Below are positions 1-64,000 of a DNA stretch of 64,000 nucleotides, piece after piece (the first letter of the stretch is position 1; every line of letters starts with the position of its first letter). The notes beneath the pieces are model-generated. The model saw only the letters and a program-made list of their open reading frames with translations. It had not been told where the DNA came from and made no database searches. The position numbers and the translations under genes were made by a program. Source of the DNA: Myxococcus fulvus (GTDB lineage Bacteria; Myxococcota; Myxococcia; Myxococcales; Myxococcaceae); assembly GCF_900111765.1 (NCBI RefSeq), contig NZ_FOIB01000004.1:682001-746000 (forward strand), given 5' to 3'.

Positions 1-39
1 AAGACGCTCGCCACCTCCCCCGAATACCTGCGCCAGTAG
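1..39 (+). CDS. 3' end of an upstream gene (partial)
   Basis: The first 39 bases read in frame as 12 residues ending SPEYLRQ and then TAG. The next gene starts 21 bases later with its own ribosome binding site, so the two are probably co-transcribed. A C-terminus of the type L-x-S-P-E-[FY] is common in DUF1800 proteins, which are often encoded just before DUF1501 proteins. That identity is an inference from 12 residues and the neighbour only. Confidence 0.5.
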   Translation, partial: KTLATSPEYLRQ

Positions 40-60
40 CGCCCCCAAAGGACCGCCGCC

Positions 61-1731
61 ATGAACCGCCGCCGATTCCTCGCGGGCGCCGCCGCGGGCG
101 CCGCCATCAGCACCCTGGACTGGCTCCGCTTCTTCCGCGCCTTCGGAGTGCCCGGGACGAAGAAGGAGCTGGGCTTCGCCGAGGCCGCCGCCGCCGAGGC
201 CGACAACCCCCGCTTCCTCATCTACTGGTTCCAGGAGGGAGGCTGGGACGGGTACTCGATGTTCAACCCCGTCCACACGCCCAACGACTCCATCCGCGTC
301 ATCCCCGCGGGCGAGCTGCGCCCCACGCCGTCGTGGACGAACCACCGCTACCGCCCCAAGGGCTACGGCGCCTCGCCGCTGGACCCGCCGAGGACGCAGG
401 GCAACATCCAGTACGGCTATCTGGCCCAGGACGGCCTGGACCTGTTCCCGGACCTGGCGGTGGTGTCCAGCCACAACGGCAACACCTTCCACTCGGGCGG
501 ACGGTGGGAGTACCACTACGGCAAGTACAGCGCGTCCCTGTCCGGCAAGCGCAACGCGGACGAGCGCACGGTGATGCAGGCGTTCTGCGAGGCGTACGGC
601 ACGGGCTTCCTGCTGCCCCACGTCTCGTGGCACCGGTGGCTGTCCGACGGTGAGCTGTCCATCCCGTCCTATCCCGAGGGCACCGGCTACTACGAGAAGC
701 TGGGCCCGGTGCACGCGCACACGCTCTACGGCAAGACGCCCGCGGCGATGCGCGAGCGGCTGGCGTCGCTGGGCAACGTGGCGCAGGGCCAGCGCGACGC
801 GCGCATCCGCCAGTTCACCGACAGCCTGCAGGCGAGCTTCCTGGCGGAGAAGAACAGCGAGTCGGTGCGCGCCTTCAACTCCGCGCTCCAGATTCACCGC
901 GCGCTGACGGCCGGCGGCAGCATCAACCTGGACCCGCGCACGCTGTTCACCGACCCCACGCTGCGCGCCGAGTTCGGAATCACGGCGGCGGACGAGGCCA
1001 CCGACTCCTCGTCCATCAACGGCAACCCCGCGCGCACCAAGGAGACGCCGAACACCAACGTCCAGGCGTTGATGACGTACGAGATGATGACGAAGGGGCT
1101 GTCCATCGGCTTCTTCATCGAGAACCGCGGCCTGCGCCAGTTCGACACGCACCGCGACCGCCGCTCCATCATGAACAACAAGGGCCAGACGGAGCAGCGC
1201 GACATGATGCGCAGGAACCTCTGGAACCCGCTCAAGGCGCTGGTGGCGAAGCTCAAGGCCACGCCCTACGGCACCACCGGCAAGAGCTACTACGACTTCA
1301 CCACCATCGTGCTCGCCTCGGAGATGGGCCGCACGATTCAGGGCGACGTGGAGGGCATCATCGCCAAGGCGGGCGTGACGGACGCGCAGAAGTACGAGGA
1401 GATCATGCTCCAGGACTGCTGCCAGCACTGGCGCGTCAACAGCGTGGCCTTCCTGGGCGGCACCGTGCGCGGCAACACGCAGTACGGCCGCGTGGGCAGC
1501 GCGTCACTGGATGGCATCCCGATGATGCCCAACGGCACGCTGGACCCCGCGTACGACGCGGACACGGGCCTGCTGGTGCCGGGGCGGACCAAGAACGCCA
1601 CCAGCTTCGTGTCCGACGCGGGCCACGTCTACGCGACGGCGCTCCACCTGTCCGGGTTGGACCCGGCGGCGCTCAAGGCCGCGGGCAAGGGCAGGAACGA
1701 CCGCCCGCCCATGACGTTCATCAAGCGCTGA
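61..1731 (+). CDS. DUF1501 family secreted protein with Tat-type signal
   Basis: This is a 556-aa exported protein of the DUF1501 group, related to the alkaline phosphatase/sulfatase fold; substrates are generally unknown. The N-terminus has a twin-arginine type signal (RRRF at residues 3-6, then an Ala/Gly-rich stretch), so export in a folded state is likely. Family hallmarks are the GGWDG segment near residue 60, SSHNGNTFHSGG around residues 137-148, and ASEMGRT near residue 420 (the usual form is SEFGRT). The start is supported by AGGA eight bases upstream. It follows a partial gene by 21 bases, which fits the common DUF1800-DUF1501 gene pair. No enzymatic role can be assigned from the sequence. 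Confidence 0.85.
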   Translation: MNRRRFLAGAAAGAAISTLDWLRFFRAFGVPGTKKELGFAEAAAAEADNPRFLIYWFQEGGWDGYSMFNPVHTPNDSIRVIPAGELRPTPSWTNHRYRPKGYGASPLDPPRTQGNIQYGYLAQDGLDLFPDLAVVSSHNGNTFHSGGRWEYHYGKYSASLSGKRNADERTVMQAFCEAYGTGFLLPHVSWHRWLSDGELSIPSYPEGTGYYEKLGPVHAHTLYGKTPAAMRERLASLGNVAQGQRDARIRQFTDSLQASFLAEKNSESVRAFNSALQIHRALTAGGSINLDPRTLFTDPTLRAEFGITAADEATDSSSINGNPARTKETPNTNVQALMTYEMMTKGLSIGFFIENRGLRQFDTHRDRRSIMNNKGQTEQRDMMRRNLWNPLKALVAKLKATPYGTTGKSYYDFTTIVLASEMGRTIQGDVEGIIAKAGVTDAQKYEEIMLQDCCQHWRVNSVAFLGGTVRGNTQYGRVGSASLDGIPMMPNGTLDPAYDADTGLLVPGRTKNATSFVSDAGHVYATALHLSGLDPAALKAAGKGRNDRPPMTFIKR

Positions 1732-1747
1732 AGGCCCGCATGGTGCG

Positions 1748-1779
1748 GGGGCCGCCACCGTGCATCCGGAGGCGGCCCC
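1748..1779. terminator. Hairpin between two convergent genes
   Basis: GGGGCCGCC (1748-1756) pairs perfectly with GGCGGCCCC (1771-1779) around a 14-base loop. It lies 16 bases after the stop of the DUF1501 gene and 16 bases beyond the stop of the convergent selenoprotein gene, so it could end transcription from both sides. There is no run of T after the stem on either strand, so terminator function is only probable. Confidence 0.5.
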
Positions 1780-1795
1780 TAGGACTCCGGCGGAC

Positions 1796-2032
1796 TCAGG
1801 CGTCGAGGACGCGCGCCACCGCGTCCACCACCTCCTGGTCCGTGGGGAAGGCCAGCGACGCCTTCCGGATGACCACCTTGCCGTCGACCGCGACCTCGTA
1901 GCTGCCCGACGGCCCGGGCTTCAGCTCCGCCTCCACATCCAACTCGTCCTTCAACGCGACCGCCGCACGGGCGGCCCTGGGCTTGTAGCCTCAGGAGTTG
2001 CAGTACGTAATCGTGACCTTCTTGTCGGCCAT
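1796..2032 (-). CDS. SelW-like (Rdx family) selenoprotein with in-frame UGA
   Basis: This is a 78-residue thioredoxin-fold selenoprotein of the SelT/SelW/SelH (Rdx, PF10262) type, expected to act in thiol redox reactions. ATG at 2032 follows GAGGAG by seven bases. The frame reads MADKKVTITYCNS, meets TGA at 1991-1993, and continues as GYKPRAARAAVALKDEL through GSYEVAVDGKVV to a C-terminal helix and a TGA at 1796-1798. The reading after the first TGA matches the rest of a SelW protein (C-x-x-U-G-Y-K near the N-terminus, G-x-[FY]-E-V in the middle). A bacterial SECIS-like hairpin follows the codon at the right distance. Sec is residue 14 and its resolving Cys is residue 11. Automated callers would stop at residue 13 or miss the gene. 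The genome must encode selA, selB, selC and selD for this to work; none is in the window. Confidence 0.88.
1958..1976 (-). promoter_or_regulatory. Putative bacterial SECIS element
   Basis: Counting the T of the in-frame TGA (1993) as base 1, bases 18-24 (GGCCGCC) pair with bases 30-36 (GGCGGTC) through seven pairs, one of them G-U. The apical loop is CGTGC. A G sits at the second loop position, 22 bases after the UGA, within the 16-37 base window known for bacterial SECIS elements. It is the expected SelB binding hairpin for Sec insertion. Confidence 0.7.
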
Positions 2033-2204
2033 GGCGTGTCTCCTCGCGCGGGGCTTGGCCCCGTCCCCAAAGAGATAGTGCGTTCGAGGCCCGTGAGCCA
2101 GCCAGGTTGCTCCCCGGGCCGACGGAGGACGCGCCGTGACGAGGGCCCCGCCTCGCGCCGGGAACAGGACGCGCGCCGTCCGCGGCGCTAGGTTCTCCTC
2201 CGCC

Positions 2205-3647
2205 ATGACGGACTTTCGTGAGCGCGTCGCCGCCGCCTATGACGTCGAGTCCTTCCGCCGCGAGGGCCAGCGGCTGGTGGACACGCTGGCGGACTACCTG
2301 GCCCAGGCCGAGCGCGGCGAGGGCCTCCCGGTGTTACCCTGGGCCGCGCCCGCGGTGAGCGTGGACCGCTTCCCCGCCGCCTTCCCCGAGGAGCCCACGG
2401 GCGACTTCGCGGAGCTGGTGGCGCGCGTGCTCTCCGGCTCCAACCACCTGCACCACCCACGCTACGTGGGCCACCAGGTGACGGCCCCCGTGCCGCTCGC
2501 CGCGCTGTGCGACGCCGTCTCCTCGCTGCTCAACAACGGCATGGCCGTGTACGAGATGGGCCCCGTCTCCACCGCCATGGAGCGCAACGTGCTGCGCTGG
2601 ATGGCGGCGCGGCTGGGCCTGCCGGAGACGGCGGACGGCGTGCTCACCTCGGGCGGCTCCCTGGGCAACCTCACCGCCCTGCTCGCGGCCCGCCAGGCCA
2701 AGGCCGGCTATGACGCGTGGAACGAGGGCGCCCACGCGGGGCCGCCGCTCGCGGTGCTGGTGCCCGCCTCCGCCCACTACAGCCTGTCGCGCGCCATCCG
2801 CGTCATGGGCTGGGGCCAGGGCGGCGCCATCCCCGTCGCCGTGGACGAGCGCTTCCGCCTGCGCCCCGACGCGCTCGGCCCCGCGCTGGAGTCCGCCACG
2901 CGACAGGGCCGCAAGGTCATCGCCGTCGTCGCCAGCGCGGGCTCCACCGCCACCGGCGCGTTCGACCCGCTGGAGCCCGTGGCGGACTTCTGCGAGCGCC
3001 ACGGCCTGTGGTTCCACGTGGACGCCGCGCACGGCGCCTCCGCCGCGCTCAGCGCCGCCCACCGCCACCAGGTGCGCGGAATCGCCCGCGCGGACTCCGT
3101 CGTCTGGGACGCGCACAAGGGCCTGCTCATGCCCGCGCTGGTGACGGCGGTGCTCTTCCGCGACGGCGCGCGCTCCTTCGAGTCCTTCGCCCAGGAGGCC
3201 AGCTACCTCTTCGGCGACACCGAGCGCCCGTGGAGCGACGTGGCCCTGCGCACGATGGAGTGCACCAAGGAGATGATGGCGCTCAAGCTGTACGCGTGCC
3301 TGAGCGTGCTGGGCACCCGCCTGTTCGCCGACGCGGTGACGGAGTCCTACGCCCTCACCCGCCGCTTCGCCGAGCGGCTCTCCCAGGCCGGCGACTTCCA
3401 GGTCCCCGTCCCGCCCGACTGCAACATCCTCTGCTTCCGCCATACCCCCGAGCACGTGCCGCCCGAGGCCTGGGACGCGCTGCAGGGCCGCCTGCGCGAG
3501 CGGCTGGTGACGCGCGGAGACTTCTACCTGGTGCAGACGAAGCTGCCCCAGGGCGTGTTCCTGCGCGTCACCGTCATCAACCCGCTCACCACCGACGCGG
3601 ACCTGGACGCCTTGATGGAGGCGCTCAGGACGGCAGCTCGACGGTGA
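2205..3647 (+). CDS. PLP-dependent group II decarboxylase
   Basis: This 480-aa protein belongs to the pyridoxal-phosphate amino acid decarboxylase family (aromatic amino acid, glutamate and diaminobutyrate decarboxylases). The N-terminal part has the family helix (RREGQRLVDTLADYL). The PLP ring aspartate is in HVDAAHG (D273) and the Schiff-base lysine is in WDAHKG (K305). SGGSLGNLTAL is the usual phosphate-contact loop. I chose ATG at 2205 because homologous proteins begin just ahead of this helix; a longer reading from 2136 adds a basic, unrelated leader. The substrate cannot be told from the sequence. The 3' end overlaps the convergent kinase gene by 23 bases. Confidence 0.88.
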   Translation: MTDFRERVAAAYDVESFRREGQRLVDTLADYLAQAERGEGLPVLPWAAPAVSVDRFPAAFPEEPTGDFAELVARVLSGSNHLHHPRYVGHQVTAPVPLAALCDAVSSLLNNGMAVYEMGPVSTAMERNVLRWMAARLGLPETADGVLTSGGSLGNLTALLAARQAKAGYDAWNEGAHAGPPLAVLVPASAHYSLSRAIRVMGWGQGGAIPVAVDERFRLRPDALGPALESATRQGRKVIAVVASAGSTATGAFDPLEPVADFCERHGLWFHVDAAHGASAALSAAHRHQVRGIARADSVVWDAHKGLLMPALVTAVLFRDGARSFESFAQEASYLFGDTERPWSDVALRTMECTKEMMALKLYACLSVLGTRLFADAVTESYALTRRFAERLSQAGDFQVPVPPDCNILCFRHTPEHVPPEAWDALQGRLRERLVTRGDFYLVQTKLPQGVFLRVTVINPLTTDADLDALMEALRTAARR

Positions 3648-6120
3648 ACTCGCTGCCGACGCCGGGCTCGGACGCCACCGAGACGACGCCGCCCAGCACC
3701 GACACCATCTCCCGCACCAGCGTCAGCCCCAGCCCCACGCCCGGCTTGGACTTGTGCTCCAGCGGCTCCAGGTGTGAGAAGGGCTCGAAGATGTGGGCCT
3801 GCTCGGAGCGGGGGATGCCCGGCCCGGTGTCGCGCACCCTGAGGCGCCAGCCCTGGGGCCGCGCCTCCACCGCCACCGACACCCCGCCCTGCTCGGTGTA
3901 CTTCACCGCGTTGGACACCAGGTTGAGCAGCACCATCTGGACGATGCGCGGGTCCGTGCGCGCCACCGCCTGCCCCCGGGGCCGGTCCCACTCGAGCGCC
4001 AGCCCCTTGCGCCGCGCCTCCAGCCGCGCCTCCTCCACCACCTCGTCCACCACCTCGCCCAGGTCCACCGTCTCGCGCCGCACCACCAGCCGGCCCTCCT
4101 CCAGCTGGTTGTACTGGAGCACCATCTCCACCATGTCGCGCAGCCGCAGCGTGGAGCGGTGCATCCGGTCGAACATGTCCAGCGCCCGGGGCGGCAGCCC
4201 TCCCAGCTCCCGCTGCAGCGCGTGCTGGGTGAGCTGCAACACCGACAGCGGCGTGCGCAGCTCGTGCGACACCAACTGCAGCAGCGTGCTGCGCGACGCG
4301 CTGGCGCGCTCGGTGGTCTCCAGCGCCACCTCCAGCTGCCGCTTGCGCATGCCCAATTCGCGCGCCATCGCCTCCAGGTCCACCGAGCGCGCGGCGAGCA
4401 GCCCCTGCAGCACCTCGCGCGTGCGCTTCATCACGGCCAGGTTCGTCACCCGCGCCACCAGCTCCTCGGACACGAAGGGCTTCACCACGTAGTCCTGCGC
4501 GCCGCCCCGCAGCAGGTCCACCCGCAGCGCGTCATCCGCGCGCGCGGTGAGCAGCAGGATGGGCGTGGACTCCAGCCCCGGGCGCGTGCGCACCGCGCGC
4601 ACCAGCTGGTCTCCCCCCATGCGCGGCATCATCAAGTCGCTGACGATGACGTCCGGCATCATCCGCTCCGCCTTCGCCAACCCCTCCAGGCCGTCCTCCG
4701 CGGTGGCCACCTGGAAGTCCTTCGCCAGCGTGTCCACCACGTAGCGGCGCATCTCCTGGGTGTCCTCCACCACCAGCACGCGCGGCCGGCTCGAGTCATC
4801 CGCCCGCGTGGCCACCACCACCTCGCGCGCGGGCGGCCGGAGCACGTCCAGCTCCGCCTGCGCCGCCTCGACGTCCACCTCGTGCGCCGGGGCGTCCGCG
4901 CGCGCCGCGAGCTTCACGCCCGTGGGCGCGAGCAGCGGCAGCTCCACCACGAAGCGCGCGCCGCCACCCGGGCGCTCCTCCACCCAGATGCGCCCCTCGT
5001 GCAGCGCCACGAAGTCCCGGGCGATGGCCAGCCCCAGCCCCGTGCCCCCGGTGTCGCGCGTGGTGGCCGCGTCCCCCTGACGGAAGCGCTCGAAGATGCT
5101 CTCGCGCTGCTCGACGGGCACGCCCGGCCCGCTGTCCTCCACCACCAGCCGCCCCTGGCCCGACTCCGCGCTCACCGCCACGCGGATGTGCCCGCCCTCG
5201 GGCGTGAACTTGGCCGCGTTGGACAGGAGGTTGAGCACCACGCGCTCCACCTTCTCCGGGTCCACCTGCGCCGGCAGCATCGCGGGCAGCTCCAGCGCGA
5301 AGTCCAGCTGGCGCTCGGCCACCAGTCCCTCGAAGTTCTCCGCGCCCAGCCGCACCAGCCGCGCCAGGTCCACCTCCTCGTACGACAGCCGCATCTGCCC
5401 CGCGTCCAGCTTCGCCACGTCGAGCAGCGCGTTGACGTGCCTCAGCAGCACGCGCGCGTTGCGGCGCACCACCTCCAAATCCCGGTGCGCCGCGTCCGGC
5501 AGCGTGCCCTGCTGGAGCAGCCGGTCCACCGGCCCCAGGATGAGCGTCAGCGGCGTGCGCAGCTCATGGCTGACGTTGGCGAAGAAGCCGGTGCGCTGGG
5601 CCTCGGAGGCCTTCAGCTTCGCGTACAGCGTCTCCAGCTCCCGGGAGCTCTTCTCCAGTTGCACCCGGCGCTCCTCCGACAGCCGCGCCGCCTCCGTCAC
5701 CTCCACCACCCGCCCGCGCAGCGGCACCAGGTACATGCCCGTGGCCACCGAGGCCACCGCCGTCACCACCTTGATGCCGCCCCCCAGGTAGTAGGCCGAA
5801 TACCAGACGTTCCACACCTCCATCAGGTGCGTCAGCCCACACGCGCCGATGAAGACCCCGAACGACAGAATCATCCCCCCGAAGGGCAGCCGCGCCCGCC
5901 GCACCAGCGCGTACAGCGTCAGCGAGATGAAGAAGTACGCCGCGCCGATGAGCGTGTCCGACAGGACATGCATCGCCACCAGGTCCTGTTTCCACAGGTA
6001 GCAGTGCCCGTGCGGCATGTTCCAGGCACCGTAGAAGAAGTCCCGAAGACCCTCTGTGAGTTGGGAGAACCGCTCCAGGGAAACAGCGCCGCGCACCGCA
6101 TGTCCGAGCTGGTCGTTCAT
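3625..6120 (-). CDS. Hybrid histidine kinase with ethylene-receptor-like sensor domain
   Basis: This is an 831-aa membrane sensor kinase. Residues about 40-135 form three membrane helices that match the ethylene-binding domain of plant ETR1: D55 and Y62 (SDTLIGAAYF), C94 and H98 (CGLTH), and K117 (IKVVTAV) fall at nearly the same spacing as ETR1 D25, Y32, C65, H69 and K91. The Cys and His are the copper ligands in ETR1. A coiled coil leads to a first HisKA/HATPase module (SHELRTPL, H185), a receiver domain (VSDLMMPRMGG), then a second complete HisKA/HATPase module ending at the C-terminus. ATG at 6120 has AAGGGAA upstream; a start at 6222 adds a non-homologous leader. Such sensors are known in many bacteria, and the ligand is usually unproven. 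No response-regulator gene adjoins it. Confidence 0.9.
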   Translation of the reverse strand: MNDQLGHAVRGAVSLERFSQLTEGLRDFFYGAWNMPHGHCYLWKQDLVAMHVLSDTLIGAAYFFISLTLYALVRRARLPFGGMILSFGVFIGACGLTHLMEVWNVWYSAYYLGGGIKVVTAVASVATGMYLVPLRGRVVEVTEAARLSEERRVQLEKSSRELETLYAKLKASEAQRTGFFANVSHELRTPLTLILGPVDRLLQQGTLPDAAHRDLEVVRRNARVLLRHVNALLDVAKLDAGQMRLSYEEVDLARLVRLGAENFEGLVAERQLDFALELPAMLPAQVDPEKVERVVLNLLSNAAKFTPEGGHIRVAVSAESGQGRLVVEDSGPGVPVEQRESIFERFRQGDAATTRDTGGTGLGLAIARDFVALHEGRIWVEERPGGGARFVVELPLLAPTGVKLAARADAPAHEVDVEAAQAELDVLRPPAREVVVATRADDSSRPRVLVVEDTQEMRRYVVDTLAKDFQVATAEDGLEGLAKAERMMPDVIVSDLMMPRMGGDQLVRAVRTRPGLESTPILLLTARADDALRVDLLRGGAQDYVVKPFVSEELVARVTNLAVMKRTREVLQGLLAARSVDLEAMARELGMRKRQLEVALETTERASASRSTLLQLVSHELRTPLSVLQLTQHALQRELGGLPPRALDMFDRMHRSTLRLRDMVEMVLQYNQLEEGRLVVRRETVDLGEVVDEVVEEARLEARRKGLALEWDRPRGQAVARTDPRIVQMVLLNLVSNAVKYTEQGGVSVAVEARPQGWRLRVRDTGPGIPRSEQAHIFEPFSHLEPLEHKSKPGVGLGLTLVREMVSVLGGVVSVASEPGVGSEFTVELPS

Positions 6121-6317
6121 GGCGTTCCCTTCCACTGTCACGCATGGCGGGGGCCCCCACGGCCACTCCCCCGGAGGAAGTATTCCATGCAAAACAGGTG
6201 ACTCTTGCCACCCCCATCTCACACCGGGGCGAGGGGAAAGGGCATGAGACGTGGGTACACGCGCCGGGTGCTGGACAGTCGCCCCCCGGGTCGAAATGCG
6301 ATAGAGCCCGAGCCGCC

Positions 6318-7037
6318 ATGCTCGTCTCCCTGGTCATCCCCGTCTACAACGAGATTCCCACCCTGGCGGAGCTCCTGCGCCGCTGCATCGCGGTCGACTT
6401 CCCCAAGGAGATTGTCCTCGTGGACGATTGCTCCCGGGACGGAAGCCGGGAGCTGCTGCAGCAGCTCGCCGAGCAGGGTGTGGGGCTGTTGGGGGGCACG
6501 CCGAAGAACCGCAACGAAATCCGGGTGCTGTTCCAGGAGCAGAACCAGGGCAAGGGCGCCGCGCTGCGGCGAGGCTTCGCCGAGGCCACCGGGGACATCA
6601 TCCTCGTGCAGGACGCGGACCTGGAGTACGACCCGCGCGACATCCCCCGGGTGATTCAGCCCATCCTGGACGGGGAGGCCGACGTCGTCTTCGGCAGCCG
6701 CTTCACGGGGACGCCCCGCCGGGTGCTGTACTTCTGGCACACGGTGCTCAACAACCTGCTGACCACGCTCTCCAACATGACGAGCGGGCTGAACCTCACC
6801 GACATGGAGACCTGCTACAAGGCCTTCCGCGCCGAGGTCCTGCGCTCCGTCGAGGTGGAGGAGAACCGCTTCGGCTTCGAGCCCGAAATCACCGCCAAGG
6901 TGGCCCGCGGCAACTGGCGCATCTACGAGGTGCCCATCAGCTACCACGGGCGCACGTACGAGGAGGGCAAGAAGATTGGCTGGAAGGACGGCGTGCGCGC
7001 CCTCTACGTCATCGGCAAGTACGCGCTGAAGCGCTAG
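6318..7037 (+). CDS. Family 2 glycosyltransferase (DPM1/DPG-synthase-like)
   Basis: This 239-aa cytoplasmic glycosyltransferase has a GT-A fold. It shows the nucleotide-sugar binding start (VIPVYNE), VDDCSRDGS, the metal-binding QDADLEYDP and GSRFTG, with no C-terminal membrane helices. The pattern is closest to single-domain polyprenyl-phosphate mannose or glucose synthases. ATG at 6318 begins directly at the first beta strand; longer readings upstream have no similarity. The gene stands alone between the divergent kinase and a convergent lipoprotein gene. The acceptor is unknown; a lipid-linked sugar for envelope glycan is the likeliest product. Confidence 0.85.
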   Translation: MLVSLVIPVYNEIPTLAELLRRCIAVDFPKEIVLVDDCSRDGSRELLQQLAEQGVGLLGGTPKNRNEIRVLFQEQNQGKGAALRRGFAEATGDIILVQDADLEYDPRDIPRVIQPILDGEADVVFGSRFTGTPRRVLYFWHTVLNNLLTTLSNMTSGLNLTDMETCYKAFRAEVLRSVEVEENRFGFEPEITAKVARGNWRIYEVPISYHGRTYEEGKKIGWKDGVRALYVIGKYALKR

Positions 7038-7120
7038 TCGCGGGACGGGGTGACCTCCCGGGTCGTCCGGCGCGGGCCTCGCGTGCACGAGGTCCGCCCG
7101 GAGACACTCCCGCTTCACGG

Positions 7121-7792
7121 CTAGCGTCGGGTGCCGCTGTCACTGGTGCCCGAGGGTCCCGCGTTGGTGCCCGTGGTGCCGCCGGTGCTGCTGTTGTCGA
7201 GCCCCGCGCCCGAGCCGCCGGTGCCGCCGGTCGTGTTCGGGTTGCCGGTGCTGGTGCCGCTCGCGCCCGTGCCACCAGTGCCGCCCGGGCTGGTGCCGCT
7301 GGTGGCCGGGTCGTTCGTGCTGCTCGTGCCCGTCGTCCCCGTGGTGTCCGTCCCGCTCGCGCCGCTGCCACCCGCGCCCGTGCCGCTGATGTCGGAGCCG
7401 GTGCTGCCCGAGCTGGTGCCGCTGCCGCCCGCGCCCGTGCCGCTGAGGTCGGAGCCCGTGCCGCTCGAGCCCGAGCCGGTGCTGCTGCCGCCCGCGCCCG
7501 TACCGTAGACACCGGAGCCGGTGCTGCCCGGTTGGGTGCCCGAGCCCTGGACATCGGAGCTGCTGCCGCTGCCCCCGATGCCGTCGTTGCTCGAGCCCGC
7601 ACCGCTGTTGTCCTGCGTGGAGCCACTCGGGACGGCGTCCTGCGAGCCCCCCGTCATCTCCGTCGTGCTGCCCGAGCCACCCGTGCCCTGCTCGTCGCGT
7701 GCATCGGAGGACTGCCGGGACTCACAGGCCCAGCCCAGCGCCATCGCCGGCACCAGCGCGCCAATCAACCACCCTCTTCGGAAATCTTTCAT
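7121..7792 (-). CDS. Gly/Ser/Thr-rich low-complexity lipoprotein
   Basis: This is a 223-aa predicted exported protein of unknown function. It starts MKDFRRGWLIGALVP and has a signal-peptide hydrophobic core followed by Cys23 (GWAC), an imperfect lipobox. Almost everything after that is low-complexity Gly, Ser, Thr and Asp, including two near copies of TGSD-[LI]-SGTGAGGSG about 19 residues apart. GGGGAA upstream supports ATG at 7792; the longer reading to 8047 has no signal peptide. Such sequences are expected to be unstructured and surface-exposed or spacer-like. Strong strand asymmetry makes the opposite strand look open too, but only this strand has a signal peptide. Confidence 0.65.
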   Translation of the reverse strand: MKDFRRGWLIGALVPAMALGWACESRQSSDARDEQGTGGSGSTTEMTGGSQDAVPSGSTQDNSGAGSSNDGIGGSGSSSDVQGSGTQPGSTGSGVYGTGAGGSSTGSGSSGTGSDLSGTGAGGSGTSSGSTGSDISGTGAGGSGASGTDTTGTTGTSSTNDPATSGTSPGGTGGTGASGTSTGNPNTTGGTGGSGAGLDNSSTGGTTGTNAGPSGTSDSGTRR

Positions 7793-7991
7793 GGTCGTGT
7801 TCCCCACCACTGTGGACCACTCAATCTGAAACCGATGGACCCGGGCGACAGGGGCGCGGCGATGGGCGTCGGGCCGCCGCTCGGAGAGCAGGACGCCCAG
7901 GCACAACGCCCCTTCCGTGGACTGAGCGGCAAGGGAGCGTGCTTGCGCGACACGGGCGCCTCCCCGCGCGAGGCGGTGGGCGCCACGGTGC

Positions 7992-8522
7992 TCAACCGAC
8001 GTGAAGGGGACGCAAGGGGCGGCTCCCTCGGGCCCGGGGGTGCTCACGGCCCGCGCGGACCCACGCGCCGCCCACGAGCAGCAGCACGACGCCGAACGCG
8101 AGGAAGCCCAGGTCCCACGCGAGCTGGTGGGGTCCGGGCTTCACGTGGTGCAGCCCGAGGAACTGGTGGTCGATGAGGCCCTCGACGACGTTGAACAGGC
8201 CCCAGCCCATGAGCGCGCCGCCCAGGAGCACGCGCCCGCTCCAGGGGACGTCCGCGCGCGTCCCGGCGCGCCACAGCAGCGCGAGCCCCGTGGCCGTCGT
8301 CAGCCACGTGAAGGCGTGGAAGAGGCCATCCCAGAACATGTTCACCTTGGAGCTGACCAGGTCCATGACGGGCACCTGGCTCGCGAGCATGTTGTGCCAC
8401 TGGAGTATCTGGTGCAGCAGGATGCCGTCGACGAAGCCCCCCATGCCCACGCCCAACAGCAGCGCGGCGGCGAGCAGCGGACGCCGGTTGCCGACGACTT
8501 CGTTCCCCTGGCTCGGGCTCAC
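7992..8522 (-). CDS. DUF2243 family membrane protein
   Basis: This 176-aa integral membrane protein is of the DUF2243 family, usually found near cytochrome oxidase or copper genes; the function is unknown. Characteristic blocks are GGFVDGILLHQILQWHN, DGLFHAFTW and GLFNVVEGLIDHQFLG with repeated conserved histidines, on four hydrophobic segments. I chose GTG at 8522: it has AGGAGG seven bases upstream and overlaps the stop of the preceding gene in a GTGA arrangement, so the two genes are translationally coupled. A longer ATG reading from 8612 would run inside the upstream gene. Confidence 0.85.
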   Translation of the reverse strand: MSPSQGNEVVGNRRPLLAAALLLGVGMGGFVDGILLHQILQWHNMLASQVPVMDLVSSKVNMFWDGLFHAFTWLTTATGLALLWRAGTRADVPWSGRVLLGGALMGWGLFNVVEGLIDHQFLGLHHVKPGPHQLAWDLGFLAFGVVLLLVGGAWVRAGREHPRARGSRPLRPLHVG

Positions 8523-8782
8523 GAGGACTCCTCCTGGGTGAAGGAGCGTCTCGACGAGGCGCGGGGCCGTGCATCGCTCCACGGCGACCAGACGATGAGC
8601 ACGACGAGCCACAGCACCACGAGCAGCGGCATCAGCGTCAACGCGAGGCGCCCCAGGAAGTGCTCGTTGTAGATGCCCGCCTCGACCCTCGGTCGACAGG
8701 TGTCACAGGCCCAGGCCCCCGTCGCCAGCAGGCCCGTGGCCAGGACCCCCGCGGCCCTGCCCCATCCGGAGATTCGCTCCAT
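8519..8782 (-). CDS. Small membrane protein with CxxC motif, coupled to the DUF2243 gene
   Basis: This protein of about 87 aa is not one I recognise. From ATG 8782 it has a signal-like hydrophobic N-terminus ending at ACDTCRP (a CxxC, not a haem-binding CxxCH) and a second membrane helix (LTLMPLLVVLWLVVLIVW), then a basic tail. Its stop overlaps the start of the DUF2243 gene. ATG at 8812 is also possible, and neither start has a strong ribosome binding site. The Cys pair placed on the outer face of the membrane would fit a small metal or redox role next to DUF2243, but that is inference. Confidence 0.65.
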   Translation of the reverse strand: MERISGWGRAAGVLATGLLATGAWACDTCRPRVEAGIYNEHFLGRLALTLMPLLVVLWLVVLIVWSPWSDARPRASSRRSFTQEESS

Positions 8783-9005
8783 GTCCCGCAAGCTGGGGAC
8801 GCGCGGCGCCATCCCCCAGCCGAGTCAGGATGGCCGGCCGCTCGGTGGGCTCCGAGCTGGGATGGGCCTCCGCGCGCTCCCTCCGAAAGAGGGCGACGCT
8901 CCCTCGCCCGTCGGACGGCGTGGCAGGCCAGCCCCCCTTCGCCTCGTGGAGGAGGCGCGCGCTTCGCCAAGGGGGCGAAGCACGCGCCCTCACCCCACGG
9001 TCCAC

Positions 9006-11120
9006 CTACCCGTGGGCCCGGGTCTCCTCCGTAGGAGAAGGCTCGGGCGGCGGCACCGAGGGAGGCGCGCCCAGGAGCAGCGCCTTCGCCGCGTCCACCG
9101 CCTCGCTCGTCCCCGTCAGCGCGAGCACGTCGCCCACCTGCAGCACCTCCTGCGCGGTGGGGACGGACAGGCTCTGCTCGCCGCGCTGGATGGCCAGCAC
9201 CGTCGCGCCCGTGAGGCCGCGCAGGTTCACCTGGGCCAGCGTCTTGCCCGCCCCGGGGCTCGACTCCTCCAGCCGCACGGAGGCCGGCGCGCCCAGGCCC
9301 GGCAACAGCCCCTGCACGTGGTCCAGCGCGTGCTCCTCCGCGCCCGGCTCCTTCGAGTGCGACTGCGCCGCCAGCGCCGCCACCAGCACCTGCGCTCCGG
9401 CGCGCACATGGCCGTGCAGGTTCGTCGCTCCGCGCCAGAAGGCGACGCCCAGCGCGCCCACCAGCACCAACAAGACGAGGGGGCCCGCCAACCCCTTCAA
9501 GAAGGGCTGCGTCACCACCACCACCGGGATGGCCACCAGCAGGACGATTCCCACCTGCAGCGTGACGAGCAGCACCCGACGCGGCGCCGCGGCCAGGTCC
9601 AGCTTGCCGTCCTTGCGCGCCGGCAGCGCCGCCTCCGACAGGATGGTGCCCAGCCGCCGCGCCATGCCGATGACGCCCAGCACGAACGGCACCGCCAGCA
9701 GCACCGCGCCGCCCAGGATGAGGTTCTTCGACAGGTCCTCGTCCACGCCCGTGCGCACCTCGACGAAGTGGGCCATGCGGTCCGCCATCAGCGCCGTGCC
9801 GATGACCAGGACGACCAGCAGCACCGCGTCCAGCACCAACAACCGGATGAGGCGCCGCACGCCCGCGCCCAGCGTCTCCCGACGCGGCGCCTGCCGCAGC
9901 CGCTCCACCCACGTGCCGTACAGCGTGACGAAGGTCTGCAGGGGCTTGGGCAGCTTGCGGTCCACCCACGACGCCACCGGCCCGGAGGCCTTGATGAGCA
10001 GGGGCGTGGTGAGCGTGGTGATGGCCGACACGGCCACCGCCACCGGGTAGATGAACGAGCCGGTCGCCTTCAAGGACAGGCCCAGCGCGGCGATGATGAA
10101 GGAGAACTCGCCAATCTGCGCCAGGCTCAGCCCCGCCTGCACCGACGTCCGCGTGCTGTTGCCCGTCAGGAACGCGCCCAGCGCCACGCTGACCAGCTTG
10201 CCGACGATGACCACCACGGTGAGCACGAGGATGGCCAGCCAGTGCTCCATGATGAGCGCGGGGCTGATGAGCATGCCCACCGACACGAAGAAGATGGCCG
10301 CGAACATGTCGCGCACCGGCTGCACCAGGTGCTCGACCAGCTTCTCCTCGCCCGACTCCGCCACCAGCGAGCCCGCGAGGAACGCGCCCAGCGCCACCGA
10401 GTAGCCGAACGACTGCGCCAGGAGCGCCACCGCGAAGCAGATGCCCACGCTCGCCACGAGCGTCGTCTCCGGCCGGTTCAGCTTGATGACCGCGCGCATG
10501 GCCCGCGGGATGATGAACAGGCCCACCGCCACCAGGCCCACCAGGAACGCCACCAGCTTGCCCGTGGTCAGCGTCAGGTCCTTCACGGACAGGCCCGCGC
10601 CCGTGGAGATGGCCGTCAGCGTGGCCATCAGCAGCACCGCGATGAGGTCCTCGACGATGAGCACGCCCACCACCAGCTCCCGCAGCTTCCCGCGGATGCC
10701 CTGCTCGTCGAACACCTTGGCGATGATGGTGGTACTGGACACGGCGATGATGGCGCCGGTGAAGATGCTCTCCAGCGTCGTCCAGCCGAAGGCGCGCCCC
10801 ACCACGAAGCCCAGCCACACCATGATGCTGCACTGGATGACGGCCGTGATGCCGGCGGTGAACCCCACCGAGAACAGCTTGCGCAGGCTGAACTCCAGCC
10901 CGAGCGAGAACATCAGCAGGATGACGCCCAGCTCCGACAGCGTCGTCACCACCTCCTGGTTGGCGACGAGCGGAATCGGCAGGTAGGGGCCCACCACGAG
11001 GCCCGCGAGGATGTAGCCGAGCACCACGGGCTGGCGCAGCTTCTGGAAGACCACCGTCGTCACCGCGGCGACGCACAGGACAATGGCAATGGCCTGGAGG
11101 ACCTCGTGGGCTCCGTGCAT
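9006..11120 (-). CDS. CPA2-family cation:proton antiporter with TrkA-C domain (KefB-like)
   Basis: This 704-aa inner-membrane Na+/H+ or K+/H+ antiporter of the CPA2 family has about twelve membrane helices in the first 400 residues, with family segments LGYILAGLVVGP, LGVILLMFSLGLEF and SVGMLISP. A second hydrophobic block follows, then a C-terminal TrkA-C regulatory domain (LAQVNLRGLTGATVLAIQRG, VLQVGDVLALTG). A GAGGTGA site precedes ATG 11120. No TrkA-N (Rossmann) domain is visible, unlike KefB/KefC of E. coli. It would serve in pH or potassium homeostasis. The gene is monocistronic. Confidence 0.88.
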   Translation of the reverse strand: MHGAHEVLQAIAIVLCVAAVTTVVFQKLRQPVVLGYILAGLVVGPYLPIPLVANQEVVTTLSELGVILLMFSLGLEFSLRKLFSVGFTAGITAVIQCSIMVWLGFVVGRAFGWTTLESIFTGAIIAVSSTTIIAKVFDEQGIRGKLRELVVGVLIVEDLIAVLLMATLTAISTGAGLSVKDLTLTTGKLVAFLVGLVAVGLFIIPRAMRAVIKLNRPETTLVASVGICFAVALLAQSFGYSVALGAFLAGSLVAESGEEKLVEHLVQPVRDMFAAIFFVSVGMLISPALIMEHWLAILVLTVVVIVGKLVSVALGAFLTGNSTRTSVQAGLSLAQIGEFSFIIAALGLSLKATGSFIYPVAVAVSAITTLTTPLLIKASGPVASWVDRKLPKPLQTFVTLYGTWVERLRQAPRRETLGAGVRRLIRLLVLDAVLLVVLVIGTALMADRMAHFVEVRTGVDEDLSKNLILGGAVLLAVPFVLGVIGMARRLGTILSEAALPARKDGKLDLAAAPRRVLLVTLQVGIVLLVAIPVVVVTQPFLKGLAGPLVLLVLVGALGVAFWRGATNLHGHVRAGAQVLVAALAAQSHSKEPGAEEHALDHVQGLLPGLGAPASVRLEESSPGAGKTLAQVNLRGLTGATVLAIQRGEQSLSVPTAQEVLQVGDVLALTGTSEAVDAAKALLLGAPPSVPPPEPSPTEETRAHG

Positions 11121-11303
11121 CAGGTCACCTCAATCTGGAAGACTCGGATGGGACGCGCCCCAGCTTTCCGAGGACTCGGAAGACAAGGGCCATCCCTCGG
11201 GGATGAAAGGAAAAGACGACGTCACGCCGGGCTTTTTCGCCCGGACCACCGCGCAGGTCCACGCGCGACCCCGGCCCTTCGGAGGGCCAGCGTCGCGCAC
11301 GGG

Positions 11304-11780
11304 TCAGCCGAACTCGGGTGGTCCGCGCAGCGTCCGACTGGCGATGGAGGGACGGTCCGCGATTTCCCCGCTCGACGTGGGCGCCGCCGGGGCGCGACGT
11401 TCGCGCAAGGTGACGCGCGTGAAGGCGTGGTGACGCTCGCGGCCCCAGCGGTACAGGGCCAGCAGGTCCGGCTCCAACCCCGTGCGGGTCCGCACCGAGG
11501 AGGCCGCGGAGACGACGGGCCCCGCGCCCACGTGGAGGCCTGAGTCCCAGCCGCCCAGGTCCGTGATGTGGAACTGCGCGCCCCAGCGCCGCGAGGACTT
11601 CTTGGAGGACCTGGCGCCCTGGCGCACCGAGGTCACGCCGGAGTCGACGTAGAAGCCGCGCTCGGGGGCGCTTCGGGTGGGGCACTCGGCGTCCCCGGCG
11701 CGCAGGACGGTCGCCAGGACCAGGGCCATGCCCAGGGCCAGCAGCCCGGCCCGGACGAGCTCACTCCCGGAACCGGGCAT
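11304..11780 (-). CDS. Hypothetical exported protein
   Basis: This is a 158-aa protein I do not recognise. ATG at 11780 gives a signal peptide-like N-terminus (VRAGLLALGMALVLATVLRAGDA) and a mature part with GFYVDSGVTSVRQ, AQFHITDLGGWDSG and GVGAG-like segments that could be beta strands of a small envelope protein. The last 30 residues are basic and Pro/Ser-rich. There is no clear ribosome binding site, and an upstream ATG at 11834 is possible. The opposite strand is also open here, so the call rests on the signal peptide. Confidence 0.5.
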   Translation of the reverse strand: MPGSGSELVRAGLLALGMALVLATVLRAGDAECPTRSAPERGFYVDSGVTSVRQGARSSKKSSRRWGAQFHITDLGGWDSGLHVGAGPVVSAASSVRTRTGLEPDLLALYRWGRERHHAFTRVTLRERRAPAAPTSSGEIADRPSIASRTLRGPPEFG

Positions 11781-12428
11781 TCGTGATGTCGGGCCGGGGG
11801 AGCGCATCGCTCGTTCAGGTACTACGCCGGACATGGCCCCGTAAAGCGCGGGTTATCCCCAGCCCGCCAGTCCGCTGGGCCCCACCGCGCGGACGAGGCG
11901 GCGAGCCCGTGGAGCGCCGTGCTCGCTCGCCGCTCCACGCATGCTTCGCGGGCCCGTCCCGGGGGTCGGGGGACGCCCATGGCGGGACACGACGGGCGTC
12001 CGCGCGCGAGCGTGTCCACTCGGGTCGGGCCGGATGCGCGTGCAGGTTGAGGGACGTGGCGCCTTCATGGGGTTTGAGGGTGACGCGGTTTTCGGGTCCG
12101 AGGCTCTCGGCGGTGTGGCCTCGGGCCGGCTTGGGGGGTCCATGGGGTAACGGCCTTGGGCCCGGAGTTCCCGCGAGATTCGCGGCGGCGCGCTCGTGCG
12201 CCCGTGGATCTCCACGCGCCCTGACGCGAGGTGACGACACCCCGTTCCAGGCGGGTGCGTCACCGGCCTGTAGGCCCATGTCCTCCTCTCCACGAATGAG
12301 TCGACCGGGACGCAGCGCGAAGGCGCGCGTGGACGATGACAACGTCCGCCCGTGCACAGCGATGGCAGGCGTCGGTGCGGCGCGTGCGTGGGCGTGCCGC
12401 CGAGGGGGAGCATCCCTAGGTTGAGGGT
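11781..12428. other. Intergenic stretch without a recognisable gene
   Basis: Both strands are open over most of this 0.65 kb, but all translations are Arg/Pro/Gly/Ala-rich without a signal peptide, motif or good ribosome binding site, as expected for non-coding DNA of high GC content. I see no tRNA, hairpin terminator or repeat family here. A small RNA cannot be excluded. Confidence 0.5.
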
Positions 12429-12977
12429 GTGCTTTCACGATTCCTGCTCTACGGGTGCACGGGTTGGGTGCTGGAGGTCCTCTTCACGGGGGCGAACGCG
12501 GCCCTGCGGCGGGACAGGAGCGCCACGGCGCAGACCTATCTCTGGATGCACCCCATCTATGGGGGGACGGCGCTGGCGCTGGAGGAGGTCTCCGCGCGGC
12601 TCAAGCCCCTGCCCCGGCCGGTGAGGGCGTTGGCCTACACGGCCCTCATCTTCGGGGCGGAGTACGCCACGGGGTGGCTGCTGAAGAAGGTGCTCGGCCG
12701 CTGTCCCTGGGACTACACGCCGCACCGCTGGAGCGTGCACGGGCTCATCCGCCTGGACTACGCGCCCGCCTGGTACCTCACCGCGCTGCTGTTCGAGCCG
12801 GTCCGCGACGGGCTGCTCCATGTCACCAGCGATGCCCTGCGGCACACGCCCGAGTACCGGGAGGCCGAGGAGGCCGGGGTGGTGCCGGCCGGGTGCCTTC
12901 CCGAGGGCGAGGCGGAGCAGGCCGGTGTGGTGGCCACGCGCTTCGAGCGGGCCCAGGTGGTGGAAGTCTCCCCCTGA
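12429..12977 (+). CDS. CmpB-type putative ABC transporter permease (PF06541-like)
   Basis: This 182-aa membrane protein matches the family named putative ABC-transporter type IV/CmpB: GWVLEVLFTG near the N-terminus, HPIYGGTALALEE, then EYATGWLLKKVLGRCPWDY, which is the family signature. The function is not established in any organism I can name. The start is a GTG at 12429 with TTGAGGG very close upstream. About four membrane segments are followed by a 50-residue acidic tail. It lies in the same orientation as mreB, 185 bases ahead of it, but probably in a separate unit. Confidence 0.75.
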   Translation: MLSRFLLYGCTGWVLEVLFTGANAALRRDRSATAQTYLWMHPIYGGTALALEEVSARLKPLPRPVRALAYTALIFGAEYATGWLLKKVLGRCPWDYTPHRWSVHGLIRLDYAPAWYLTALLFEPVRDGLLHVTSDALRHTPEYREAEEAGVVPAGCLPEGEAEQAGVVATRFERAQVVEVSP

Positions 12978-13090
12978 GGCGGGGGTTCGTGGGGGGTGGC
13001 CCTTCCCCCGCCCGAGTCCGCTGGTCGACTGCTCCCCAGGCGGTTGTGAAAGGGCTTCCGGCTTTTCTTCCTCCGTGCCGCGTCGCGTAG

Positions 13091-14197
<1,107 letters not shown>

Positions 14198-14221
14198 GCT
14201 TCGGCCCTGTCGTGAGCACCG

Positions 14222-14262
14222 CGGCGCCGTGCCTCCTGGAGGCCGGCGCCGTTCGTGTTTTT
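14222..14262 (+). terminator. Rho-independent terminator of mreB
   Basis: CGGCGCC (14222-14228) pairs with GGCGCCG (14245-14251), and inside it GCCTCC (14231-14236) pairs with GGAGGC (14238-14243). The compound stem is followed by TTCGTGTTTTT. It starts 24 bases after the mreB stop. It also lies just past the stop of the convergent immunity gene at 14267. Confidence 0.85.
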
Positions 14263-14266
14263 GGGG

Positions 14267-14836
14267 TCAGACCTCGGTGAATCTCACGCCGGTGACGTGG
14301 GCTCGCTCCAGGGCGAGCTTGAGGTCCTCGGAGACGATGAGGCCCAGGTCCCAGCCCCAGGTACGGAACACCTTGGCGTCGCCGACCTTCGACTTGTCGA
14401 TGCGCATGCCGATGACGGACCTGTACTCCCCCACCCGCTCGGGCTGACCGTCTTCGGGCTTCCAGTACAGGACCTCCTCGGAGGCCTCGTCGTCGATGCA
14501 GCGCAGGAGCTTCGTGGCCACCAGGATGAGGTACTGGTCAGGCAGCCCCTGGATTTCGACGGGGAAGAACTGCACCGCGTCAGGTGCCAGTTCCATGAAG
14601 AGCGTGACGGCGCGGACATGGACGACAGGCGCCATGCCAAGCCCCGCGGTGCTGAACTCCAGGTGCCGCCCGGGCTCATCGATGGGGATGCTCAAACGCC
14701 CTTGGGGTGGAAGCGCTCGCCCAGAACGGAAGACATATGGGTCCTCCAGTTCCACGCCACGCTCATCCAGCGGGTCTCCCAGGTCCCAGTTCCCGGACTC
14801 CATCACCTGCGCGAGCTTGAAGTAACGCTTGGGCAT
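14267..14836 (-). CDS. Imm11-like (DUF1629) immunity protein, copy 2
   Basis: This 189-aa cytoplasmic protein resembles the Imm11/DUF1629 immunity proteins encoded beside AHH nucleases in myxobacteria. It follows the toxin gene by 15 bases, with AGAGGG upstream of its ATG, so it is the third gene of the unit. Aligned by hand without gaps to the first immunity gene of this island, it is identical at 135 of 189 positions. Differences concentrate in residues 1-60 and 85-105, and the last 20 residues differ at only one position. It should bind and neutralise the adjacent nuclease domain, either in self-protection or as a second specificity. Confidence 0.8.
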   Translation of the reverse strand: MPKRYFKLAQVMESGNWDLGDPLDERGVELEDPYVFRSGRALPPQGRLSIPIDEPGRHLEFSTAGLGMAPVVHVRAVTLFMELAPDAVQFFPVEIQGLPDQYLILVATKLLRCIDDEASEEVLYWKPEDGQPERVGEYRSVIGMRIDKSKVGDAKVFRTWGWDLGLIVSEDLKLALERAHVTGVRFTEV

Positions 14837-14851
14837 ATCTGGCCCTCTACC

Positions 14852-16195
14852 TCACTTTCCTCGCGTCACCAGTTCATTGAGTCTCGTCCCCTTCGTCCTG
14901 ACTTCCATGGACAGGGCCTGGAGCTCGGTGGTCAGCGCCTTGCGACACGCCTCCACGGTGCGACAAGCCCTCGTCGCGCTATTGAGTCGCTCATAAATGG
15001 CTTCGTGGTACGGCCGTGGGTGAGGGCCTTTGTGGCCTCGCACCTCCACGATGTTCTCCGGATCCTTCAGCTTCATTCCCGCCTTCCGGAAGATTCTCCT
15101 GAACTGAGGGGTCCAAGGCCCACCCTGGACAGCGGAGATGCTGTTCTTGTCCGTGGCGATGTGATGACGATGCGGCTTGCTCGCACCATTTCTCTGGCCA
15201 GCCATCGCCAGTGCATTGGGTGCGAGCGCGATGGTGAATCCCTCGCCCGACACCGCGACTGAACGCACCGCCCCCACGGCCGCGAACTGAAAACCCGCCT
15301 GAGACTCGACCGCCAACGCGGCCTGTGCGGAGCCCGGCAACCGTGCTGACTTCGCCGCCAGCCCCGCCGTACTGCCGATAGCGGCGGTGGCCAACATCAC
15401 GAAGATGCGTGCCGCGTTCTCACCCAGCACCGCACCAAATGCGGAGCCTGCTTCGTCGAGTTGCTCAAAGGTGGTGGCACGGTCCACGTCCCTGACGAGC
15501 ACGCACCATCCACCGATGATGCCCAACACCGTGTCGACGCCCAGGTAGGCGATGGCTGTCGCCGTCAGCAGCGTCGCCAGCCCCTTCGACACGGGCTCGG
15601 GCAAAGCCCACAAGAGCATGTACATCGTCACTGAGGCCATCACCACCGAGAGGACTTGCCGGGGGTTGGTCATGTCATCCAGCGCCTCGGCTGACTCGTC
15701 CCAGACCGAGCCCATGGCGATGGCCATCGCCAGCACGTACTTGCCATCACTGCCGAGCAGGGGACCTTCCTCCAGCAGACTCAGACAATCGCCCGGCGTG
15801 CCCTTGTTCCGACACCATCGGCCATAGGCCTGGGTCATCTCCTCGTCCGCATAGGCCTCCAACAGGTGGGGCCCCTCACCCGAGGGCACGTCTCTGGCCG
15901 AGAGACGGTGCGTCCGGTGCTCATAGAGGTACAACCCACTGCGGGACGGAAGCCCGAACAGCTCACGGGCCTGATGCATCGGGTTGTTCGAAGGAACGAC
16001 ATCACGCGACAGGGACTTCATCGCGTCCTCGAACTCGTCATCCTCGAGTCGGGCCTCGACCAGCTCCGCGCCCTCTTCCTCATGTGGCGTCAGGGTGAAG
16101 ACCTCGCTCCCTGTGTCGAGGCGAACGACCCGGGACGAGGAGCACCCCACTCCCACCAACAGCATGAGCAGCGCAACGTACCAACGTGGCGACAT
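14852..16195 (-). CDS. Lipoprotein toxin with C-terminal AHH/HNH-type nuclease domain
   Basis: This 447-aa protein has a lipoprotein signal (LLVGVGC, acylated Cys18), an acidic Glu/Asp-rich stretch, and a central part with hydrophobic and Gly/Ala-rich segments (about residues 190-330). Its C-terminal AHH-like domain contains H342-R-H344-H345, WTPQFRRIFRKAGMKL, ENIVEVRGHKGPHPRPYH and YERL, which fits a HNH/EndoVII-fold DNase. In AHH proteins the paired His residues are catalytic. GGAGGG precedes ATG 16195. It is sandwiched between two Imm11-like genes on the same strand. Lipoproteins with polymorphic C-terminal toxins are moved between kin by outer membrane exchange in Myxococcus (the SitA toxins); by analogy this may be an intercellular toxin. 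Its codons look less GC-biased than those of neighbouring genes. Confidence 0.82.
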   Translation of the reverse strand: MSPRWYVALLMLLVGVGCSSSRVVRLDTGSEVFTLTPHEEEGAELVEARLEDDEFEDAMKSLSRDVVPSNNPMHQARELFGLPSRSGLYLYEHRTHRLSARDVPSGEGPHLLEAYADEEMTQAYGRWCRNKGTPGDCLSLLEEGPLLGSDGKYVLAMAIAMGSVWDESAEALDDMTNPRQVLSVVMASVTMYMLLWALPEPVSKGLATLLTATAIAYLGVDTVLGIIGGWCVLVRDVDRATTFEQLDEAGSAFGAVLGENAARIFVMLATAAIGSTAGLAAKSARLPGSAQAALAVESQAGFQFAAVGAVRSVAVSGEGFTIALAPNALAMAGQRNGASKPHRHHIATDKNSISAVQGGPWTPQFRRIFRKAGMKLKDPENIVEVRGHKGPHPRPYHEAIYERLNSATRACRTVEACRKALTTELQALSMEVRTKGTRLNELVTRGK

Positions 16196-16278
16196 GGGCC
16201 CTCCGTGTCAGAGCCCGAACCATGCCTCGCGCCCCTGACACGGCCAGGGAAGACCCGCGCCGTTCGTGTTTCTGGGGG

Positions 16279-16848
16279 TCAGACCTCGGTGAACCTCACG
16301 CCTGTCACTTGGGCGCGCTCCAGCGCGAGCTTGAGGTCCTCGGAGACGATGAGGGCGACAGCCCAGCCCTGCGTCCGGAACACCTGCGCGTCGCCCACCT
16401 TCGAGGCGTCGATGCGCATCCCACTGACAGATCTGTAGTCACCAACCCGCTCGGGCTGGCCATGCTCGGGCATCCAATACCGCACCTCGGTGGACGCCTT
16501 GTCATCGATGCAGCGCAGGAGCTTCGTGGCCACCAGGAGCTGGTACTGGTCCAGGTACCCCTTGATGGCGACAGGAAGAAGCTGAACGTCGTCGAGCGCC
16601 AGCTCCGCGAAGAGCGTTGCGACTCGCACATGCACCACGGGAGCGACCCCCAGGCCGGCGGTGCAGAAGTCCAGTCGGCGCCCAGGTGCGTCGATGGGAA
16701 CCGAAAGGCGCCCTGGGCTGGAAACAGGTCTTCCCGCCGCGAACACATAGGGGTCAGCCACCTCCTGACCGTGTTCGTCCTGCACATCGCCCAGGTCCCA
16801 ATTCCCCGCGCGCATCTCCTCCGTCAGTCTGAAGTAGCGATTCGACAT
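16279..16848 (-). CDS. Imm11-like (DUF1629) immunity protein, copy 1
   Basis: This 189-aa paralogue of the immunity protein downstream of the toxin has the same length and no gaps. It is the first gene of the three-gene unit; the toxin begins 83 bases after its stop. Conserved blocks include GNWDLGD, STAGLG-like DFCTAGLGVAPVVHVR, ATKLLRCIDD and VTGVRFTEV. ATG at 16848 has GAGGA about ten bases upstream; a longer reading to 16947 overlaps the divergent gene and has no similarity. Having an immunity gene in front of the toxin would ensure protection before the toxin is made. Confidence 0.8.
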   Translation of the reverse strand: MSNRYFRLTEEMRAGNWDLGDVQDEHGQEVADPYVFAAGRPVSSPGRLSVPIDAPGRRLDFCTAGLGVAPVVHVRVATLFAELALDDVQLLPVAIKGYLDQYQLLVATKLLRCIDDKASTEVRYWMPEHGQPERVGDYRSVSGMRIDASKVGDAQVFRTQGWAVALIVSEDLKLALERAQVTGVRFTEV

Positions 16849-16937
16849 CGTGGGCCATCCTCGCGACCTGCCTCCGAGCCGGCAAGGGAGCACGAGCGGG
16901 TTTGACACCCACACAGGCCCTGGATTGTGGTGCGCCC

Positions 16938-17705
16938 ATGAGCACATCCACGGTTCGTCACACGTTGTCGAAGGTCCTCGCCGCCACGCTGCTCGTGTCC
17001 TCTCCCGCGCTCGCGGACTGGGTCGGTGACCTGCGCGTGAAGAGCGCCCCCGCGCCCGGGCAGAAGACCGCGCCTCCTGAGACGAAGGGCAAGATGTACG
17101 GCCGCGCCGGCATGCTGCGCATGGACCTGTCCCCCGTCGAGGTCCCTGGCGGCATGTCCATCCTCTTCAACTGGGAGAAGCGCACCGGCTCCACCCTCTT
17201 CCACGAACGCAAGGCCGCCACCACTCGCAACCTCGACGACATGTCCGTGAAGATTCCCGGCGCCTGTTCCGGGAAGAACCAGGACTTCGACGCGTGCTTC
17301 AAGGAACAGGGCTTCAAGAAGGTCGGCACCCAGAAGGTCAACGGCCACCCGACCGTCATCTATGAAGGTGTCCCCCCCGGTGCCGAAGGCGCCGTCGAGC
17401 GTCAGAAGGTGTGGCGCCCCACCGACCTCCCCGAGGTCGCCTACGTGCGCAGCCAGACCTTCGATACCAAGGGCAAGCTCCAGGCCGAAATCGACGTCAC
17501 CAACATCAAGGTCGGCGAACAGCCCGCCTCCCTCTTCGCCATCCCCGCCGACTACGAGGAGCTCGACGCCCCCGGCCCCAACGACTCCGTCATGGGGACC
17601 TTCAAGCCCGAGGACTTCAAGGGCAAGTCGCCCGAGCAGATCCAGGAGATGATTCGTCAGCGCATGGCGGCCCCCCAAGGCGCCCCGCCCGCCAAGACGA
17701 AGTAG
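16938..17705 (+). CDS. DUF4412-type exported protein
   Basis: This 255-aa predicted periplasmic protein starts at ATG 16938, with a signal peptide cut after PALA (residues about 10-28). The mature part resembles DUF4412/outer-membrane lipoprotein-sorting-like proteins: GKMYGRAGMLRMDL, SILFNWEKRTGSTLFHERK, and a C-terminal domain with the beta-strand pattern KLQAEIDVTNIKVGEQP followed by SLFAIPADYEEL. Such proteins are thought to bind lipid or hydrophobic groups in a half-barrel. It is divergent from the toxin unit and stands alone. Confidence 0.7.
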   Translation: MSTSTVRHTLSKVLAATLLVSSPALADWVGDLRVKSAPAPGQKTAPPETKGKMYGRAGMLRMDLSPVEVPGGMSILFNWEKRTGSTLFHERKAATTRNLDDMSVKIPGACSGKNQDFDACFKEQGFKKVGTQKVNGHPTVIYEGVPPGAEGAVERQKVWRPTDLPEVAYVRSQTFDTKGKLQAEIDVTNIKVGEQPASLFAIPADYEELDAPGPNDSVMGTFKPEDFKGKSPEQIQEMIRQRMAAPQGAPPAKTK

Positions 17706-17711
17706 CCCGCC

Positions 17712-18485
17712 TCAGCTCGCGCGAGCCACCACGCCGCCGTCCCCCAACAACGCGGGACGGCGGTGCTTCGCGTACAGCGCGTCCCGCCACGCGAGCAGGT
17801 CCGGGAACGCCGCGGCCAGCGACTCGTGATGCCACACCTCACGCGTCCCCGGCCCCACCGACAACCACGCGTCATCCACGGGACGCACGAACTGGAGCAT
17901 CAGCCCTGCCGTGATGTCCGCGTACGTGAAGCCCTCCATCAAATAGGGGCGCCCGTTCAACTCCGCGCGAAGCCGCTCCAACGCGGGGACGGCCTTCTCC
18001 TGAAGCACCCGCTCGGGGTCCGCTACCGCGTGGTGCTTGCGCGAGATGAACCGCACCCCCAGTCGAGCGACCGGCGCGGACACCCCGCGAAGGAACCCAG
18101 GGATGTACGCGGGCAGGCTCTCCCGCTGCGCCCTCGGGTTCTCGAGCATCCGGCGCAACACGTTCGCCCGGGCGATGCCCAGCACCGCGTCGCTCACCAG
18201 CTCCCAGCGCTCGATGGTCTCCATCGCATCCGCGGGGAACAGCGGCGCACCGCGCCCCTGCGCCTCCGCCCTGCGCGCAATCGAGAACGAGCCCGTCGTC
18301 GCGCCCTCCGGCTCCACCAGCAACGGCACCGTGGGACGCGTGCCCTTCGGCGTGCGCCAACGCAACGCCAGCTCACCCGTCAGCGGCGTGTGCTCGCGGT
18401 AGCGGTAGTCGACACCGTGGTGGTCCAACGCCCAGAGGGCCTTCTCCGTCCAACCCGAGTACCGCAACCCATACAGAGTGCGCAT
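17712..18485 (-). CDS. Glutathione S-transferase family protein
   Basis: This 257-aa cytosolic protein has an N-terminal thioredoxin-like GST domain (LYGLRYSGWTEKALWALDHHGVDYRYRE; PTVPLLVEPEG with the cis-Pro) and an all-helical C-terminal domain (NGRPYLMEGFTYADITAGLMLQF, the N-capping box of GSTs). The likely catalytic Ser is in YSGWTEK. The substrate is unknown. It is convergent with the DUF4412 gene (six bases between stops) and divergent from the macro-domain gene. Confidence 0.82.
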   Translation of the reverse strand: MRTLYGLRYSGWTEKALWALDHHGVDYRYREHTPLTGELALRWRTPKGTRPTVPLLVEPEGATTGSFSIARRAEAQGRGAPLFPADAMETIERWELVSDAVLGIARANVLRRMLENPRAQRESLPAYIPGFLRGVSAPVARLGVRFISRKHHAVADPERVLQEKAVPALERLRAELNGRPYLMEGFTYADITAGLMLQFVRPVDDAWLSVGPGTREVWHHESLAAAFPDLLAWRDALYAKHRRPALLGDGGVVARAS

Positions 18486-18532
18486 AGGCCCCAGAACCTA
18501 CGCCGGACCTGGCCGGGATGTATAACCAGGAC

Positions 18533-19171
18533 ATGGCTCCTCTACTCCGACTCCACCTGCGTGACATCAGCCACTCCCTGGTGGAGGCCTGGCGCCAGGA
18601 GTTCGCGGGCCTCGACAACGTCACCATCTCCCGAGGAGACATCTTCTCCGAGCGAGAGGGACAGGTGTCCCCCAACGACCCCATCGACATCCGCGCCGAC
18701 GCCATCATCAGTCCCGCCAACAGCTTCGGGTTCATGGATGGCGGCATCGACGCCGTGTACACGTACCAGCTCGGCCAGCAGGTACAGGACCGCCTGCGCG
18801 AGCTGCTCGAGAAGGACTGGGGCGGCGAGCTCCCCGTGGGCAGCGCGGTGCTCGTCCCCACCGGCCGCGAGGAGATTCCCTGGTGCATCAGCGCGCCCAC
18901 CATGCGCGTGCCCACCGATGTCAGCGAGACGGTGAACGCCTACCTCGCCATGCGCGCCTCGCTGCGCTGCGTGCTCGCGTACAACAAGACGGCGAAGACC
19001 CCCATCCGCACCATCCTCACCCCGGGCCTGGGAACCGCCATCGGCCGCATGCCCGCCCTCCGCTGCGCGCGACAGATGAAGGACGCGTGGCTGCGCACCG
19101 TGGTGGGACCGGACTTCATCCCCGGCACGCTCCGCGCAGCCGCGACGGACGACGCCCGGCTGAAGCCGTAG
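18533..19171 (+). CDS. Macro domain protein
   Basis: This protein of about 212 aa is essentially one macro domain, a fold that binds or hydrolyses ADP-ribose derivatives. The ligand loops are visible: ADAIISPANSFGFMDGGID (loop 1 with the usual Asn and Gly-rich turn) and TPGLGTAIGRMP (loop 2). The length and the GGIDAVYTYQLG segment resemble the larger single-domain macro proteins of bacteria and phages. Two ATG codons are possible (18518 and 18533) and neither has a good ribosome binding site; I prefer the second. It does not lie in an obvious ADP-ribosylation cluster. Confidence 0.8.
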   Translation: MAPLLRLHLRDISHSLVEAWRQEFAGLDNVTISRGDIFSEREGQVSPNDPIDIRADAIISPANSFGFMDGGIDAVYTYQLGQQVQDRLRELLEKDWGGELPVGSAVLVPTGREEIPWCISAPTMRVPTDVSETVNAYLAMRASLRCVLAYNKTAKTPIRTILTPGLGTAIGRMPALRCARQMKDAWLRTVVGPDFIPGTLRAAATDDARLKP

Positions 19172-19211
19172 CGCCGCGCGGGCCCGCATCCCCGTGCTAC
19201 AAGCCGGGCCC

Positions 19212-20102
19212 ATGAGCCCTGCCCGCGAGCCCCGCTCCTCGACGAAGCAGTCCGCCCGCCCCGCCTCGAAGCGCGAGAAGCCCCCTTCCTCCGGGAAGGC
19301 CGCCCGGAACGCCCTCGCCGCGAAGTCCGTGGCCTCGGAGGCGGCTCCTCGCGGCAGCAAGCGCGGCAAGTCCTCCACCCAGAATCCCCCGGCCAGCGCA
19401 GCGACCCGTAAGTCCTCGGCCACGAAGCCCACCCCAGGCTCCGCGCCGCGCAAGTCCGGCGCCGCGCCCAACCCGCCCATGCCATCCAAGTCCGCGCCCG
19501 CCGCGAAGACGACACCGGCCGTCCCCGCCCCCACGGACGGCCTGCCCATCGTCTTCTTCGAGACCCCCGCCGCCTTCGACCGCTGGATGGAGAAGCACCA
19601 CACCACGCGCGGCGCGTGGCTCAAGTTCACGAAGAAGGGCCACAGCCCCACCTCGGTCACCTACCAGGAGGCGCTGGAGGTCGCGCTGATATGGGGTTGG
19701 ATCGACGGCCAGAAGGGCCGCTTCGACGAGACCGCGTACCTCCTGCGCTTCACCCCGCGCGGCCCGCGCAGCATCTGGTCGAAGATCAACCGCGAGAAGG
19801 TGCTCGCCCTCATCGACGCCGGGAAGATGCGCCCCACGGGGCTGGCCGAAGTCGAGAACGCGAAGAAGAACGGCCGCTGGGACGCCGCCTACGACTCCGC
19901 GCGCACGGCCACCATCCCGGAGGACCTCGCCCAGGCCCTGGCCGCCAACCCGCGCGCGCAGGCGTTCTTCGCGACACTCAACTCCGTCAACCGCTACGCC
20001 ATCCTGTTCCGCGTCCAGAACGTCAAGAAGGCGGAGACCCGCGCTCGCAAGATCGCCGAGTACGTCGACATGCTCGCCCGGAACGAGAAGATCCACTCCT
20101 GA
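19212..20102 (+). CDS. YdeI/OmpD-associated (OmdA) family protein with long basic N-terminal tail
   Basis: This 296-aa protein has an OmdA/bacteriocin-protection type domain in the last 190 residues (AFDRWMEKHH, GAWLKFTKK, WGWIDGQKG, RFTPRGPRSIWSKINREKV, and NAKKNGRWDAAY). The first 100 residues are Lys/Ala/Pro/Ser/Arg-rich, free of predicted structure, and look like the tails of histone H1-like DNA-binding proteins of GC-rich bacteria. The core family is widespread and its biochemical role is not settled. Its TGA overlaps the ATG of the ABC ATPase gene by one base, suggesting co-translation. Confidence 0.8.
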   Translation: MSPAREPRSSTKQSARPASKREKPPSSGKAARNALAAKSVASEAAPRGSKRGKSSTQNPPASAATRKSSATKPTPGSAPRKSGAAPNPPMPSKSAPAAKTTPAVPAPTDGLPIVFFETPAAFDRWMEKHHTTRGAWLKFTKKGHSPTSVTYQEALEVALIWGWIDGQKGRFDETAYLLRFTPRGPRSIWSKINREKVLALIDAGKMRPTGLAEVENAKKNGRWDAAYDSARTATIPEDLAQALAANPRAQAFFATLNSVNRYAILFRVQNVKKAETRARKIAEYVDMLARNEKIHS

Positions 20103-20860
20103 TGCCCGACTCCAGTTCCTCCCCCGTGCTCGCCGTGCGCGAGCTGTGCAAGACCTACGCGGGCACCGTCGCCGTGGACGGCATCTCCTTCGAGGTGGGC
20201 CGCAACGAAATCGTCGGGCTGCTCGGCCCCAACGGCGCCGGTAAGACCACGACCATCAACATGGTGCTCGGCGTGCTCGAGCCCACCTCCGGCTCCATCC
20301 ACATCCAGGGCGTGGACCTGGAGAAGCACCGCTCCCAGGCCCTGGAGCGCACCAACTTCGCCGCCGTCTACGCGCCCCTGCCCGGCAACCTCACCGTCGT
20401 GCAGAACCTGCGCTACTTCGGGCTCATCTACGGCGTGAAGCACGTCTCCGAGCGCATCGAGACCCTGCTCAACGAGTTCGACCTCGTGCGCTTCCGCGAC
20501 ACCAAGAGCGGCGTGCTCTCCTCGGGCGAGCAGACCCGCGTGGCGCTCGCCAAGGCCATGCTCAACCAGCCGCAGCTGCTCCTGCTCGACGAGCCCACCG
20601 CGTCCCTGGACCCCGCCACCGCGAAGGACATCCGCGCCCGCATCCGCGACTTCGCGGCCCAGGGCACCGGCGGCGTGCTGTGGACCTCCCACAACATGTA
20701 CGAGGTCGAGGAGGTCTGCGACCGCGTCCTCTTCATGTCGCGCGGCAAGGTGCTGCTCCAGGGAGACCCTCGCAAGCTGCCGCAGGAGCACGGCAAGGCC
20801 ACGCTCGAGGAGCTGTTCATCACCGTCGCCCGCGAGCCGCTCGCGCTGGGGAATCACTGA
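20102..20860 (+). CDS. ABC exporter ATP-binding protein
   Basis: This 252-aa ATPase of the ABC-2 exporter class has Walker A GPNGAGKTT, the signature SSGEQTRVALAKA (a variant of LSGGQ), Walker B LLLLDEPTASLD and switch His in TSHN. The start overlaps the stop of the OmdA gene by one base. The permease gene begins four bases after its stop, so the pair forms one transporter. The sequence resembles ATPases for drug, lipid or polysaccharide export; the cargo is unknown. Confidence 0.92.
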   Translation: MPDSSSSPVLAVRELCKTYAGTVAVDGISFEVGRNEIVGLLGPNGAGKTTTINMVLGVLEPTSGSIHIQGVDLEKHRSQALERTNFAAVYAPLPGNLTVVQNLRYFGLIYGVKHVSERIETLLNEFDLVRFRDTKSGVLSSGEQTRVALAKAMLNQPQLLLLDEPTASLDPATAKDIRARIRDFAAQGTGGVLWTSHNMYEVEEVCDRVLFMSRGKVLLQGDPRKLPQEHGKATLEELFITVAREPLALGNH

Positions 20861-20864
20861 AGCC

Positions 20865-21671
20865 ATGCGACTGTCCCGCGCCGCCGCCGTCGTCCTGCGC
20901 CAGTACTACCTGCTCAAGGGCAGCCCCTCGCGCGTCTTCCCCCTCTTCGCGTGGGTGGCCATCGACATCGTCCTGTGGGGCTTCATCACCCGCTACCTGG
21001 GCACCATCACCCACGAGCCCGGCATGGACCTGGTGCCCGCGCTGCTGGGCGCCGTCCTCCTCTGGGACTTCCTCACCCGCGTCATGCAGGGCGTGACGAT
21101 GGCCTTCTTCGAGGACGTCTGGTCGCGCAACTTCCTCAACGTCTTCGCCACGCCCATGTCCATCAGCGAGTACGTGCTGGGGCTGGTGCTCTCCAGCATC
21201 GCGACCAGCTCGGTGGGCCTCATCGTCATGCTCGTCGTCGCGGGCACGGTGTTCGGCCTGTCGATGCTCGTCTATGGCGCCATGCTGGTGCCGTTCCTGC
21301 TCGTGCTGTTCCTCTTTGGCATCGCGCTGGGCATCATCGGCACGGCGGTGGTGCTGCGACTGGGGCCGTCCGCGGAGTGGTTCATCTGGCCCATCCCCGC
21401 GCTCCTGTCCCCGTTCGTCGGTGTCTTCTACCCGCTGTCCACGCTGCCCTCGTGGATGCAGGGCCTCAGCCGCATGCTGCCGCCCTCGTATGTGTTCGAG
21501 GGCATGCGAGCCATCGTCGCCGGTGGCTCGGTGTCCTGGTCCACGGTGGCGCTGGGAGGCGGCCTCGCCATCCTCTACATCCTGCTGGCCGCCTTCTTCT
21601 TCACCCGCGTCTTCCGCCACGCCGTGCGCACGGGCCTCATCGCCCGCTACAGCGCGGAGAGCGTCAGCTAG
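20865..21671 (+). CDS. ABC-2 type transporter permease
   Basis: This 268-aa membrane protein has six hydrophobic segments and the ABC-2 pattern (ALLGAVLLWDFLTRVMQGVT near the first extracellular loop, PLSTLPSWMQGLSRMLPPSYVFEGMR near the last). It pairs with the ATPase immediately upstream. The 3' end overlaps the convergent prolyl oligopeptidase gene by four bases. The substrate is not evident. Confidence 0.9.
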   Translation: MRLSRAAAVVLRQYYLLKGSPSRVFPLFAWVAIDIVLWGFITRYLGTITHEPGMDLVPALLGAVLLWDFLTRVMQGVTMAFFEDVWSRNFLNVFATPMSISEYVLGLVLSSIATSSVGLIVMLVVAGTVFGLSMLVYGAMLVPFLLVLFLFGIALGIIGTAVVLRLGPSAEWFIWPIPALLSPFVGVFYPLSTLPSWMQGLSRMLPPSYVFEGMRAIVAGGSVSWSTVALGGGLAILYILLAAFFFTRVFRHAVRTGLIARYSAESVS

Positions 21672-23758
21672 GGCGCCGCGGCGTCCATCAACTGCTGCGA
21701 CAGGTACACGTGGTGCAGCGCCCACCGACGCGCGTTCAGCATCGGGTCGGAGTCGTTGCTGTGCCCGCCGTCCGTGTTCTCGTAATACAGATACGGCAGC
21801 CCCATGGACTCCAGCTTCGCGGCGAACTTGCGCGCATGTCCCGGGTGGACGCGGTCGTCCTTCGTGTTCGTGGTGATGTACGGCTTGGGGTAGCGCACGC
21901 CCGGCTTGAGGTTCTGGTAGGCCGAGTACTTCGAGATGAACGCCGCGTCCTCGGGCACCGCCGGGTCGCCGTACTCGCCCACCCAGGACGCGCCCGCGGG
22001 CAGCTTCGGGTAGCGCATCATGTCGATGAGCGGGCTCTCGATGACCGCCGCGTTGAGCAACTCCGGCCGCTGCGTCATCACCACGCTGGTGAGCACGCCA
22101 CCGTTCGAGCGCCCGTAGATGCCGATGTGCTTCGGCGACGTCACCTCGCGGCGCACCAGGTCCTCCAGCACCGCGGCGAAGTCATCGAACGCGCGCTGGC
22201 GCTTCTCGCGCAGGGCCGCCTGGTGCCAGCTCGGACCGAACTCACCGCCGCCGCGGATGTTGGCGACGACGTACGCGCCGCCCCGCTCCAGCCACAGCTT
22301 GCCCATCTCCGGCAGGTAGACGGGCGGCTTGGACACCTGGAAGCCGCCGTAGCCGTACACCACCGTCGGCGTGACACCAGCCGCCTTCGGCTTCACCGGG
22401 CGCACCAGGAAGTACGGCACCTTCGTCCCGTCCTTCGACTTCACCCAGAACTGCTCCACGCGGTGCTTGGAGGCATCGAAGCGCGCGGGCAGTGACTTGA
22501 TGCGCTTCACCTTCCCCGCCGCCGCGTCGCCGAGCCACAGCGACCCAGGCTCCAGGAAGCCCTCCGCGCCCGCGAACACCTGGTCATGCGCGGAGGACGT
22601 GTCGACAATCTCCACCGACGCGTTCTTCGGCATCGCCAGCCGCTTGCGCGTCCAGCGCTTCTTGCCCGGCGTGTAGACGTCCAGCGCGCCCTTCACGTCC
22701 TCGTACACGTTGACGAGCAGCAGGTTGCGCGTGGCGGCCACGCGCTCGATGCCCTGGCGAGGGCCGGGCTGGAGGATGAGCGTGGGCTTCGCCTTCGCCG
22801 GGTCCGCCTTCAGCGCCGCCAGTGGATAGGCCAGCAGCGCGCCCTGCTTGAAGCCGCCCCAGTCCTCCTCGATGGTGAAGACCACCTGCCCCTGGAGGAA
22901 GGCCTGGAAGGACACCTTCCTCGGGAACGGCAGCCGCACGGGCGCCGCGTCTCCCAGGAGGTACAGCTCCGACTCGTAGAACGTCACCCCGCGGTTGACG
23001 AACACCGCCTGGAGCACGCCCTCCTCGTCGCGCAGGATGATGGGCGACGCGGAGACATCGGTGCGCTCGCCACGGAACACCTCCGTCGCCTGCTCCACCG
23101 GCGTGCCGCGCTTCCAGCGCTTGAGCACGAACGGGTAACCGGACTCGGTGAGCGTGTCACCGCCCCAGTCACGGCCCACGAGCAGCGTGTCCGTGTCCAG
23201 CCAGTCCACGGACTGCTTGCCCTCGGTGAGCTTGAAGCCGTTCTCGACGAACTGCTTCGTGCCCGCGTCGAACTCGCGCGCCTCCACCGCGTCCTTGCCG
23301 CCGTTGGACAGGCGCACGATGCAGCGCTGGTCCGCGGGGGGTAGACACTCCTTGCCCTTCCATATCCAGTTGGCGCCCTCGGTCTTCGAGAGCGCGTCCA
23401 CGTCCAGCACCGTCTGCCAGGGGATGGTGGGGCTCGCGTAGCCCTCCGTGGTGGTGTGTCGCCACTGGCCGCGAGGGTTCGTCGCGTCCTGCCAGAAGGT
23501 GTCCACGCCGCCCGCACGGAACGAGGGACCGGGGATGCGGTCCGTGGCGGTGAAGATGCGCAGCGCCTCGGCCTGGAAGGGCTCGAAGCGCGGGTCCTTC
23601 TCCAGCACCACCTCCGTCTTCGCGTTCTGCGCGCGCACCCACTCCAGCGCGCGCTGTCCCTGCACCTCCTCCAGCCACAGGAAGGGGTCCTCCTCCGCCA
23701 TCGCCGCCGAAGCGGTCAACAGCCCGGTCAGCAGCGGCGCGACAAACAACCTGCCCAT
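21668..23758 (-). CDS. Prolyl oligopeptidase family S9 serine peptidase, exported
   Basis: This 696-aa secreted peptidase cleaves after proline in short peptides. The signal peptide ends at ASAAMA, about residue 19. An N-terminal seven-bladed propeller region is followed by an alpha/beta hydrolase domain with the catalytic triad S551 (GRSNGG), an Asp in TKDDRVHPG (634 or 635) and H666 (DGGHSND). GAGGACC lies directly upstream of ATG 23758; a longer reading to 23887 has no signal peptide. Myxobacterial prolyl oligopeptidases of this type are well characterised, and this one fits their length. It probably feeds on peptides released during predation. Confidence 0.93.
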   Translation of the reverse strand: MGRLFVAPLLTGLLTASAAMAEEDPFLWLEEVQGQRALEWVRAQNAKTEVVLEKDPRFEPFQAEALRIFTATDRIPGPSFRAGGVDTFWQDATNPRGQWRHTTTEGYASPTIPWQTVLDVDALSKTEGANWIWKGKECLPPADQRCIVRLSNGGKDAVEAREFDAGTKQFVENGFKLTEGKQSVDWLDTDTLLVGRDWGGDTLTESGYPFVLKRWKRGTPVEQATEVFRGERTDVSASPIILRDEEGVLQAVFVNRGVTFYESELYLLGDAAPVRLPFPRKVSFQAFLQGQVVFTIEEDWGGFKQGALLAYPLAALKADPAKAKPTLILQPGPRQGIERVAATRNLLLVNVYEDVKGALDVYTPGKKRWTRKRLAMPKNASVEIVDTSSAHDQVFAGAEGFLEPGSLWLGDAAAGKVKRIKSLPARFDASKHRVEQFWVKSKDGTKVPYFLVRPVKPKAAGVTPTVVYGYGGFQVSKPPVYLPEMGKLWLERGGAYVVANIRGGGEFGPSWHQAALREKRQRAFDDFAAVLEDLVRREVTSPKHIGIYGRSNGGVLTSVVMTQRPELLNAAVIESPLIDMMRYPKLPAGASWVGEYGDPAVPEDAAFISKYSAYQNLKPGVRYPKPYITTNTKDDRVHPGHARKFAAKLESMGLPYLYYENTDGGHSNDSDPMLNARRWALHHVYLSQQLMDAAAP

Positions 23759-23906
23759 GGTCCTCGTCTCCTGGTGGGGATGCGGCGGGCTCCAACACGG
23801 CTCGGCCGCGCCCATTCCAGGCCACGGCCCCTCGCCCTCCCACACAGCAGACAGCTTCCCTTGATGCCCCGGGTCCTCGCCACTCACGCCAGGTCCTGAC
23901 GACGGC

Positions 23907-24635
23907 TCAAGGGCCCTGGAAGCCCTTCGCGCGGAAGGTGAGCACCAGGGTGTCGCGGTGTCCCGCGGCCTCCAGGGGCTGGATGGGCGTGCTCTCGTGG
24001 ATGACGCGCTCGTCGTCGAGCAGCAGCGCCGACCAGGGCTCCGTCAGCGTGAAGCGGATGCCATTGGGGCCGGCGGCCTCGAACACGCGCGTCTCGCCGC
24101 CCTTGATGCCATCGCGTCCGACGAGCAGCACCACGACGAAGTCCACGCCGTCGCGGTGCGCGCCCTCGGGCGTCGGCCGGCCGATGCCGTCCGTGGTGTC
24201 GATGCGGAACTGGTGCGCCTCCACGTACCAGGGCTGCGCGCCCTTGAGCGCCGAGCCGCAGGCCGCCAGGCGGCTGAGCAGCCGGGGCCACTCGGGGTGC
24301 TCGACGACGGCGGACGTCATCGGCTCGAACCAGCGCTCCAGGCCGCCGTGCAGCGCGTTGTACTCGACGGGCTGCCAGTGCGCGCGGTGGGGCACCTGGG
24401 TGACGGTGTCGCCCTCCACGACGAAGCACGAGTGCCTGCGCGTGCGATACCGGCCACCGTCGCGCAGGTAGCCGTCCGTCGGCAGCGCGTCCCACGTGGG
24501 CCGCCACGAATCCAGCTCGGCGGCGGGGATGCCCACCAGCGCGGACAGGCCCGCGCGGTCCAGCACGGCGTAGCCCCTGTCTCTCAGGGCGTTGACGGTT
24601 TCGGAGGGAGCGCTGATGGGGGGCGAGAAGCTCAT
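23907..24635 (-). CDS. 2-oxoglutarate/Fe(II) dioxygenase (PF10014 type)
   Basis: This 242-aa protein resembles the 2OG-Fe_Oxy_2 family, which includes L-isoleucine and other amino acid hydroxylases. The iron ligands are H160 and D162 (AHRDGVDF) and H213 (VIHESTP); a downstream Arg in GHRDTLVLTFR would bind 2-oxoglutarate. The start ATG 24635 is chosen because the reading further upstream to 25013 is the antisense of the neighbouring cytochrome gene. The free substrate cannot be deduced; the closest characterised members hydroxylate free aliphatic amino acids. Confidence 0.85.
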   Translation of the reverse strand: MSFSPPISAPSETVNALRDRGYAVLDRAGLSALVGIPAAELDSWRPTWDALPTDGYLRDGGRYRTRRHSCFVVEGDTVTQVPHRAHWQPVEYNALHGGLERWFEPMTSAVVEHPEWPRLLSRLAACGSALKGAQPWYVEAHQFRIDTTDGIGRPTPEGAHRDGVDFVVVLLVGRDGIKGGETRVFEAAGPNGIRFTLTEPWSALLLDDERVIHESTPIQPLEAAGHRDTLVLTFRAKGFQGP

Positions 24636-24796
24636 GCGTCTTGCCGGCGAGACATCGTCCTTCCGGACACCGCCGTCAACCCTCGCGTGAGCCTCCGGCT
24701 CGTCGGACCCCCAACCGACACCGGACTGTTCCGGTGGGCATGGACCTCGACTGTGCACCCGTGCCCCGCTCCCCGAGGCACGGGCTCGCGCGCGGG

Positions 24797-25636
24797 CTAC
24801 TTCTTTCCGTACTCCAGCTTCACGCCCTTGCGCTGCGCGTAGATGTACGCCTCCATCGCGCGCATCCGAGGGTCTCCATCCGCGAGCGGCTTGCCGCGCA
24901 CCGGGTTCTCGATGCACCAGTTGATCATGTCCCTGAGCAGCGCCACGCGGCCCAGCTGCACCTGGTACTTCGGATACGTCTCCGGGTGGGTGTTCGATGC
25001 ATCCGGGTGACACATGTCACAGGATACCGCGATGGTGCCGCCCACGGCCGCGGCGTCGTGGAACACGCGGTGGCCTTCCTCCACGAACTGCTGCGTGGAC
25101 GCCGCCCACACCGCCTCATCGCGAGGCGTGAAGGCGCCGTAGGAGTGGCCGTCCTGGATGTTCGCGCCGGCCTCCTTGCGCACCTCGCGGCCGCCGCTCT
25201 CCGCCGTGACGCCGCCCTCGCGCACCACGCCGCCCGTGGAGGGCTGGTTGGTGCCCATGGGCGGATTGGGCTGTGGCTGCTTCTGCGGCTGCTTCGGGGC
25301 CTGCGCCACCACGCGGCGCACGGGCGGCGGGTCCCACGTGGCGTCGGGATTCTTCTGGTGCCACGCGGCCATCAGCTCGTCGGACACGCGCTGGGCCTGC
25401 TCGCGCGTGAGCGACTCGCCCTCCTTGACGCCCTTCACCTCCAGGGACGTCTGGCCGTCGCACATGCCCACCACCAGGTTGCCGTCCTTCGACACGGGCA
25501 CCTGGTGACGCGGCAGCGGCTCTGCCTTCAGCGAGGACGCCTTGGGGCGCTCGGCGGGACTGGTGGCCAGCGCCACGCCTCCCGCGAAGGACAGCAGCGC
25601 TCCGGTTCCCACCCACAGCTTCATCCGGAAGTTCAT
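24797..25636 (-). CDS. Exported monohaem c-type cytochrome
   Basis: This 279-aa protein has a signal peptide (residues about 5-24), a Pro/Gln-rich linker (residues about 115-130) and a C-terminal cytochrome domain with one CxxCH site (CDMCH) and distal Met candidates near the end. The fold region (ALLRDMINWCIENPVRGKPL, MRAMEAYIYAQRKGVKLEYG) resembles SoxA-like or cytochrome-peroxidase accessory cytochromes. It is the third gene of a tight operon after a dihaem peroxidase and a metallophosphatase, with 15 bases between it and the second gene. It probably passes electrons to the peroxidase. Confidence 0.8.
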   Translation of the reverse strand: MNFRMKLWVGTGALLSFAGGVALATSPAERPKASSLKAEPLPRHQVPVSKDGNLVVGMCDGQTSLEVKGVKEGESLTREQAQRVSDELMAAWHQKNPDATWDPPPVRRVVAQAPKQPQKQPQPNPPMGTNQPSTGGVVREGGVTAESGGREVRKEAGANIQDGHSYGAFTPRDEAVWAASTQQFVEEGHRVFHDAAAVGGTIAVSCDMCHPDASNTHPETYPKYQVQLGRVALLRDMINWCIENPVRGKPLADGDPRMRAMEAYIYAQRKGVKLEYGKK

Positions 25637-25651
25637 CGTGTCGCCTCGCGC

Positions 25652-26770
25652 TCAGTAGCTCGGGAGCTTCGTTCGGGGCGGCGCGTCCTGCTTCCCACCC
25701 GAGCCCAGGTAGCTGGCCCGGACGGTGATGGGGTTGCGCTCCCAGAGGTTGTACAGCTTGTCCACCAGACCCGACTCCAGCACGTCCATGCGTCCGTCTC
25801 CGCACCCGTCGAACTGGCTGAACGGGTCCGGCCGGTTCATCTGCACCGTGAGCTGCGGCAGGCCCTCGGGCGCGTATGGCCACGGCCACGCGGTGGACAG
25901 CATCCCGTGGAACTGGATGTTGTTGATTCGGTTCGACAGCAGTTGGTGCGTGTGCCCGTGGATGACGGTGACCTTGTCGAACGGCTTGAGCAGCGCCTGC
26001 ACCTCGTCCGCGTCGTCCGTCCAGAAGTTCCAGGGGCGGTAGTACTTGTAGAGCGGCGAGTGGCTGAAGACGATGACGGGCGTCTTCTTGTCCACCTTCG
26101 CCAGGTCCTGCTTCATCCAGGCGCGCTGCTGCTCGCCCACCTCGAAGCGGGACTGGATGCCGTTGTCCAGGCCCGCGACAATCTGCATCCGCTCCTTGGG
26201 CGTGAGCTTTCGCTCCGTCCAGAAGTCCTTCTCCAGGATGGAGTTGAGCACCACGAAGTGCACGCCCTTGTGGTCGAACGAGTAGTTCGGCGCGCCGAAC
26301 AGGTCCTTCCACATGTCCCCCATGTCGAGGAACCAGTCGTGCTCGCCCACCATCATCTTCACGGGCGCCTTCACGCTCTTGAGGATCTGCGCGCCCAGCT
26401 TCAGCTCGCCCGGCGCTCCCAACTGGGCGAGGTCCCCGCCGAAGAGGACGAAGTCCGGCTGCGGATCCAGCCCGTTGACGTCATCCACCGCCTTCAGGAT
26501 GGAGCGCACGAAGCGGTCATTGAGCTTCTGCTCGTACAGGTGCGTGTCGGAGATGTACGCGAAGGTGAAGCGCGGCTTGGTGCCTTGCGCCTCGGCCACG
26601 TTGACCAGTTGGAAGCTCTGCGGCGTGCGCAGGCCCATGCCGGCGACGATGCCGGCGGACATGCCCGCCACGCGCAGGAAGGCCCGACGGTCCAGGCGCT
26701 TGAGGCCCTCGAAGAAGGCGTCGCGCTCCTCGTGGTGCTTCGTCTCGATGCTGCGGAACTTGTTCCCCAT
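25652..26770 (-). CDS. Tat-exported metallophosphoesterase
   Basis: This 372-aa calcineurin-like phosphoesterase has the metal motifs in order: DTH (SDTHLY), GGD (FGGDLAQ), GEHD in place of the usual GNHD, SHSP and GHTH (IHGHTHQ). The N-terminus has LDRRAFLRVAG after 24 charged residues, a twin-arginine type signal. ATG at 26770 follows the stop of the peroxidase gene by 13 bases. The Asn-to-Glu change in the GNHD motif is unusual and may alter activity. The substrate is unknown. The operon with two cytochromes suggests a role in the periplasm. Confidence 0.88.
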   Translation of the reverse strand: MGNKFRSIETKHHEERDAFFEGLKRLDRRAFLRVAGMSAGIVAGMGLRTPQSFQLVNVAEAQGTKPRFTFAYISDTHLYEQKLNDRFVRSILKAVDDVNGLDPQPDFVLFGGDLAQLGAPGELKLGAQILKSVKAPVKMMVGEHDWFLDMGDMWKDLFGAPNYSFDHKGVHFVVLNSILEKDFWTERKLTPKERMQIVAGLDNGIQSRFEVGEQQRAWMKQDLAKVDKKTPVIVFSHSPLYKYYRPWNFWTDDADEVQALLKPFDKVTVIHGHTHQLLSNRINNIQFHGMLSTAWPWPYAPEGLPQLTVQMNRPDPFSQFDGCGDGRMDVLESGLVDKLYNLWERNPITVRASYLGSGGKQDAPPRTKLPSY

Positions 26771-26783
26771 GGACGGCGCCTCC

Positions 26784-28097
26784 TCAGGGCTGCTTCGTCG
26801 AAGCGGGTTTGGGCAAGGTCTCGGTGCCATACGCGCCGATGTCCGCCGGGTTCTTCACCGCCAGGTCCGGATTGGGCGCCAGGTCTCCCAGGTTCCCCTT
26901 CTTCCCCATCGCCACCGCGGTGTCGCGCTCCGGGCGTTTGTTCTTGCGCGAGCGCTGCTTCGCCAGCTCCTGTCCGTTGAGCTTGGTGAAGCGCTCGTCG
27001 GTGAGCGTGAAGAGGAAGGCCACCAGGTCGTCGATTTCGGGCTCCGTCAGCCCCAGTCGCTGCATCCCCCCGTCCAGGAACGGGTTGGCCACGCCGCCCT
27101 TGTTGTAGTGGTCCATGACGTCCCACAGCGTCGCGAGCGTGCCGTCGTGCATGTACGGGCCGGTGATGCCCACGTTGCGCAGGGTGGGCGTCTTGAAGGC
27201 CCCCACGTCGTTCTCCTGCTTGGTCACCAGGAAGCGGCCCAGCTCGGAGAAGCGCGTCTGGAGCGCGAGCTCGTCGATCTGCTTCTCGTCTCCCAGGCGG
27301 ACGATCTTCAAGCCCTCGCGGGCGAGCTGTGGGAAGTCCTGCTTGTGGGCGGAGACGCCGATGTTGTGGAACTTCTGGTCGCTGAACAGCGGTGACACGG
27401 CGTTGCCCGCGTGGCACGAGTTGCAGCGCGCCTTGCCGTTGAACAGCGCCCAGCCCCGGCGCTCCGACTCGTTGAGCGCCTTCGTCTCGCCGTGGATGAA
27501 GCGGTCGAAGCGGGCGCTGCCGGAGAACTGCGTGCGCTCGAAGGCGGCGATGGCGGCGGCCAGGTCGTCGTAGGTGATGTCGCGCTTGAAGACCTGCTGG
27601 AAGGCGGTGACGTACTCGGGGATGCCCTTGAGCTTGGCCACCACGGCCTCGGGGGACGGCATGGCCATCTCCACCGGGTTGAGGATGGGCAGCTTGGCCT
27701 GGTCCTCGAGCGTCGCCGCGCGCCCGTCCCAGAACTGCGAGGCGTTGAAGAGCGCGTTGAGCACCGTCGGGCTGTTGCGCATGCCGAACTGGCCCTTCAC
27801 GCCCGCCGACACCGGCAGGTGGTCCGTGAAGCCCTTGGCCGGGTCGTGGCACGTGGCGCACGACACGCTGTCATCCAATGACAGACGCTTCTCGTTGTAG
27901 AGCTTCTCTCCCAACGCCACCTTCTCGGGCGTGGGCGCCGCGCTCTCCGGCACCGACAGCTTCCACAGCACGGCCGACACCCCGGGCGGCAACGGCGAGG
28001 GTGGCGGAGCCGAGCGCTGGGCTTCGGGCGCGGCGTGGCTCTCGTGGACCCACAGCAACACGGCGAGCGACAGGGCAACGCCCCACGGCGTTCGCAT
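26784..28097 (-). CDS. Dihaem cytochrome c peroxidase/MauG family protein
   Basis: This 437-aa periplasmic protein has a signal peptide (cut after SHA, about residue 22) and two CxxCH haem sites (CATCH in VSCATCHDP, CNSCH in ARCNSCHAG). These are separated by the usual distance for bacterial CCP/MauG proteins, with RNSPTVLNA and RNVGITGPYMHDG as family blocks. Strict hydrogen peroxide reduction or substrate oxidation cannot be told apart. GGAGGGGTGA precedes ATG 28097; a longer reading upstream is antisense to the next gene. It is the first gene of the three-gene operon. A Lys/Arg-rich C-terminal extension follows the catalytic domain. Confidence 0.9.
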   Translation of the reverse strand: MRTPWGVALSLAVLLWVHESHAAPEAQRSAPPPSPLPPGVSAVLWKLSVPESAAPTPEKVALGEKLYNEKRLSLDDSVSCATCHDPAKGFTDHLPVSAGVKGQFGMRNSPTVLNALFNASQFWDGRAATLEDQAKLPILNPVEMAMPSPEAVVAKLKGIPEYVTAFQQVFKRDITYDDLAAAIAAFERTQFSGSARFDRFIHGETKALNESERRGWALFNGKARCNSCHAGNAVSPLFSDQKFHNIGVSAHKQDFPQLAREGLKIVRLGDEKQIDELALQTRFSELGRFLVTKQENDVGAFKTPTLRNVGITGPYMHDGTLATLWDVMDHYNKGGVANPFLDGGMQRLGLTEPEIDDLVAFLFTLTDERFTKLNGQELAKQRSRKNKRPERDTAVAMGKKGNLGDLAPNPDLAVKNPADIGAYGTETLPKPASTKQP

Positions 28098-28124
28098 GGT
28101 CACCCCTCCCAACCGGCGACGGAC

Positions 28125-28149
28125 GGCGCCGCGAGAAAGTCGCGGCGCC
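28125..28149. promoter_or_regulatory. 10-bp inverted repeat ahead of the cytochrome operon
   Basis: GGCGCCGCGA (28125-28134) is repeated inverted as TCGCGGCGCC (28140-28149) around GAAAG. It lies 28 bases before the start codon of the peroxidase gene. About 20 bases further out is the palindrome TTTCCGGAAA (28167-28176). These may be a leader hairpin and an operator; I cannot say which. Confidence 0.4.
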
Positions 28150-28278
28150 CGAAGCCGGAACAGCTCTTTCCGGAAAACACCATTCTCCCTGCCTTCGGGT
28201 CCAGGTGACTTTCGGAGGAGTGTCGACCTGTGGAAACCCGCGAGGGCGTGATGTCCGCTAGGGAATGAGCGCAGTGCG

Positions 28279-29685
28279 TCAGCGCGCGGGCAGGCGGAAG
28301 TCGCGAGCGCGAACGAGCAGGCCGGAGGCGGTGGCGGGCGCGAGCACGGCCGCGGTGATGACGAGCCAGTCGACGGGGCCGCGCGCGCGGGGCGCGTTGT
28401 AGACGGCGGCCTGGACGAAGGTGAGGCACGCGTCCGCGGCGGTGAGGCACACCAGCGCGGTGGCCAGCCCGTCGCGCCAGCGGCGCACCAGCGAGAAGAG
28501 CCCCGCGGCCAGCGCCACGTCGAAGAGCACCCAGCTCCACTGCACGCGCAGGGACGGGAACCAGCGCGTGGTGGTGGGCAGCGCGAGCAGCGCCGTCCAG
28601 GGCACGAGCAGCACCGCGAGCCCGTGCACCAGCAAGCGGGGTCGCCTGAGCAGCGTGGCCACGCCGAAGCGTACGAGGCTACCGCGCGCGAAGGCTCGCA
28701 GCGCGTCGTAGACGGCGAGCACGCCGCCGCGCGGCTCCGGATACGAGAGGTGGAGCGGCACCCAGGAGTCGGGGCGGAACTTCGCCTTGAAGGTGCGCAG
28801 GCCCTCGAAGTCGAACAGGGGTCGGCCACAGGCGCGCGCCAGGCGCAGCCACGGGCGCACCGGGCCGGAGAGGGGCGCGAGGCCCAGCGTCACGTAGCGG
28901 CGGTCCTCGGCGGCGGCCGTGCGCATGGCCGCGTCGACCAGGGCCTCCGCGGTGCCATTGGGGGACTCCGGATCTCTCACCAGGTCCTGGAGGAACCAGC
29001 CGTCGCGCGCGTAGACGGGGGAGATGAGCAGGAAGCCCATGAGCTCGCCCTTCGCCTCGGCGACGAAGGCGCGCCGCTCTCGCGCGAAGGAGTCCGGGCG
29101 AAGCTGCACCAGGAAGCCCATGGGAGCCATGCGCCGCGACGCGAGCCACCGCTTCTTGAGCCGCTCCAGCGCCTGCCGCGAGGGGTGCTCCGGGTCCTCG
29201 AGTGCCTCCGAGGGCAGCTCGCGCACCACCACGCCGTGCGAGCGCGCGCGGCGCAGTTGCTCACGCAGGCTCTTGCTGCCGCGCACCACGGTGTCCCAGC
29301 CGGAGGGGTCCCACACCGGCTGCTCGCCGATGGAGAGCGACTCCATGGGGACGGCCTCGGTGAAGCGCGGTTCGGTGGCGAAGAAGCACACGCGCCGGCC
29401 CTCGCGCCGCGCGGCCTCACGGAAGCCCGCCGCAGCGCGCGCCAGTGATGCCTCCGCGGCGATGGGAGCTCCGGCGGCCACCCACGCGCCGCCCGTGTCC
29501 ACGTACGCGACGAAGGCGTCGCCGGCCGGGTCGAACCAGTAGCGGAAGCCCGGCATCAGCACCTGGAAGGACGTGGCGTTCCAGCCGAACCGGCGCAGCA
29601 GCTCCAGCGCGCGCTCCCGCTCCGCCGCTGCGTGCTCTTGCTCGACGTCCACGGCCCTGGTGCTCCTCGGGCCCAGCGGGCCCAT
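28279..29685 (-). CDS. DUF2156 (MprF C-terminal-like) protein with membrane helices
   Basis: This 468-aa protein has a GNAT-like DUF2156 domain like the catalytic half of phosphatidylglycerol lysyltransferase MprF: FGWNATSFQVLMPGFRYWF, FVAYVDTGGAWVAAGAPI, then the ELMGFLLISPV and GTAEALVDAAMR blocks. It is followed by four C-terminal hydrophobic segments, the reverse order from MprF. It may transfer an aminoacyl group to a lipid or act on another envelope substrate. I chose ATG 29685; an upstream in-frame start at 29730 is possible. It is isolated from other genes. Confidence 0.75.
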   Translation of the reverse strand: MGPLGPRSTRAVDVEQEHAAAERERALELLRRFGWNATSFQVLMPGFRYWFDPAGDAFVAYVDTGGAWVAAGAPIAAEASLARAAAGFREAARREGRRVCFFATEPRFTEAVPMESLSIGEQPVWDPSGWDTVVRGSKSLREQLRRARSHGVVVRELPSEALEDPEHPSRQALERLKKRWLASRRMAPMGFLVQLRPDSFARERRAFVAEAKGELMGFLLISPVYARDGWFLQDLVRDPESPNGTAEALVDAAMRTAAAEDRRYVTLGLAPLSGPVRPWLRLARACGRPLFDFEGLRTFKAKFRPDSWVPLHLSYPEPRGGVLAVYDALRAFARGSLVRFGVATLLRRPRLLVHGLAVLLVPWTALLALPTTTRWFPSLRVQWSWVLFDVALAAGLFSLVRRWRDGLATALVCLTAADACLTFVQAAVYNAPRARGPVDWLVITAAVLAPATASGLLVRARDFRLPAR

Positions 29686-30178
29686 GCTCAATGTGCGGCG
29701 GCATCCCCAGGCGGGCACCGCGCTCGCCAAGCCGGCCTACCCGGGTGCTGAGGCCGCCTCCTTCGCGAGGGTAGCGCGCACCCCGCTGCCGAGGGACGTT
29801 GGTGCTCCTCACACCATGAGGCCCGCAGCGTCGCGCGGTGAGTTCTGCTCATGTGCCGGAAATGAGGCTCGGAGCCTTCGCGAGCCGTCCCGCTCCCGGT
29901 CGCTCGCCAGCATGCCCACCGCTCCTCGTGTCGAAGCGTCCCCCGCGAGGCTCGTTGGCGCTCCATTGAACGGGCTCATGTCTTTGACAGGCATTGAACG
30001 AATCACGAGACACCAGACGACGGAAGACATGGTTGCTCGTGCATGAGTACGATTTCACCGGGGCAGGTTGAAATTGACCGCCCGGTCCCCCCATCGACCC
30101 CGCCTCCGTCGAGCGATACAACCTCGCCCATGTGAGGCACACGCCGGACCCGCGTCGCCCACTTCAGGAGCACCCCAT
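29686..30178. other. Intergenic region without a recognisable gene
   Basis: This is about 0.5 kb between divergent genes. Short open frames here have no motif, signal peptide or good ribosome binding site. The part near 29980-30060 is visibly richer in A and T than the surroundings and probably holds the promoter for the outer-membrane protein gene that follows. I see no tRNA or clear hairpin. Confidence 0.4.
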
Positions 30179-30916
30179 TTGAAACACTCCAGACATTCGC
30201 GCGTGCGAGTCATTGGCACCGGAACCGCCGCCCTGTGCAGTCTCCTCGTCTCCTGGCTGTCTCCCCTGCCCGCCTCCGCGGAGCCCTCTGCCGGCGTGCG
30301 CACCAACACCGCGCGACTGATGGGCTCGGACGCGGCGGAGGTCATCGACGCGCCCGTGCTCGGGCTGCAGCGCTCCGCGTTGCCGTTGTTCGCGGGGCTC
30401 GCGCTGGACACCTCCGTCTACGCGGACCTGCTGCTCGCGCCCAACCTGGGCCTGCGCTGGGCGCTCGCGACCGGCACGCACCGATTCGTGCTGGGCGCGC
30501 GCTACACGCACTTCGTCGGCGCCTCCGTCTACTCGGGCATCGTCGAGTCCCGGACGACCGGCCTGCAGCGCTTCGAGCCCGAGCTCCAGGGCCCTTCGTT
30601 CTACGCCGTCTATGGCCTGTCGCTCGGCCGGCTGCTGGTGCAGGGCGAGGCCCGCTACGCGCGCTACACCACTGACTATCTCTCCTTCACCGGCGGCGCG
30701 GCGCTCAACGTCGTGGGGCACTGGTCCGTGGTCGCGGAGGCTGGCGTGCGGGTGAAGGGTGGCGCGAAGCTGCGCGCCGCCGCGGGTATCCGCTACGGCG
30801 GTGAGGGCTTCGGCCTGGGGCTCGGTGCCACATACGTCGACCTGAGCGACCCGGCCGTCCCCGGCGAGACGCTCCCCGTCCTTCCCGTCCTCGATGTCTC
30901 CTGGTCCTTCCGATGA
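30179..30916 (+). CDS. Predicted outer-membrane beta-barrel protein
   Basis: This is a 245-aa exported protein. A TTG at 30179 with AGGAG nine bases upstream fits better than the upstream ATG at 30068, because it places a signal peptide (VIGTGTAALCSLLVSWLSPLPASA) directly at the N-terminus. The mature part alternates hydrophobic and polar residues in repeated strands (LGLRWALATGTHRFVLGARY, AEAGVRVKGGAKLRAAAGIR) and ends in WSFR, a terminal aromatic-x type barrel end. The family is not recognised. Its stop overlaps the start of a lipoprotein gene by four bases, so both are probably made together. Confidence 0.72.
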   Translation: MKHSRHSRVRVIGTGTAALCSLLVSWLSPLPASAEPSAGVRTNTARLMGSDAAEVIDAPVLGLQRSALPLFAGLALDTSVYADLLLAPNLGLRWALATGTHRFVLGARYTHFVGASVYSGIVESRTTGLQRFEPELQGPSFYAVYGLSLGRLLVQGEARYARYTTDYLSFTGGAALNVVGHWSVVAEAGVRVKGGAKLRAAAGIRYGGEGFGLGLGATYVDLSDPAVPGETLPVLPVLDVSWSFR

Positions 30917-31497
30917 TGCGCACGCTCTTCGCCTGCTGTGTCCTGATGTTGTCCGGCTGCTCGGCGCGCATCGACATCGCGACCGAGCCCTTCGACGTGC
31001 GCGTGCCCGTCACCTCCGTGCTCCAGCCCGTCTACGCCGAGGTGGCGCTGGACCTGCCCGAGGAGTCGGTGAACACCGAGGACCTGGACCTGGTGGTGGA
31101 GGAGGTCTCCGCCACGTTCACCCTCGTCAACCCGTCCCCGTCGCTGACGCTGCGCACGTCCATGCGGCTGTCGTTCACCGGGCAGGCCACGCCGGACGAG
31201 CCCCTCGTCTACTCGGACCTGAACCGGCCCGCGTACTACGCACAGGCGGCGGAGATCCTCCCCACGCGGGACTTCGACCCGGAGACCCGCACGCCCATCC
31301 GACTGGACCATCCCGCGCTGAAGGACGCCGTGGGCAAGCGGCGCGTCTGGTTCATCGTCAGCAACACCGTGGTGCGCAGCGGGCTGGGCACGCCCCGGTT
31401 CCCCGTCGAGATTGTCCTCGAGGACATCGTGTTCCAGGCCGTGCTGACCAAGCCCTTCCCGGGGTTGGGTGGCGCGCTGGAAGCGGGCGGGCTCTAG
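30913..31497 (+). CDS. Hypothetical lipoprotein, coupled to the beta-barrel gene
   Basis: This is a 194-aa lipoprotein with signal CVLMLSGC (acylated Cys16). The mature part is a beta-rich domain (VRVPVTSVLQPVYAEVALDLPEE, VEEVSATFTLVNPSPSLTLR, PRFPVEIVLEDIVFQAVLT) that resembles secreted adhesin-like or late-embryogenesis-like sandwich domains only loosely. ATGA overlap with the preceding barrel gene implies coupled translation. A barrel-lipoprotein pair could be an envelope complex; I do not recognise the function. Confidence 0.7.
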   Translation: MMRTLFACCVLMLSGCSARIDIATEPFDVRVPVTSVLQPVYAEVALDLPEESVNTEDLDLVVEEVSATFTLVNPSPSLTLRTSMRLSFTGQATPDEPLVYSDLNRPAYYAQAAEILPTRDFDPETRTPIRLDHPALKDAVGKRRVWFIVSNTVVRSGLGTPRFPVEIVLEDIVFQAVLTKPFPGLGGALEAGGL

Positions 31498-31651
31498 CGC
31501 CCCACTCCGGGCCCCCGTCTTCTTCCGCGGAGGAAGCGCCTTGCCCCTCGCCTCGTCCGTCGGGATGAGGCGAGGGTCGGGCTTCGCACGTCCGCGCGCG
31601 GCACCCTCGATGCACAGCCGGCCTCCTCGCGAGCACGCGGCGGAGGGGACG

Positions 31652-33592
31652 ATGCACGGAAGCAGGAAGCGGGGATGGCGAGAGGCGGGGGCGATGGCGG
31701 TCCTGGCGTTGCTGCCGCACTGTGGCGGCCTCACGTCACCCGAGGCGGTGACGCCCCTCGAACAGCAGGACGACTCCGCGACCGGGGGCGGCAGCTTCGT
31801 CGCCGTCGCGGATGCGCATGTCGCCTCCGCCAGGCCCGACAAGAACTTCGGCGCCGCGGCGCAACTCTACGTGGATGACGCCCCCGTCGAGTATCGCTCC
31901 TTCCTGCGCTTCGAGGTGTCGGGGCTGAAGGGCACGGTGAAGCGCGCGGTGCTGCGGCTGTTCGTGACGAACGGCTCGGGCAATGGGCCTGTCGTCCGAT
32001 TGGTGGACTCCGATTGGAAGGAGGACAGCGTCACGTTCGACCGGCAGCCCGCGGCCGTGGGCCCCGCGTTGTCCGACGCGAAGGAGGTGCGCGCCGGCCG
32101 CTGGGTGGAGCTGGATGTGACGGCGGCGGTGACGGGGAACGGCACACGGGACTTCGGGCTCTTCTCCACGGACATCGACGGCGCGGACTTCGCCTCGCGT
32201 GAGGACGTGGACCCGGCGATGCGGCCGCGTCTCGTGGTGGAGACACGGGAGCCGACGGCGACACCTCGGACACCGGCGCCGGATTGGAGCTGGCATCGTG
32301 GTGGAGCAGGCGACGAGCGCGTCACGGCGATGGCGAGCGCGGAGGATGGGCTCGACTTCCTCGTCGCGGGCGCCTTCAAGGACAGCGGTGACTTCGGCGG
32401 CGAAATCTTCCAAGGCGAGCGAGGACTCGTCGTGGCGCGATATGGCGCGGATGGCTCGCACCAGTGGTCTCGGGCCTACGCGGTGGGCGAGCGCGTGGAG
32501 GCGACGGGGCTCGCCGTGGCGACCTCGGGTGAGGTCTGGGTGGTGGGCGCGTATCAAGGCGAGCCGGACCTGGGCACGGGCGCGCTGACATACATCGAGG
32601 AGACGTCGGTGGCGTCCGGCATCTTCCTGCTCAAGCTGTCCGCGGAAGGAACACCGCTGTGGTCCCGAGGCTTCCGCGCGGAGCTCTCGGATACGCGCTC
32701 GGGGCTCGCGAGGGCGCGGGCGGTGACGCTCGACTCGCGGGGGAGTGTCATCATCACGGGCCACTTCACGGGCGAGCTGGGCCTGGGGCGTGGGCGGCTC
32801 TACGCGGACCCGGGCAACCGGACGCGGGATGACTCCGTGCCCGCGCTCTTCCTCGCGAAGTTCCATGCGAGTGGGGCCCACGAGTGGTCGCTCGCGTTTC
32901 CAGGTGGGGACGAGGGCTCGAACGCGGAGGCCCTCGCCACGGATGGAGCGGGCTTCATCTACATCGGCGGGCACACGGACTCGTGGCTGCTGAACGCGAC
33001 GGCCGGAGAGACGCCGTTCCTCGGCAAGCTCTCCGCGAACGGCACGCCGCAGTGGTTCCGCGCGTTCAACGGGGCCAAGGGCAGCATCCGCGCACTCACG
33101 CCCATGGCGCGTGGGGACGTGGCCTTCGTCGGTGACGTCAGCGGCCAGTTCTCCTTCGACGGGAAGGAGGTCGAGGCGAGCGAGGACGTGCTGCTCGGCA
33201 CGTTGCACGAGACAGCAGCGGATGGCTGGGCGCGCATCATGGGCGGCGCTGGAGCGGCGCGAGGCCATTCACTGGGCCGCAGCTCGAAGGGCGAGCTGGT
33301 CGTCGCCGGCTGGACGCGGGACTCGAAGCTGGACCTCGGAGGCGGCGCGCTCGGGAGCACGGCGCTCTCACGGGGTGAAGTCCTCCACTTCGTCGCGCGA
33401 TACGACAGCGCGGGGAAGCACCTGGACTCCCGTGAGCTGGGGAGCACCGCGCCGGACAGCGTGGCCCTTCAAGTCACGTATGGAGGCCAGGCCCGGCTCT
33501 GCGTTCCCTTCACGGAAGCCCTGGCGCCCGGAGACACGTCGTACACCTCGCGAGGCGCGGGAGACCTGCTGTTCCTCCAGCTCACGCCCTGA
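31652..33592 (+). CDS. DNRLRE-domain lipoprotein with beta-propeller-like repeats
   Basis: This is a 646-aa predicted surface lipoprotein. ATG 31652 has CGGAGGGG upstream; the signal ends near LLPHC (Cys26). The next 170 residues form a DNRLRE/CBM96-like domain (DAHVASARPDKNFGAAAQLYVDD, YRSFLRFEVSGL). The rest holds repeated beta blades with the pattern W-x-R-x-F/Y then A-L-A-x-D/G...G-x-V-x-V-x-G (HQWSRAYAVGERVEATGLAV, PLWSRGFRAELSD, HEWSLAFPGGDEGSN, PQWFRAFNGA), resembling SBBP repeats. It is common in myxobacterial surfaces; the role is unknown. Confidence 0.75.
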   Translation: MHGSRKRGWREAGAMAVLALLPHCGGLTSPEAVTPLEQQDDSATGGGSFVAVADAHVASARPDKNFGAAAQLYVDDAPVEYRSFLRFEVSGLKGTVKRAVLRLFVTNGSGNGPVVRLVDSDWKEDSVTFDRQPAAVGPALSDAKEVRAGRWVELDVTAAVTGNGTRDFGLFSTDIDGADFASREDVDPAMRPRLVVETREPTATPRTPAPDWSWHRGGAGDERVTAMASAEDGLDFLVAGAFKDSGDFGGEIFQGERGLVVARYGADGSHQWSRAYAVGERVEATGLAVATSGEVWVVGAYQGEPDLGTGALTYIEETSVASGIFLLKLSAEGTPLWSRGFRAELSDTRSGLARARAVTLDSRGSVIITGHFTGELGLGRGRLYADPGNRTRDDSVPALFLAKFHASGAHEWSLAFPGGDEGSNAEALATDGAGFIYIGGHTDSWLLNATAGETPFLGKLSANGTPQWFRAFNGAKGSIRALTPMARGDVAFVGDVSGQFSFDGKEVEASEDVLLGTLHETAADGWARIMGGAGAARGHSLGRSSKGELVVAGWTRDSKLDLGGGALGSTALSRGEVLHFVARYDSAGKHLDSRELGSTAPDSVALQVTYGGQARLCVPFTEALAPGDTSYTSRGAGDLLFLQLTP

Positions 33593-33612
33593 ACGCACCA
33601 CCACCGCTCAGC

Positions 33613-34521
33613 TCACGCGTCGTCGTCCGCGCCTTCGTCTCCCTCGTCGCCCTTCCCCGCGGGAGTGCGCCCCAACAACCGGTCGATGTCCCCGCGCGCA
33701 TCCGTGGCCTGCGCCTCGGAGATACGCCCCACGGACTCCATCCGGTCCACAATCCAGTGCGCACGCCGCCACAGCGCGCGCGAGCCGGAGGACGGAGCAC
33801 GCTTGCGAGGCGCGGGCAGCATCGCGGCGAGGATGGCGCCCTGGGCCACGGAGACCTGCGACGCGGACACCCCGAAGTGCTCGCGCGCTCCAGCGTCGAT
33901 GCCATAGACGCCATTCCCCCACTCGACGACGTTGAGGTACAGCGTGAGGATGCGCTTCTTCGACAGCGCGTCCTCCAGTCGCCGAGCGAGCACCAGCTCC
34001 TTCGCCTTGCGGAACAAGCTCCGGTCCGTCGACAGCCAGAGGTTCTTCGCGAGCTGCTGGGTGATGGTCGACGCCCCGCGCCCCAGTTGCCCCTTCGCCC
34101 AGGCCTCGCCCAGCGCCTTGCGCATCTCCGTCGTATCCACACCCTCGTGCAGATAGAAGCTCGCGTCCTCGGAGATGAGCACCGAGTCCACCGCGTGCTT
34201 CGGCACCGACGCGAGCGGCACCCAGTGCTGGCGCCGACGGACCTTCTTCCCCTCGGCCCGAGCCTCCTCGGCGCGCTGGTCCATCAGCGCGGTCGACTTC
34301 GGGTTCTCCTTCTCGAGCGACGCGGCCTTGGGGAGCGTGACGTACTCATACACGCCGAAGCCGAGGAGCAGCACCACCGCTCCGAGCACCAGCTTGAACC
34401 GCCACGTCCTACGGCGACGAGGCGCGGGAGCCTGCGAGGGCACAGCCGCCACCGAAGGCGTCCGGGCCGTGGCCTCGGTGCCCTCCGGCGAGCCTTCCGG
34501 TCGTCCATCCGTGGTCGACAT
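33613..34521 (-). CDS. mtgA: Monofunctional peptidoglycan glycosyltransferase (GT51)
   Basis: This 302-aa inner-membrane enzyme polymerises lipid II into glycan strands. It has a cytoplasmic Pro/Arg-rich tail, a membrane helix (residues about 43-60), then GT51 motifs: EDASFYLHEGVD (catalytic Glu), GRGASTITQQLAKNLWLS, RKAKELVLARRLE, and KKRILTLYLNVVEWGNGVYGI. No transpeptidase domain follows, so it is of MtgA type. An acidic tail (EGDEGADDDA) ends the protein. The next gene on the same strand, upstream of it, is an NlpC/P60 hydrolase gene, but a gap of 47 bases makes coupling uncertain. Confidence 0.9.
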   Translation of the reverse strand: MSTTDGRPEGSPEGTEATARTPSVAAVPSQAPAPRRRRTWRFKLVLGAVVLLLGFGVYEYVTLPKAASLEKENPKSTALMDQRAEEARAEGKKVRRRQHWVPLASVPKHAVDSVLISEDASFYLHEGVDTTEMRKALGEAWAKGQLGRGASTITQQLAKNLWLSTDRSLFRKAKELVLARRLEDALSKKRILTLYLNVVEWGNGVYGIDAGAREHFGVSASQVSVAQGAILAAMLPAPRKRAPSSGSRALWRRAHWIVDRMESVGRISEAQATDARGDIDRLLGRTPAGKGDEGDEGADDDA

Positions 34522-34568
34522 CGGCGCCGTGCATAGCGCCTCGCGACCCGGACGTCACCTCCCCACGC

Positions 34569-35228
34569 TCAGCGCTGCGTCCTCGACGCGGTGACGGGCG
34601 CCTTCCAGCTGTCATCCACGGAGGCGAAGCCGGCCACCAGCTCGCCCGCCAGGTAGGCCCGCTGGCGCTTCTCGCGGCGGCGCAGCCAGTCATTCACGAC
34701 GCGCCCCTTCTCGTCCTTGTGCACCTCCGGGCGCGCCTGGTTGAAGCGACCGCGCTTCACTCCGCCGCCCGCGCGGTGCACGAAGGTGACGGTGCCGTCC
34801 TTCCCCACCTTCTCGACGATGCCGATGTGCGTGAGCCCGTCGTTGCGACGTCCATCCTTGTTGCGGTCCAGCGTCTCGCGGAAGAACACCAGGTCCCCTG
34901 GCTTCGGCGTCTGGCGAAGCGCGCCCAGTGAGCCCGCCTTCCGGTAGATGGCCTTCACGCCGTTCTCCCCAGGCAGGGTGAGCGACGGCATCAGGCTGAG
35001 CCCGGGGCGGCGGTAGGCCAGCTGCGTCAGGCCCGAACAGTCATCGTTGACCGCGCTGCTCACCGTCTTCAGCGAGCCCAGCCCCACCCAACCCTTCGCG
35101 CGCCACACGGCCCGGTCCGACAGGGACACGGCAGCAGCCCGCTTCGGAGGGCTCCGCCTCGCGGCCTCGGCCGTTCCACCCCACAGCCACAACCCCACCA
35201 ACGCCCCCAACCACACGCCACGATGCAT
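34569..35228 (-). CDS. Exported NlpC/P60-family hydrolase
   Basis: This 219-aa protein has a signal peptide (residues about 5-22, WLGALVGLWLWGGTAEA) and a papain-like NlpC/P60 domain. The catalytic Cys is C64 (NDDCSGLTQLAY) and the His is H134 (LTHIGIVEKV); GDLVFFRE between them is the standard strand. It would cleave stem peptides in peptidoglycan. ATG at 35228 places the signal peptide correctly; an in-frame TTG at 35246 is an alternative. It sits next to the GT51 gene, giving one cell wall synthase and one hydrolase side by side. Confidence 0.85.
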   Translation of the reverse strand: MHRGVWLGALVGLWLWGGTAEAARRSPPKRAAAVSLSDRAVWRAKGWVGLGSLKTVSSAVNDDCSGLTQLAYRRPGLSLMPSLTLPGENGVKAIYRKAGSLGALRQTPKPGDLVFFRETLDRNKDGRRNDGLTHIGIVEKVGKDGTVTFVHRAGGGVKRGRFNQARPEVHKDEKGRVVNDWLRRREKRQRAYLAGELVAGFASVDDSWKAPVTASRTQR

Positions 35229-35417
35229 ACCCGCACGCCACAGCAATGGACGTGCCCTGGCCCTCGACGCCTCTCACGTCCGCTCGCGAACATCTCCCCA
35301 CCCCACGCGCGTCCCCGCCGTGAGCAATCCCTTTCCCACCCTGCCCCGGTGAGTCGCCCTCCTGTCACCTCGACGCATCACGCGGCGCGGCGCTCGCCTA
35401 GAGTGCGCGGTCGCCCC

Positions 35418-35942
35418 GTGCCCTTCGCCTACTACGAGAACCTCGACCCCGAGCAGCAGCGCATCTACCGCATGAGCGATGGGGTGAAGTCCCTCCGGGT
35501 GAGGGCCCCCGGGGCACTGTCCCCCCTCGTCGACGCCGTGCGTGAGACATTGGCCGCGGGAGCCCGGGCCCCCCTGGAGCGCGCGAGCCGGGCCCTGACG
35601 GATGCCTTGTGCGAGCGGCTGGACGTGGCCACCGTCCGGGTCCAGGTGCTGGAGGTCCGCCCGTCCTCCGAGGAGGGCGAGCTGCACGGCCTGTACACCT
35701 GGGAGGCCGGGCGCATCCCTCGCCTCCAGGTCTGGATGCGCACCGCGAAGCAGGCGCGCGTCGTGGCCTTCCGCACGTACCTGCGCACGCTCCTGCACGA
35801 GCTGTGTCACCACCTGGACTTCCAGCTCCTGGAGCTGCCCCACTCCTTCCACACCGAGGGCTTCTTCGAGCGCGAATCCAGTCTCTTCCACCAGCTGGTG
35901 CCCAAGCCCACCCCGCGCGGCCGGAAGAAGGCTCGGGAATAG
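35418..35942 (+). CDS. Small HExxH-type zinc protease-like protein
   Basis: This protein of about 174 aa has no signal peptide. The sequence HELCHH at residues 127-132 gives the zinc motif H-E-x-x-H, followed by LDFQLLELPHSFHTEGFF with further His and Glu residues that could supply the third ligand. The first 100 residues are helical, then strands with VRVQVLEVRPSSEEGELHGLYTWE. The start is a GTG at 35418; other in-frame starts upstream exist and no ribosome binding site is clear. It resembles minimal metallopeptidase-like domains without known substrates, encoded alone between divergent and co-directional neighbours. Confidence 0.72.
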   Translation: MPFAYYENLDPEQQRIYRMSDGVKSLRVRAPGALSPLVDAVRETLAAGARAPLERASRALTDALCERLDVATVRVQVLEVRPSSEEGELHGLYTWEAGRIPRLQVWMRTAKQARVVAFRTYLRTLLHELCHHLDFQLLELPHSFHTEGFFERESSLFHQLVPKPTPRGRKKARE

Positions 35943-36059
35943 GGCTGGAAAAGGAAGGGTGAGGCGGACGACACCCCACCCGGCCGACGACAGGTTTCTT
36001 GCACCGGCGTGACAGAAGTGGGAACGCGCGCCCTGAGCGAGGCTAGATTCCGCCTCCCT

Positions 36060-38618
36060 ATGGCGCATCCGACCGAAGACAAGAACTTCCGCCTTCCCCT
36101 CACCGTTCGCCCCCAGCGCTACGCGGCCACGCTGACCCTGGACCTGGAGGCGAAGACCTTCTCCGGTCAGCAGACCGTGGACGTGACGCTGGCGGACCCC
36201 ACGCGCGAAATCATCCTCCACGCCATCTCCCTGAAGCTGGGGGACGTGACGTTCCGCGCGAAGGGTGGCGCGTCGCACAAGCCCTCCTCCATCCAGGTCA
36301 ACGCCGTGAGCGAGACGGTGCGGCTGACGTTCGATGCGCCGCTGCCCCAGGGTGAAGCGCAGCTGGACGTCGCCTGGACGGGTGCGTTCACGGACGGCCT
36401 GCGCGGCCTGTACTCGGCGGGCAAGGTGGCGGCCACGCAGTTCGAGGCCGCGGACGCCCGCCGCGTCTTCCCCTCGTTCGACGAGCCGGCCTTCAAGGCG
36501 AAGTGGTCGCTGAGCGTCCGCGTGCCCCAGGGCCTCGCCGTGCTGGGCAACGGCCCGGTGGTGAAGGAGGAGAAGGACGGCGCGCTGACGAAGGTGACGT
36601 TCCAGGAGACGGAGGTGCTCAGCAGCTACCTCATCGCGCTCGTGGTGGGTCCGCTGGTGGGCACGCCCGTGGAGCACGTGGGCACGGTGCCCGTGCGCAC
36701 CTGGGCGCTGGAGGAGAAGAAGCACCTGACGCGCTTCGGCCAGGACGTGGCGCTCGCGGTGCTGCCGCGCCTGCAGGAGTACTTCGACTTGCCGTATGCC
36801 TTCACCAAGGTGGACCAGGTGGGCATCCCGGACTTCGAGGCGGGCGCGATGGAGAACGCCGGCCTGATTACGTACCGCGAGGTGGCGCTGCTGCTCGACC
36901 CGGCCACCGCGTCCCTGGCCGTGCAAAAGCGCGTGGCGGAGGTCGTGACGCACGAGCTGGCGCACCAGTGGTTCGGCAACTGGGTCACCATGGTGTGGTG
37001 GGACGACCTGTGGCTCAACGAGGCGTTCGCCACGTGGATTGCCTTCAAGATTGTGGACCAGTGGCGCCCCGAGTGGCGGATGTGGCTGGACTTCGACTCG
37101 CACCGCACCAGCGCGCTGTTCCTGGACGCGCTCAAGTCCACGCACCCCATCCACGGCGAGGTGAACAACGCGGGTGAGGCCGGTGAGAGCTTCGACGCGA
37201 TTACGTACGAGAAGGGCGGCGCGGTGCTGCGCATGATTGAAGGGTTCCTCGGCGAAGGCCCCTTCCGCGACGGCATCCGGCTGTACATGCGCCGGCACGC
37301 GCGCGCCAACGCGGTGAAGGAGGACTTGTGGAACGCGCTGGGTGAGGCGGCGAAGCAGCCGGTGGAGGAGCTGGCCACGGCGTGGGTGGGCCAGAGCGGC
37401 TTCCCCCTGGTGACGGCGCACGTGGAGGGCCGCCAGGTGACGCTGTCGCAGGAGCGCTTCTACTCGGAGCCCGGCGCGAAGAGCGCCGAGAAGTGGCCGG
37501 TGCCCATGGTGCTGCGCTACGAGGACGCCAGCGGCGTGAAGGAGCAGCGGGTGCTGCTGCGCGACAAGCAGGCCACCGTGAAGCTGGAGGCGGGCTCGGG
37601 CGCGGTGAAGTGGCTGTGCGCCAACGCGGGTTCCACGGGCTTCTACCGCGTGGCCTACGACGAGGCGACGCTCGCGGGCCTGTCGGCGAACCTGCACGCG
37701 CTGGCGCCGTCGGAGCGCATCTCCCTGCTGGCGGACCAGTGGGGGCTGGTGCGCTCGGGGCGGGCGACGGTGGGAGACCTGCTGGATCTGGCCGCGCGGT
37801 TCGGGAACGAGGAGGACGACTCCGTCCTGGACGAGCTGGTGGGGCGGCTGGCGTACGTGGAGAGCCGGCTGGTGGAAGGCGAGGACCAGGCGCGGGTGCG
37901 CGCGTGGGTGGCGCGGCTGTTGGGTCCGGGGCTGGAGAAGCTCGGGTGGCAGGCGCTGGCCGGGGAGACGGACCGGGTGAAGCTGCGGCGCGCGGCGCTG
38001 GTGCGCGCGGTGGGTGGCCTGGCGCGTGAGCCGAAGGTGCTCGAGGAGGCGCGGCGTCGGGTGGCGTCGATGCTGAAGGGCGAGCGCGACGCGCTGGAGC
38101 CCAACCTGCTCGACGCCGCGGTGTCCATGGCGGCGCGCTCGGGGGACGCGGAGCTGTTCGACATCTTCCTGCAGCGGATGCCTGGCGAGCCGGACCCGGC
38201 CACGCAGCGCCGGTATCTCATGGCGCTGACGGCGTTCGAGGAGCCCGCGCTGGCCGAGCGCGCGCGCGCGCTGTTCTTCTCGGACACGGTGAAGACGCAG
38301 GACGTGGCGAGCTTCGCCACGGGCCTGCTCGCCAACCGCACGGGGCGCGAGTCTTGGTGGGCGCAGATGCGCAAGCAGTGGAAGGACGTGGTCGCTCGCA
38401 CGGGTGGCGCGCCGATGCTCGTGCGCCGCATCGTGGAGTCGCTGGGCATGCTGCACACGCGGGAGCACCTGGACGCGGTGCGGACGCTGCTCAAGGAGCA
38501 GCCGGTGAACGACGCGCAGCAGGCCACGGCGCAGACGCTGGAGCGGCTGTCGCAGGACGTGGAGCTGCGGGAGCGCTGCGGTCCGGAGGTCAGCGCCTGG
38601 CTCAAGCGCCAGCCGTAG
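36060..38618 (+). CDS. M1 family aminopeptidase
   Basis: This 852-aa cytosolic zinc aminopeptidase removes N-terminal residues from peptides. The exopeptidase motif GAMENAG is at residues 262-268 and the zinc motif HELAH at 298-302, with the third ligand E321 in LNEAFATW. An ERAP1-like C-terminal helical domain follows (FYRVAYDEA onward). I chose ATG 36060, which gives the usual start right before the first beta strand; the reading from 36009 adds 17 residues. There is no signal peptide. It is followed within 28 bases by an aldolase-like gene. Confidence 0.93.
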   Translation: MAHPTEDKNFRLPLTVRPQRYAATLTLDLEAKTFSGQQTVDVTLADPTREIILHAISLKLGDVTFRAKGGASHKPSSIQVNAVSETVRLTFDAPLPQGEAQLDVAWTGAFTDGLRGLYSAGKVAATQFEAADARRVFPSFDEPAFKAKWSLSVRVPQGLAVLGNGPVVKEEKDGALTKVTFQETEVLSSYLIALVVGPLVGTPVEHVGTVPVRTWALEEKKHLTRFGQDVALAVLPRLQEYFDLPYAFTKVDQVGIPDFEAGAMENAGLITYREVALLLDPATASLAVQKRVAEVVTHELAHQWFGNWVTMVWWDDLWLNEAFATWIAFKIVDQWRPEWRMWLDFDSHRTSALFLDALKSTHPIHGEVNNAGEAGESFDAITYEKGGAVLRMIEGFLGEGPFRDGIRLYMRRHARANAVKEDLWNALGEAAKQPVEELATAWVGQSGFPLVTAHVEGRQVTLSQERFYSEPGAKSAEKWPVPMVLRYEDASGVKEQRVLLRDKQATVKLEAGSGAVKWLCANAGSTGFYRVAYDEATLAGLSANLHALAPSERISLLADQWGLVRSGRATVGDLLDLAARFGNEEDDSVLDELVGRLAYVESRLVEGEDQARVRAWVARLLGPGLEKLGWQALAGETDRVKLRRAALVRAVGGLAREPKVLEEARRRVASMLKGERDALEPNLLDAAVSMAARSGDAELFDIFLQRMPGEPDPATQRRYLMALTAFEEPALAERARALFFSDTVKTQDVASFATGLLANRTGRESWWAQMRKQWKDVVARTGGAPMLVRRIVESLGMLHTREHLDAVRTLLKEQPVNDAQQATAQTLERLSQDVELRERCGPEVSAWLKRQP

Positions 38619-38645
38619 CGTGAGCAGCCATTCGAGAGGCACTCG

Positions 38646-40001
38646 ATGAAGACCACCCTGACACCCAACAGCCTCTCCAGCGTGCGTGAGTCCCTCCGGC
38701 GAGCCAACGCCGAGCTCTCACGCACGTATCCGGGGGACTCCCCCCGTCGCCAGCCGGTGCACGTCGTGTACGGCGGCGCGCACCTCTTCCGCGCGGAGGC
38801 GGCGCGGAAGCTGGGCGATCTGGCCCTCGGCGCGCTGAAGGACTATGCGCCGGACGCGGCGGAGCTCGCGCACGGGCTGGGCTTGCCCCAGCGAGGGAGG
38901 TTCGCCCAGCGCGTGTACGAGCGCGTGGTGGACAAGCTCCAGCGTGAGCCGGTGGAGGACTACCGCATCGACTTCGAGGACGGCTACGGCCACCGCTCCG
39001 ACGCGGAGGAGGATGGCCACGCCGTCTCCGCCGCGAAGGAGCTGGCACGGGGGCTCGCGCAGGGGACGTTGCCGCCCTTCATCGGCATCCGGGTGAAGTC
39101 GTTCAGCGAGGAGCTGTTCGAGCGGGCGTCGCGCACGTTGGACCTGTTCGTCACGACGTTGTTGGAGCAGAGCGGTGGGAAGCTGCCGCCGTCGTTTGTC
39201 GTCACGCTGCCCAAGGTCGCGTTGCCGGAGCAGGTGGCCGCGCTCGCGCGCATCCTGGAGGTGCTGGAGACGGAGCACGGCCTGGAGAAGGGAGCGCTGG
39301 GGCTGGAGTTGATGGTGGAGACGCCGCAGGCCCTGTTCGACCGGGAGGGGAAGCTGCACCTGTCGGCGCTGGTGGCCGCGGGGGCGGGGCGATGCTCCAG
39401 CGTGCACCTGGGGTTGTATGACTACACGGCGGCGCTCAGCGTCAGCGCGCATGTGCAGAGCATGCTGCACCCGGCCTGTGACTTCCTGCGGGATTTGGTG
39501 CAGGTGTCGCTCGCGGGCACGGGCATCCAGATGGCGGACGGCGCGACGAACGTCATGCCGGTGCCTCCGCATCGCAAGCAGGCAGACACGGCGCTCTTGC
39601 CCACGCAGTTGAGGGAGAACGCGGAGGCGGTGCAGCGGGTGTGGCAGATGTCGTATCGCCACATCCGGCACTCGCTGGAGCGCGGGTGGTATCAGGGGTG
39701 GGATTTGCATCCGGCCCAGCTCCCGGTGCGCTACGCGGCCGTGTATGCGTTCTTCCTCGAAGGACTGGACGCGGCCACGCGGCGGCTCAAGGCCTTCATG
39801 GAGAAGGCGGCGCAGGCGACGCTGGTGGGCGACGTGTTCGACGACGCGGCGACGGGCCAGGGCCTGCTCAACTTCTTCCTGCGCGGCTCGAGCTGTGGCG
39901 CGCTCAGCCAGGAAGAAGTGCTCGCCACGGGGCTCACGCTGGACGAACTGCGCAGCCGCTCGTTCAAAGCCATCGTCGAGTCACGCCGCGCGGGCAAGTG
40001 A
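38646..40001 (+). CDS. DUF6986/HpcH-HpaI aldolase-like protein
   Basis: This 451-aa protein has a TIM-barrel layout similar to citrate lyase beta/HpcH aldolases. Residues 100-115 (PVEDYRIDFEDGYGHRSDAEED) give the acidic metal-binding strand; SFVVTLPKV, ELMVETPQAL and HLGLYDYTAALSVSA follow as successive barrel strands. Length and order match the DUF6986 group, whose reaction is not established. It starts 28 bases after the M1 aminopeptidase and may be co-transcribed with it. Confidence 0.7.
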   Translation: MKTTLTPNSLSSVRESLRRANAELSRTYPGDSPRRQPVHVVYGGAHLFRAEAARKLGDLALGALKDYAPDAAELAHGLGLPQRGRFAQRVYERVVDKLQREPVEDYRIDFEDGYGHRSDAEEDGHAVSAAKELARGLAQGTLPPFIGIRVKSFSEELFERASRTLDLFVTTLLEQSGGKLPPSFVVTLPKVALPEQVAALARILEVLETEHGLEKGALGLELMVETPQALFDREGKLHLSALVAAGAGRCSSVHLGLYDYTAALSVSAHVQSMLHPACDFLRDLVQVSLAGTGIQMADGATNVMPVPPHRKQADTALLPTQLRENAEAVQRVWQMSYRHIRHSLERGWYQGWDLHPAQLPVRYAAVYAFFLEGLDAATRRLKAFMEKAAQATLVGDVFDDAATGQGLLNFFLRGSSCGALSQEEVLATGLTLDELRSRSFKAIVESRRAGK

Positions 40002-40036
40002 GACCCACGGGCTCGCCATGACAGCGGGCCCGTGTC

Positions 40037-41149
40037 TCAGGTGCTCGTCGGGCCGGAGTTCGATGAGTCGCCGTTCCCGGGTGGAGGCTCCTCCCGCGCG
40101 TTCTCCGCGCGGTGGGCCTGGTACAGGGCGAAGTCGATGGCCAACGCTCCCGCCAGGAAGACCAGCGGCCCCAGTCGCATCGACAGGCCCAGCAGCCCCC
40201 ACACGGTGATGGCGCCCGCCAGGATATAGGGCGTCTGGGACGGGATGGCCTCGCGGAGCCGAGGCACGGCGGCCAGCATGGCGAGCGACATCAGCGCCAT
40301 GACGACCAGCGGCGCTCCAGGCCGGGCACGCCCGGACGTCGCGAACGAGGTGAACGTGTTGGTGATGCCCGGCTGCCACCCATAACGGCCCTCGATGTAC
40401 GAGTGCCCCGTGGAGCGGCCGGTGCTGTCCACCTCGTGCACGAGGTTGTTGTCGTAGCCGTAGCCTCCCAGCGACGTCCACGTCCGCATCCCCGAGCCCC
40501 ACGTGAGCAGCAGCGACACCGCGCACACGGCCGCGCCGCTGAGCACCCAGAGCTTCAACCGCGCGGCCCCAGGCGCGGGACGCAGCTCCGGCAGCGCGGC
40601 GGCCGACGCCTGGAACACGCGCCACTGCACATACCCGAGCACCACCGCGGCCGCGACCCAGACCAGCGGCACCAACCCGAAGCCGAGCGAGAGGAACGCG
40701 AAGGTGATGACCAACGACGTGTAGAGCAACAGGAACGTGGCGGACGTGGCCATCCGCGCGAGCTGCTCCAGCAGCGGAGGAACAGGTCGCCCCGCCGCGC
40801 TCCACTCCCGAGCCCCCAGCAGGAGGCTCCCGCCCAGCATCACCACCGACCACGGGATGCCAATCGTCCCGCTGATGAAGGGAAGTCCCGGCAGCAACAC
40901 CGCCGCGGCGACGAGCCCCGAGCCGAGCAGCGGCAACGAGCCCCCAGGGAGCCGCTCACGCAGCCGAGGGTCCTCGAGCACCGTGCGCACCGCGCGCCCC
41001 GTGGCCTCGGCGGCCCGGCGCGCGGACTCCGAGGCATCGTCGGGCAGCTCCGTTCCCCGCGCGGAGGCCCCCACGCTCTGGCCACAGGACGGGCACGCGA
41101 AGACGCGAGCATCGGAAAGCGGCTGACCGCAGTGCGGACACGACGACAT
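40037..41149 (-). CDS. Zinc-ribbon multi-pass membrane protein
   Basis: This is a 370-aa protein of unknown function. The N-terminus has a zinc ribbon (CPHCGQ at residues 4-9 and CPSCGQ at 19-24), then a linker rich in Ala/Arg, then about eight hydrophobic segments arranged in two groups, with a soluble loop between them (GGYGYDNNLVHEVDSTGRSTGHSYIEG). ATG 41149 starts directly at the ribbon; a longer start at 41167 adds six residues. Such ribbon plus membrane proteins are frequent in myxobacteria and not characterised. Confidence 0.72.
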   Translation of the reverse strand: MSSCPHCGQPLSDARVFACPSCGQSVGASARGTELPDDASESARRAAEATGRAVRTVLEDPRLRERLPGGSLPLLGSGLVAAAVLLPGLPFISGTIGIPWSVVMLGGSLLLGAREWSAAGRPVPPLLEQLARMATSATFLLLYTSLVITFAFLSLGFGLVPLVWVAAAVVLGYVQWRVFQASAAALPELRPAPGAARLKLWVLSGAAVCAVSLLLTWGSGMRTWTSLGGYGYDNNLVHEVDSTGRSTGHSYIEGRYGWQPGITNTFTSFATSGRARPGAPLVVMALMSLAMLAAVPRLREAIPSQTPYILAGAITVWGLLGLSMRLGPLVFLAGALAIDFALYQAHRAENAREEPPPGNGDSSNSGPTST

Positions 41150-41245
41150 GGGCTCACTCCGGACCAACGGCGTGGGCCTCCCAGCCTAGCGCCTCCCGCC
41201 CCGGGCTCCACGCACGATGCGAGCCCGGGCGCACGCCCCTCGACC

Positions 41246-42313
41246 TCACCAGAGCATGTCCTGGTCCTCGCTCACGCCGGGGACGTGCGAGAGCTGGTGC
41301 GTCCGCCCCCCCACCGTCACCGTGCCGTCGAAGAAGCCCACCGGCTGGGCGAAGTGGCTGATGATGAGCCGCAGGTTGCGCTCCTCGCGGTGCACGTAGA
41401 ACGGCGTGAAGCGCAGGTCCACCGCGCCATCCACCGTCGTCATCCGCCACGGCCCGAGCAAATCCTTCGTGTCGTACTCGAACCGCGCGCGCGCCAGCGG
41501 ATACAGCCGGTCCCCCAGCCAGAAGGCGTTCTCGTTCGCCTCGGTCGCCGTCTCGTTGAAGCCCTCCACGAGGTTCAGCCCCACCGGCGTCCCATCCGCC
41601 AGCCGGCCCGCCGCGAACGCCCAGCGCCACGCCGTGTGCCGCGCCAGATACCCCTGCGTGTAGTCGATGCCGCCCACGCCCCCGTCCAACCGGAAGCGCT
41701 TGCCGCCCGCCTCCAGGCTGCCGAAGGACAAGAGCCCGTTGCGCTTCATCGTGACGTTGACGAGCCCGTCCCCCTGCACCGGCGCAATCACCGTCAGCGC
41801 GGGAGGCCCGCCCGCCACCAACATCTCCCCATTCCACTGGAACGTGTTGAGGCTGCCCGTGCGCACCCGGCTGACGTCCACCTCCACCTGGTAGCGCTCG
41901 TCCTCCTCGCCCCGACGGATGGCCAGCTTCCCACCCAACGTGCGGAACGACGCGTCGAGCCCCGCGCCGGGCTTGTCCCCCAGCGACACCATGGGCCAGG
42001 GAACCCCCAGGAAGCTCACGTCACACAGCGGCTTGCGCTCGCGCAAATCCAACGCCACCGCGAACGCGCTCGCCGAATAACCCAGGTCCACCACCGCGAA
42101 GAGCGCGGCCACCTCCGGCGTCGCCGTGAAGGTGTAGTGCCACCGCTTGCGCTTGAGCAGCCGCGTGGTGCGCTCGGGCGCCCAGCGACCCAGCAGCCTG
42201 GGCAGGTCCACCTCGGGCAGCTCACCCTGGTACGTGCCGAATCGGGGCTCGCCCTTGGCGGTGGCCACGGAGGCCGGGGCGAGGGGCAGGAGGGCTTCTC
42301 TCTCAGGTGTCAT
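41246..42313 (-). CDS. DUF2804 family protein
   Basis: This protein of about 355 aa is of the DUF2804 family; the function is unknown. Family blocks include RTTRLLKRKRWHY, KPLCDVSFLGVPWP, GGIDYTQGYLARHTAWRWA, GFNETATEANENAFWL and VGFFDGTVTVGG. There is no signal peptide or membrane helix. The family has been linked to lipid or carotenoid-like ligands through a lipocalin-like fold, which I can only infer. It lies 95 bases after the ABC permease gene on the same strand. Confidence 0.8.
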   Translation of the reverse strand: MTPEREALLPLAPASVATAKGEPRFGTYQGELPEVDLPRLLGRWAPERTTRLLKRKRWHYTFTATPEVAALFAVVDLGYSASAFAVALDLRERKPLCDVSFLGVPWPMVSLGDKPGAGLDASFRTLGGKLAIRRGEEDERYQVEVDVSRVRTGSLNTFQWNGEMLVAGGPPALTVIAPVQGDGLVNVTMKRNGLLSFGSLEAGGKRFRLDGGVGGIDYTQGYLARHTAWRWAFAAGRLADGTPVGLNLVEGFNETATEANENAFWLGDRLYPLARARFEYDTKDLLGPWRMTTVDGAVDLRFTPFYVHREERNLRLIISHFAQPVGFFDGTVTVGGRTHQLSHVPGVSEDQDMLW

Positions 42314-42408
42314 CACACCCCATTGGAGGCCAACCTCCCGCCGATGTCACCCGGCGTCGGCCAGCCCCCATCCCCAACCGACGCCTCGACGACACTGCCC
42401 GGGCCCGC

Positions 42409-43574
42409 TCACGCCCGGCCGAAGACGATTTTCTCCTTCGACAACAGCCCCGTGGTGACACGCAGGCCCACCAGCGCCAGCAGCACACTGGACGCCGCCG
42501 CGAGCAGGAAGGGCAGCGGCCCCAGCGCCTCGCCCCGCATCACCTCGGCCGCGAGCATCTGCTGCCCCGCCACCGGCACCGCGAACATCCACGTCTGCGT
42601 CTGCACCGGCGACATCGCCAGCAACATGCCCGGCAGCGTCGGCACCACCGTCAGCAGGCTCAGGTACGTCTGCGACTCCTTGAACGAGCGCGCATAGGTG
42701 GACACCCACAGCTGCACCGCCGAGGCCGCCAGCGTCAGCGGCAGCACCGCCAGCACCATCCCCAGGACGATGGGCGCGTCCATGCGCGCCTTGAGCCCCA
42801 GCTCCTCCAGCGGCACCGCGCGCACCACCAGCACGAAGCCCAGGAGCGACACCAGCACCGTGCTCGCCGCCATCGTCACCGTGGCCAGCCACTTGCCCGC
42901 CACCAGCGCCCCGCGCGGGGCCGGGTTGAGGAGCAGCGGCTCCAGCGAGCCACGCTCGCGCTCACCCGCCATGGTGTCGCTCGCCACCTGCAGGCCGCCC
43001 GTGAAGGTGGCCATCACCAGGAAGAGCGGCAGCATGTTGAACAGCGTGGCCGCGGTGCGCTCGGGCGTGGACAGGTCCAGCTCCTCCACGTCCACCGGCA
43101 TCGCCAGCTCCGGCGCCATGCCGCGCGCGTACAGCCGCTGGTCGCCCACCTGCCGCGAGTAGATCTCCACCATCATCCGCGCGCGCTGCACCGACTTGCG
43201 GGCCGCCGTGCGCGAGCTGTCCATGATGAGGCTCACGTCCGCGGTGCGCCCGGTGGAGAAGTCCCGGCCGTAGCCCTCCGGCACCACCAGCACCACGTCC
43301 AGCACGCCGGTGCGCACGCGCGCCTCGTAGTCCGAGGGAGCCTCCTTCAGCGTCACGCCCTGGCGCTCCAGGAACGCCATCAGGCTGGGCGCGTGCTGCC
43401 GGCCCACCACGGGCAGCTCCAGCGGCTTGTCCCGCATCATGTTGGACATGAGCTGGAAGGTCGCCAGGAACACCAGCGGACCGAACACCGCCCACAGGAG
43501 CGAGGAGCTGAGCGTGCGCCGGTCCCGGACGTGGTCCGTCAGCTCCTTGCGCAGGACACTGCCCACCAGCCGTC

Positions 43575-43578
<4 letters not shown>
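42409..43578 (-). CDS. ABC-2 permease, NatB-like
   Basis: This 389-aa membrane protein has an N-terminal helix, a large extracytoplasmic loop (about residues 45-180) and five helices in the C-terminal half, which is the NatB/ABC-2 layout. Sequence marks include LRKELTDHVRDRR near the start and ASDTMAGERERGSLEPLLLNP ahead of the membrane bundle. The start overlaps the ATPase stop by four bases (ATGA). Exports by NatAB-type systems include sodium and drugs; the cargo here is unknown. Confidence 0.88.
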
Positions 43579-44309
<731 letters not shown>

Positions 44310-44322
44310 CCGCGTCGCGTCC

Positions 44323-45855
44323 TCAGGGTACCGGTCCGGCGAAGGACGTGAAGAAGGGCGGCCTGGCGAGTCCCGCGCCGCACGCGGGCTTCAGCGTGTC
44401 CACCCGACCGTTGGCCACCAGGTCCACCATCAGCTTGCGCACGCAGTCGACCCCCAGCGTGTTGTGCCCCACGCCCGGGACCTCCACGTGCAGGCTGTTC
44501 TTCAGCGTGCGCTTCGCCTCCTCCGCCCAGGCCGGAGGCGTCACCGGGTCCAGCTCTCCGGAGAGCAGCAGCGTGGGCACGTCCGACACCACCGCCTCGC
44601 GGAAGCCCTCGGGCAGCGTCGCCTTCGGCCAGCCCTCGCACGCCTTCATCATCTCCTGGCCCATCCCCGCGCCGAACCACGTCCCCTTCGCCTCGCGCTC
44701 CAGCGCGGCCGGGTCCAGGAACGGGGCGTCCTCCGCGCAGATGACGGCCAGCTGCAGCCCCCGGCTCATCACCTTCTCCGTCCGCTCGCCGCGTCCCACG
44801 GTCAGCGCCACGAGCGGCGCCCAGTCGCCCTGCGTCACCCGGTCCAGCATCAGCGGCACCAGCGACGAGTCCTCCGCGCTGTACAGCAGCCCGAACAGCG
44901 CCCCGACGAAGGCCTGGCGCGTCAGCACGATGTCCTCCGGCACGCCCGTGCGCGGATGGGGCACCCTCACCCGCACCGGCGCCTGGGAGAGCTGCTCCAG
45001 CAGTCCTTCCGTGCGCGCGCGCAGCCGGGGAAAGGTCTTCTCGCAGGCCGTATCCTTCTCACAGTGGGCCAAGAGCAGGTCCAGCGAGCGCTGCGCGTCG
45101 CGAGGCATGTACAGCGGCAGGTACAACCCCATGGGCGCCACGCCGTCCAGGATGGCGGTGCGCACCCGCTCCGGGTACTGGCGCATGTACACCAGCGCCG
45201 CGCGCGTGCCGTAGGAGCCGCCCCAGAGGTTGAGCTTCTCGTACCCCAGCGCCGCGCGCACCTCGTCCAGGTCCGCCATGGCGATGGGCGTGGTGTACTG
45301 CCGCACGTCCGCGTCCCAGCGCTCCCGGCACGCGCGGATGCGCGGCGCCAGGTCGTCTTCCTTGAAGTACTCGGCCAGCGCGGCGTCGTCCTTCGGGAGG
45401 ACCTCGCAGTCCAGCGGGCTCGAGTCCCCCGTGCCGCGCATGTCCACCAGCACGATGTCGCGCTGGCGGCGGATGGGCTCCACCGCGCGCAGCACGGCGC
45501 CCAGCCGGGTGGCCGCCTGCCCGGGCCCTCCCGCCAGGAACACCAGGGGGTCGGGCTGGGGCTGCGCCGCCAGCGCAGGCACCACCGCCACGCGCAGGGA
45601 CAGCTTGCGGCCCGTCTTCGTCTCCTGGTTCTCGAAGACCTCCAGCGTGCCGCACTGCGCCTGGGGCGCCAGCCCCTCCAGCTGGCAGGGCTCGAGCTTC
45701 AAGGTGCGCGCCTGGGAGGATGAGCCTCCGCGCGAGCAGGCCGCCAGCGCCACGAGTCCGAGGACCCAGGCCAGGCGGCGGATGGAGCAGATGTGGGTAT
45801 GGGCCCCGGCCAAGTGTGTCTCCCTGTAGGGTGCGGGCGCACCGACCTTTAACAC
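44323..45855 (-). CDS. TAP-like alpha/beta hydrolase lipoprotein
   Basis: This 510-aa predicted lipoprotein is similar to tripeptidyl aminopeptidase-type hydrolases of Streptomyces. The signal reads VLGLVALAAC (Cys40); an extended N-terminus precedes it because translation starts at GTG 45855, which has a perfect AGGAGG six bases upstream. The catalytic serine is in GGSYGTRAAL; the Asp is near SGELDPVTPP and the His in GVGHNTLGVD. DMRGTGDSSPL is the oxyanion-loop strand. It precedes the NatAB-like exporter by 13 bases on the same strand. Confidence 0.9.
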   Translation of the reverse strand: MLKVGAPAPYRETHLAGAHTHICSIRRLAWVLGLVALAACSRGGSSSQARTLKLEPCQLEGLAPQAQCGTLEVFENQETKTGRKLSLRVAVVPALAAQPQPDPLVFLAGGPGQAATRLGAVLRAVEPIRRQRDIVLVDMRGTGDSSPLDCEVLPKDDAALAEYFKEDDLAPRIRACRERWDADVRQYTTPIAMADLDEVRAALGYEKLNLWGGSYGTRAALVYMRQYPERVRTAILDGVAPMGLYLPLYMPRDAQRSLDLLLAHCEKDTACEKTFPRLRARTEGLLEQLSQAPVRVRVPHPRTGVPEDIVLTRQAFVGALFGLLYSAEDSSLVPLMLDRVTQGDWAPLVALTVGRGERTEKVMSRGLQLAVICAEDAPFLDPAALEREAKGTWFGAGMGQEMMKACEGWPKATLPEGFREAVVSDVPTLLLSGELDPVTPPAWAEEAKRTLKNSLHVEVPGVGHNTLGVDCVRKLMVDLVANGRVDTLKPACGAGLARPPFFTSFAGPVP

Positions 45856-45950
45856 CTGCCGCCTCCTAGTACACCCGCCCCCGCCAGTGATTGCATCGAC
45901 ACCGCCCGAGCGTGAATCCCACGCGGTCGCGGCCGTCTGGTGATACGCCC

Positions 45951-46793
45951 ATGCCCACGATGAAACGCGTCGCCCTCGTCCTGTTCGCCCTCTGCTTCAC
46001 CACGCTCGCCGGCTGCGCTGGCCTGCAGAGCGCGCTGAAGAAGGCCTTCAAGAAGCCCACCCTCACCTTCAAGACGGCGCGGCTGTCCAGCGCGTCGCTC
46101 TCCGACGCCACCGTCGACCTGGTCTACGAGGTCAACAACCCCAACGGCTTCGGTCTGGAGCTGGCCTCGGTGGACTACTCGTTCTTCGTCGAGGGCAAGC
46201 AGGTGGTGGCCGGCAAGCCTCGCAAGGGCCTGAACCTCAAGGCCAATGGCAGGAGCGAGCTGGTCTTCCCCGCCAACGTGCGCTTCGCGGACATCGTCCC
46301 CGTGGTGGAGACCTTCCTCAACAAGGACCGCGCCGCCTACAAGGCCCAGGGCAGCGTCGGCGTGCAGACGCCCATCGGCGTGCTCTCCTTCCCCCTCCAG
46401 AAGGAGGGCGCGTTCGACGTTCCCAAGATTCCCCAGGTCGCCTTCCAGCCCCCGCGCATCACCAACATCGGGCTGACCAGCGCCACCGTCGAGTTCCCCC
46501 TGGCCATCACCAACCGCAACAGCTTCCCCCTGCCCGTCGCCGGAATCACCGGCGCGCTCAAGGTCGCCGGCGCGGATGTGGGTACGCTGTCCACCGGCAA
46601 CCTGGGCATGCTCGACGGCAGCGGGACGAAGCAGGTGACGCTGCCGCTCACCATCAACTTCGCCCGGGCCGCCTCCGCCGCCGTGGCCCTGCGCTCGGGG
46701 GGCAACGCCAAGCTGAGCCTGGACGGCAAGCTGACCTCGGACTCGCAGTCCGTCCCGCTGAACCTGAGCCAGCTGGTCAACATCGTGAAATGA
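45951..46793 (+). CDS. LEA14/WHy-domain lipoprotein
   Basis: This protein of about 280 aa is a lipoprotein (signal CFTTLAGC). It has two tandem LEA type-2/WHy-like domains: ATVDLVYEVNNPNGFGLELASVDYSFFVEGKQ and SATVEFPLAITNRNSFPLPVAGITGALKVAG show the typical N-x-N and G-x-L pattern. In plants such domains are linked to water stress; in bacteria they are periplasmic and their role is unsettled. ATG 45951 or 45960 can be the start. It is divergent from the hydrolase gene and about 95 bases upstream of panD. Confidence 0.82.
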   Translation: MPTMKRVALVLFALCFTTLAGCAGLQSALKKAFKKPTLTFKTARLSSASLSDATVDLVYEVNNPNGFGLELASVDYSFFVEGKQVVAGKPRKGLNLKANGRSELVFPANVRFADIVPVVETFLNKDRAAYKAQGSVGVQTPIGVLSFPLQKEGAFDVPKIPQVAFQPPRITNIGLTSATVEFPLAITNRNSFPLPVAGITGALKVAGADVGTLSTGNLGMLDGSGTKQVTLPLTINFARAASAAVALRSGGNAKLSLDGKLTSDSQSVPLNLSQLVNIVK

Positions 46794-46889
46794 CGCCCGT
46801 CCGGGCGCCGGGCGGGCAGGGGCGCACCTGAAGGTTGTCCCAGGGCGTCACAGCCGTTACGGTTGGGCGCCCTTCGTGGGACACACGCC

Positions 46890-47282
46890 ATGCGCCGCAT
46901 CCTCTTCAAGTCCAAGATCCACCGCGCGACGGTGACCCAGGCCGACCTCGACTACGAGGGCTCGGTCACCATCGACCTGAACCTCCTGCGTGCGGCGGAC
47001 ATCATCGCCAACGAGAAGGTGGCCATCTGGAACGTCACCCAGGGCACGCGCCTGGAGACGTACGCCCTCGAGGGTGAGCCCGGCAGCGGCGTCATCTGCA
47101 TCAACGGCGCCGCCGCGCACCTCAACAAGCCCGGCGACCTGGTCATCATCGCGACCTTCGCCGAGGTGGAGGACGCCGAGGCCCGGGAGTGGAAGCCCAA
47201 GGTCGTCTTCGTCGACGCGGCCAACCGGATCGTCCCCGGCCAGACGGAGGAGATTCCGGGGCCCGCTCGCCGGATTGCCTGA
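46890..47282 (+). CDS. panD: Aspartate 1-decarboxylase PanD
   Basis: This 130-aa pyruvoyl enzyme makes beta-alanine for pantothenate and coenzyme A. The self-cleavage site is G24-S25 in DYEGSVTID, which gives the pyruvoyl group. Other conserved residues are K9 ([10 protein letters not shown]), Y58-like [13 protein letters not shown] and INGAAAHL. The start at 46890 gives exactly the usual spacing of 24 residues before Ser25. It is a single gene; no panB or panC is nearby. Confidence 0.96.
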
Positions 47283-47384
47283 GGGCAGGCGTCCTCCCGT
47301 CGTCGGCTTTCGCCTCCGCGCGCCTTTTGCCATGCTCTCCCCTCCCTTTAGAGGGGGGCCCATGGCCCCGGAGGCACCATCACG

Positions 47385-47828
47385 ATGAGGCGGCTGTGGG
47401 CGGGAGTCAGCGTGTTCGCGCTGGGACTCTCCGGATGTTCCGGGGTGGGCTCGTTCCGGCCCAACCCCAACGACGAAGACCCTCTCTACGGGGCCATCCC
47501 CGTCATCAAGGCGCCGCCCCAGACGCGGTGCCAAGGCCATGGGAAGTCCTCGGTGCGCGGCCACTGCGACGAGGCGCTCTACCTGGCCACCGAGTACACG
47601 CGGCGCCTGTCGGTCGGTGACGAGGTCTGCCTGGAGGGTGGCTACGGCGAGGAGCCCGGCTACGCGTGCAAGGCGCGCGCGGCGGTCATCGACACGTCGC
47701 CCAACCAGGTGAAGCTGGAGGTGCGCGGGGCGAAGCCGGACTCGCGCTGGTTCAACGCGGAGATGCGCCACGCCTGGTACGAGGAAGGCGCGCTGGTGGA
47801 CCTCTACCTCTCCGAGCGGGGTTATTAG
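47385..47828 (+). CDS. Hypothetical lipoprotein
   Basis: This is a 147-aa protein with a lipoprotein signal (ALGLSGC, Cys18). The mature part has four further Cys residues (CQGHGKSSVRGHC, EVCLEGG, YACKARA) that could form disulfides, and beta-like segments near the end (VIDTSPNQVKLEVRGAK, GALVDLYLSERGY). I do not recognise the family. It is followed by the EcsC-like gene after 36 bases on the same strand. Confidence 0.7.
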   Translation: MRRLWAGVSVFALGLSGCSGVGSFRPNPNDEDPLYGAIPVIKAPPQTRCQGHGKSSVRGHCDEALYLATEYTRRLSVGDEVCLEGGYGEEPGYACKARAAVIDTSPNQVKLEVRGAKPDSRWFNAEMRHAWYEEGALVDLYLSERGY

Positions 47829-47864
47829 AGGACCCGGGACAACCCGAGGCGGGAGACGCACCTC

Positions 47865-48494
47865 ATGGCCTTCTACGACAGCGTGGCCGAGCGGCTGGCC
47901 TTCATGAAGAAGCTGACCCCGGCGGAGCTCAAGAAGCTCGGCTCGGCGCGGCTGTCGGACATCGTCCTGCAGGAGACGAAGCGGGCCCGGGTGCGGGTGG
48001 CGGAGCTGGAGAAGCGCTACCCCCGCGCGGACACCCGGGAGCTGGCCCAACGTCTGGTGGACGACAAGAAGAACCTGGCCAGCATGGTGGGCGGCATCAG
48101 CGGCGTCTTCGGCCTGGTGGCCCTGCCGGCGGACCTGCTGTTCATGTCCTATCTGCAGATCATCCTGCTCACGGACGTGGCCACGCTCTACAAGGTGAAC
48201 CTCAAGAGCGAGCGCGCCCGGGGGGAGATGTTGGATTTGTTCGGCTACGCCAACGGCCTGGGCCCCGTGCAGCGCTCCAGCCCCAAGGTGATGGGGAAGC
48301 TGGCGGCGATGGTGCTGGAGAAGGGCGGGATGCACACGCTGGGACGGGCCATGCCGCTGGTCGCCGCCCCCATCACCGCGTACTTCAACAACCAGCACAT
48401 CCAGCGCGTGGGTGAGCAGGCCGTGCGCTTCTACGAGGGCTTCGACAAGGCCCACGCCAAGGCCAAGGCCCAGCGCCCCCAGCAGGCGGGGTGA
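47865..48494 (+). CDS. EcsC family protein
   Basis: This is a 209-aa protein of the EcsC (PF12787) group, named after a gene beside the EcsAB transporter of Bacillus; the function is unknown. It has a soluble helical N-terminus, a hydrophobic stretch (MVGGISGVFGLVALPADLLFMSYLQIILLTDVATLY) and the characteristic C-terminal GRAMPLVAAPITAYFNNQHIQRVGEQA. GGGAGA is eight bases upstream of ATG 47865. It is not near an ABC transporter here. Confidence 0.75.
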   Translation: MAFYDSVAERLAFMKKLTPAELKKLGSARLSDIVLQETKRARVRVAELEKRYPRADTRELAQRLVDDKKNLASMVGGISGVFGLVALPADLLFMSYLQIILLTDVATLYKVNLKSERARGEMLDLFGYANGLGPVQRSSPKVMGKLAAMVLEKGGMHTLGRAMPLVAAPITAYFNNQHIQRVGEQAVRFYEGFDKAHAKAKAQRPQQAG

Positions 48495-48662
48495 GGGCTT
48501 CCCCGCGGATCCGGAAATATTCCAACGGGTCCGATATGCCTCCTTCGCCGCCACGTTCACGTCCCCAAGCAGGGGGCGAAAGCCCTCCATTCATGGCGGA
48601 CGACCGACGCACTCCCAAGGGCCGGACTGGGGAGACGGTGTCCGTGAGGCGGAGGCACGAAG

Positions 48663-49232
48663 ATGACCGAGCTTTCGGCGGAAGTGCGTGTTCAGGTGGC
48701 GCGGTTACGGAACCTGGTCATCGACGTAGCGCGGTGTGGCGCGCTCGCCAGTCCCCTGGGTGCCTTGCCTCACCATGAGCTGGACCCCATGGAGGTCCAG
48801 GCCATCTGGTGGTTGAAGGCCGAGAGCCTGCTGCCCGTCAACGTGCTCGCCGACCGCCTGGGCGGCATCGCCCTGCCCCGACTGAGCCGGCTGCTGGACC
48901 GGTTGGAGGATGCGAAGCTCGTGCAGCGCGAGCGCTCGGTGCGGCATGACCGTCGGCGCGTGCGCGTGCGGCTCACCGAGCAGGGACGGGCGCTTGCGGA
49001 GAACGCGGACTCGGTGGTGCAGGAGCGCATGGCGCGCCTGTTGATGCCACTGGGCGGCGAGCAGCGCAGCGCGCTGATGGATTTGCTCGAGGGCTGGGTG
49101 GAGGCGCTGGGCTGCTGGAACCGCGCCGAGGAGCAGGCCGCTGAAGAGGCCGAGGCGAACCACCGGGCCCAGGCGCATCGACCTCGACTCGCCGCCGTCG
49201 AGGACGTAGGCGTCACCGCCAACGCGGCCTGA
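48663..49232 (+). CDS. MarR family transcription regulator
   Basis: This 189-aa protein has a winged helix-turn-helix of MarR type: VNVLADRLGGIALPRLSRLLDRLEDAKLVQRE is the recognition helix region and RVRVRLTEQGRALAENA the wing. N- and C-terminal helices make the dimer interface; a 35-residue polar tail follows. GGAGG lies seven bases before ATG. No adjacent co-directed or divergent gene is its obvious target. Confidence 0.85.
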   Translation: MTELSAEVRVQVARLRNLVIDVARCGALASPLGALPHHELDPMEVQAIWWLKAESLLPVNVLADRLGGIALPRLSRLLDRLEDAKLVQRERSVRHDRRRVRVRLTEQGRALAENADSVVQERMARLLMPLGGEQRSALMDLLEGWVEALGCWNRAEEQAAEEAEANHRAQAHRPRLAAVEDVGVTANAA

Positions 49233-49242
49233 GTTCCGTGGG

Positions 49243-49269
49243 GCGCCGGCCATCCTGGGTCCGGCGCCT
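49243..49269 (+). terminator. Terminator hairpin after the MarR gene
   Basis: GGCGCCGG (49243-49250) pairs perfectly with CCGGCGCC (49262-49269) around an 11-base loop, ten bases beyond the MarR stop. TTCCTGT follows, a weak U-tract. Confidence 0.6.
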
Positions 49270-50003
49270 TCCTGTCGCACCCGAGCGCGAAGCTCGGTGA
49301 TGTCCTGGCTCCCGTCGACCTGAGTGTTCCTCGACGAGGGTGTGCCGGGTGAGCGCTCCCGGCGGCCCCGCGCCTCGACGGCCCTGCCCGATGGATGCCA
49401 GCCCTCCGCTCACGAGCATGGGCGTCACGGCGTGCGCGATGCTCACGCATCCCGAGATGACGTCTGTTCGCGCGCACGACGTGTGCCCTCCGGACGGACC
49501 CGCCCCTGCACTCGTGCAGCGTCGCGGACAGGGCGACCCACGCGGCCTCCCGATGTGGCGCCCTCGCTCCGCGAGCACCGGACGGTTGCCACTCCAGATG
49601 GAGCAGCCTCCCGCATCCACATGAACATCGCCGCCAGGACACGTGCGCCCCGCATCCCGAGGTGCCGCCCCTCCGCGAGCGTCCGACGGTGACCTCACCG
49701 TCCGGAACAAGTCACCGCGCATTCGCGTGAGCAGCGCGGGCACGTCGTGCGCGTGACGCGCGTCGCGGCGCGCCCCCGACGCCGCGCAAGTCCACCGGCC
49801 GCGAGTGCGCACCGCCACCCATCACGGAGTTCGCGGCGCCTCCCAACACGCTCCCGCACCGGGGCCCGACTCGCCCACCTCTCGGGCCACGCCGGAGCCA
49901 TGCCCCGTCAACGCAAACGGGGCTGACGGCTCCTCCCCACTCGACTCAGCACCGGGTCCCGACGCGCCCACCCCTCGGGTCAGGCTGGAGCCATGACCTG
50001 TAA
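49270..50003. other. Long intergenic region without a recognisable gene
   Basis: About 0.73 kb separates the MarR terminator from the first regulatory dyad. Open frames on either strand translate into Arg/Ala/Pro-rich text without motif or ribosome binding site. The right end contains two imperfect direct repeats listed separately. I see no tRNA or mobile-element remnant, but a decayed gene or a small RNA cannot be excluded. Confidence 0.45.
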
Positions 50004-50010
50004 ATGCAAC
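49856..50010. repeat. Imperfect direct repeat of about 62 bp, two copies
   Basis: The copies lie at 49856-49917 and 49949-50010, 93 bases apart start to start. Both read GCACCGGG-x-CCCGAC, then CGCCCACC-x-CTCGGG, then GGAGCCATG and end in ACGCAAA or ATGCAAC. About 49 of 62 positions agree by eye. The second copy runs straight into the AT-rich dyad at 50004. Confidence 0.65.
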
Positions 50011-50037
50011 TTGATTACTTTTAGATCTCAGTTGCAT
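50004..50037. promoter_or_regulatory. AT-rich operator-like region, site 1
   Basis: ATGCAACT (50004-50011) is repeated inverted as AGTTGCAT (50030-50037) across 18 bases. The inner part reads GCAACTTGATTAC at 50006-50018, matching the two other sites of this window (52254 and 60380). It is 71 bases ahead of the gene at 50089 and far richer in A and T than its surroundings, so it is a plausible promoter with an operator. Confidence 0.6.
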
Positions 50038-50088
50038 ATTTGCGAGGTTCGCGGGGACTGACCACGGTCCTGGAGCGGGAGCGGAGCG

Positions 50089-50775
50089 ATGAAGCGACTC
50101 ATCTGGAGCGTGGGAGTGGCGGGGCTCGCGCTCGCGTGCGTCGCGTCCGCGCTGTTGCGACTCCCCGACCTCCCCACGACACCCGTGGAACCCCAGGACT
50201 TCCACGTCGAGCCCGCGCGCCGGGAGGAGCCGGTCGCGATTGCTCCCGTGCCCACTGCGCGCTCGCGCACCCCGCCCTCCGCCCCCACCCCGCCTCCGCT
50301 CCCCGACGAGCCCGAGCCGCTGGAGTTCGAGGTGCCCGACCTCGAGCAGCCCCTTCCCGCGCCCTCCATCCGCGCACGCCGCCCCCTCTCCGAGTCACGC
50401 AAGATGCTCGTCCAGGCCCTGCGCAAAGCCCCCGCCGACCCCAAGGCGCGCCGTGACGCCGTGCTCGCGTCACTGGAGTCCTCGGGCGCAAGCCAGGAGC
50501 CCTGGACCGCCGGGGCCCGCGAGGCGCTGGACACATGGCGACAGCGGATGGCGACGAGCATCCAGCCCGTCGAGGCCGAGCCTCCGCGCTGCTTCGCCGC
50601 GGGCTGCGTCACGCGCGTCACCTTCCCGGACGCGGCCACGCACGACGCGGCCTTCCGCCTCACGCCCGAGCTGCGCCTGCCGGGCAACGCCGCGCACCTG
50701 CAGCTGCCCGCCGAGCACCTCGCCTCCGGCCAGGTCCTGGCCACCTGGGTCGTGCTGCGCCCGGACACACCCTGA
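50089..50775 (+). CDS. Hypothetical membrane-anchored protein with Pro-rich linker
   Basis: This is a 228-aa protein I do not recognise. Residues about 5-25 form one membrane helix or uncleaved signal (LIWSVGVAGLALACVASALL), followed by a 60-residue Pro/Glu-rich spacer, as in TonB-like or periplasm-spanning proteins. A small C-terminal domain with two Cys (PRCFAAGCVTRVTFPD) follows. GGAG precedes ATG 50089. It is the first gene after operator-like site 1, and 57 bases before the first EHxCxH lipoprotein gene, so the two probably form one unit. Confidence 0.65.
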   Translation: MKRLIWSVGVAGLALACVASALLRLPDLPTTPVEPQDFHVEPARREEPVAIAPVPTARSRTPPSAPTPPPLPDEPEPLEFEVPDLEQPLPAPSIRARRPLSESRKMLVQALRKAPADPKARRDAVLASLESSGASQEPWTAGAREALDTWRQRMATSIQPVEAEPPRCFAAGCVTRVTFPDAATHDAAFRLTPELRLPGNAAHLQLPAEHLASGQVLATWVVLRPDTP

Positions 50776-50832
50776 GCCACCGCCCTTCGCAGTCGACACA
50801 CCCGCGGTACCCACAACAAGGAGAAGTCCCCG

Positions 50833-51441
50833 ATGAAGCCCCAGTCCCTGCTGCACAAGTCCCTGCTCGCCACCAGCGTCGCGCTCCTGCTCACCGGCTG
50901 CGGCACCACCGCCGAGGAGCCGGCCGTCCAGGCCGAGGCGCTGTCCACCAGCGAGTCCGCGCTCCTCTTCGGCGCCCTGCCCTCCTGCGACGAGCCGGAG
51001 GAGCTCGACGAGGTCATCGAGCACGCGTGCATCCACGCGGAGATGGGCCCCTTCGAGCCCGTCACCGCCGCGGCCCTCGGCGCCCCCGTGCTGGTGGACG
51101 TCAGCGCGCCCCACACCACGTTCAACATCAGCCTGCCGCGGAGCACGAACTCCTGGGGCTGGGCCGGCCGCGTCTCGTTCCTCCCGGACGAGTCCGGCGA
51201 GTTCGCCTTCCTGCTGTCGCGTCACCGCGGCCTGCGCATCTACGAGGCGGCCACCGGCACCGAGGTGGCGCGTGAGTGCCGCTACGAAATCCCCGCCGAG
51301 GTCTGCGGCGCGCTGAAGACCACCATCCTCGCGGACCTCGAGGCCGACACCGAGTACTACCTGGAGTTCCGCTCCGTGCTGCGCCGCAACGCCTCCTTCT
51401 CGCTCATCGTCGAGGAGGCCGGTCACCACCACGAGGAGTAA
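50833..51441 (+). CDS. EHxCxH-module lipoprotein 1
   Basis: This 202-aa lipoprotein has signal ALLLTGC (Cys18) and an Ala/Glu-rich linker. The module begins at EHACIHAEMGPFEPVTA (His-x-Cys-x-His preceded by Glu), with a later conserved His in SAPHTTFNISLP, a second conserved Cys in AEVCGALK, and a C-terminal HHHEE. The rest is beta-rich, similar in outline to jelly-roll domains. The same module occurs in the next three genes. AAGGAG is eight bases upstream of ATG. His, Cys and the terminal His tract suggest metal binding, an inference only. Confidence 0.7.
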   Translation: MKPQSLLHKSLLATSVALLLTGCGTTAEEPAVQAEALSTSESALLFGALPSCDEPEELDEVIEHACIHAEMGPFEPVTAAALGAPVLVDVSAPHTTFNISLPRSTNSWGWAGRVSFLPDESGEFAFLLSRHRGLRIYEAATGTEVARECRYEIPAEVCGALKTTILADLEADTEYYLEFRSVLRRNASFSLIVEEAGHHHEE

Positions 51442-51457
51442 CCCCTCACACCCGCGG

Positions 51458-51480
51458 GTGCCTGGAATCGTTCCGGGCAC
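51458..51480 (+). terminator. Hairpin after lipoprotein gene 1
   Basis: GTGCCTGGAA (51458-51467) pairs with TTCCGGGCAC (51471-51480) around TCG, with one G-T pair. It lies 17 bases after the stop. There is no long U-tract, so attenuation or partial termination is as likely as full termination. Confidence 0.5.
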
Positions 51481-51569
51481 TTCCGCCCCATGCAGCGTCG
51501 TTCAAGACCTTCTTCCCGGCCCGCATCTCAATGACATCCACCTCTCGAGCCCTCGTGGAGCGCTCCCCC

Positions 51570-52211
51570 ATGCGTTGGAAACTCCGTGCCCTCCTGGCCA
51601 CGCTCGCCCTGGCGACCTCCGCCTGCGGTGGCGACGACCCTCCGCCCGAACCCAAGCCCGAGCCCTCGGGGGACCCGTGCGAGCCCCATGGCCACATCCA
51701 CCGCGAGCCCGAGGGTGACTGGTGTCACTGCAACAAGGGCTACCTGGCCGCGCAGGACGGCCTCGCCTGCGTCGCGGACCCGAACTACGTCCCCAGCGAG
51801 GGCTTCGACTTCGGCGACGACGGCGAGCACGCCTGCTGGCACGTCGAAAGCGGCCCCTTCGTCACCGTCACCGCCTCCACCACCCGCGACCCTCGCGTGG
51901 ACGACTTCCACACGTACTACACCGTGAAGCTGCGCGAGGTGGATGGCCAGTACACCGGCACGTTCAGCTACAAGGCCTTCGCCTCCGGCAACTTTGTCGT
52001 CTACCTGAGCACCCCGGACGTCCCCGTCACCCTCGTGGAGACCGCCGTCCAGAAGACGGTGGCTCCCGCGGGCACCAAGGCCACCGGTGACTTCTGCTCG
52101 GGCCTGAAACACATGGTCGGCTACGAGCTGACCGACCGCGTCCAATACACGCTCACGCTCGGCCCCGCCTCGCTCTCCGAGCTCGGCATGGTCATCGAGC
52201 ACCTCCAGTAA
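51570..52211 (+). CDS. EHxCxH-module lipoprotein 2, with EGF-like Cys cluster
   Basis: This is a 213-aa lipoprotein (signal LALATSAC, Cys near residue 19). It has a short Cys-rich EGF-like segment (CEPHGHIHREPEGDWCHCNKG and a later C in GLACV) that is also His-rich, and then the module: EHACWHVESGPFVTVTA, later His in FHTYYTVKL, second Cys in GDFCSGLKHMV. ATG 51570 has GGAG upstream; the in-frame ATG at 51531 would add 13 residues. The module is the only part shared with its neighbours. Confidence 0.7.
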   Translation: MRWKLRALLATLALATSACGGDDPPPEPKPEPSGDPCEPHGHIHREPEGDWCHCNKGYLAAQDGLACVADPNYVPSEGFDFGDDGEHACWHVESGPFVTVTASTTRDPRVDDFHTYYTVKLREVDGQYTGTFSYKAFASGNFVVYLSTPDVPVTLVETAVQKTVAPAGTKATGDFCSGLKHMVGYELTDRVQYTLTLGPASLSELGMVIEHLQ

Positions 52212-52250
52212 CTCCAGACGCGCCGACTCCTGGAAATCGTGCGCGCCGTT

Positions 52251-52271
52251 ATTGCAACTGAGTTACTATTA
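52251..52271. promoter_or_regulatory. AT-rich operator-like region, site 2
   Basis: GCAACTGAGTTAC at 52254-52266 lies in the dyad ATTGCAACT-G-AGTTACTAT, where seven of nine positions of the right arm are the complement of the left. This is a 9-1-9 arrangement, as in operators of Fur-type repressors. It is 89 bases before the ATG of the next lipoprotein gene, in the only AT-rich patch between the two genes. Sites 1 and 3 share the core. Confidence 0.62.
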
Positions 52272-52355
52272 AGACATGAATATCGGCGCCGTGGCGTGTC
52301 GCAGGACGCCGCTTCGGTGCCCGCGCGTCGCGCCCGGCCTTGAAAGGAAATCCCC

Positions 52356-53063
52356 ATGAAGATGCTGAAGCAGACCCTCTGCGGTGCGTTGCTCGGCCTG
52401 TCGCTCGCGGCCTGCGGACCGACGGAGGACGTGGAGCAGGAGTCGACGGGCCAGGCGGAGCAACCGCTGGAGGCCGGGTGCCAGTCGGTGGACGACACCA
52501 TCATGACGGAGCACACGTGCCTCCACGCGAACAACAGCGCTGACAACGTGAACGTGACGGCCAGCGCCACGCGCGTGAACACCGCGCCGGACATCAGCAC
52601 GTCGCACAAGCACTACACCCTCACCCTCCCGGCCGGCGCCGAGGGCTCGGTGACGTACACCCCCACCGCCAGGTCGACGGGGAGCACGGTGGAGTCCGTC
52701 GCGTTCTACCTGAACAAGGCGGTGAGCCTGACCGTGGTGGACACCGTCACCGGCAACCCGGTGTCGCAGTTGCTCACCGACACCAGCGTCGCGCAGACCG
52801 GCTGCTCGTTGATCCGCGCGAACGTGTACGACCTCATCGTGGGCCGCGAGTACATCGTCGTCGCCGGCACCCATTCGAGCAACCAGGTGGGCGTCGTCCC
52901 CGAGTACCTCTACGACAACCGCGACCGCTACTACCGCGACCAGGACGGCGATGGCTACGGCGTGAACACGCCCGTCTACCGCTTCGCCTGCGAGGTGAAC
53001 AGCGGCTACTCGAAGACGCGCTTCGACTGCGACGACACCAACCCCGCCATCTTCAACTGCTGA
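52356..53063 (+). CDS. EHxCxH-module lipoprotein 3
   Basis: This is a 235-aa protein with a lipoprotein-like signal (GLSLAAC, Cys about 20). The module reads EHTCLHANNSADNVNVTA, later His in SHKHYTLTLP, second Cys in QTGCSLIRANV. The last 45 residues have the pattern YRDQDGDGYGV, a Ca-binding-like D-x-D-G repeat, and CDDTNPAIFNC with two Cys, typical of thrombospondin type 3-like or MYXO-CTERM-linked tails of surface proteins. AAAGGAAA is upstream of ATG 52356. It follows operator-like site 2. Confidence 0.7.
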   Translation: MKMLKQTLCGALLGLSLAACGPTEDVEQESTGQAEQPLEAGCQSVDDTIMTEHTCLHANNSADNVNVTASATRVNTAPDISTSHKHYTLTLPAGAEGSVTYTPTARSTGSTVESVAFYLNKAVSLTVVDTVTGNPVSQLLTDTSVAQTGCSLIRANVYDLIVGREYIVVAGTHSSNQVGVVPEYLYDNRDRYYRDQDGDGYGVNTPVYRFACEVNSGYSKTRFDCDDTNPAIFNC

Positions 53064-53104
53064 CCTCCACCAACACGTAGCTCGCGAGCCCTCGAGGCTC
53101 CATC

Positions 53105-53138
53105 GGCGGGGCACCCCAGACATCCGGGGTGCTCCGCC
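53105..53138 (+). terminator. Strong hairpin after lipoprotein gene 3
   Basis: A 13-pair stem joins 53105-53117 (GGCGGGGCACCCC) to 53126-53138 (GGGGTGCTCCGCC) with one G-T pair and an eight-base loop. It is 41 bases after the stop and lacks a U-tract. Confidence 0.6.
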
Positions 53139-53179
53139 GTCCGCGCTCCATGACTCACTCCCGCGAGGTAACACCCACG

Positions 53180-54430
53180 ATGCGCTTCACTCACGCCACC
53201 GCGCTGCTGACCACCTGTGCCCTGCTGGCCCTGACGGGCTGCGACAATGACGACCCCACGCCCACGCCTCCGGATGGAGGCACGACGACGGACGCGGGCC
53301 CCGACGCGGGCGACACCGCGCCGCCCACGGTGACGGGCACCACCCCCGAAGCCGACGCGGTGGACGTGGCGCCCGGCAGCGCCATCACCGTGCGCTTCAG
53401 CGAGCCCGTCCAGCGGGACACGGGCACGGTGAGCGCCACCGAGGACAACGCCGCCCTCACCCTGGAGACGGGGCACTGGGAGGACCAGGGCCGCACGCTC
53501 ATCGCGCATCCCACGCAACCGCTTCGCGCCGGCGCGCGGGTGGAGGTCACGGTCTCCGGGTATCGGGACGTGGCCGGCAATCCCCTGGCCGCGCCCCACC
53601 GGTTCTCGTTCCGGGTGGGCGAGGACGTGGCGCGTCCCCATGTCGTGTCCTCGAATCCGGCCGAGGGCGCCACGGGCGTGCTGCCCGTGCAGACGCACAA
53701 GGTCGGCACGAACACGGCGCTGCGGCGGCTGGTCACCGTGACATTCAACGAGAAGATGGACGTCGCGGAGGGCCGGGTGACGCTGCGGGACCAGACCACG
53801 CCCGCCAACGCGCCGCGCTCGCTGACGGGGACCTGGTCCGACGACGCACTGACGCTCACCGTCTCCATCCCGCGTCCGGAGTCGGACCTGCCGCCGCTGG
53901 AGGAGGACAGCCGCTACTCGCTGGACCTCACGCTCCTGCGCAACCAGGCGGGCCACGCGCTGGACACGGCGCACGCGAGCCTGGGTGACGGACGGCTCGA
54001 CTTCACCACGGGCGAGCGGGACGGCGTCACCGAGCATGCCTGCGGCCACGCGCTCCTGGAGGCCCCCGTCACCCTCACGGCCGGCGCGTCCCCCACGGCC
54101 ATGTATCCCGCGACGGACGCGCCCCACGAGTTCTACGAGCTGACGCTCCCAGCGAACGGCGCCGCGTTCCTCGGCTACTCGGAGGTCGTCTCGGACGAGC
54201 GCGACCGGCCGGTCATCCTGTACCTGAACCAGGACGTGCCCATCGTGGTGCACGACGTGACGGAGGCCGAGACGGTGGTCCCCTCCACGGTGACGCCCGC
54301 GCCGCAGGTCTGCCTGCCCGCCATCACCCACACGCTGAAGTTCACCGCGCCCGCCGGTGACCGCTTCCTGCGCCTCACCTACGGCCCGACGCCGCTGGAG
54401 AAGTTCACCTTCGTCTTCGAGCGGTACTGA
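53180..54430 (+). CDS. EHxCxH-module lipoprotein 4, with two Big_5-like Ig domains
   Basis: This is a 416-aa lipoprotein (signal LLALTGC). After an Asp/Pro-rich linker come two bacterial Ig-like (Big_5/SbsA) domains: PTVTGTTPEADAVDVAPGS with ITVRFSEPVQ, and VVSSNPAEGATGVLPV with LVTVTFNEKMD. They are followed by the C-terminal module EHACGHALLEAPVTLTA, later His in APHEFYELTLP, second Cys in APQVCLPAITHTL. Fusion to Ig domains shows that the module is a mobile surface domain. GAGGTAA is upstream of ATG 53180. It is the last gene of this run and convergent with the Crp-type gene. Confidence 0.75.
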   Translation: MRFTHATALLTTCALLALTGCDNDDPTPTPPDGGTTTDAGPDAGDTAPPTVTGTTPEADAVDVAPGSAITVRFSEPVQRDTGTVSATEDNAALTLETGHWEDQGRTLIAHPTQPLRAGARVEVTVSGYRDVAGNPLAAPHRFSFRVGEDVARPHVVSSNPAEGATGVLPVQTHKVGTNTALRRLVTVTFNEKMDVAEGRVTLRDQTTPANAPRSLTGTWSDDALTLTVSIPRPESDLPPLEEDSRYSLDLTLLRNQAGHALDTAHASLGDGRLDFTTGERDGVTEHACGHALLEAPVTLTAGASPTAMYPATDAPHEFYELTLPANGAAFLGYSEVVSDERDRPVILYLNQDVPIVVHDVTEAETVVPSTVTPAPQVCLPAITHTLKFTAPAGDRFLRLTYGPTPLEKFTFVFERY

Positions 54431-54479
54431 AGCGCGCCTCGAAGGGATGAGCGCACCGCGTGAGCCCTGGGTGCGGGCT

Positions 54480-55067
54480 TCACTCGGTGCGCTTGCGCCG
54501 TCTGGACATGATGCGGCTCAGGGCCACCTCGGTGATGCCCAGGTAGGCCGCCACGTCGCGCTGCGGTACACGGCCGCGCAGGTGCGGGTGCTCCGCCCAG
54601 AAGGTGTCCAGCCGCTCCTCCGCGGACAGCTCCAGGAACTCCTGCTCACGGCGCTCCTTCAGCAGGAAGTGCCGCTCGGCGACGCGGCGCGCCACGCGCA
54701 CCCAGCACGTGTGGCCCTCCTCCAGCGCCTGGAAGTCCTGGGTGCGGAACACCAGCACCCGCGCGGGCTCCAGCGCCTCGATGGACGTCATCGACGGCTG
54801 ACGTTGGAGCATCTCCGCGTAGGCGCCCAGGAGCTCACCCTCGGCGCGGAACGCCTTCACCGACTCGCCGCCTCGCGCGGAGACGCGCACCAGGCGGAAC
54901 ACGCCCTGGAGCACCACGGCGAAGCGGTCCGCCGGGTCTCCGGGACGCAGGAAGTGGGCCTTGCGCTCCACCGCCTGCTCCCTCGCGAACGACTCGGCGC
55001 GCTCCCATTCACTCGGGGGAATGGGACCGAGCGGGGCGAGCTGCTCGTAGAGCGTCGGGAATCTCAC
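54480..55067 (-). CDS. Crp/Fnr family regulator
   Basis: This 195-aa regulator has a cNMP-binding-type jelly roll (FLRPGDPADRFAVVLQGVFRLVRVSARGGESVKAF, with no clear phosphate-binding motif for cAMP). A C-terminal helix-turn-helix follows (RVPQRDVAAYLGITEVALSRIMSRRRK). No FNR-type Cys cluster is present. It is divergent from the hydroxylase gene across a 67-base region containing an inverted repeat, and probably controls it and itself. Confidence 0.85.
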   Translation of the reverse strand: MRFPTLYEQLAPLGPIPPSEWERAESFAREQAVERKAHFLRPGDPADRFAVVLQGVFRLVRVSARGGESVKAFRAEGELLGAYAEMLQRQPSMTSIEALEPARVLVFRTQDFQALEEGHTCWVRVARRVAERHFLLKERREQEFLELSAEERLDTFWAEHPHLRGRVPQRDVAAYLGITEVALSRIMSRRRKRTE

Positions 55068-55084
55068 GGGTAGGTGGGACGAGG

Positions 55085-55120
55085 TTAACCCAGGTTAAGG
55101 CGCCCAGCGAGCCGGGCGCC
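55085..55120. promoter_or_regulatory. Palindrome between the Crp-type gene and hydroxylase gene
   Basis: TTAACC-CA-GGTTAA at 55085-55098 is a perfect 6-2-6 inverted repeat. Immediately after it, GGCGCCC (55099-55105) pairs with GGGCGCC (55114-55120), a possible hairpin. Both lie in the 67-base divergent promoter region. The first is the best candidate binding site for the adjacent regulator. Confidence 0.55.
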
Positions 55121-55134
55121 GTACACCCGAGGGC

Positions 55135-56388
55135 ATGTCCATCAACGTCTACGCCATCGCCACGCCCTTCGTCATCGCGCTGGCGCTGGGCGAGTTCATC
55201 TACTGCGTGGCGAAGCGCAACGGCTACTACAGCTTCCAGGACTCCATCGCGAGCGTGGGCACCGCGGTCCTCAACCAGTGCGTCAACGTGGCCGTGGCGC
55301 TGATGGTGCTGCCCCTGTTCACGCTGCTGGGCGAGCTGTCCCTGTGGCGCATCGACAGCACGTCACCGTGGGCCCTGCTCGGGCTCTTCCTGGGCGTCGA
55401 CTTCCTCTTCTACTGGTTCCACCGCTTCGGGCACCGCACCAACATCGGCTGGGCCGCGCACTCGCCGCACCACTCCACCGAGGAGCTCAACTACGCGGTG
55501 GCCCTGCGCGCCAGCGTCACCCAGCGGCTGTTCTCGTTCCTGTTCTACTGGCCGCTCGTCGTCATCGGCTTCTCGCCGGAGGCCGTGCTCGCCATGGTGG
55601 CCTTCCACCTGGTGCTCCAGTTCATCCCCCACACCCGCGTCATCCCCAAGCTGCCCCGGTGGATTGAGTCCTGGCTCAACACGCCCTCGCACCACCGCGT
55701 GCACCACGCGCGCAATGACGTCTACATCGACAAGAACTACGCGGGCTTCCTCATCATCTGGGACAAGATGTTCGGCACGTACCGGGAGGAGACGGAGGAG
55801 TGCTCCTACGGCGTCACCACGCCGCCCAACACGTGGGACCCCACCGTCATCAACTTCCAGTTCTGGGCGAAGCTGTGCAGCGACGCGGTGAAGACGCGCA
55901 GCTGGTGGGACAAGCTGCGGCTGTGGGTGATGCCCACCGGCTGGCGCCCCGCGGACCTGCCGGCCCGCGTGGAGACGAAGTGGAACCAGACGGGCGTCGA
56001 GGTGAAGTTCCAGTCCACCGAGCTGCCCAACATCCGTGGCTACCTCGTCTTCCAGATGATTGCGTCGATGCCCTTCATGCTGCTGGTCAGCCACCACGCC
56101 TCGCCGCTGGCGGGCTGGCAGAAGCTGATGCTCAGCGTCTTCTTCTGGGGCATGGCCACCGCGTGGGGCGGGATGATGGAGTCCAAGCGCTGGGGCCTGC
56201 CGCTGGAGATGGCGCGGGTGTTCGCCATGGGGGGCGCCGTGACGTTGTGGCTCGTCCAGGCGAACGCGCCCATGTCGTGGCGGGCGCTCACCGTGGGTTG
56301 GCTCGCGGTGACGCTCGTGTGGCTGAGCATCTCGCGAGTGAGCAGCCGGAGCGCGTCGCCCGTGCCCGGTGGCGCGAGCACCTCATGA
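55135..56388 (+). CDS. Fatty acid hydroxylase/sterol desaturase family membrane protein
   Basis: This 417-aa membrane di-iron enzyme is similar to alkylglycerol monooxygenase-type proteins. The three His boxes are H96-x3-H100 (HRFGH), H109-x2-HH (HSPHH) and H186-H-x2-HH (HHRVHH), with FLGVDFLFYWFHR ahead of the first. Several membrane helices flank the boxes. A second helical domain fills the C-terminus (about 280-410). It would hydroxylate or cleave a lipid. It is divergent from the Crp-type gene and probably under its control. Its 3' end overlaps the receptor-partner gene by six bases. Confidence 0.88.
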   Translation: MSINVYAIATPFVIALALGEFIYCVAKRNGYYSFQDSIASVGTAVLNQCVNVAVALMVLPLFTLLGELSLWRIDSTSPWALLGLFLGVDFLFYWFHRFGHRTNIGWAAHSPHHSTEELNYAVALRASVTQRLFSFLFYWPLVVIGFSPEAVLAMVAFHLVLQFIPHTRVIPKLPRWIESWLNTPSHHRVHHARNDVYIDKNYAGFLIIWDKMFGTYREETEECSYGVTTPPNTWDPTVINFQFWAKLCSDAVKTRSWWDKLRLWVMPTGWRPADLPARVETKWNQTGVEVKFQSTELPNIRGYLVFQMIASMPFMLLVSHHASPLAGWQKLMLSVFFWGMATAWGGMMESKRWGLPLEMARVFAMGGAVTLWLVQANAPMSWRALTVGWLAVTLVWLSISRVSSRSASPVPGGASTS

Positions 56389-57393
56389 CGTGAAGCCCGG
56401 CTCCCATGCCCCCGAGAAGGCGGTGAAGCGCCGCACGTTGACGGACAACGCGCGGTGCACCTGCGTCTCGGGTGTCACATCCACCGGGAGCCCCTCGGTG
56501 GATGGAGGGAGCCGGTCGAAGTGCGCACCCTGGAACCACTGATGGGGGCGGACCTCCACGACGAAGAGGCCGTCGTCGTCCAGGTCCGCGTCGATGGGCA
56601 CGAAGTCCACGCGCTGGAGCTCCACGGGCGGAGGGAAGTCGAGCGCGACGCGGAAGGCGATGCGCTGCTCGCCCCGGAAGGCCGTGCCGTCCATCAGCAC
56701 GGAGTGTCCTTGCAGCGCGGCGCCCTCGTCACCCAAAGCCCGTGAGGGCGGCTGGAGCAGCAGGGAGAACGAGCGCGCACGGCCCGCGATGCCCGGAGAG
56801 CGCCCGAGCACCCGCGCGTCATTCTGGGCGAGCAGGTCGAACACCACCTCGCGGTCCCACTCGCCGAGCACCGTGCCTCCGGAAAAGAAGTCTCCGTCGT
56901 GCGCGTGGGCCGTGGGGACGAGCACGTCCAGGAGCGAGCGTAGGACACCGCGGGCCTGTTGCTGGAGGGGGGACGCGTTCTCGAAGAGATAGATGGGCCC
57001 GAGCACCATCCGCGCCGAGGTGAGGCGCACGCCCCAGCCCGTGTCCGTGGTGAACTCGCCGACCTGCGTGGCCTCGGGCGCGGGCGCGGTGCGCAGGCCC
57101 ATGTGGAACACGATGCCGCGACCGCCCGTGCCGGAAAGTCCACAGGCTGAACCGCCCGCCGCGAGGGCCGCGCCCAGGCCCAGCGTGAAGGCACGGCGGG
57201 AGAACCGGGACACGTCGCGCGGAGACGTGCCGCCCCGTGGTCGCGGCACACCGCGAGGAGGCGTGGGCGCGAGGAGTAACGAGGCCTCTTCGCTCGGGAG
57301 CGAGGTGACGCATGGAAGCCCGAGCGAGCGATGGGACGCCTCGTGTGGCGAGGCCTCTTCGCTAGTGGCGCGAGGAAGCGTGGGCGAGCTCAT
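56383..57393 (-). CDS. Exported partner protein of the TonB receptor
   Basis: This is a 336-aa protein encoded after the receptor gene with an ATGA overlap; GAGGA lies seven bases before ATG. The first 60 residues are Ser/Pro/Arg-rich, then a twin-arginine type signal (FSRRAFTLGLGAALAAGGSAC) leads to an acylable Cys. The mature part has a His/Asp segment (AHAHDGDFFSGG) and beta-rich stretches such as TGWGVRLTSARMVLGPIYLF. It resembles MbnP-like or other substrate-handling lipoproteins of receptor loci only in outline, and I do not assign a family. An internal start near the Tat signal is possible. Confidence 0.65.
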   Translation of the reverse strand: MSSPTLPRATSEEASPHEASHRSLGLPCVTSLPSEEASLLLAPTPPRGVPRPRGGTSPRDVSRFSRRAFTLGLGAALAAGGSACGLSGTGGRGIVFHMGLRTAPAPEATQVGEFTTDTGWGVRLTSARMVLGPIYLFENASPLQQQARGVLRSLLDVLVPTAHAHDGDFFSGGTVLGEWDREVVFDLLAQNDARVLGRSPGIAGRARSFSLLLQPPSRALGDEGAALQGHSVLMDGTAFRGEQRIAFRVALDFPPPVELQRVDFVPIDADLDDDGLFVVEVRPHQWFQGAHFDRLPPSTEGLPVDVTPETQVHRALSVNVRRFTAFSGAWEPGFTS

Positions 57394-60296
57394 GGAGAGT
57401 CCTCCTCGAAGTCCAGATACAGCGTGAGGGTGCCGCGGAAGGTGCGCGGAGGCCCGGCGGTGAAGTGCCGCGTGGCGAGCAGCGAGGCAGGTGCATCCGC
57501 GCCACGGAAGTTGGAGACGTAGTTGAGCTCCGTCTCACGCCAGCGCGTATCGAGCGCGTTTTCCACGGACACGCCGAACTCCACCCAGCTCCAGCGCGCG
57601 CGTGTGGCCACATCGAAGAGGAAGACGGGCGCGCTGTAGCGGTCGAGCGGAAGCGGCCGAGGCCCCACGGCGCTGTGTCCCAGCGCCACGTTCCACCCCA
57701 CCCGCTCCCCCGCGAGCGTGACGTCGCCGCGCACCGACGCATCCAGCCGCCCCAGCAGCGCCGGGATGTACGGCATCACCGCGCCGTCCCACAGCTTCCA
57801 CGCGGACGCGCCGGGCGTGGGCAGCGTGGCTCTCGCCCAGGCGATGGAGGCCTGCACGTCCATCCACTCACTCCACACGAAGCGGCCCGTGGCGAAGGCA
57901 CCCAGGCGCTGCGACGCGCCGATGGGCTGGTTGCGGCCCAGGCGCTCGTCGAAGACGAAGTCCTGCGACACACGGGTCGCGAAGACAGCACCGCGCGCCT
58001 CCAGGGTGTACGGCCGCCCCTCGCCCTCCAGTCTCCAGCCGAGTCCCGTCTCTCCCGAGGCCACCCGCGCATACGGCGCCAGCTCCGCGTCGGACAGCGC
58101 GGCCGCGTCACTGGAGCGCGCGCCGAGCCCCGCGCTCGTCATCCACGTGAGCCGGGGGGACAGCTTCACCTCCGCGCTGGCCCGGGGACTGGCGAAGAAA
58201 CCATAGGCATCGACAGACTCGTCCGTGAGCCGAGGCCCATCCCGGTCCACCGCGGGACGGTTCAGGTCCTCCACGCCGAACAGGAACGTGTCCAGCCGCA
58301 GGCCCGCGCGCAGCGTGAGCCAGGGACGGAGAGGGACGCGCAGGGACGCGTAGCCCCCCAGGTTCGTGGTGCGCACCTGGTTGTCGTAGAGCGTGGCGTA
58401 GGGCGCGCCGCCGCTGTCCCTCAGCCTGCGTGAGCGCGCGCGCACGTCGTCGTAGCGGGCCACGTAGCCCAGCTCCAGCGGACGGGCTTCACCCAGCAGC
58501 GTGACACCGGGGATGTACCGGCCGCGCAGGCCCAGCGTGTTGCCCCGATAGAAGCCCTCCGCCGTGTCGCCTCGCTGGGACTGACCGACGGGCGGGGTGT
58601 CCTGCATGAAGCCCGTGAAGTTGTCGCGGATGCGCGTCTGGCGCAGCACCACGTACCCCTGCTGCACCAGCCTTCCGCCGCGCTTCAGCCGCGACTGGAG
58701 CTCCGCGGAGACGATGTGGCGCTGGCTCGCGCCGCCCTGGTTCTCGTCGTAGAAGCAGAAGAACTGCGAGTCCGCGTCCGGCGCGCAGGGCAGCCGCGAG
58801 TCCACCACGTCCGTCTCTCGCACCACCCCCGCGGAGGCGAAGCGCGCGCCGTAGCTCGTGCCGAGCAACCGCAGCCGGGTGTCATCACCGAGCAACAACT
58901 CCACCTGCGCCATGGCGCTCGCATTGGCGTAGGAGCGATTCGGCCCGAAGCCGTCGCCCTGACGCAGGAGCAGTCCCACGAAGGTGGCCTCACTGGACTC
59001 GGGCGGCCCCCACACCAGCGCGAGCCGACGCGAGGCGAAGCTGCCATAGCTGACCGACGTGGTGAGCCCCCGGCGCTTCAGCCCGAGCTGGTACTCCACC
59101 GTGCCCGCCACGCCGAAGTCACCCTGGGACGCGTCATAGGGGCCTTCGGTGACGCGCAGCGCGTCCACCAGCTCCGGGATGATGAAATACGTGTCCGCGT
59201 AGCCGTGACCGTGCGCGTGGGAGACCTCGTTGAGGGGCACGCCGTTGAGGCGCATCTCCACGTCCTTGCCCTCGCCCGCGTCGAAGCCCCGGATGAACAC
59301 CGTCTCCGCGTGTCCTTCTCCACCGTGGTTCGCGAGCATCACGCCGGGCGCGAGCAGCATCAGGTCGGAGGCCGAGTTGCGCGGCACGTCCGCGAGCTGC
59401 CCCACCTCGATATGGAAGTCTCCCACCGCGACAGGCGGAGGCGCGGCGGCGACGTCGCGGACGGTGGTGGAGAGGATCCGCTCGGAGGACTTCGCCTCCG
59501 TCGTGGCGCCCTGCTCCCCAGACGAGGCCGAACCCTCCGATTCGTCCAGGGCCAAAGCGCCCGTAGCGGAGCCGGCTTGCGTCGATGACGCGAGGCTTGT
59601 CGCATCGCTCGGTGATGCATCACCAGCCGCCGAGCCGTGAGCCGACGACTCCATCGACCGGTGTGACGCCTTCGCGGAGCCGGGCTCATCGCTCGGCGAT
59701 TCGGCGCCAGTCGCCGCGCTTCGAGCCGAAGCCTCCCGCGAAGAGCGGGACGCCGTCGCGGAGCCGGGCTCATCGCTCGGCACGACAGCACCAGCCGCCG
59801 AGCTTCGAACCGAAGCTCCCCGCGGCGAGCGGGACGCCGTCGCGGAGCCGGGCTCATCGCTCGGCGATTCAGCGCCAGCCACCGAAGAACGGTCGCCCGT
59901 CGCTCCACTCCCTCGCGCCGGCACCGCCGTGGCGGCCATCGCCTCACCATGATGGTGCGCCCCCACGCCACCCGCTGCCTCCGGCACGAAGTGCACCGGC
60001 ACATCCACCCGCACCTCGAGCGGCGCCTCACCCCGCCGCGCCGGCTGGAAGCGCCACCGCACCGCTGCCTCCATCGCCGCCCGGTCGAACACCCGCCCCG
60101 CCGAGGACTGCACCTCCGCGCGCGACACCTCCCCCGCCTCGTCGATGGTCAGCCGCAACACCACCGTCGCCGGCCGCTCCAACACCGGCGCATCCACGGG
60201 CATCGACGGCGCCGCCGCCTCCACCGGAACCGGCGGTGTGATGGGCACCTCCTCCAGCGCCCCCATCGCACACATCACCAGCATCGCAATCCACAC
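57390..60296 (-). CDS. TonB-dependent receptor with fused N-terminal TonB_C domain
   Basis: This is a 968-aa outer-membrane receptor. GTG 60296 with GTGAGG upstream is preferred over the TTG at 60383, which would place the start inside the regulatory dyad. After a membrane segment comes a TonB C-terminal-like domain (VVLRLTIDEAGEVSRAEVQS, FDRAAMEAAVRWRFQPAR). Next is a 170-residue Ser/Ala/Glu-rich linker with three 28-residue repeats, then the plug (ASDLMLLAPGVMLANHGGEG, VFIRGFDAGEG, VEMRLNGVPLNEV, HAHGHGYADTYF) and a 22-strand type barrel ending in LTLYLDFEE. His-rich motifs sit in the plug and linker. The substrate is not known; metal or metal complex uptake is my inference. Confidence 0.85.
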   Translation of the reverse strand: MWIAMLVMCAMGALEEVPITPPVPVEAAAPSMPVDAPVLERPATVVLRLTIDEAGEVSRAEVQSSAGRVFDRAAMEAAVRWRFQPARRGEAPLEVRVDVPVHFVPEAAGGVGAHHHGEAMAATAVPARGSGATGDRSSVAGAESPSDEPGSATASRSPRGASVRSSAAGAVVPSDEPGSATASRSSREASARSAATGAESPSDEPGSAKASHRSMESSAHGSAAGDASPSDATSLASSTQAGSATGALALDESEGSASSGEQGATTEAKSSERILSTTVRDVAAAPPPVAVGDFHIEVGQLADVPRNSASDLMLLAPGVMLANHGGEGHAETVFIRGFDAGEGKDVEMRLNGVPLNEVSHAHGHGYADTYFIIPELVDALRVTEGPYDASQGDFGVAGTVEYQLGLKRRGLTTSVSYGSFASRRLALVWGPPESSEATFVGLLLRQGDGFGPNRSYANASAMAQVELLLGDDTRLRLLGTSYGARFASAGVVRETDVVDSRLPCAPDADSQFFCFYDENQGGASQRHIVSAELQSRLKRGGRLVQQGYVVLRQTRIRDNFTGFMQDTPPVGQSQRGDTAEGFYRGNTLGLRGRYIPGVTLLGEARPLELGYVARYDDVRARSRRLRDSGGAPYATLYDNQVRTTNLGGYASLRVPLRPWLTLRAGLRLDTFLFGVEDLNRPAVDRDGPRLTDESVDAYGFFASPRASAEVKLSPRLTWMTSAGLGARSSDAAALSDAELAPYARVASGETGLGWRLEGEGRPYTLEARGAVFATRVSQDFVFDERLGRNQPIGASQRLGAFATGRFVWSEWMDVQASIAWARATLPTPGASAWKLWDGAVMPYIPALLGRLDASVRGDVTLAGERVGWNVALGHSAVGPRPLPLDRYSAPVFLFDVATRARWSWVEFGVSVENALDTRWRETELNYVSNFRGADAPASLLATRHFTAGPPRTFRGTLTLYLDFEEDSP
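59673..59886. repeat. 84-bp tandem repeat inside the receptor gene
   Basis: Three copies start near 59673, 59757 and 59841, each 84 bases long and each opening CGCGGAGCCGGGCTCATCGC. They encode 28-residue units with SPSDEPGSATASRS in common. The third copy decays after about 45 bases. Period, frame and low complexity indicate a spacer that may vary in length. Confidence 0.8.
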
Positions 60297-60377
60297 GGCG
60301 AGGCCCTCACTCCTGAATCCGGCGGCACCCGCCACCGCGAACGTCGACCGCTCGCAGATACAACGAGCCCGCTTGAA

Positions 60378-60400
60378 TCGCAACTTGGTTACATATACAC
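60378..60400. promoter_or_regulatory. AT-rich operator-like region, site 3
   Basis: GCAACTTGGTTAC at 60380-60392 is followed by ATATACA. It sits between the divergent receptor gene (84 bases to its GTG) and the lipoprotein gene at 60410 (17 bases). A TTGAAT at 60373-60378 and TATACA at 60394-60399 could be the -35 and -10 of a promoter with the dyad between them. The core matches sites 1 and 2. Confidence 0.6.
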
Positions 60401-60409
60401 CCCAGAAAC

Positions 60410-61282
60410 ATGAGAATGAACCTGAGCGGTCTCCTGCTCTGCGCGCTCGCCCCCCTGCTGTTCGCGGGCTGCGACAACGTGGCCACCGGAGACGTGCGCG
60501 TGACGATGAGCGGCGGGGACGGCACCCAGCGCGGCCTGCCGGACACCCTCTTCCAGGACGGCTGGTCCGTGCAGTTCACCAAGTACCTGGTGTCCCTGGG
60601 CGAGGTGCGCCTGACGTCCGCGTCCGGCGAGGTGCGCGACAGCCCGCGCCACGTGCTGGTGGACGTGCAGAAAGGAGACATCCCGCTCACCGAACTCGCG
60701 GGCCTGCCCGCGGGCCGCTGGGACGTGGGCTTCCGCGTCAGTCCTCCTCGCGACGGCACCGAGCTGGCGGACGGACAGGTCTCCGCCGAGGACCTGCGGA
60801 GGATGCGCGAGCGCGGCTTCAGCTACTGGGTGGAGGGGCGCGCGGTGAAGTCCGGTGTGGGTGTGTTCGACTTCCGGATGGGCTTCCCCGTCGACGCGCG
60901 CATGGTGGACTGCATCAACGGGGTGGACGGCACCCAGGGCATCATCGTCCCCGAGGGCTCACGCGCGGACGTGGAGGTCACCATCCACGCCGAACACATG
61001 TTCTACGACCGGCTCGGGACCCACCGGGGCGTGCAGCTGCGCTTCGACGCCATCGCCGCCACGGCGACCGAGGGCAACCTCATCACTCCGGAGGGACTCG
61101 CCTCCCAGCTGCTCACCGACCTGCGAGGTCGGGACGGAGGCGAGCTGCGCGACGCGGCGGGTCAACCCGTGGTGTATCTCCCCGGCGCCCACGATGTGCG
61201 CACGCTGCAGCAATTCGTCACCCAGAGCATCGTCGACCAGGCCCACCTCAACGGCGGAGGGGTTTGCACGGTCGCCAAATGA
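60410..61282 (+). CDS. Lipoprotein divergent from the TonB receptor
   Basis: This is a 290-aa lipoprotein (signal LLFAGC, Cys20) of a family I do not recognise. A segment GWSVQFTKYLVSLGEVRLTS resembles TGWGVRLTSARMVLGPIYLF in the other partner of the receptor, so the two may share a fold. Further features are two late Cys (MVDCINGVDGTQG and GGGVCTVAK) and AEHMFYDRLGTHRG with possible metal ligands. It starts only 17 bases after operator-like site 3, so the leader is very short. Divergence from the receptor gene makes co-regulation likely. Confidence 0.7.
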   Translation: MRMNLSGLLLCALAPLLFAGCDNVATGDVRVTMSGGDGTQRGLPDTLFQDGWSVQFTKYLVSLGEVRLTSASGEVRDSPRHVLVDVQKGDIPLTELAGLPAGRWDVGFRVSPPRDGTELADGQVSAEDLRRMRERGFSYWVEGRAVKSGVGVFDFRMGFPVDARMVDCINGVDGTQGIIVPEGSRADVEVTIHAEHMFYDRLGTHRGVQLRFDAIAATATEGNLITPEGLASQLLTDLRGRDGGELRDAAGQPVVYLPGAHDVRTLQQFVTQSIVDQAHLNGGGVCTVAK

Positions 61283-61348
61283 CGGAGCGACCCGCGGACG
61301 ACCCTGCCCCCCTGGACTTGTCCCACCGGGCGCCGCTAGGAAAGTGAC

Positions 61349-61942
61349 ATGGACTCTCCCGCGCACCTGCAAGCCCGCATGGCTCTCTGCCGTCCCGAAC
61401 ACCTGGTGCTCGACCTGTTCGTCCACTGTCTCAGGGAGAGCATCGCCAGGAGGATGGGCCAGTCACTCGCCATCGCCGCCCAAGCCCCCATCCCCTCCGT
61501 CCCCGCGCGCGGCGCGCCCACCCACCGGCCCGCCAGCGACTACCTGGCGCTGCTCCACGAGGGCGCCCTGTCCGTGGGAGCGAAGCTGGGCGAGGACTAC
61601 GCGGCCGCCGTGGAGCAGCTGTCCTTCACCGCCGCCTCCCACGTCTTCTCCGCCCCCGTGGGCGAGATGGTCATGGCCATCACCGGCGAGGACCCGCACC
61701 GCGGCCTGTCCGTGGGCTCGGGCCTGGCGGGCGCGACCAGCACCTTCGGCGAGCGCGAGTACGAGCGCGTCTCCGACACCACCGCGCGCCTGAGCTTCAA
61801 GGACGAGTTCTTCGGCCCCGCGTGGTGCAGCGGCCTGGTGCGCAGCGGCCTCCTGCAGACCAACCCCGAGCGCCGCTTCCGCGTCGAGCTGGAGTCGGGC
61901 GAGCCGCCCTACAAGGACTTCTCCCTGCTCATCCACTGGTGA
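61349..61942 (+). CDS. DUF2378/TIGR02265-like myxobacterial protein
   Basis: This is a 197-aa protein of a type so far mainly known as a large paralogous family in myxobacteria. The central part (YLALLHEGALSVGAKLGEDYAAAVEQLSF), the small-residue stretch GLSVGSGLAGATSTFGEREY and the C-terminal beta-rich end (RFRVELESGEPPYKDFSLLIHW) fit it. There are no catalytic residues that I can name, and no signal peptide. AGGAAAG precedes ATG 61349. Confidence 0.6.
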   Translation: MDSPAHLQARMALCRPEHLVLDLFVHCLRESIARRMGQSLAIAAQAPIPSVPARGAPTHRPASDYLALLHEGALSVGAKLGEDYAAAVEQLSFTAASHVFSAPVGEMVMAITGEDPHRGLSVGSGLAGATSTFGEREYERVSDTTARLSFKDEFFGPAWCSGLVRSGLLQTNPERRFRVELESGEPPYKDFSLLIHW

Positions 61943-62000
61943 GCCGCCACACTTCACGCGAGCGGACCGACCTCCATCCGCCCGCGCGAAGCCAGGCCGC

Positions 62001-62381
62001 TCAGGCCTTGGGCGCTTCCTTGCCCCGGCGCTCTTCGATCTCCTTCTTCACCTGCGCCATGTCCAAGCCCCGCACCTGACGGACCAGGTCCTCCAGCGCG
62101 GCGGCCGGCAGCGCCCCCGCCTGCTCGAACAGGAGGATGCCGTCACGGAACACCATGAGGGTGGGAATGGAGCGGATTTCAAAAGCCCCGGAGAGCTCCG
62201 GCTGCGCCTCGGTATCTATCTTCCCGAAGACGATGTCCGGGTGCTTGCCGGATGACGTCTCGAAGGTGGGCGCGAAGAGGCGGCACGGGCCGCACCACGA
62301 CGCCCACCAGTCCAGGATGACGATGCCGTCCTTGCCGACGGTATCCTTGAAGTTGTCCTTGGTGATTTCCACCGTCGCCAT
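62001..62381 (-). CDS. trxA: Thioredoxin
   Basis: This is a 126-aa cytosolic thioredoxin. The active site is WCGPC with Cys30 and Cys33, the cis-Pro is in SIPTLMVF, and the usual length is exceeded by a 15-residue charged tail (KKEIEERRGKEAPKA). It reduces disulfides in the cytoplasm. It begins 40 bases after the stop of the FKBP gene on the same strand, so the two may be co-transcribed as a redox and folding pair. Confidence 0.92.
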   Translation of the reverse strand: MATVEITKDNFKDTVGKDGIVILDWWASWCGPCRLFAPTFETSSGKHPDIVFGKIDTEAQPELSGAFEIRSIPTLMVFRDGILLFEQAGALPAAALEDLVRQVRGLDMAQVKKEIEERRGKEAPKA

Positions 62382-62421
62382 GACGGCCCTCGTTTCTCCC
62401 CGCCGTCAGCGGGGCATGACT

Positions 62422-62745
62422 TCAGCGGACGTCCAGCAGCTCCACCTCGAACACCAGGGTGGCGTTGGGCGGGATGACGCCGCCCGCGCCGCGCGAGCCG
62501 TAGCCGAGCTCCGGGGGGATGGTGAGCTTGCGCACGCCGCCCACCTTCATGCCCGCCACACCCTGGTCCCAACCCTGGATGACCTGACCCGCACCGAGAC
62601 GGAACGTGAAGCCCTGGCCCCGGTCCCGGCTGCTGTCGAACTTCTGGCCGTTCGTCAGCGTCCCCACGTAGTGCACGGTGACCGACTTGCCAGCGGTGGC
62701 CTCCGTCCCGGTGCCCACCTTCGAATCCTCGACCTTCAGGCTCAT
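62422..62745 (-). CDS. FKBP-type peptidyl-prolyl isomerase
   Basis: This 107-aa single-domain FKBP catalyses cis-trans isomerisation of prolyl bonds. Family residues are visible: [48 protein letters not shown] and [13 protein letters not shown] 62745 lacks a signal peptide, so it is cytosolic. It is upstream of trxA with a 40-base gap. Confidence 0.93.
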
Positions 62746-62888
62746 TCCCTCTCCTGTTGCAGTGGAAGGTTTCACCTTAACCCGCGGGTGCCCCGCGCGC
62801 CGCACCTGAAAACACAGCGGCGCGGGCCCGTTGGCTACCGGGCACCGCGCCACTGCTTCGCCCTGTGTGAAGGCGTCAGGGGTGCACC

Positions 62889-64000
62889 TCAGAAGGTACC
62901 GCCCACGCTGACGGTGCCCTGGTAGCTGCCGCCCCCGTCGAAGTCGCCGCCGCCGGAGTCGATGCCCGGAGCGAAGTCCTTGTCGAAGAGGAAGTTGTAG
63001 TTGGCGCGCGCGTCCACGGTGAAGTTGCCCACGTGGCCTCGCAGGCCCACGCCGGCCGGCACGTTGCCCACGGTGTCATCCTTGTAGCCCAGCGACTGGC
63101 CGCCTCGGAAGTTGTAGTCGCTGATGCCGATGCCACCCAGCAGATACGGCTGCCACGGGGTGGGAGCCAGGCCGAGCGTCGCCACCGCCTGACCGCCGTT
63201 GCGAATCAGGTCCGGACCGTCCGTGTCCACCTCGCCGCGCTTGGAGTCGATGTTGTTGAGCGCGCCGGTGTAGCCCAGCTCGATGCCGAACACCTTCGAG
63301 GGCCGGATGGCCGCCGTCACGCCCGCGGTGGGGCCAGGGTCGAGCTGCGGAGCCAGCGCGCCGGTGTAGCCTTCCACACCGCCGTTGAGCAGCAGGCTCA
63401 ACCCTTTCATGTCGTGCTTGTCCTTCTTCTTCACCTCGAGCGGCTCGATGGGCTCGGCCGCATCCGCCGAGGGCCGGTAGTCCGCCGGAGGAGGCGCCGC
63501 GACGCCGCTTCCACCGAAGGCGTCCTGCTCGGGCGCCGGATAGGACTCCGACTGCGGCTCCACCGGCGCCCCCGCCTCGGGACGAGGCTGCGGCGCGGAC
63601 GGAGCGGGGGCCGGAGCTGGCACGCTCTGGATGCCCTGCTGCTGGCTGTCGAAGCCACTGCCACCCGTGCCCTGCTGCTGCGAGTCCACGGGCTCACAGC
63701 GCAGTGGCATGTTCATGCGCAGCTCGCCCTCCGCGGGCGGGAGGGCCTGGCTGCTCCCACTGGAGGAGTCATCCTGCCCGCTCGTTCCACTGCCCCCGAT
63801 GCCCGAGTCGTCGTCCATGCCCGTGGAGTCGGGCACCGGCTCGGTCTCGATGATGATGTCTTCCTCCTGCAGCACGTCCGAGCTGCCCGAAGAGGTGTCC
63901 TGCGACTGGGCCAACAACACGCCTTGCCCCTGGCGCTCAGTGCTCGCCTGGGGCGGCGGGCAATCGCCATCCGCAGCCAAGGCCGAGGTGCCGTACATGA
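62889..64000 (-). CDS. Outer-membrane beta-barrel protein, 5' end beyond the window
   Basis: At least 369 residues are encoded. The beginning probably lies past base 64000, since the first visible residues ([15 protein letters not shown]) look like the end of a signal peptide. A long Ser/Gly/Pro/Gln-rich region with acidic patches follows, then a C-terminal barrel of OmpA or opacity-protein size ([53 protein letters not shown], ending GTVSVGGTF with a terminal Phe). A Lys-rich joint ([12 protein letters not shown]) separates the two parts. Similar proteins are common in myxobacterial outer membranes. Confidence 0.72.

Follow-up and report, generated by a model that had tools for sequence, protein, structure and literature searches.

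An in-frame UGA codon in a SelW-like (Rdx family) gene of a myxobacterium close to Myxococcus

Introduction

Does the TGA that lies near the start of a short reading frame in a myxobacterium close to Myxococcus end a gene, or is it read as selenocysteine (Sec)? The locus lies within a 64,000-nucleotide stretch of DNA (the window, here meaning the whole stretch analyzed), and a preliminary description had proposed that it hides a SelW-like selenoprotein with a C-x-x-U redox motif. The Sargasso Sea selenoproteome already contained SelW-like bacterial selenoproteins (PMC1088965), and 10 bacterial members had been counted by 2006, together with losses in deltaproteobacterial lineages (PMC1794560). 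Such genes are easily overlooked: those of epsilonproteobacteria were missed by annotation (PMC4607533), and the position of the SelW UGA, near the N-terminus, hid the protein from a screen based on stop codons (PMC1914089). Our literature search for selenoproteins of Myxococcus, Corallococcus, and myxobacteria gave no relevant paper, although the search was limited and is not proof of absence.

By computation, we examined the reading frame, the protein family, the conservation of the TGA and of the hairpin that follows it, and the decoding machinery of the genome. From these, the gene is almost certainly a SelW-like selenoprotein of the Rdx family in which the UGA at codon 14 is read as Sec.

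Results

Reading frame, family, and predicted fold

The gene is on the minus strand, where a single internal in-frame TGA separates the ATG (2032-2030) from the terminal TGA (1798-1796). Its features are as follows.

1796 to 2032, minus strand: selW-like gene of 78 residues, recognized by its frame and by matches to Pfam Rdx (2.8e-13) and NCBIfam TIGR02174 (4.5e-12, above cut-off)
1991 to 1993, minus strand: in-frame TGA, codon 14, putative Sec codon in the motif C-N-S-U; TGA in 43 of 43 distinct aligned TGA-type homologues, Cys in homologues without TGA
2040 to 2045, minus strand: GAGGAG, ribosome-binding site 7 nt 5' of the ATG, read from the sequence; most close relatives likewise have a purine-rich, AGGAGG-like stretch ahead of the start

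The arrangement given earlier, with 13 codons, the TGA, a further 64 codons, and a GAGGAG before the start, was found in full. With U at the TGA, the product has 78 residues, begins MADKKVTITYCNS-U-GYKPRA, and reads in full MADKKVTITYCNSUGYKPRAARAAVALKDELDVEAELKPGPSGSYEVAVDGKVVIRKASLAFPTDQEVVDAVARVLDA; it is obtained only if 1991-1993 is read through. If the TGA is taken as a stop, the mechanical ORF list offers pieces of 71 and 52 amino acids and no intact gene. The expectation that automated annotation would lose the gene is consistent with this list and with the loss of SelW genes reported for epsilonproteobacteria (PMC4607533). Scans of the selW flanks for sigma-70 promoters and for terminators found none, and an Rfam scan of the gene region gave no relevant match. 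A GC-rich inverted repeat at 1748-1781 of the window lies between the convergent ends of selW and a gene of 556 amino acids and is possibly a terminator that the two genes share; it lacks a T run and was not picked up by the terminator scan.

Aligning the extended translation with Rdx proteins, as had been suggested, placed the joined product in the Rdx/SelW family. The match to Pfam PF10262 (Rdx) scored 50.3 bits (cut-off 22.6) and spanned residues 5-73, nearly the whole profile, and that to TIGR02174 (SelT/SelW/SelH) scored 46.1 bits (cut-off 34.2). An AlphaFold2 model built from a 25-sequence alignment (pLDDT 82) predicts a thioredoxin-like strand-helix-strand-strand-strand-helix domain, with strand 1 at residues 6-11, a helix at 17-31, three further strands, and a C-terminal helix; the CXXU motif lies at the end of strand 1, where this family has its CXX(C/U). 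Because the residues 5' of the TGA form the predicted strand 1, both halves of the frame belong to one domain. The top Foldseek matches of the model in the PDB were SelW relatives (TM about 0.8), and the closest solved relatives by sequence were MIEN1, SAV_2001, Atu0228, and mouse SelW.

Conservation of the UGA codon across the phylum

Among 195 genomes of the phylum, 98 carried a homologue, and 97 of these had an in-frame TGA; this last number is the count from the genome survey, and in every TGA-type locus that was fetched the TGA was checked base by base to be the Sec14 codon. Named relatives with the gene include Myxococcus xanthus, M. vastator, Pyxidicoccus, and Corallococcus, and M. xanthus also retains the divergent decarboxylase-like neighbor of selW. 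Across the 43 distinct TGA-type sequences the TGA falls at the same codon and similarity continues unbroken across it, with pN/pS of 0.31 and 0.37 on its two sides, indicating purifying selection on both. The preliminary description had held that the proposal would fall if close relatives all had a stop with similarity ending there; the relatives instead keep the TGA and the sequence beyond it. A mark of bacterial selenoproteins is a UGA in frame where homologues carry Cys, and the gene shows it.

The gene also tracks the Sec tRNA: tRNA-Sec was found in 92 of the 97 genomes with a TGA-type selW versus 51 of the 98 others (Fisher p 3e-12, a value that is only indicative, as the genomes are related). 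Four of the five TGA-type genomes lacking a tRNA-Sec match have SelB above cut-off. In the fifth, G142, an assembly that is 87% complete in 900 contigs, neither tRNA-Sec nor SelB scored above cut-off, which probably reflects an assembly gap. A Myxococcus-type SelW was also found in a record named Comamonas sp. KCTC 72670; that assembly may be mislabelled or contaminated.

Sec-decoding machinery of the same genome

A search of the genome itself (10.8 Mb, 100% complete) for selA, selB, selC, and selD, the check first called for, found the complete set: a tRNA-Sec with anticodon TCA (61.1 bits, above the Rfam cut-off), SelA (558 bits), an in-frame SelB (321 bits), and a Cys-type SelD (385 bits). 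The genome holds at least two selenoprotein genes, SelW and formate dehydrogenase alpha, the second of which reads RIUHSSTV around its own UGA.

L098:1636-4974 (own genome, contig C3, about 928435-931773): formate dehydrogenase alpha, with TGA at L098:2272-2274, then its own hairpin with loop GGTCT

Just upstream of this intact copy, at about 400-846 of the same locus, the N-terminal part of formate dehydrogenase is repeated, a fragment that is probably a decayed partial duplication. When the genome was scanned with a covariance model of the SelW hairpin, only selW itself was significant; the next match (E 0.09) was dropped, its sequence offering nothing in favor.

The hairpin after the UGA

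The sequence that follows codon 14 folds into a SECIS-like hairpin with the features below.

1958 to 1976, minus strand: SECIS-like hairpin, 5' arm 1970-1976, loop CGUGC 1965-1969, 3' arm 1958-1964, supported by fold, covariation (40 distinct sequences), and synonymous variability
1967 to 1968, minus strand: GU of the apical loop, within the rare CGT codon of Arg22; G invariant in 40 of 40 sequences, CGT in 41 of 43

With a 7-bp stem, a 5-nt loop, a UGA-to-loop spacing of 21 nt, and -17.1 kcal/mol, the hairpin fits the published model of bacterial SECIS elements in every respect; that model allows a loop of 3-9 nt, a stem of 4-16 bp, 16-37 nt from the UGA, and an MFE of at most -7.5, with a G at loop position 1 or 2 that is mostly followed by G or U (PMC13188914). 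A hairpin with a loop G at the right distance thus exists as had been described, but the argument was weak as stated and needed comparison. The single-sequence fold is little better than that of shuffled sequences (z -0.91), and hairpins that qualify occur at 397 of 1,844 codon positions (21%) in three neighboring genes. Such structures are common in GC-rich DNA of this kind, and the hairpin alone is weak evidence.

The relatives supply that comparison. Over 40 distinct sequences, 97.5% of cells were paired, and four of the seven pairs showed double changes, 12 such cells in all, a result that no more than 2 of 500 shuffles equalled; when the partner was slid by 1 to 3 columns, zero to two pairs had double changes. 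Synonymous variability was 0.092 in the hairpin codons, about fourfold lower than upstream of the TGA (0.444) and downstream of the hairpin (0.419), and CGT, so nearly fixed at Arg22, accounts for 2% of the Arg codons of neighboring genes. The hairpin is beyond chance because of this conservation, covariation, and codon constraint together.

Two genomes with Cys forms serve as natural controls. G105 carries tandem SelW genes (L056:474-1060), one with TGA and hairpin and the other with Cys (TGC), and in the Cys copy CGA replaces CGT and the hairpin is lost. G056 has a single Cys-form SelW (L055:598-819), and searches of it for tRNA-Sec and SelB gave nothing above cut-off; a hairpin still folds at the old SECIS position, resembling the remnant SECIS elements of Sec-to-Cys changes described previously (PMC1794560). 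A UAA-Sec codon in G056 was considered and rejected, the apparent TAA being the ordinary terminator of the Cys homologue.

Discussion

Two other readings of the TGA were weighed. It could be a true stop, so that the frame is either a pseudogene or a pair of separate short ORFs, one of 13 codons and one of 52 residues starting at TTG, and mechanical ORF calling yields exactly such fragments; yet each of the 43 distinct TGA-type sequences keeps its TGA at this codon with similarity running on past it, purifying selection acts on both sides of it, and a dead stop would not remain TGA, never TAA or TAG, across dozens of species. We regard this reading as having next to no chance of being right. 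The TGA could instead be decoded as Cys, Trp, or Arg through a suppressor tRNA or near-cognate decoding, a reading that draws on the Cys found at this position in some homologues and that we rate barely higher, as very improbable. Set against it are the canonical tRNA-Sec of the genome, the one tRNA that was searched for, its SelB, a conserved and covarying SECIS-like hairpin that is absent from the tandem Cys copy, and the way in which TGA-type SelW follows tRNA-Sec across the phylum.

We therefore favor Sec at codon 14, and the proposal of a SelW-like selenoprotein with a C-x-x-U motif behind an in-frame UGA is upheld by family match, machinery, and relatives alike. Judging from the parts present, SelB with Sec-tRNA-Sec would bind the hairpin just 3' of codon 14, and the bound complex would allow the UGA to be decoded as Sec; covariation and codon constraint in the aligned sequences lend indirect support to SelB binding and hairpin-dependent read-through. 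The product is predicted to be a 78-residue thioredoxin-like domain whose C-x-x-U pair follows strand 1 and precedes helix 1, and would most likely be a small thiol/selenol redox protein working with a partner. Both Sec insertion in the cell and this redox function are what we infer from the computed evidence.

More speculatively, SelW of these aerobic soil myxobacteria, nearly always retained as the Sec form, might perform a Sec-specific task and might help to sustain the Sec-decoding trait in a lineage with few selenoproteins, while the tandem pair of G105 and the Cys-only G056 might be examples of Sec-to-Cys replacement; taken jointly, we consider this tentative, and rather less than probable.

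The finding concerns a real gene split by standard ORF calling, and about 100 relatives across the phylum can be used to correct annotation. The laboratory organism M. xanthus has the same gene and so offers a setting in which to examine what bacterial SelW does. The comparative evidence for selW in myxobacteria is unusually clean, and the gene, real and well supported, would not surprise a selenoprotein specialist.

The gene resembles the bacterial SelW-like selenoproteins already described (PMC1088965, PMC1794560) in its family, in a CXXU near the N-terminus, in a SECIS directly after the UGA, and in decoding by SelA/SelB/SelC/SelD; it differs in that myxobacterial members are unmentioned there and in having a loop, CGUGC, that hardly varies within the myxobacterial group. 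With epsilonproteobacterial SelW (PMC4607533) it shares a short SelW, a covarying SECIS, and genes that annotation misses, but the protein falls outside the corresponding equivalog, NF041051 SelTWH_Campy (66.5 bits versus a cut-off of 88). The Rdx proteins MIEN1/C17orf37 (2ljk), SAV_2001 (3dex), and Atu0228 (2fa8) have the same fold and CXX(C/U) position, with Cys where the protein studied here has Sec. Mouse selenoprotein W (2npb) has a homologous domain and the CXXU motif in common with it, but its SECIS is of the eukaryotic kind, in the 3' UTR, and sequence similarity is weak (E 0.0027). Bacterial SelW selenoproteins and their loss in annotation are already published, and the myxobacterial gene adds a member.
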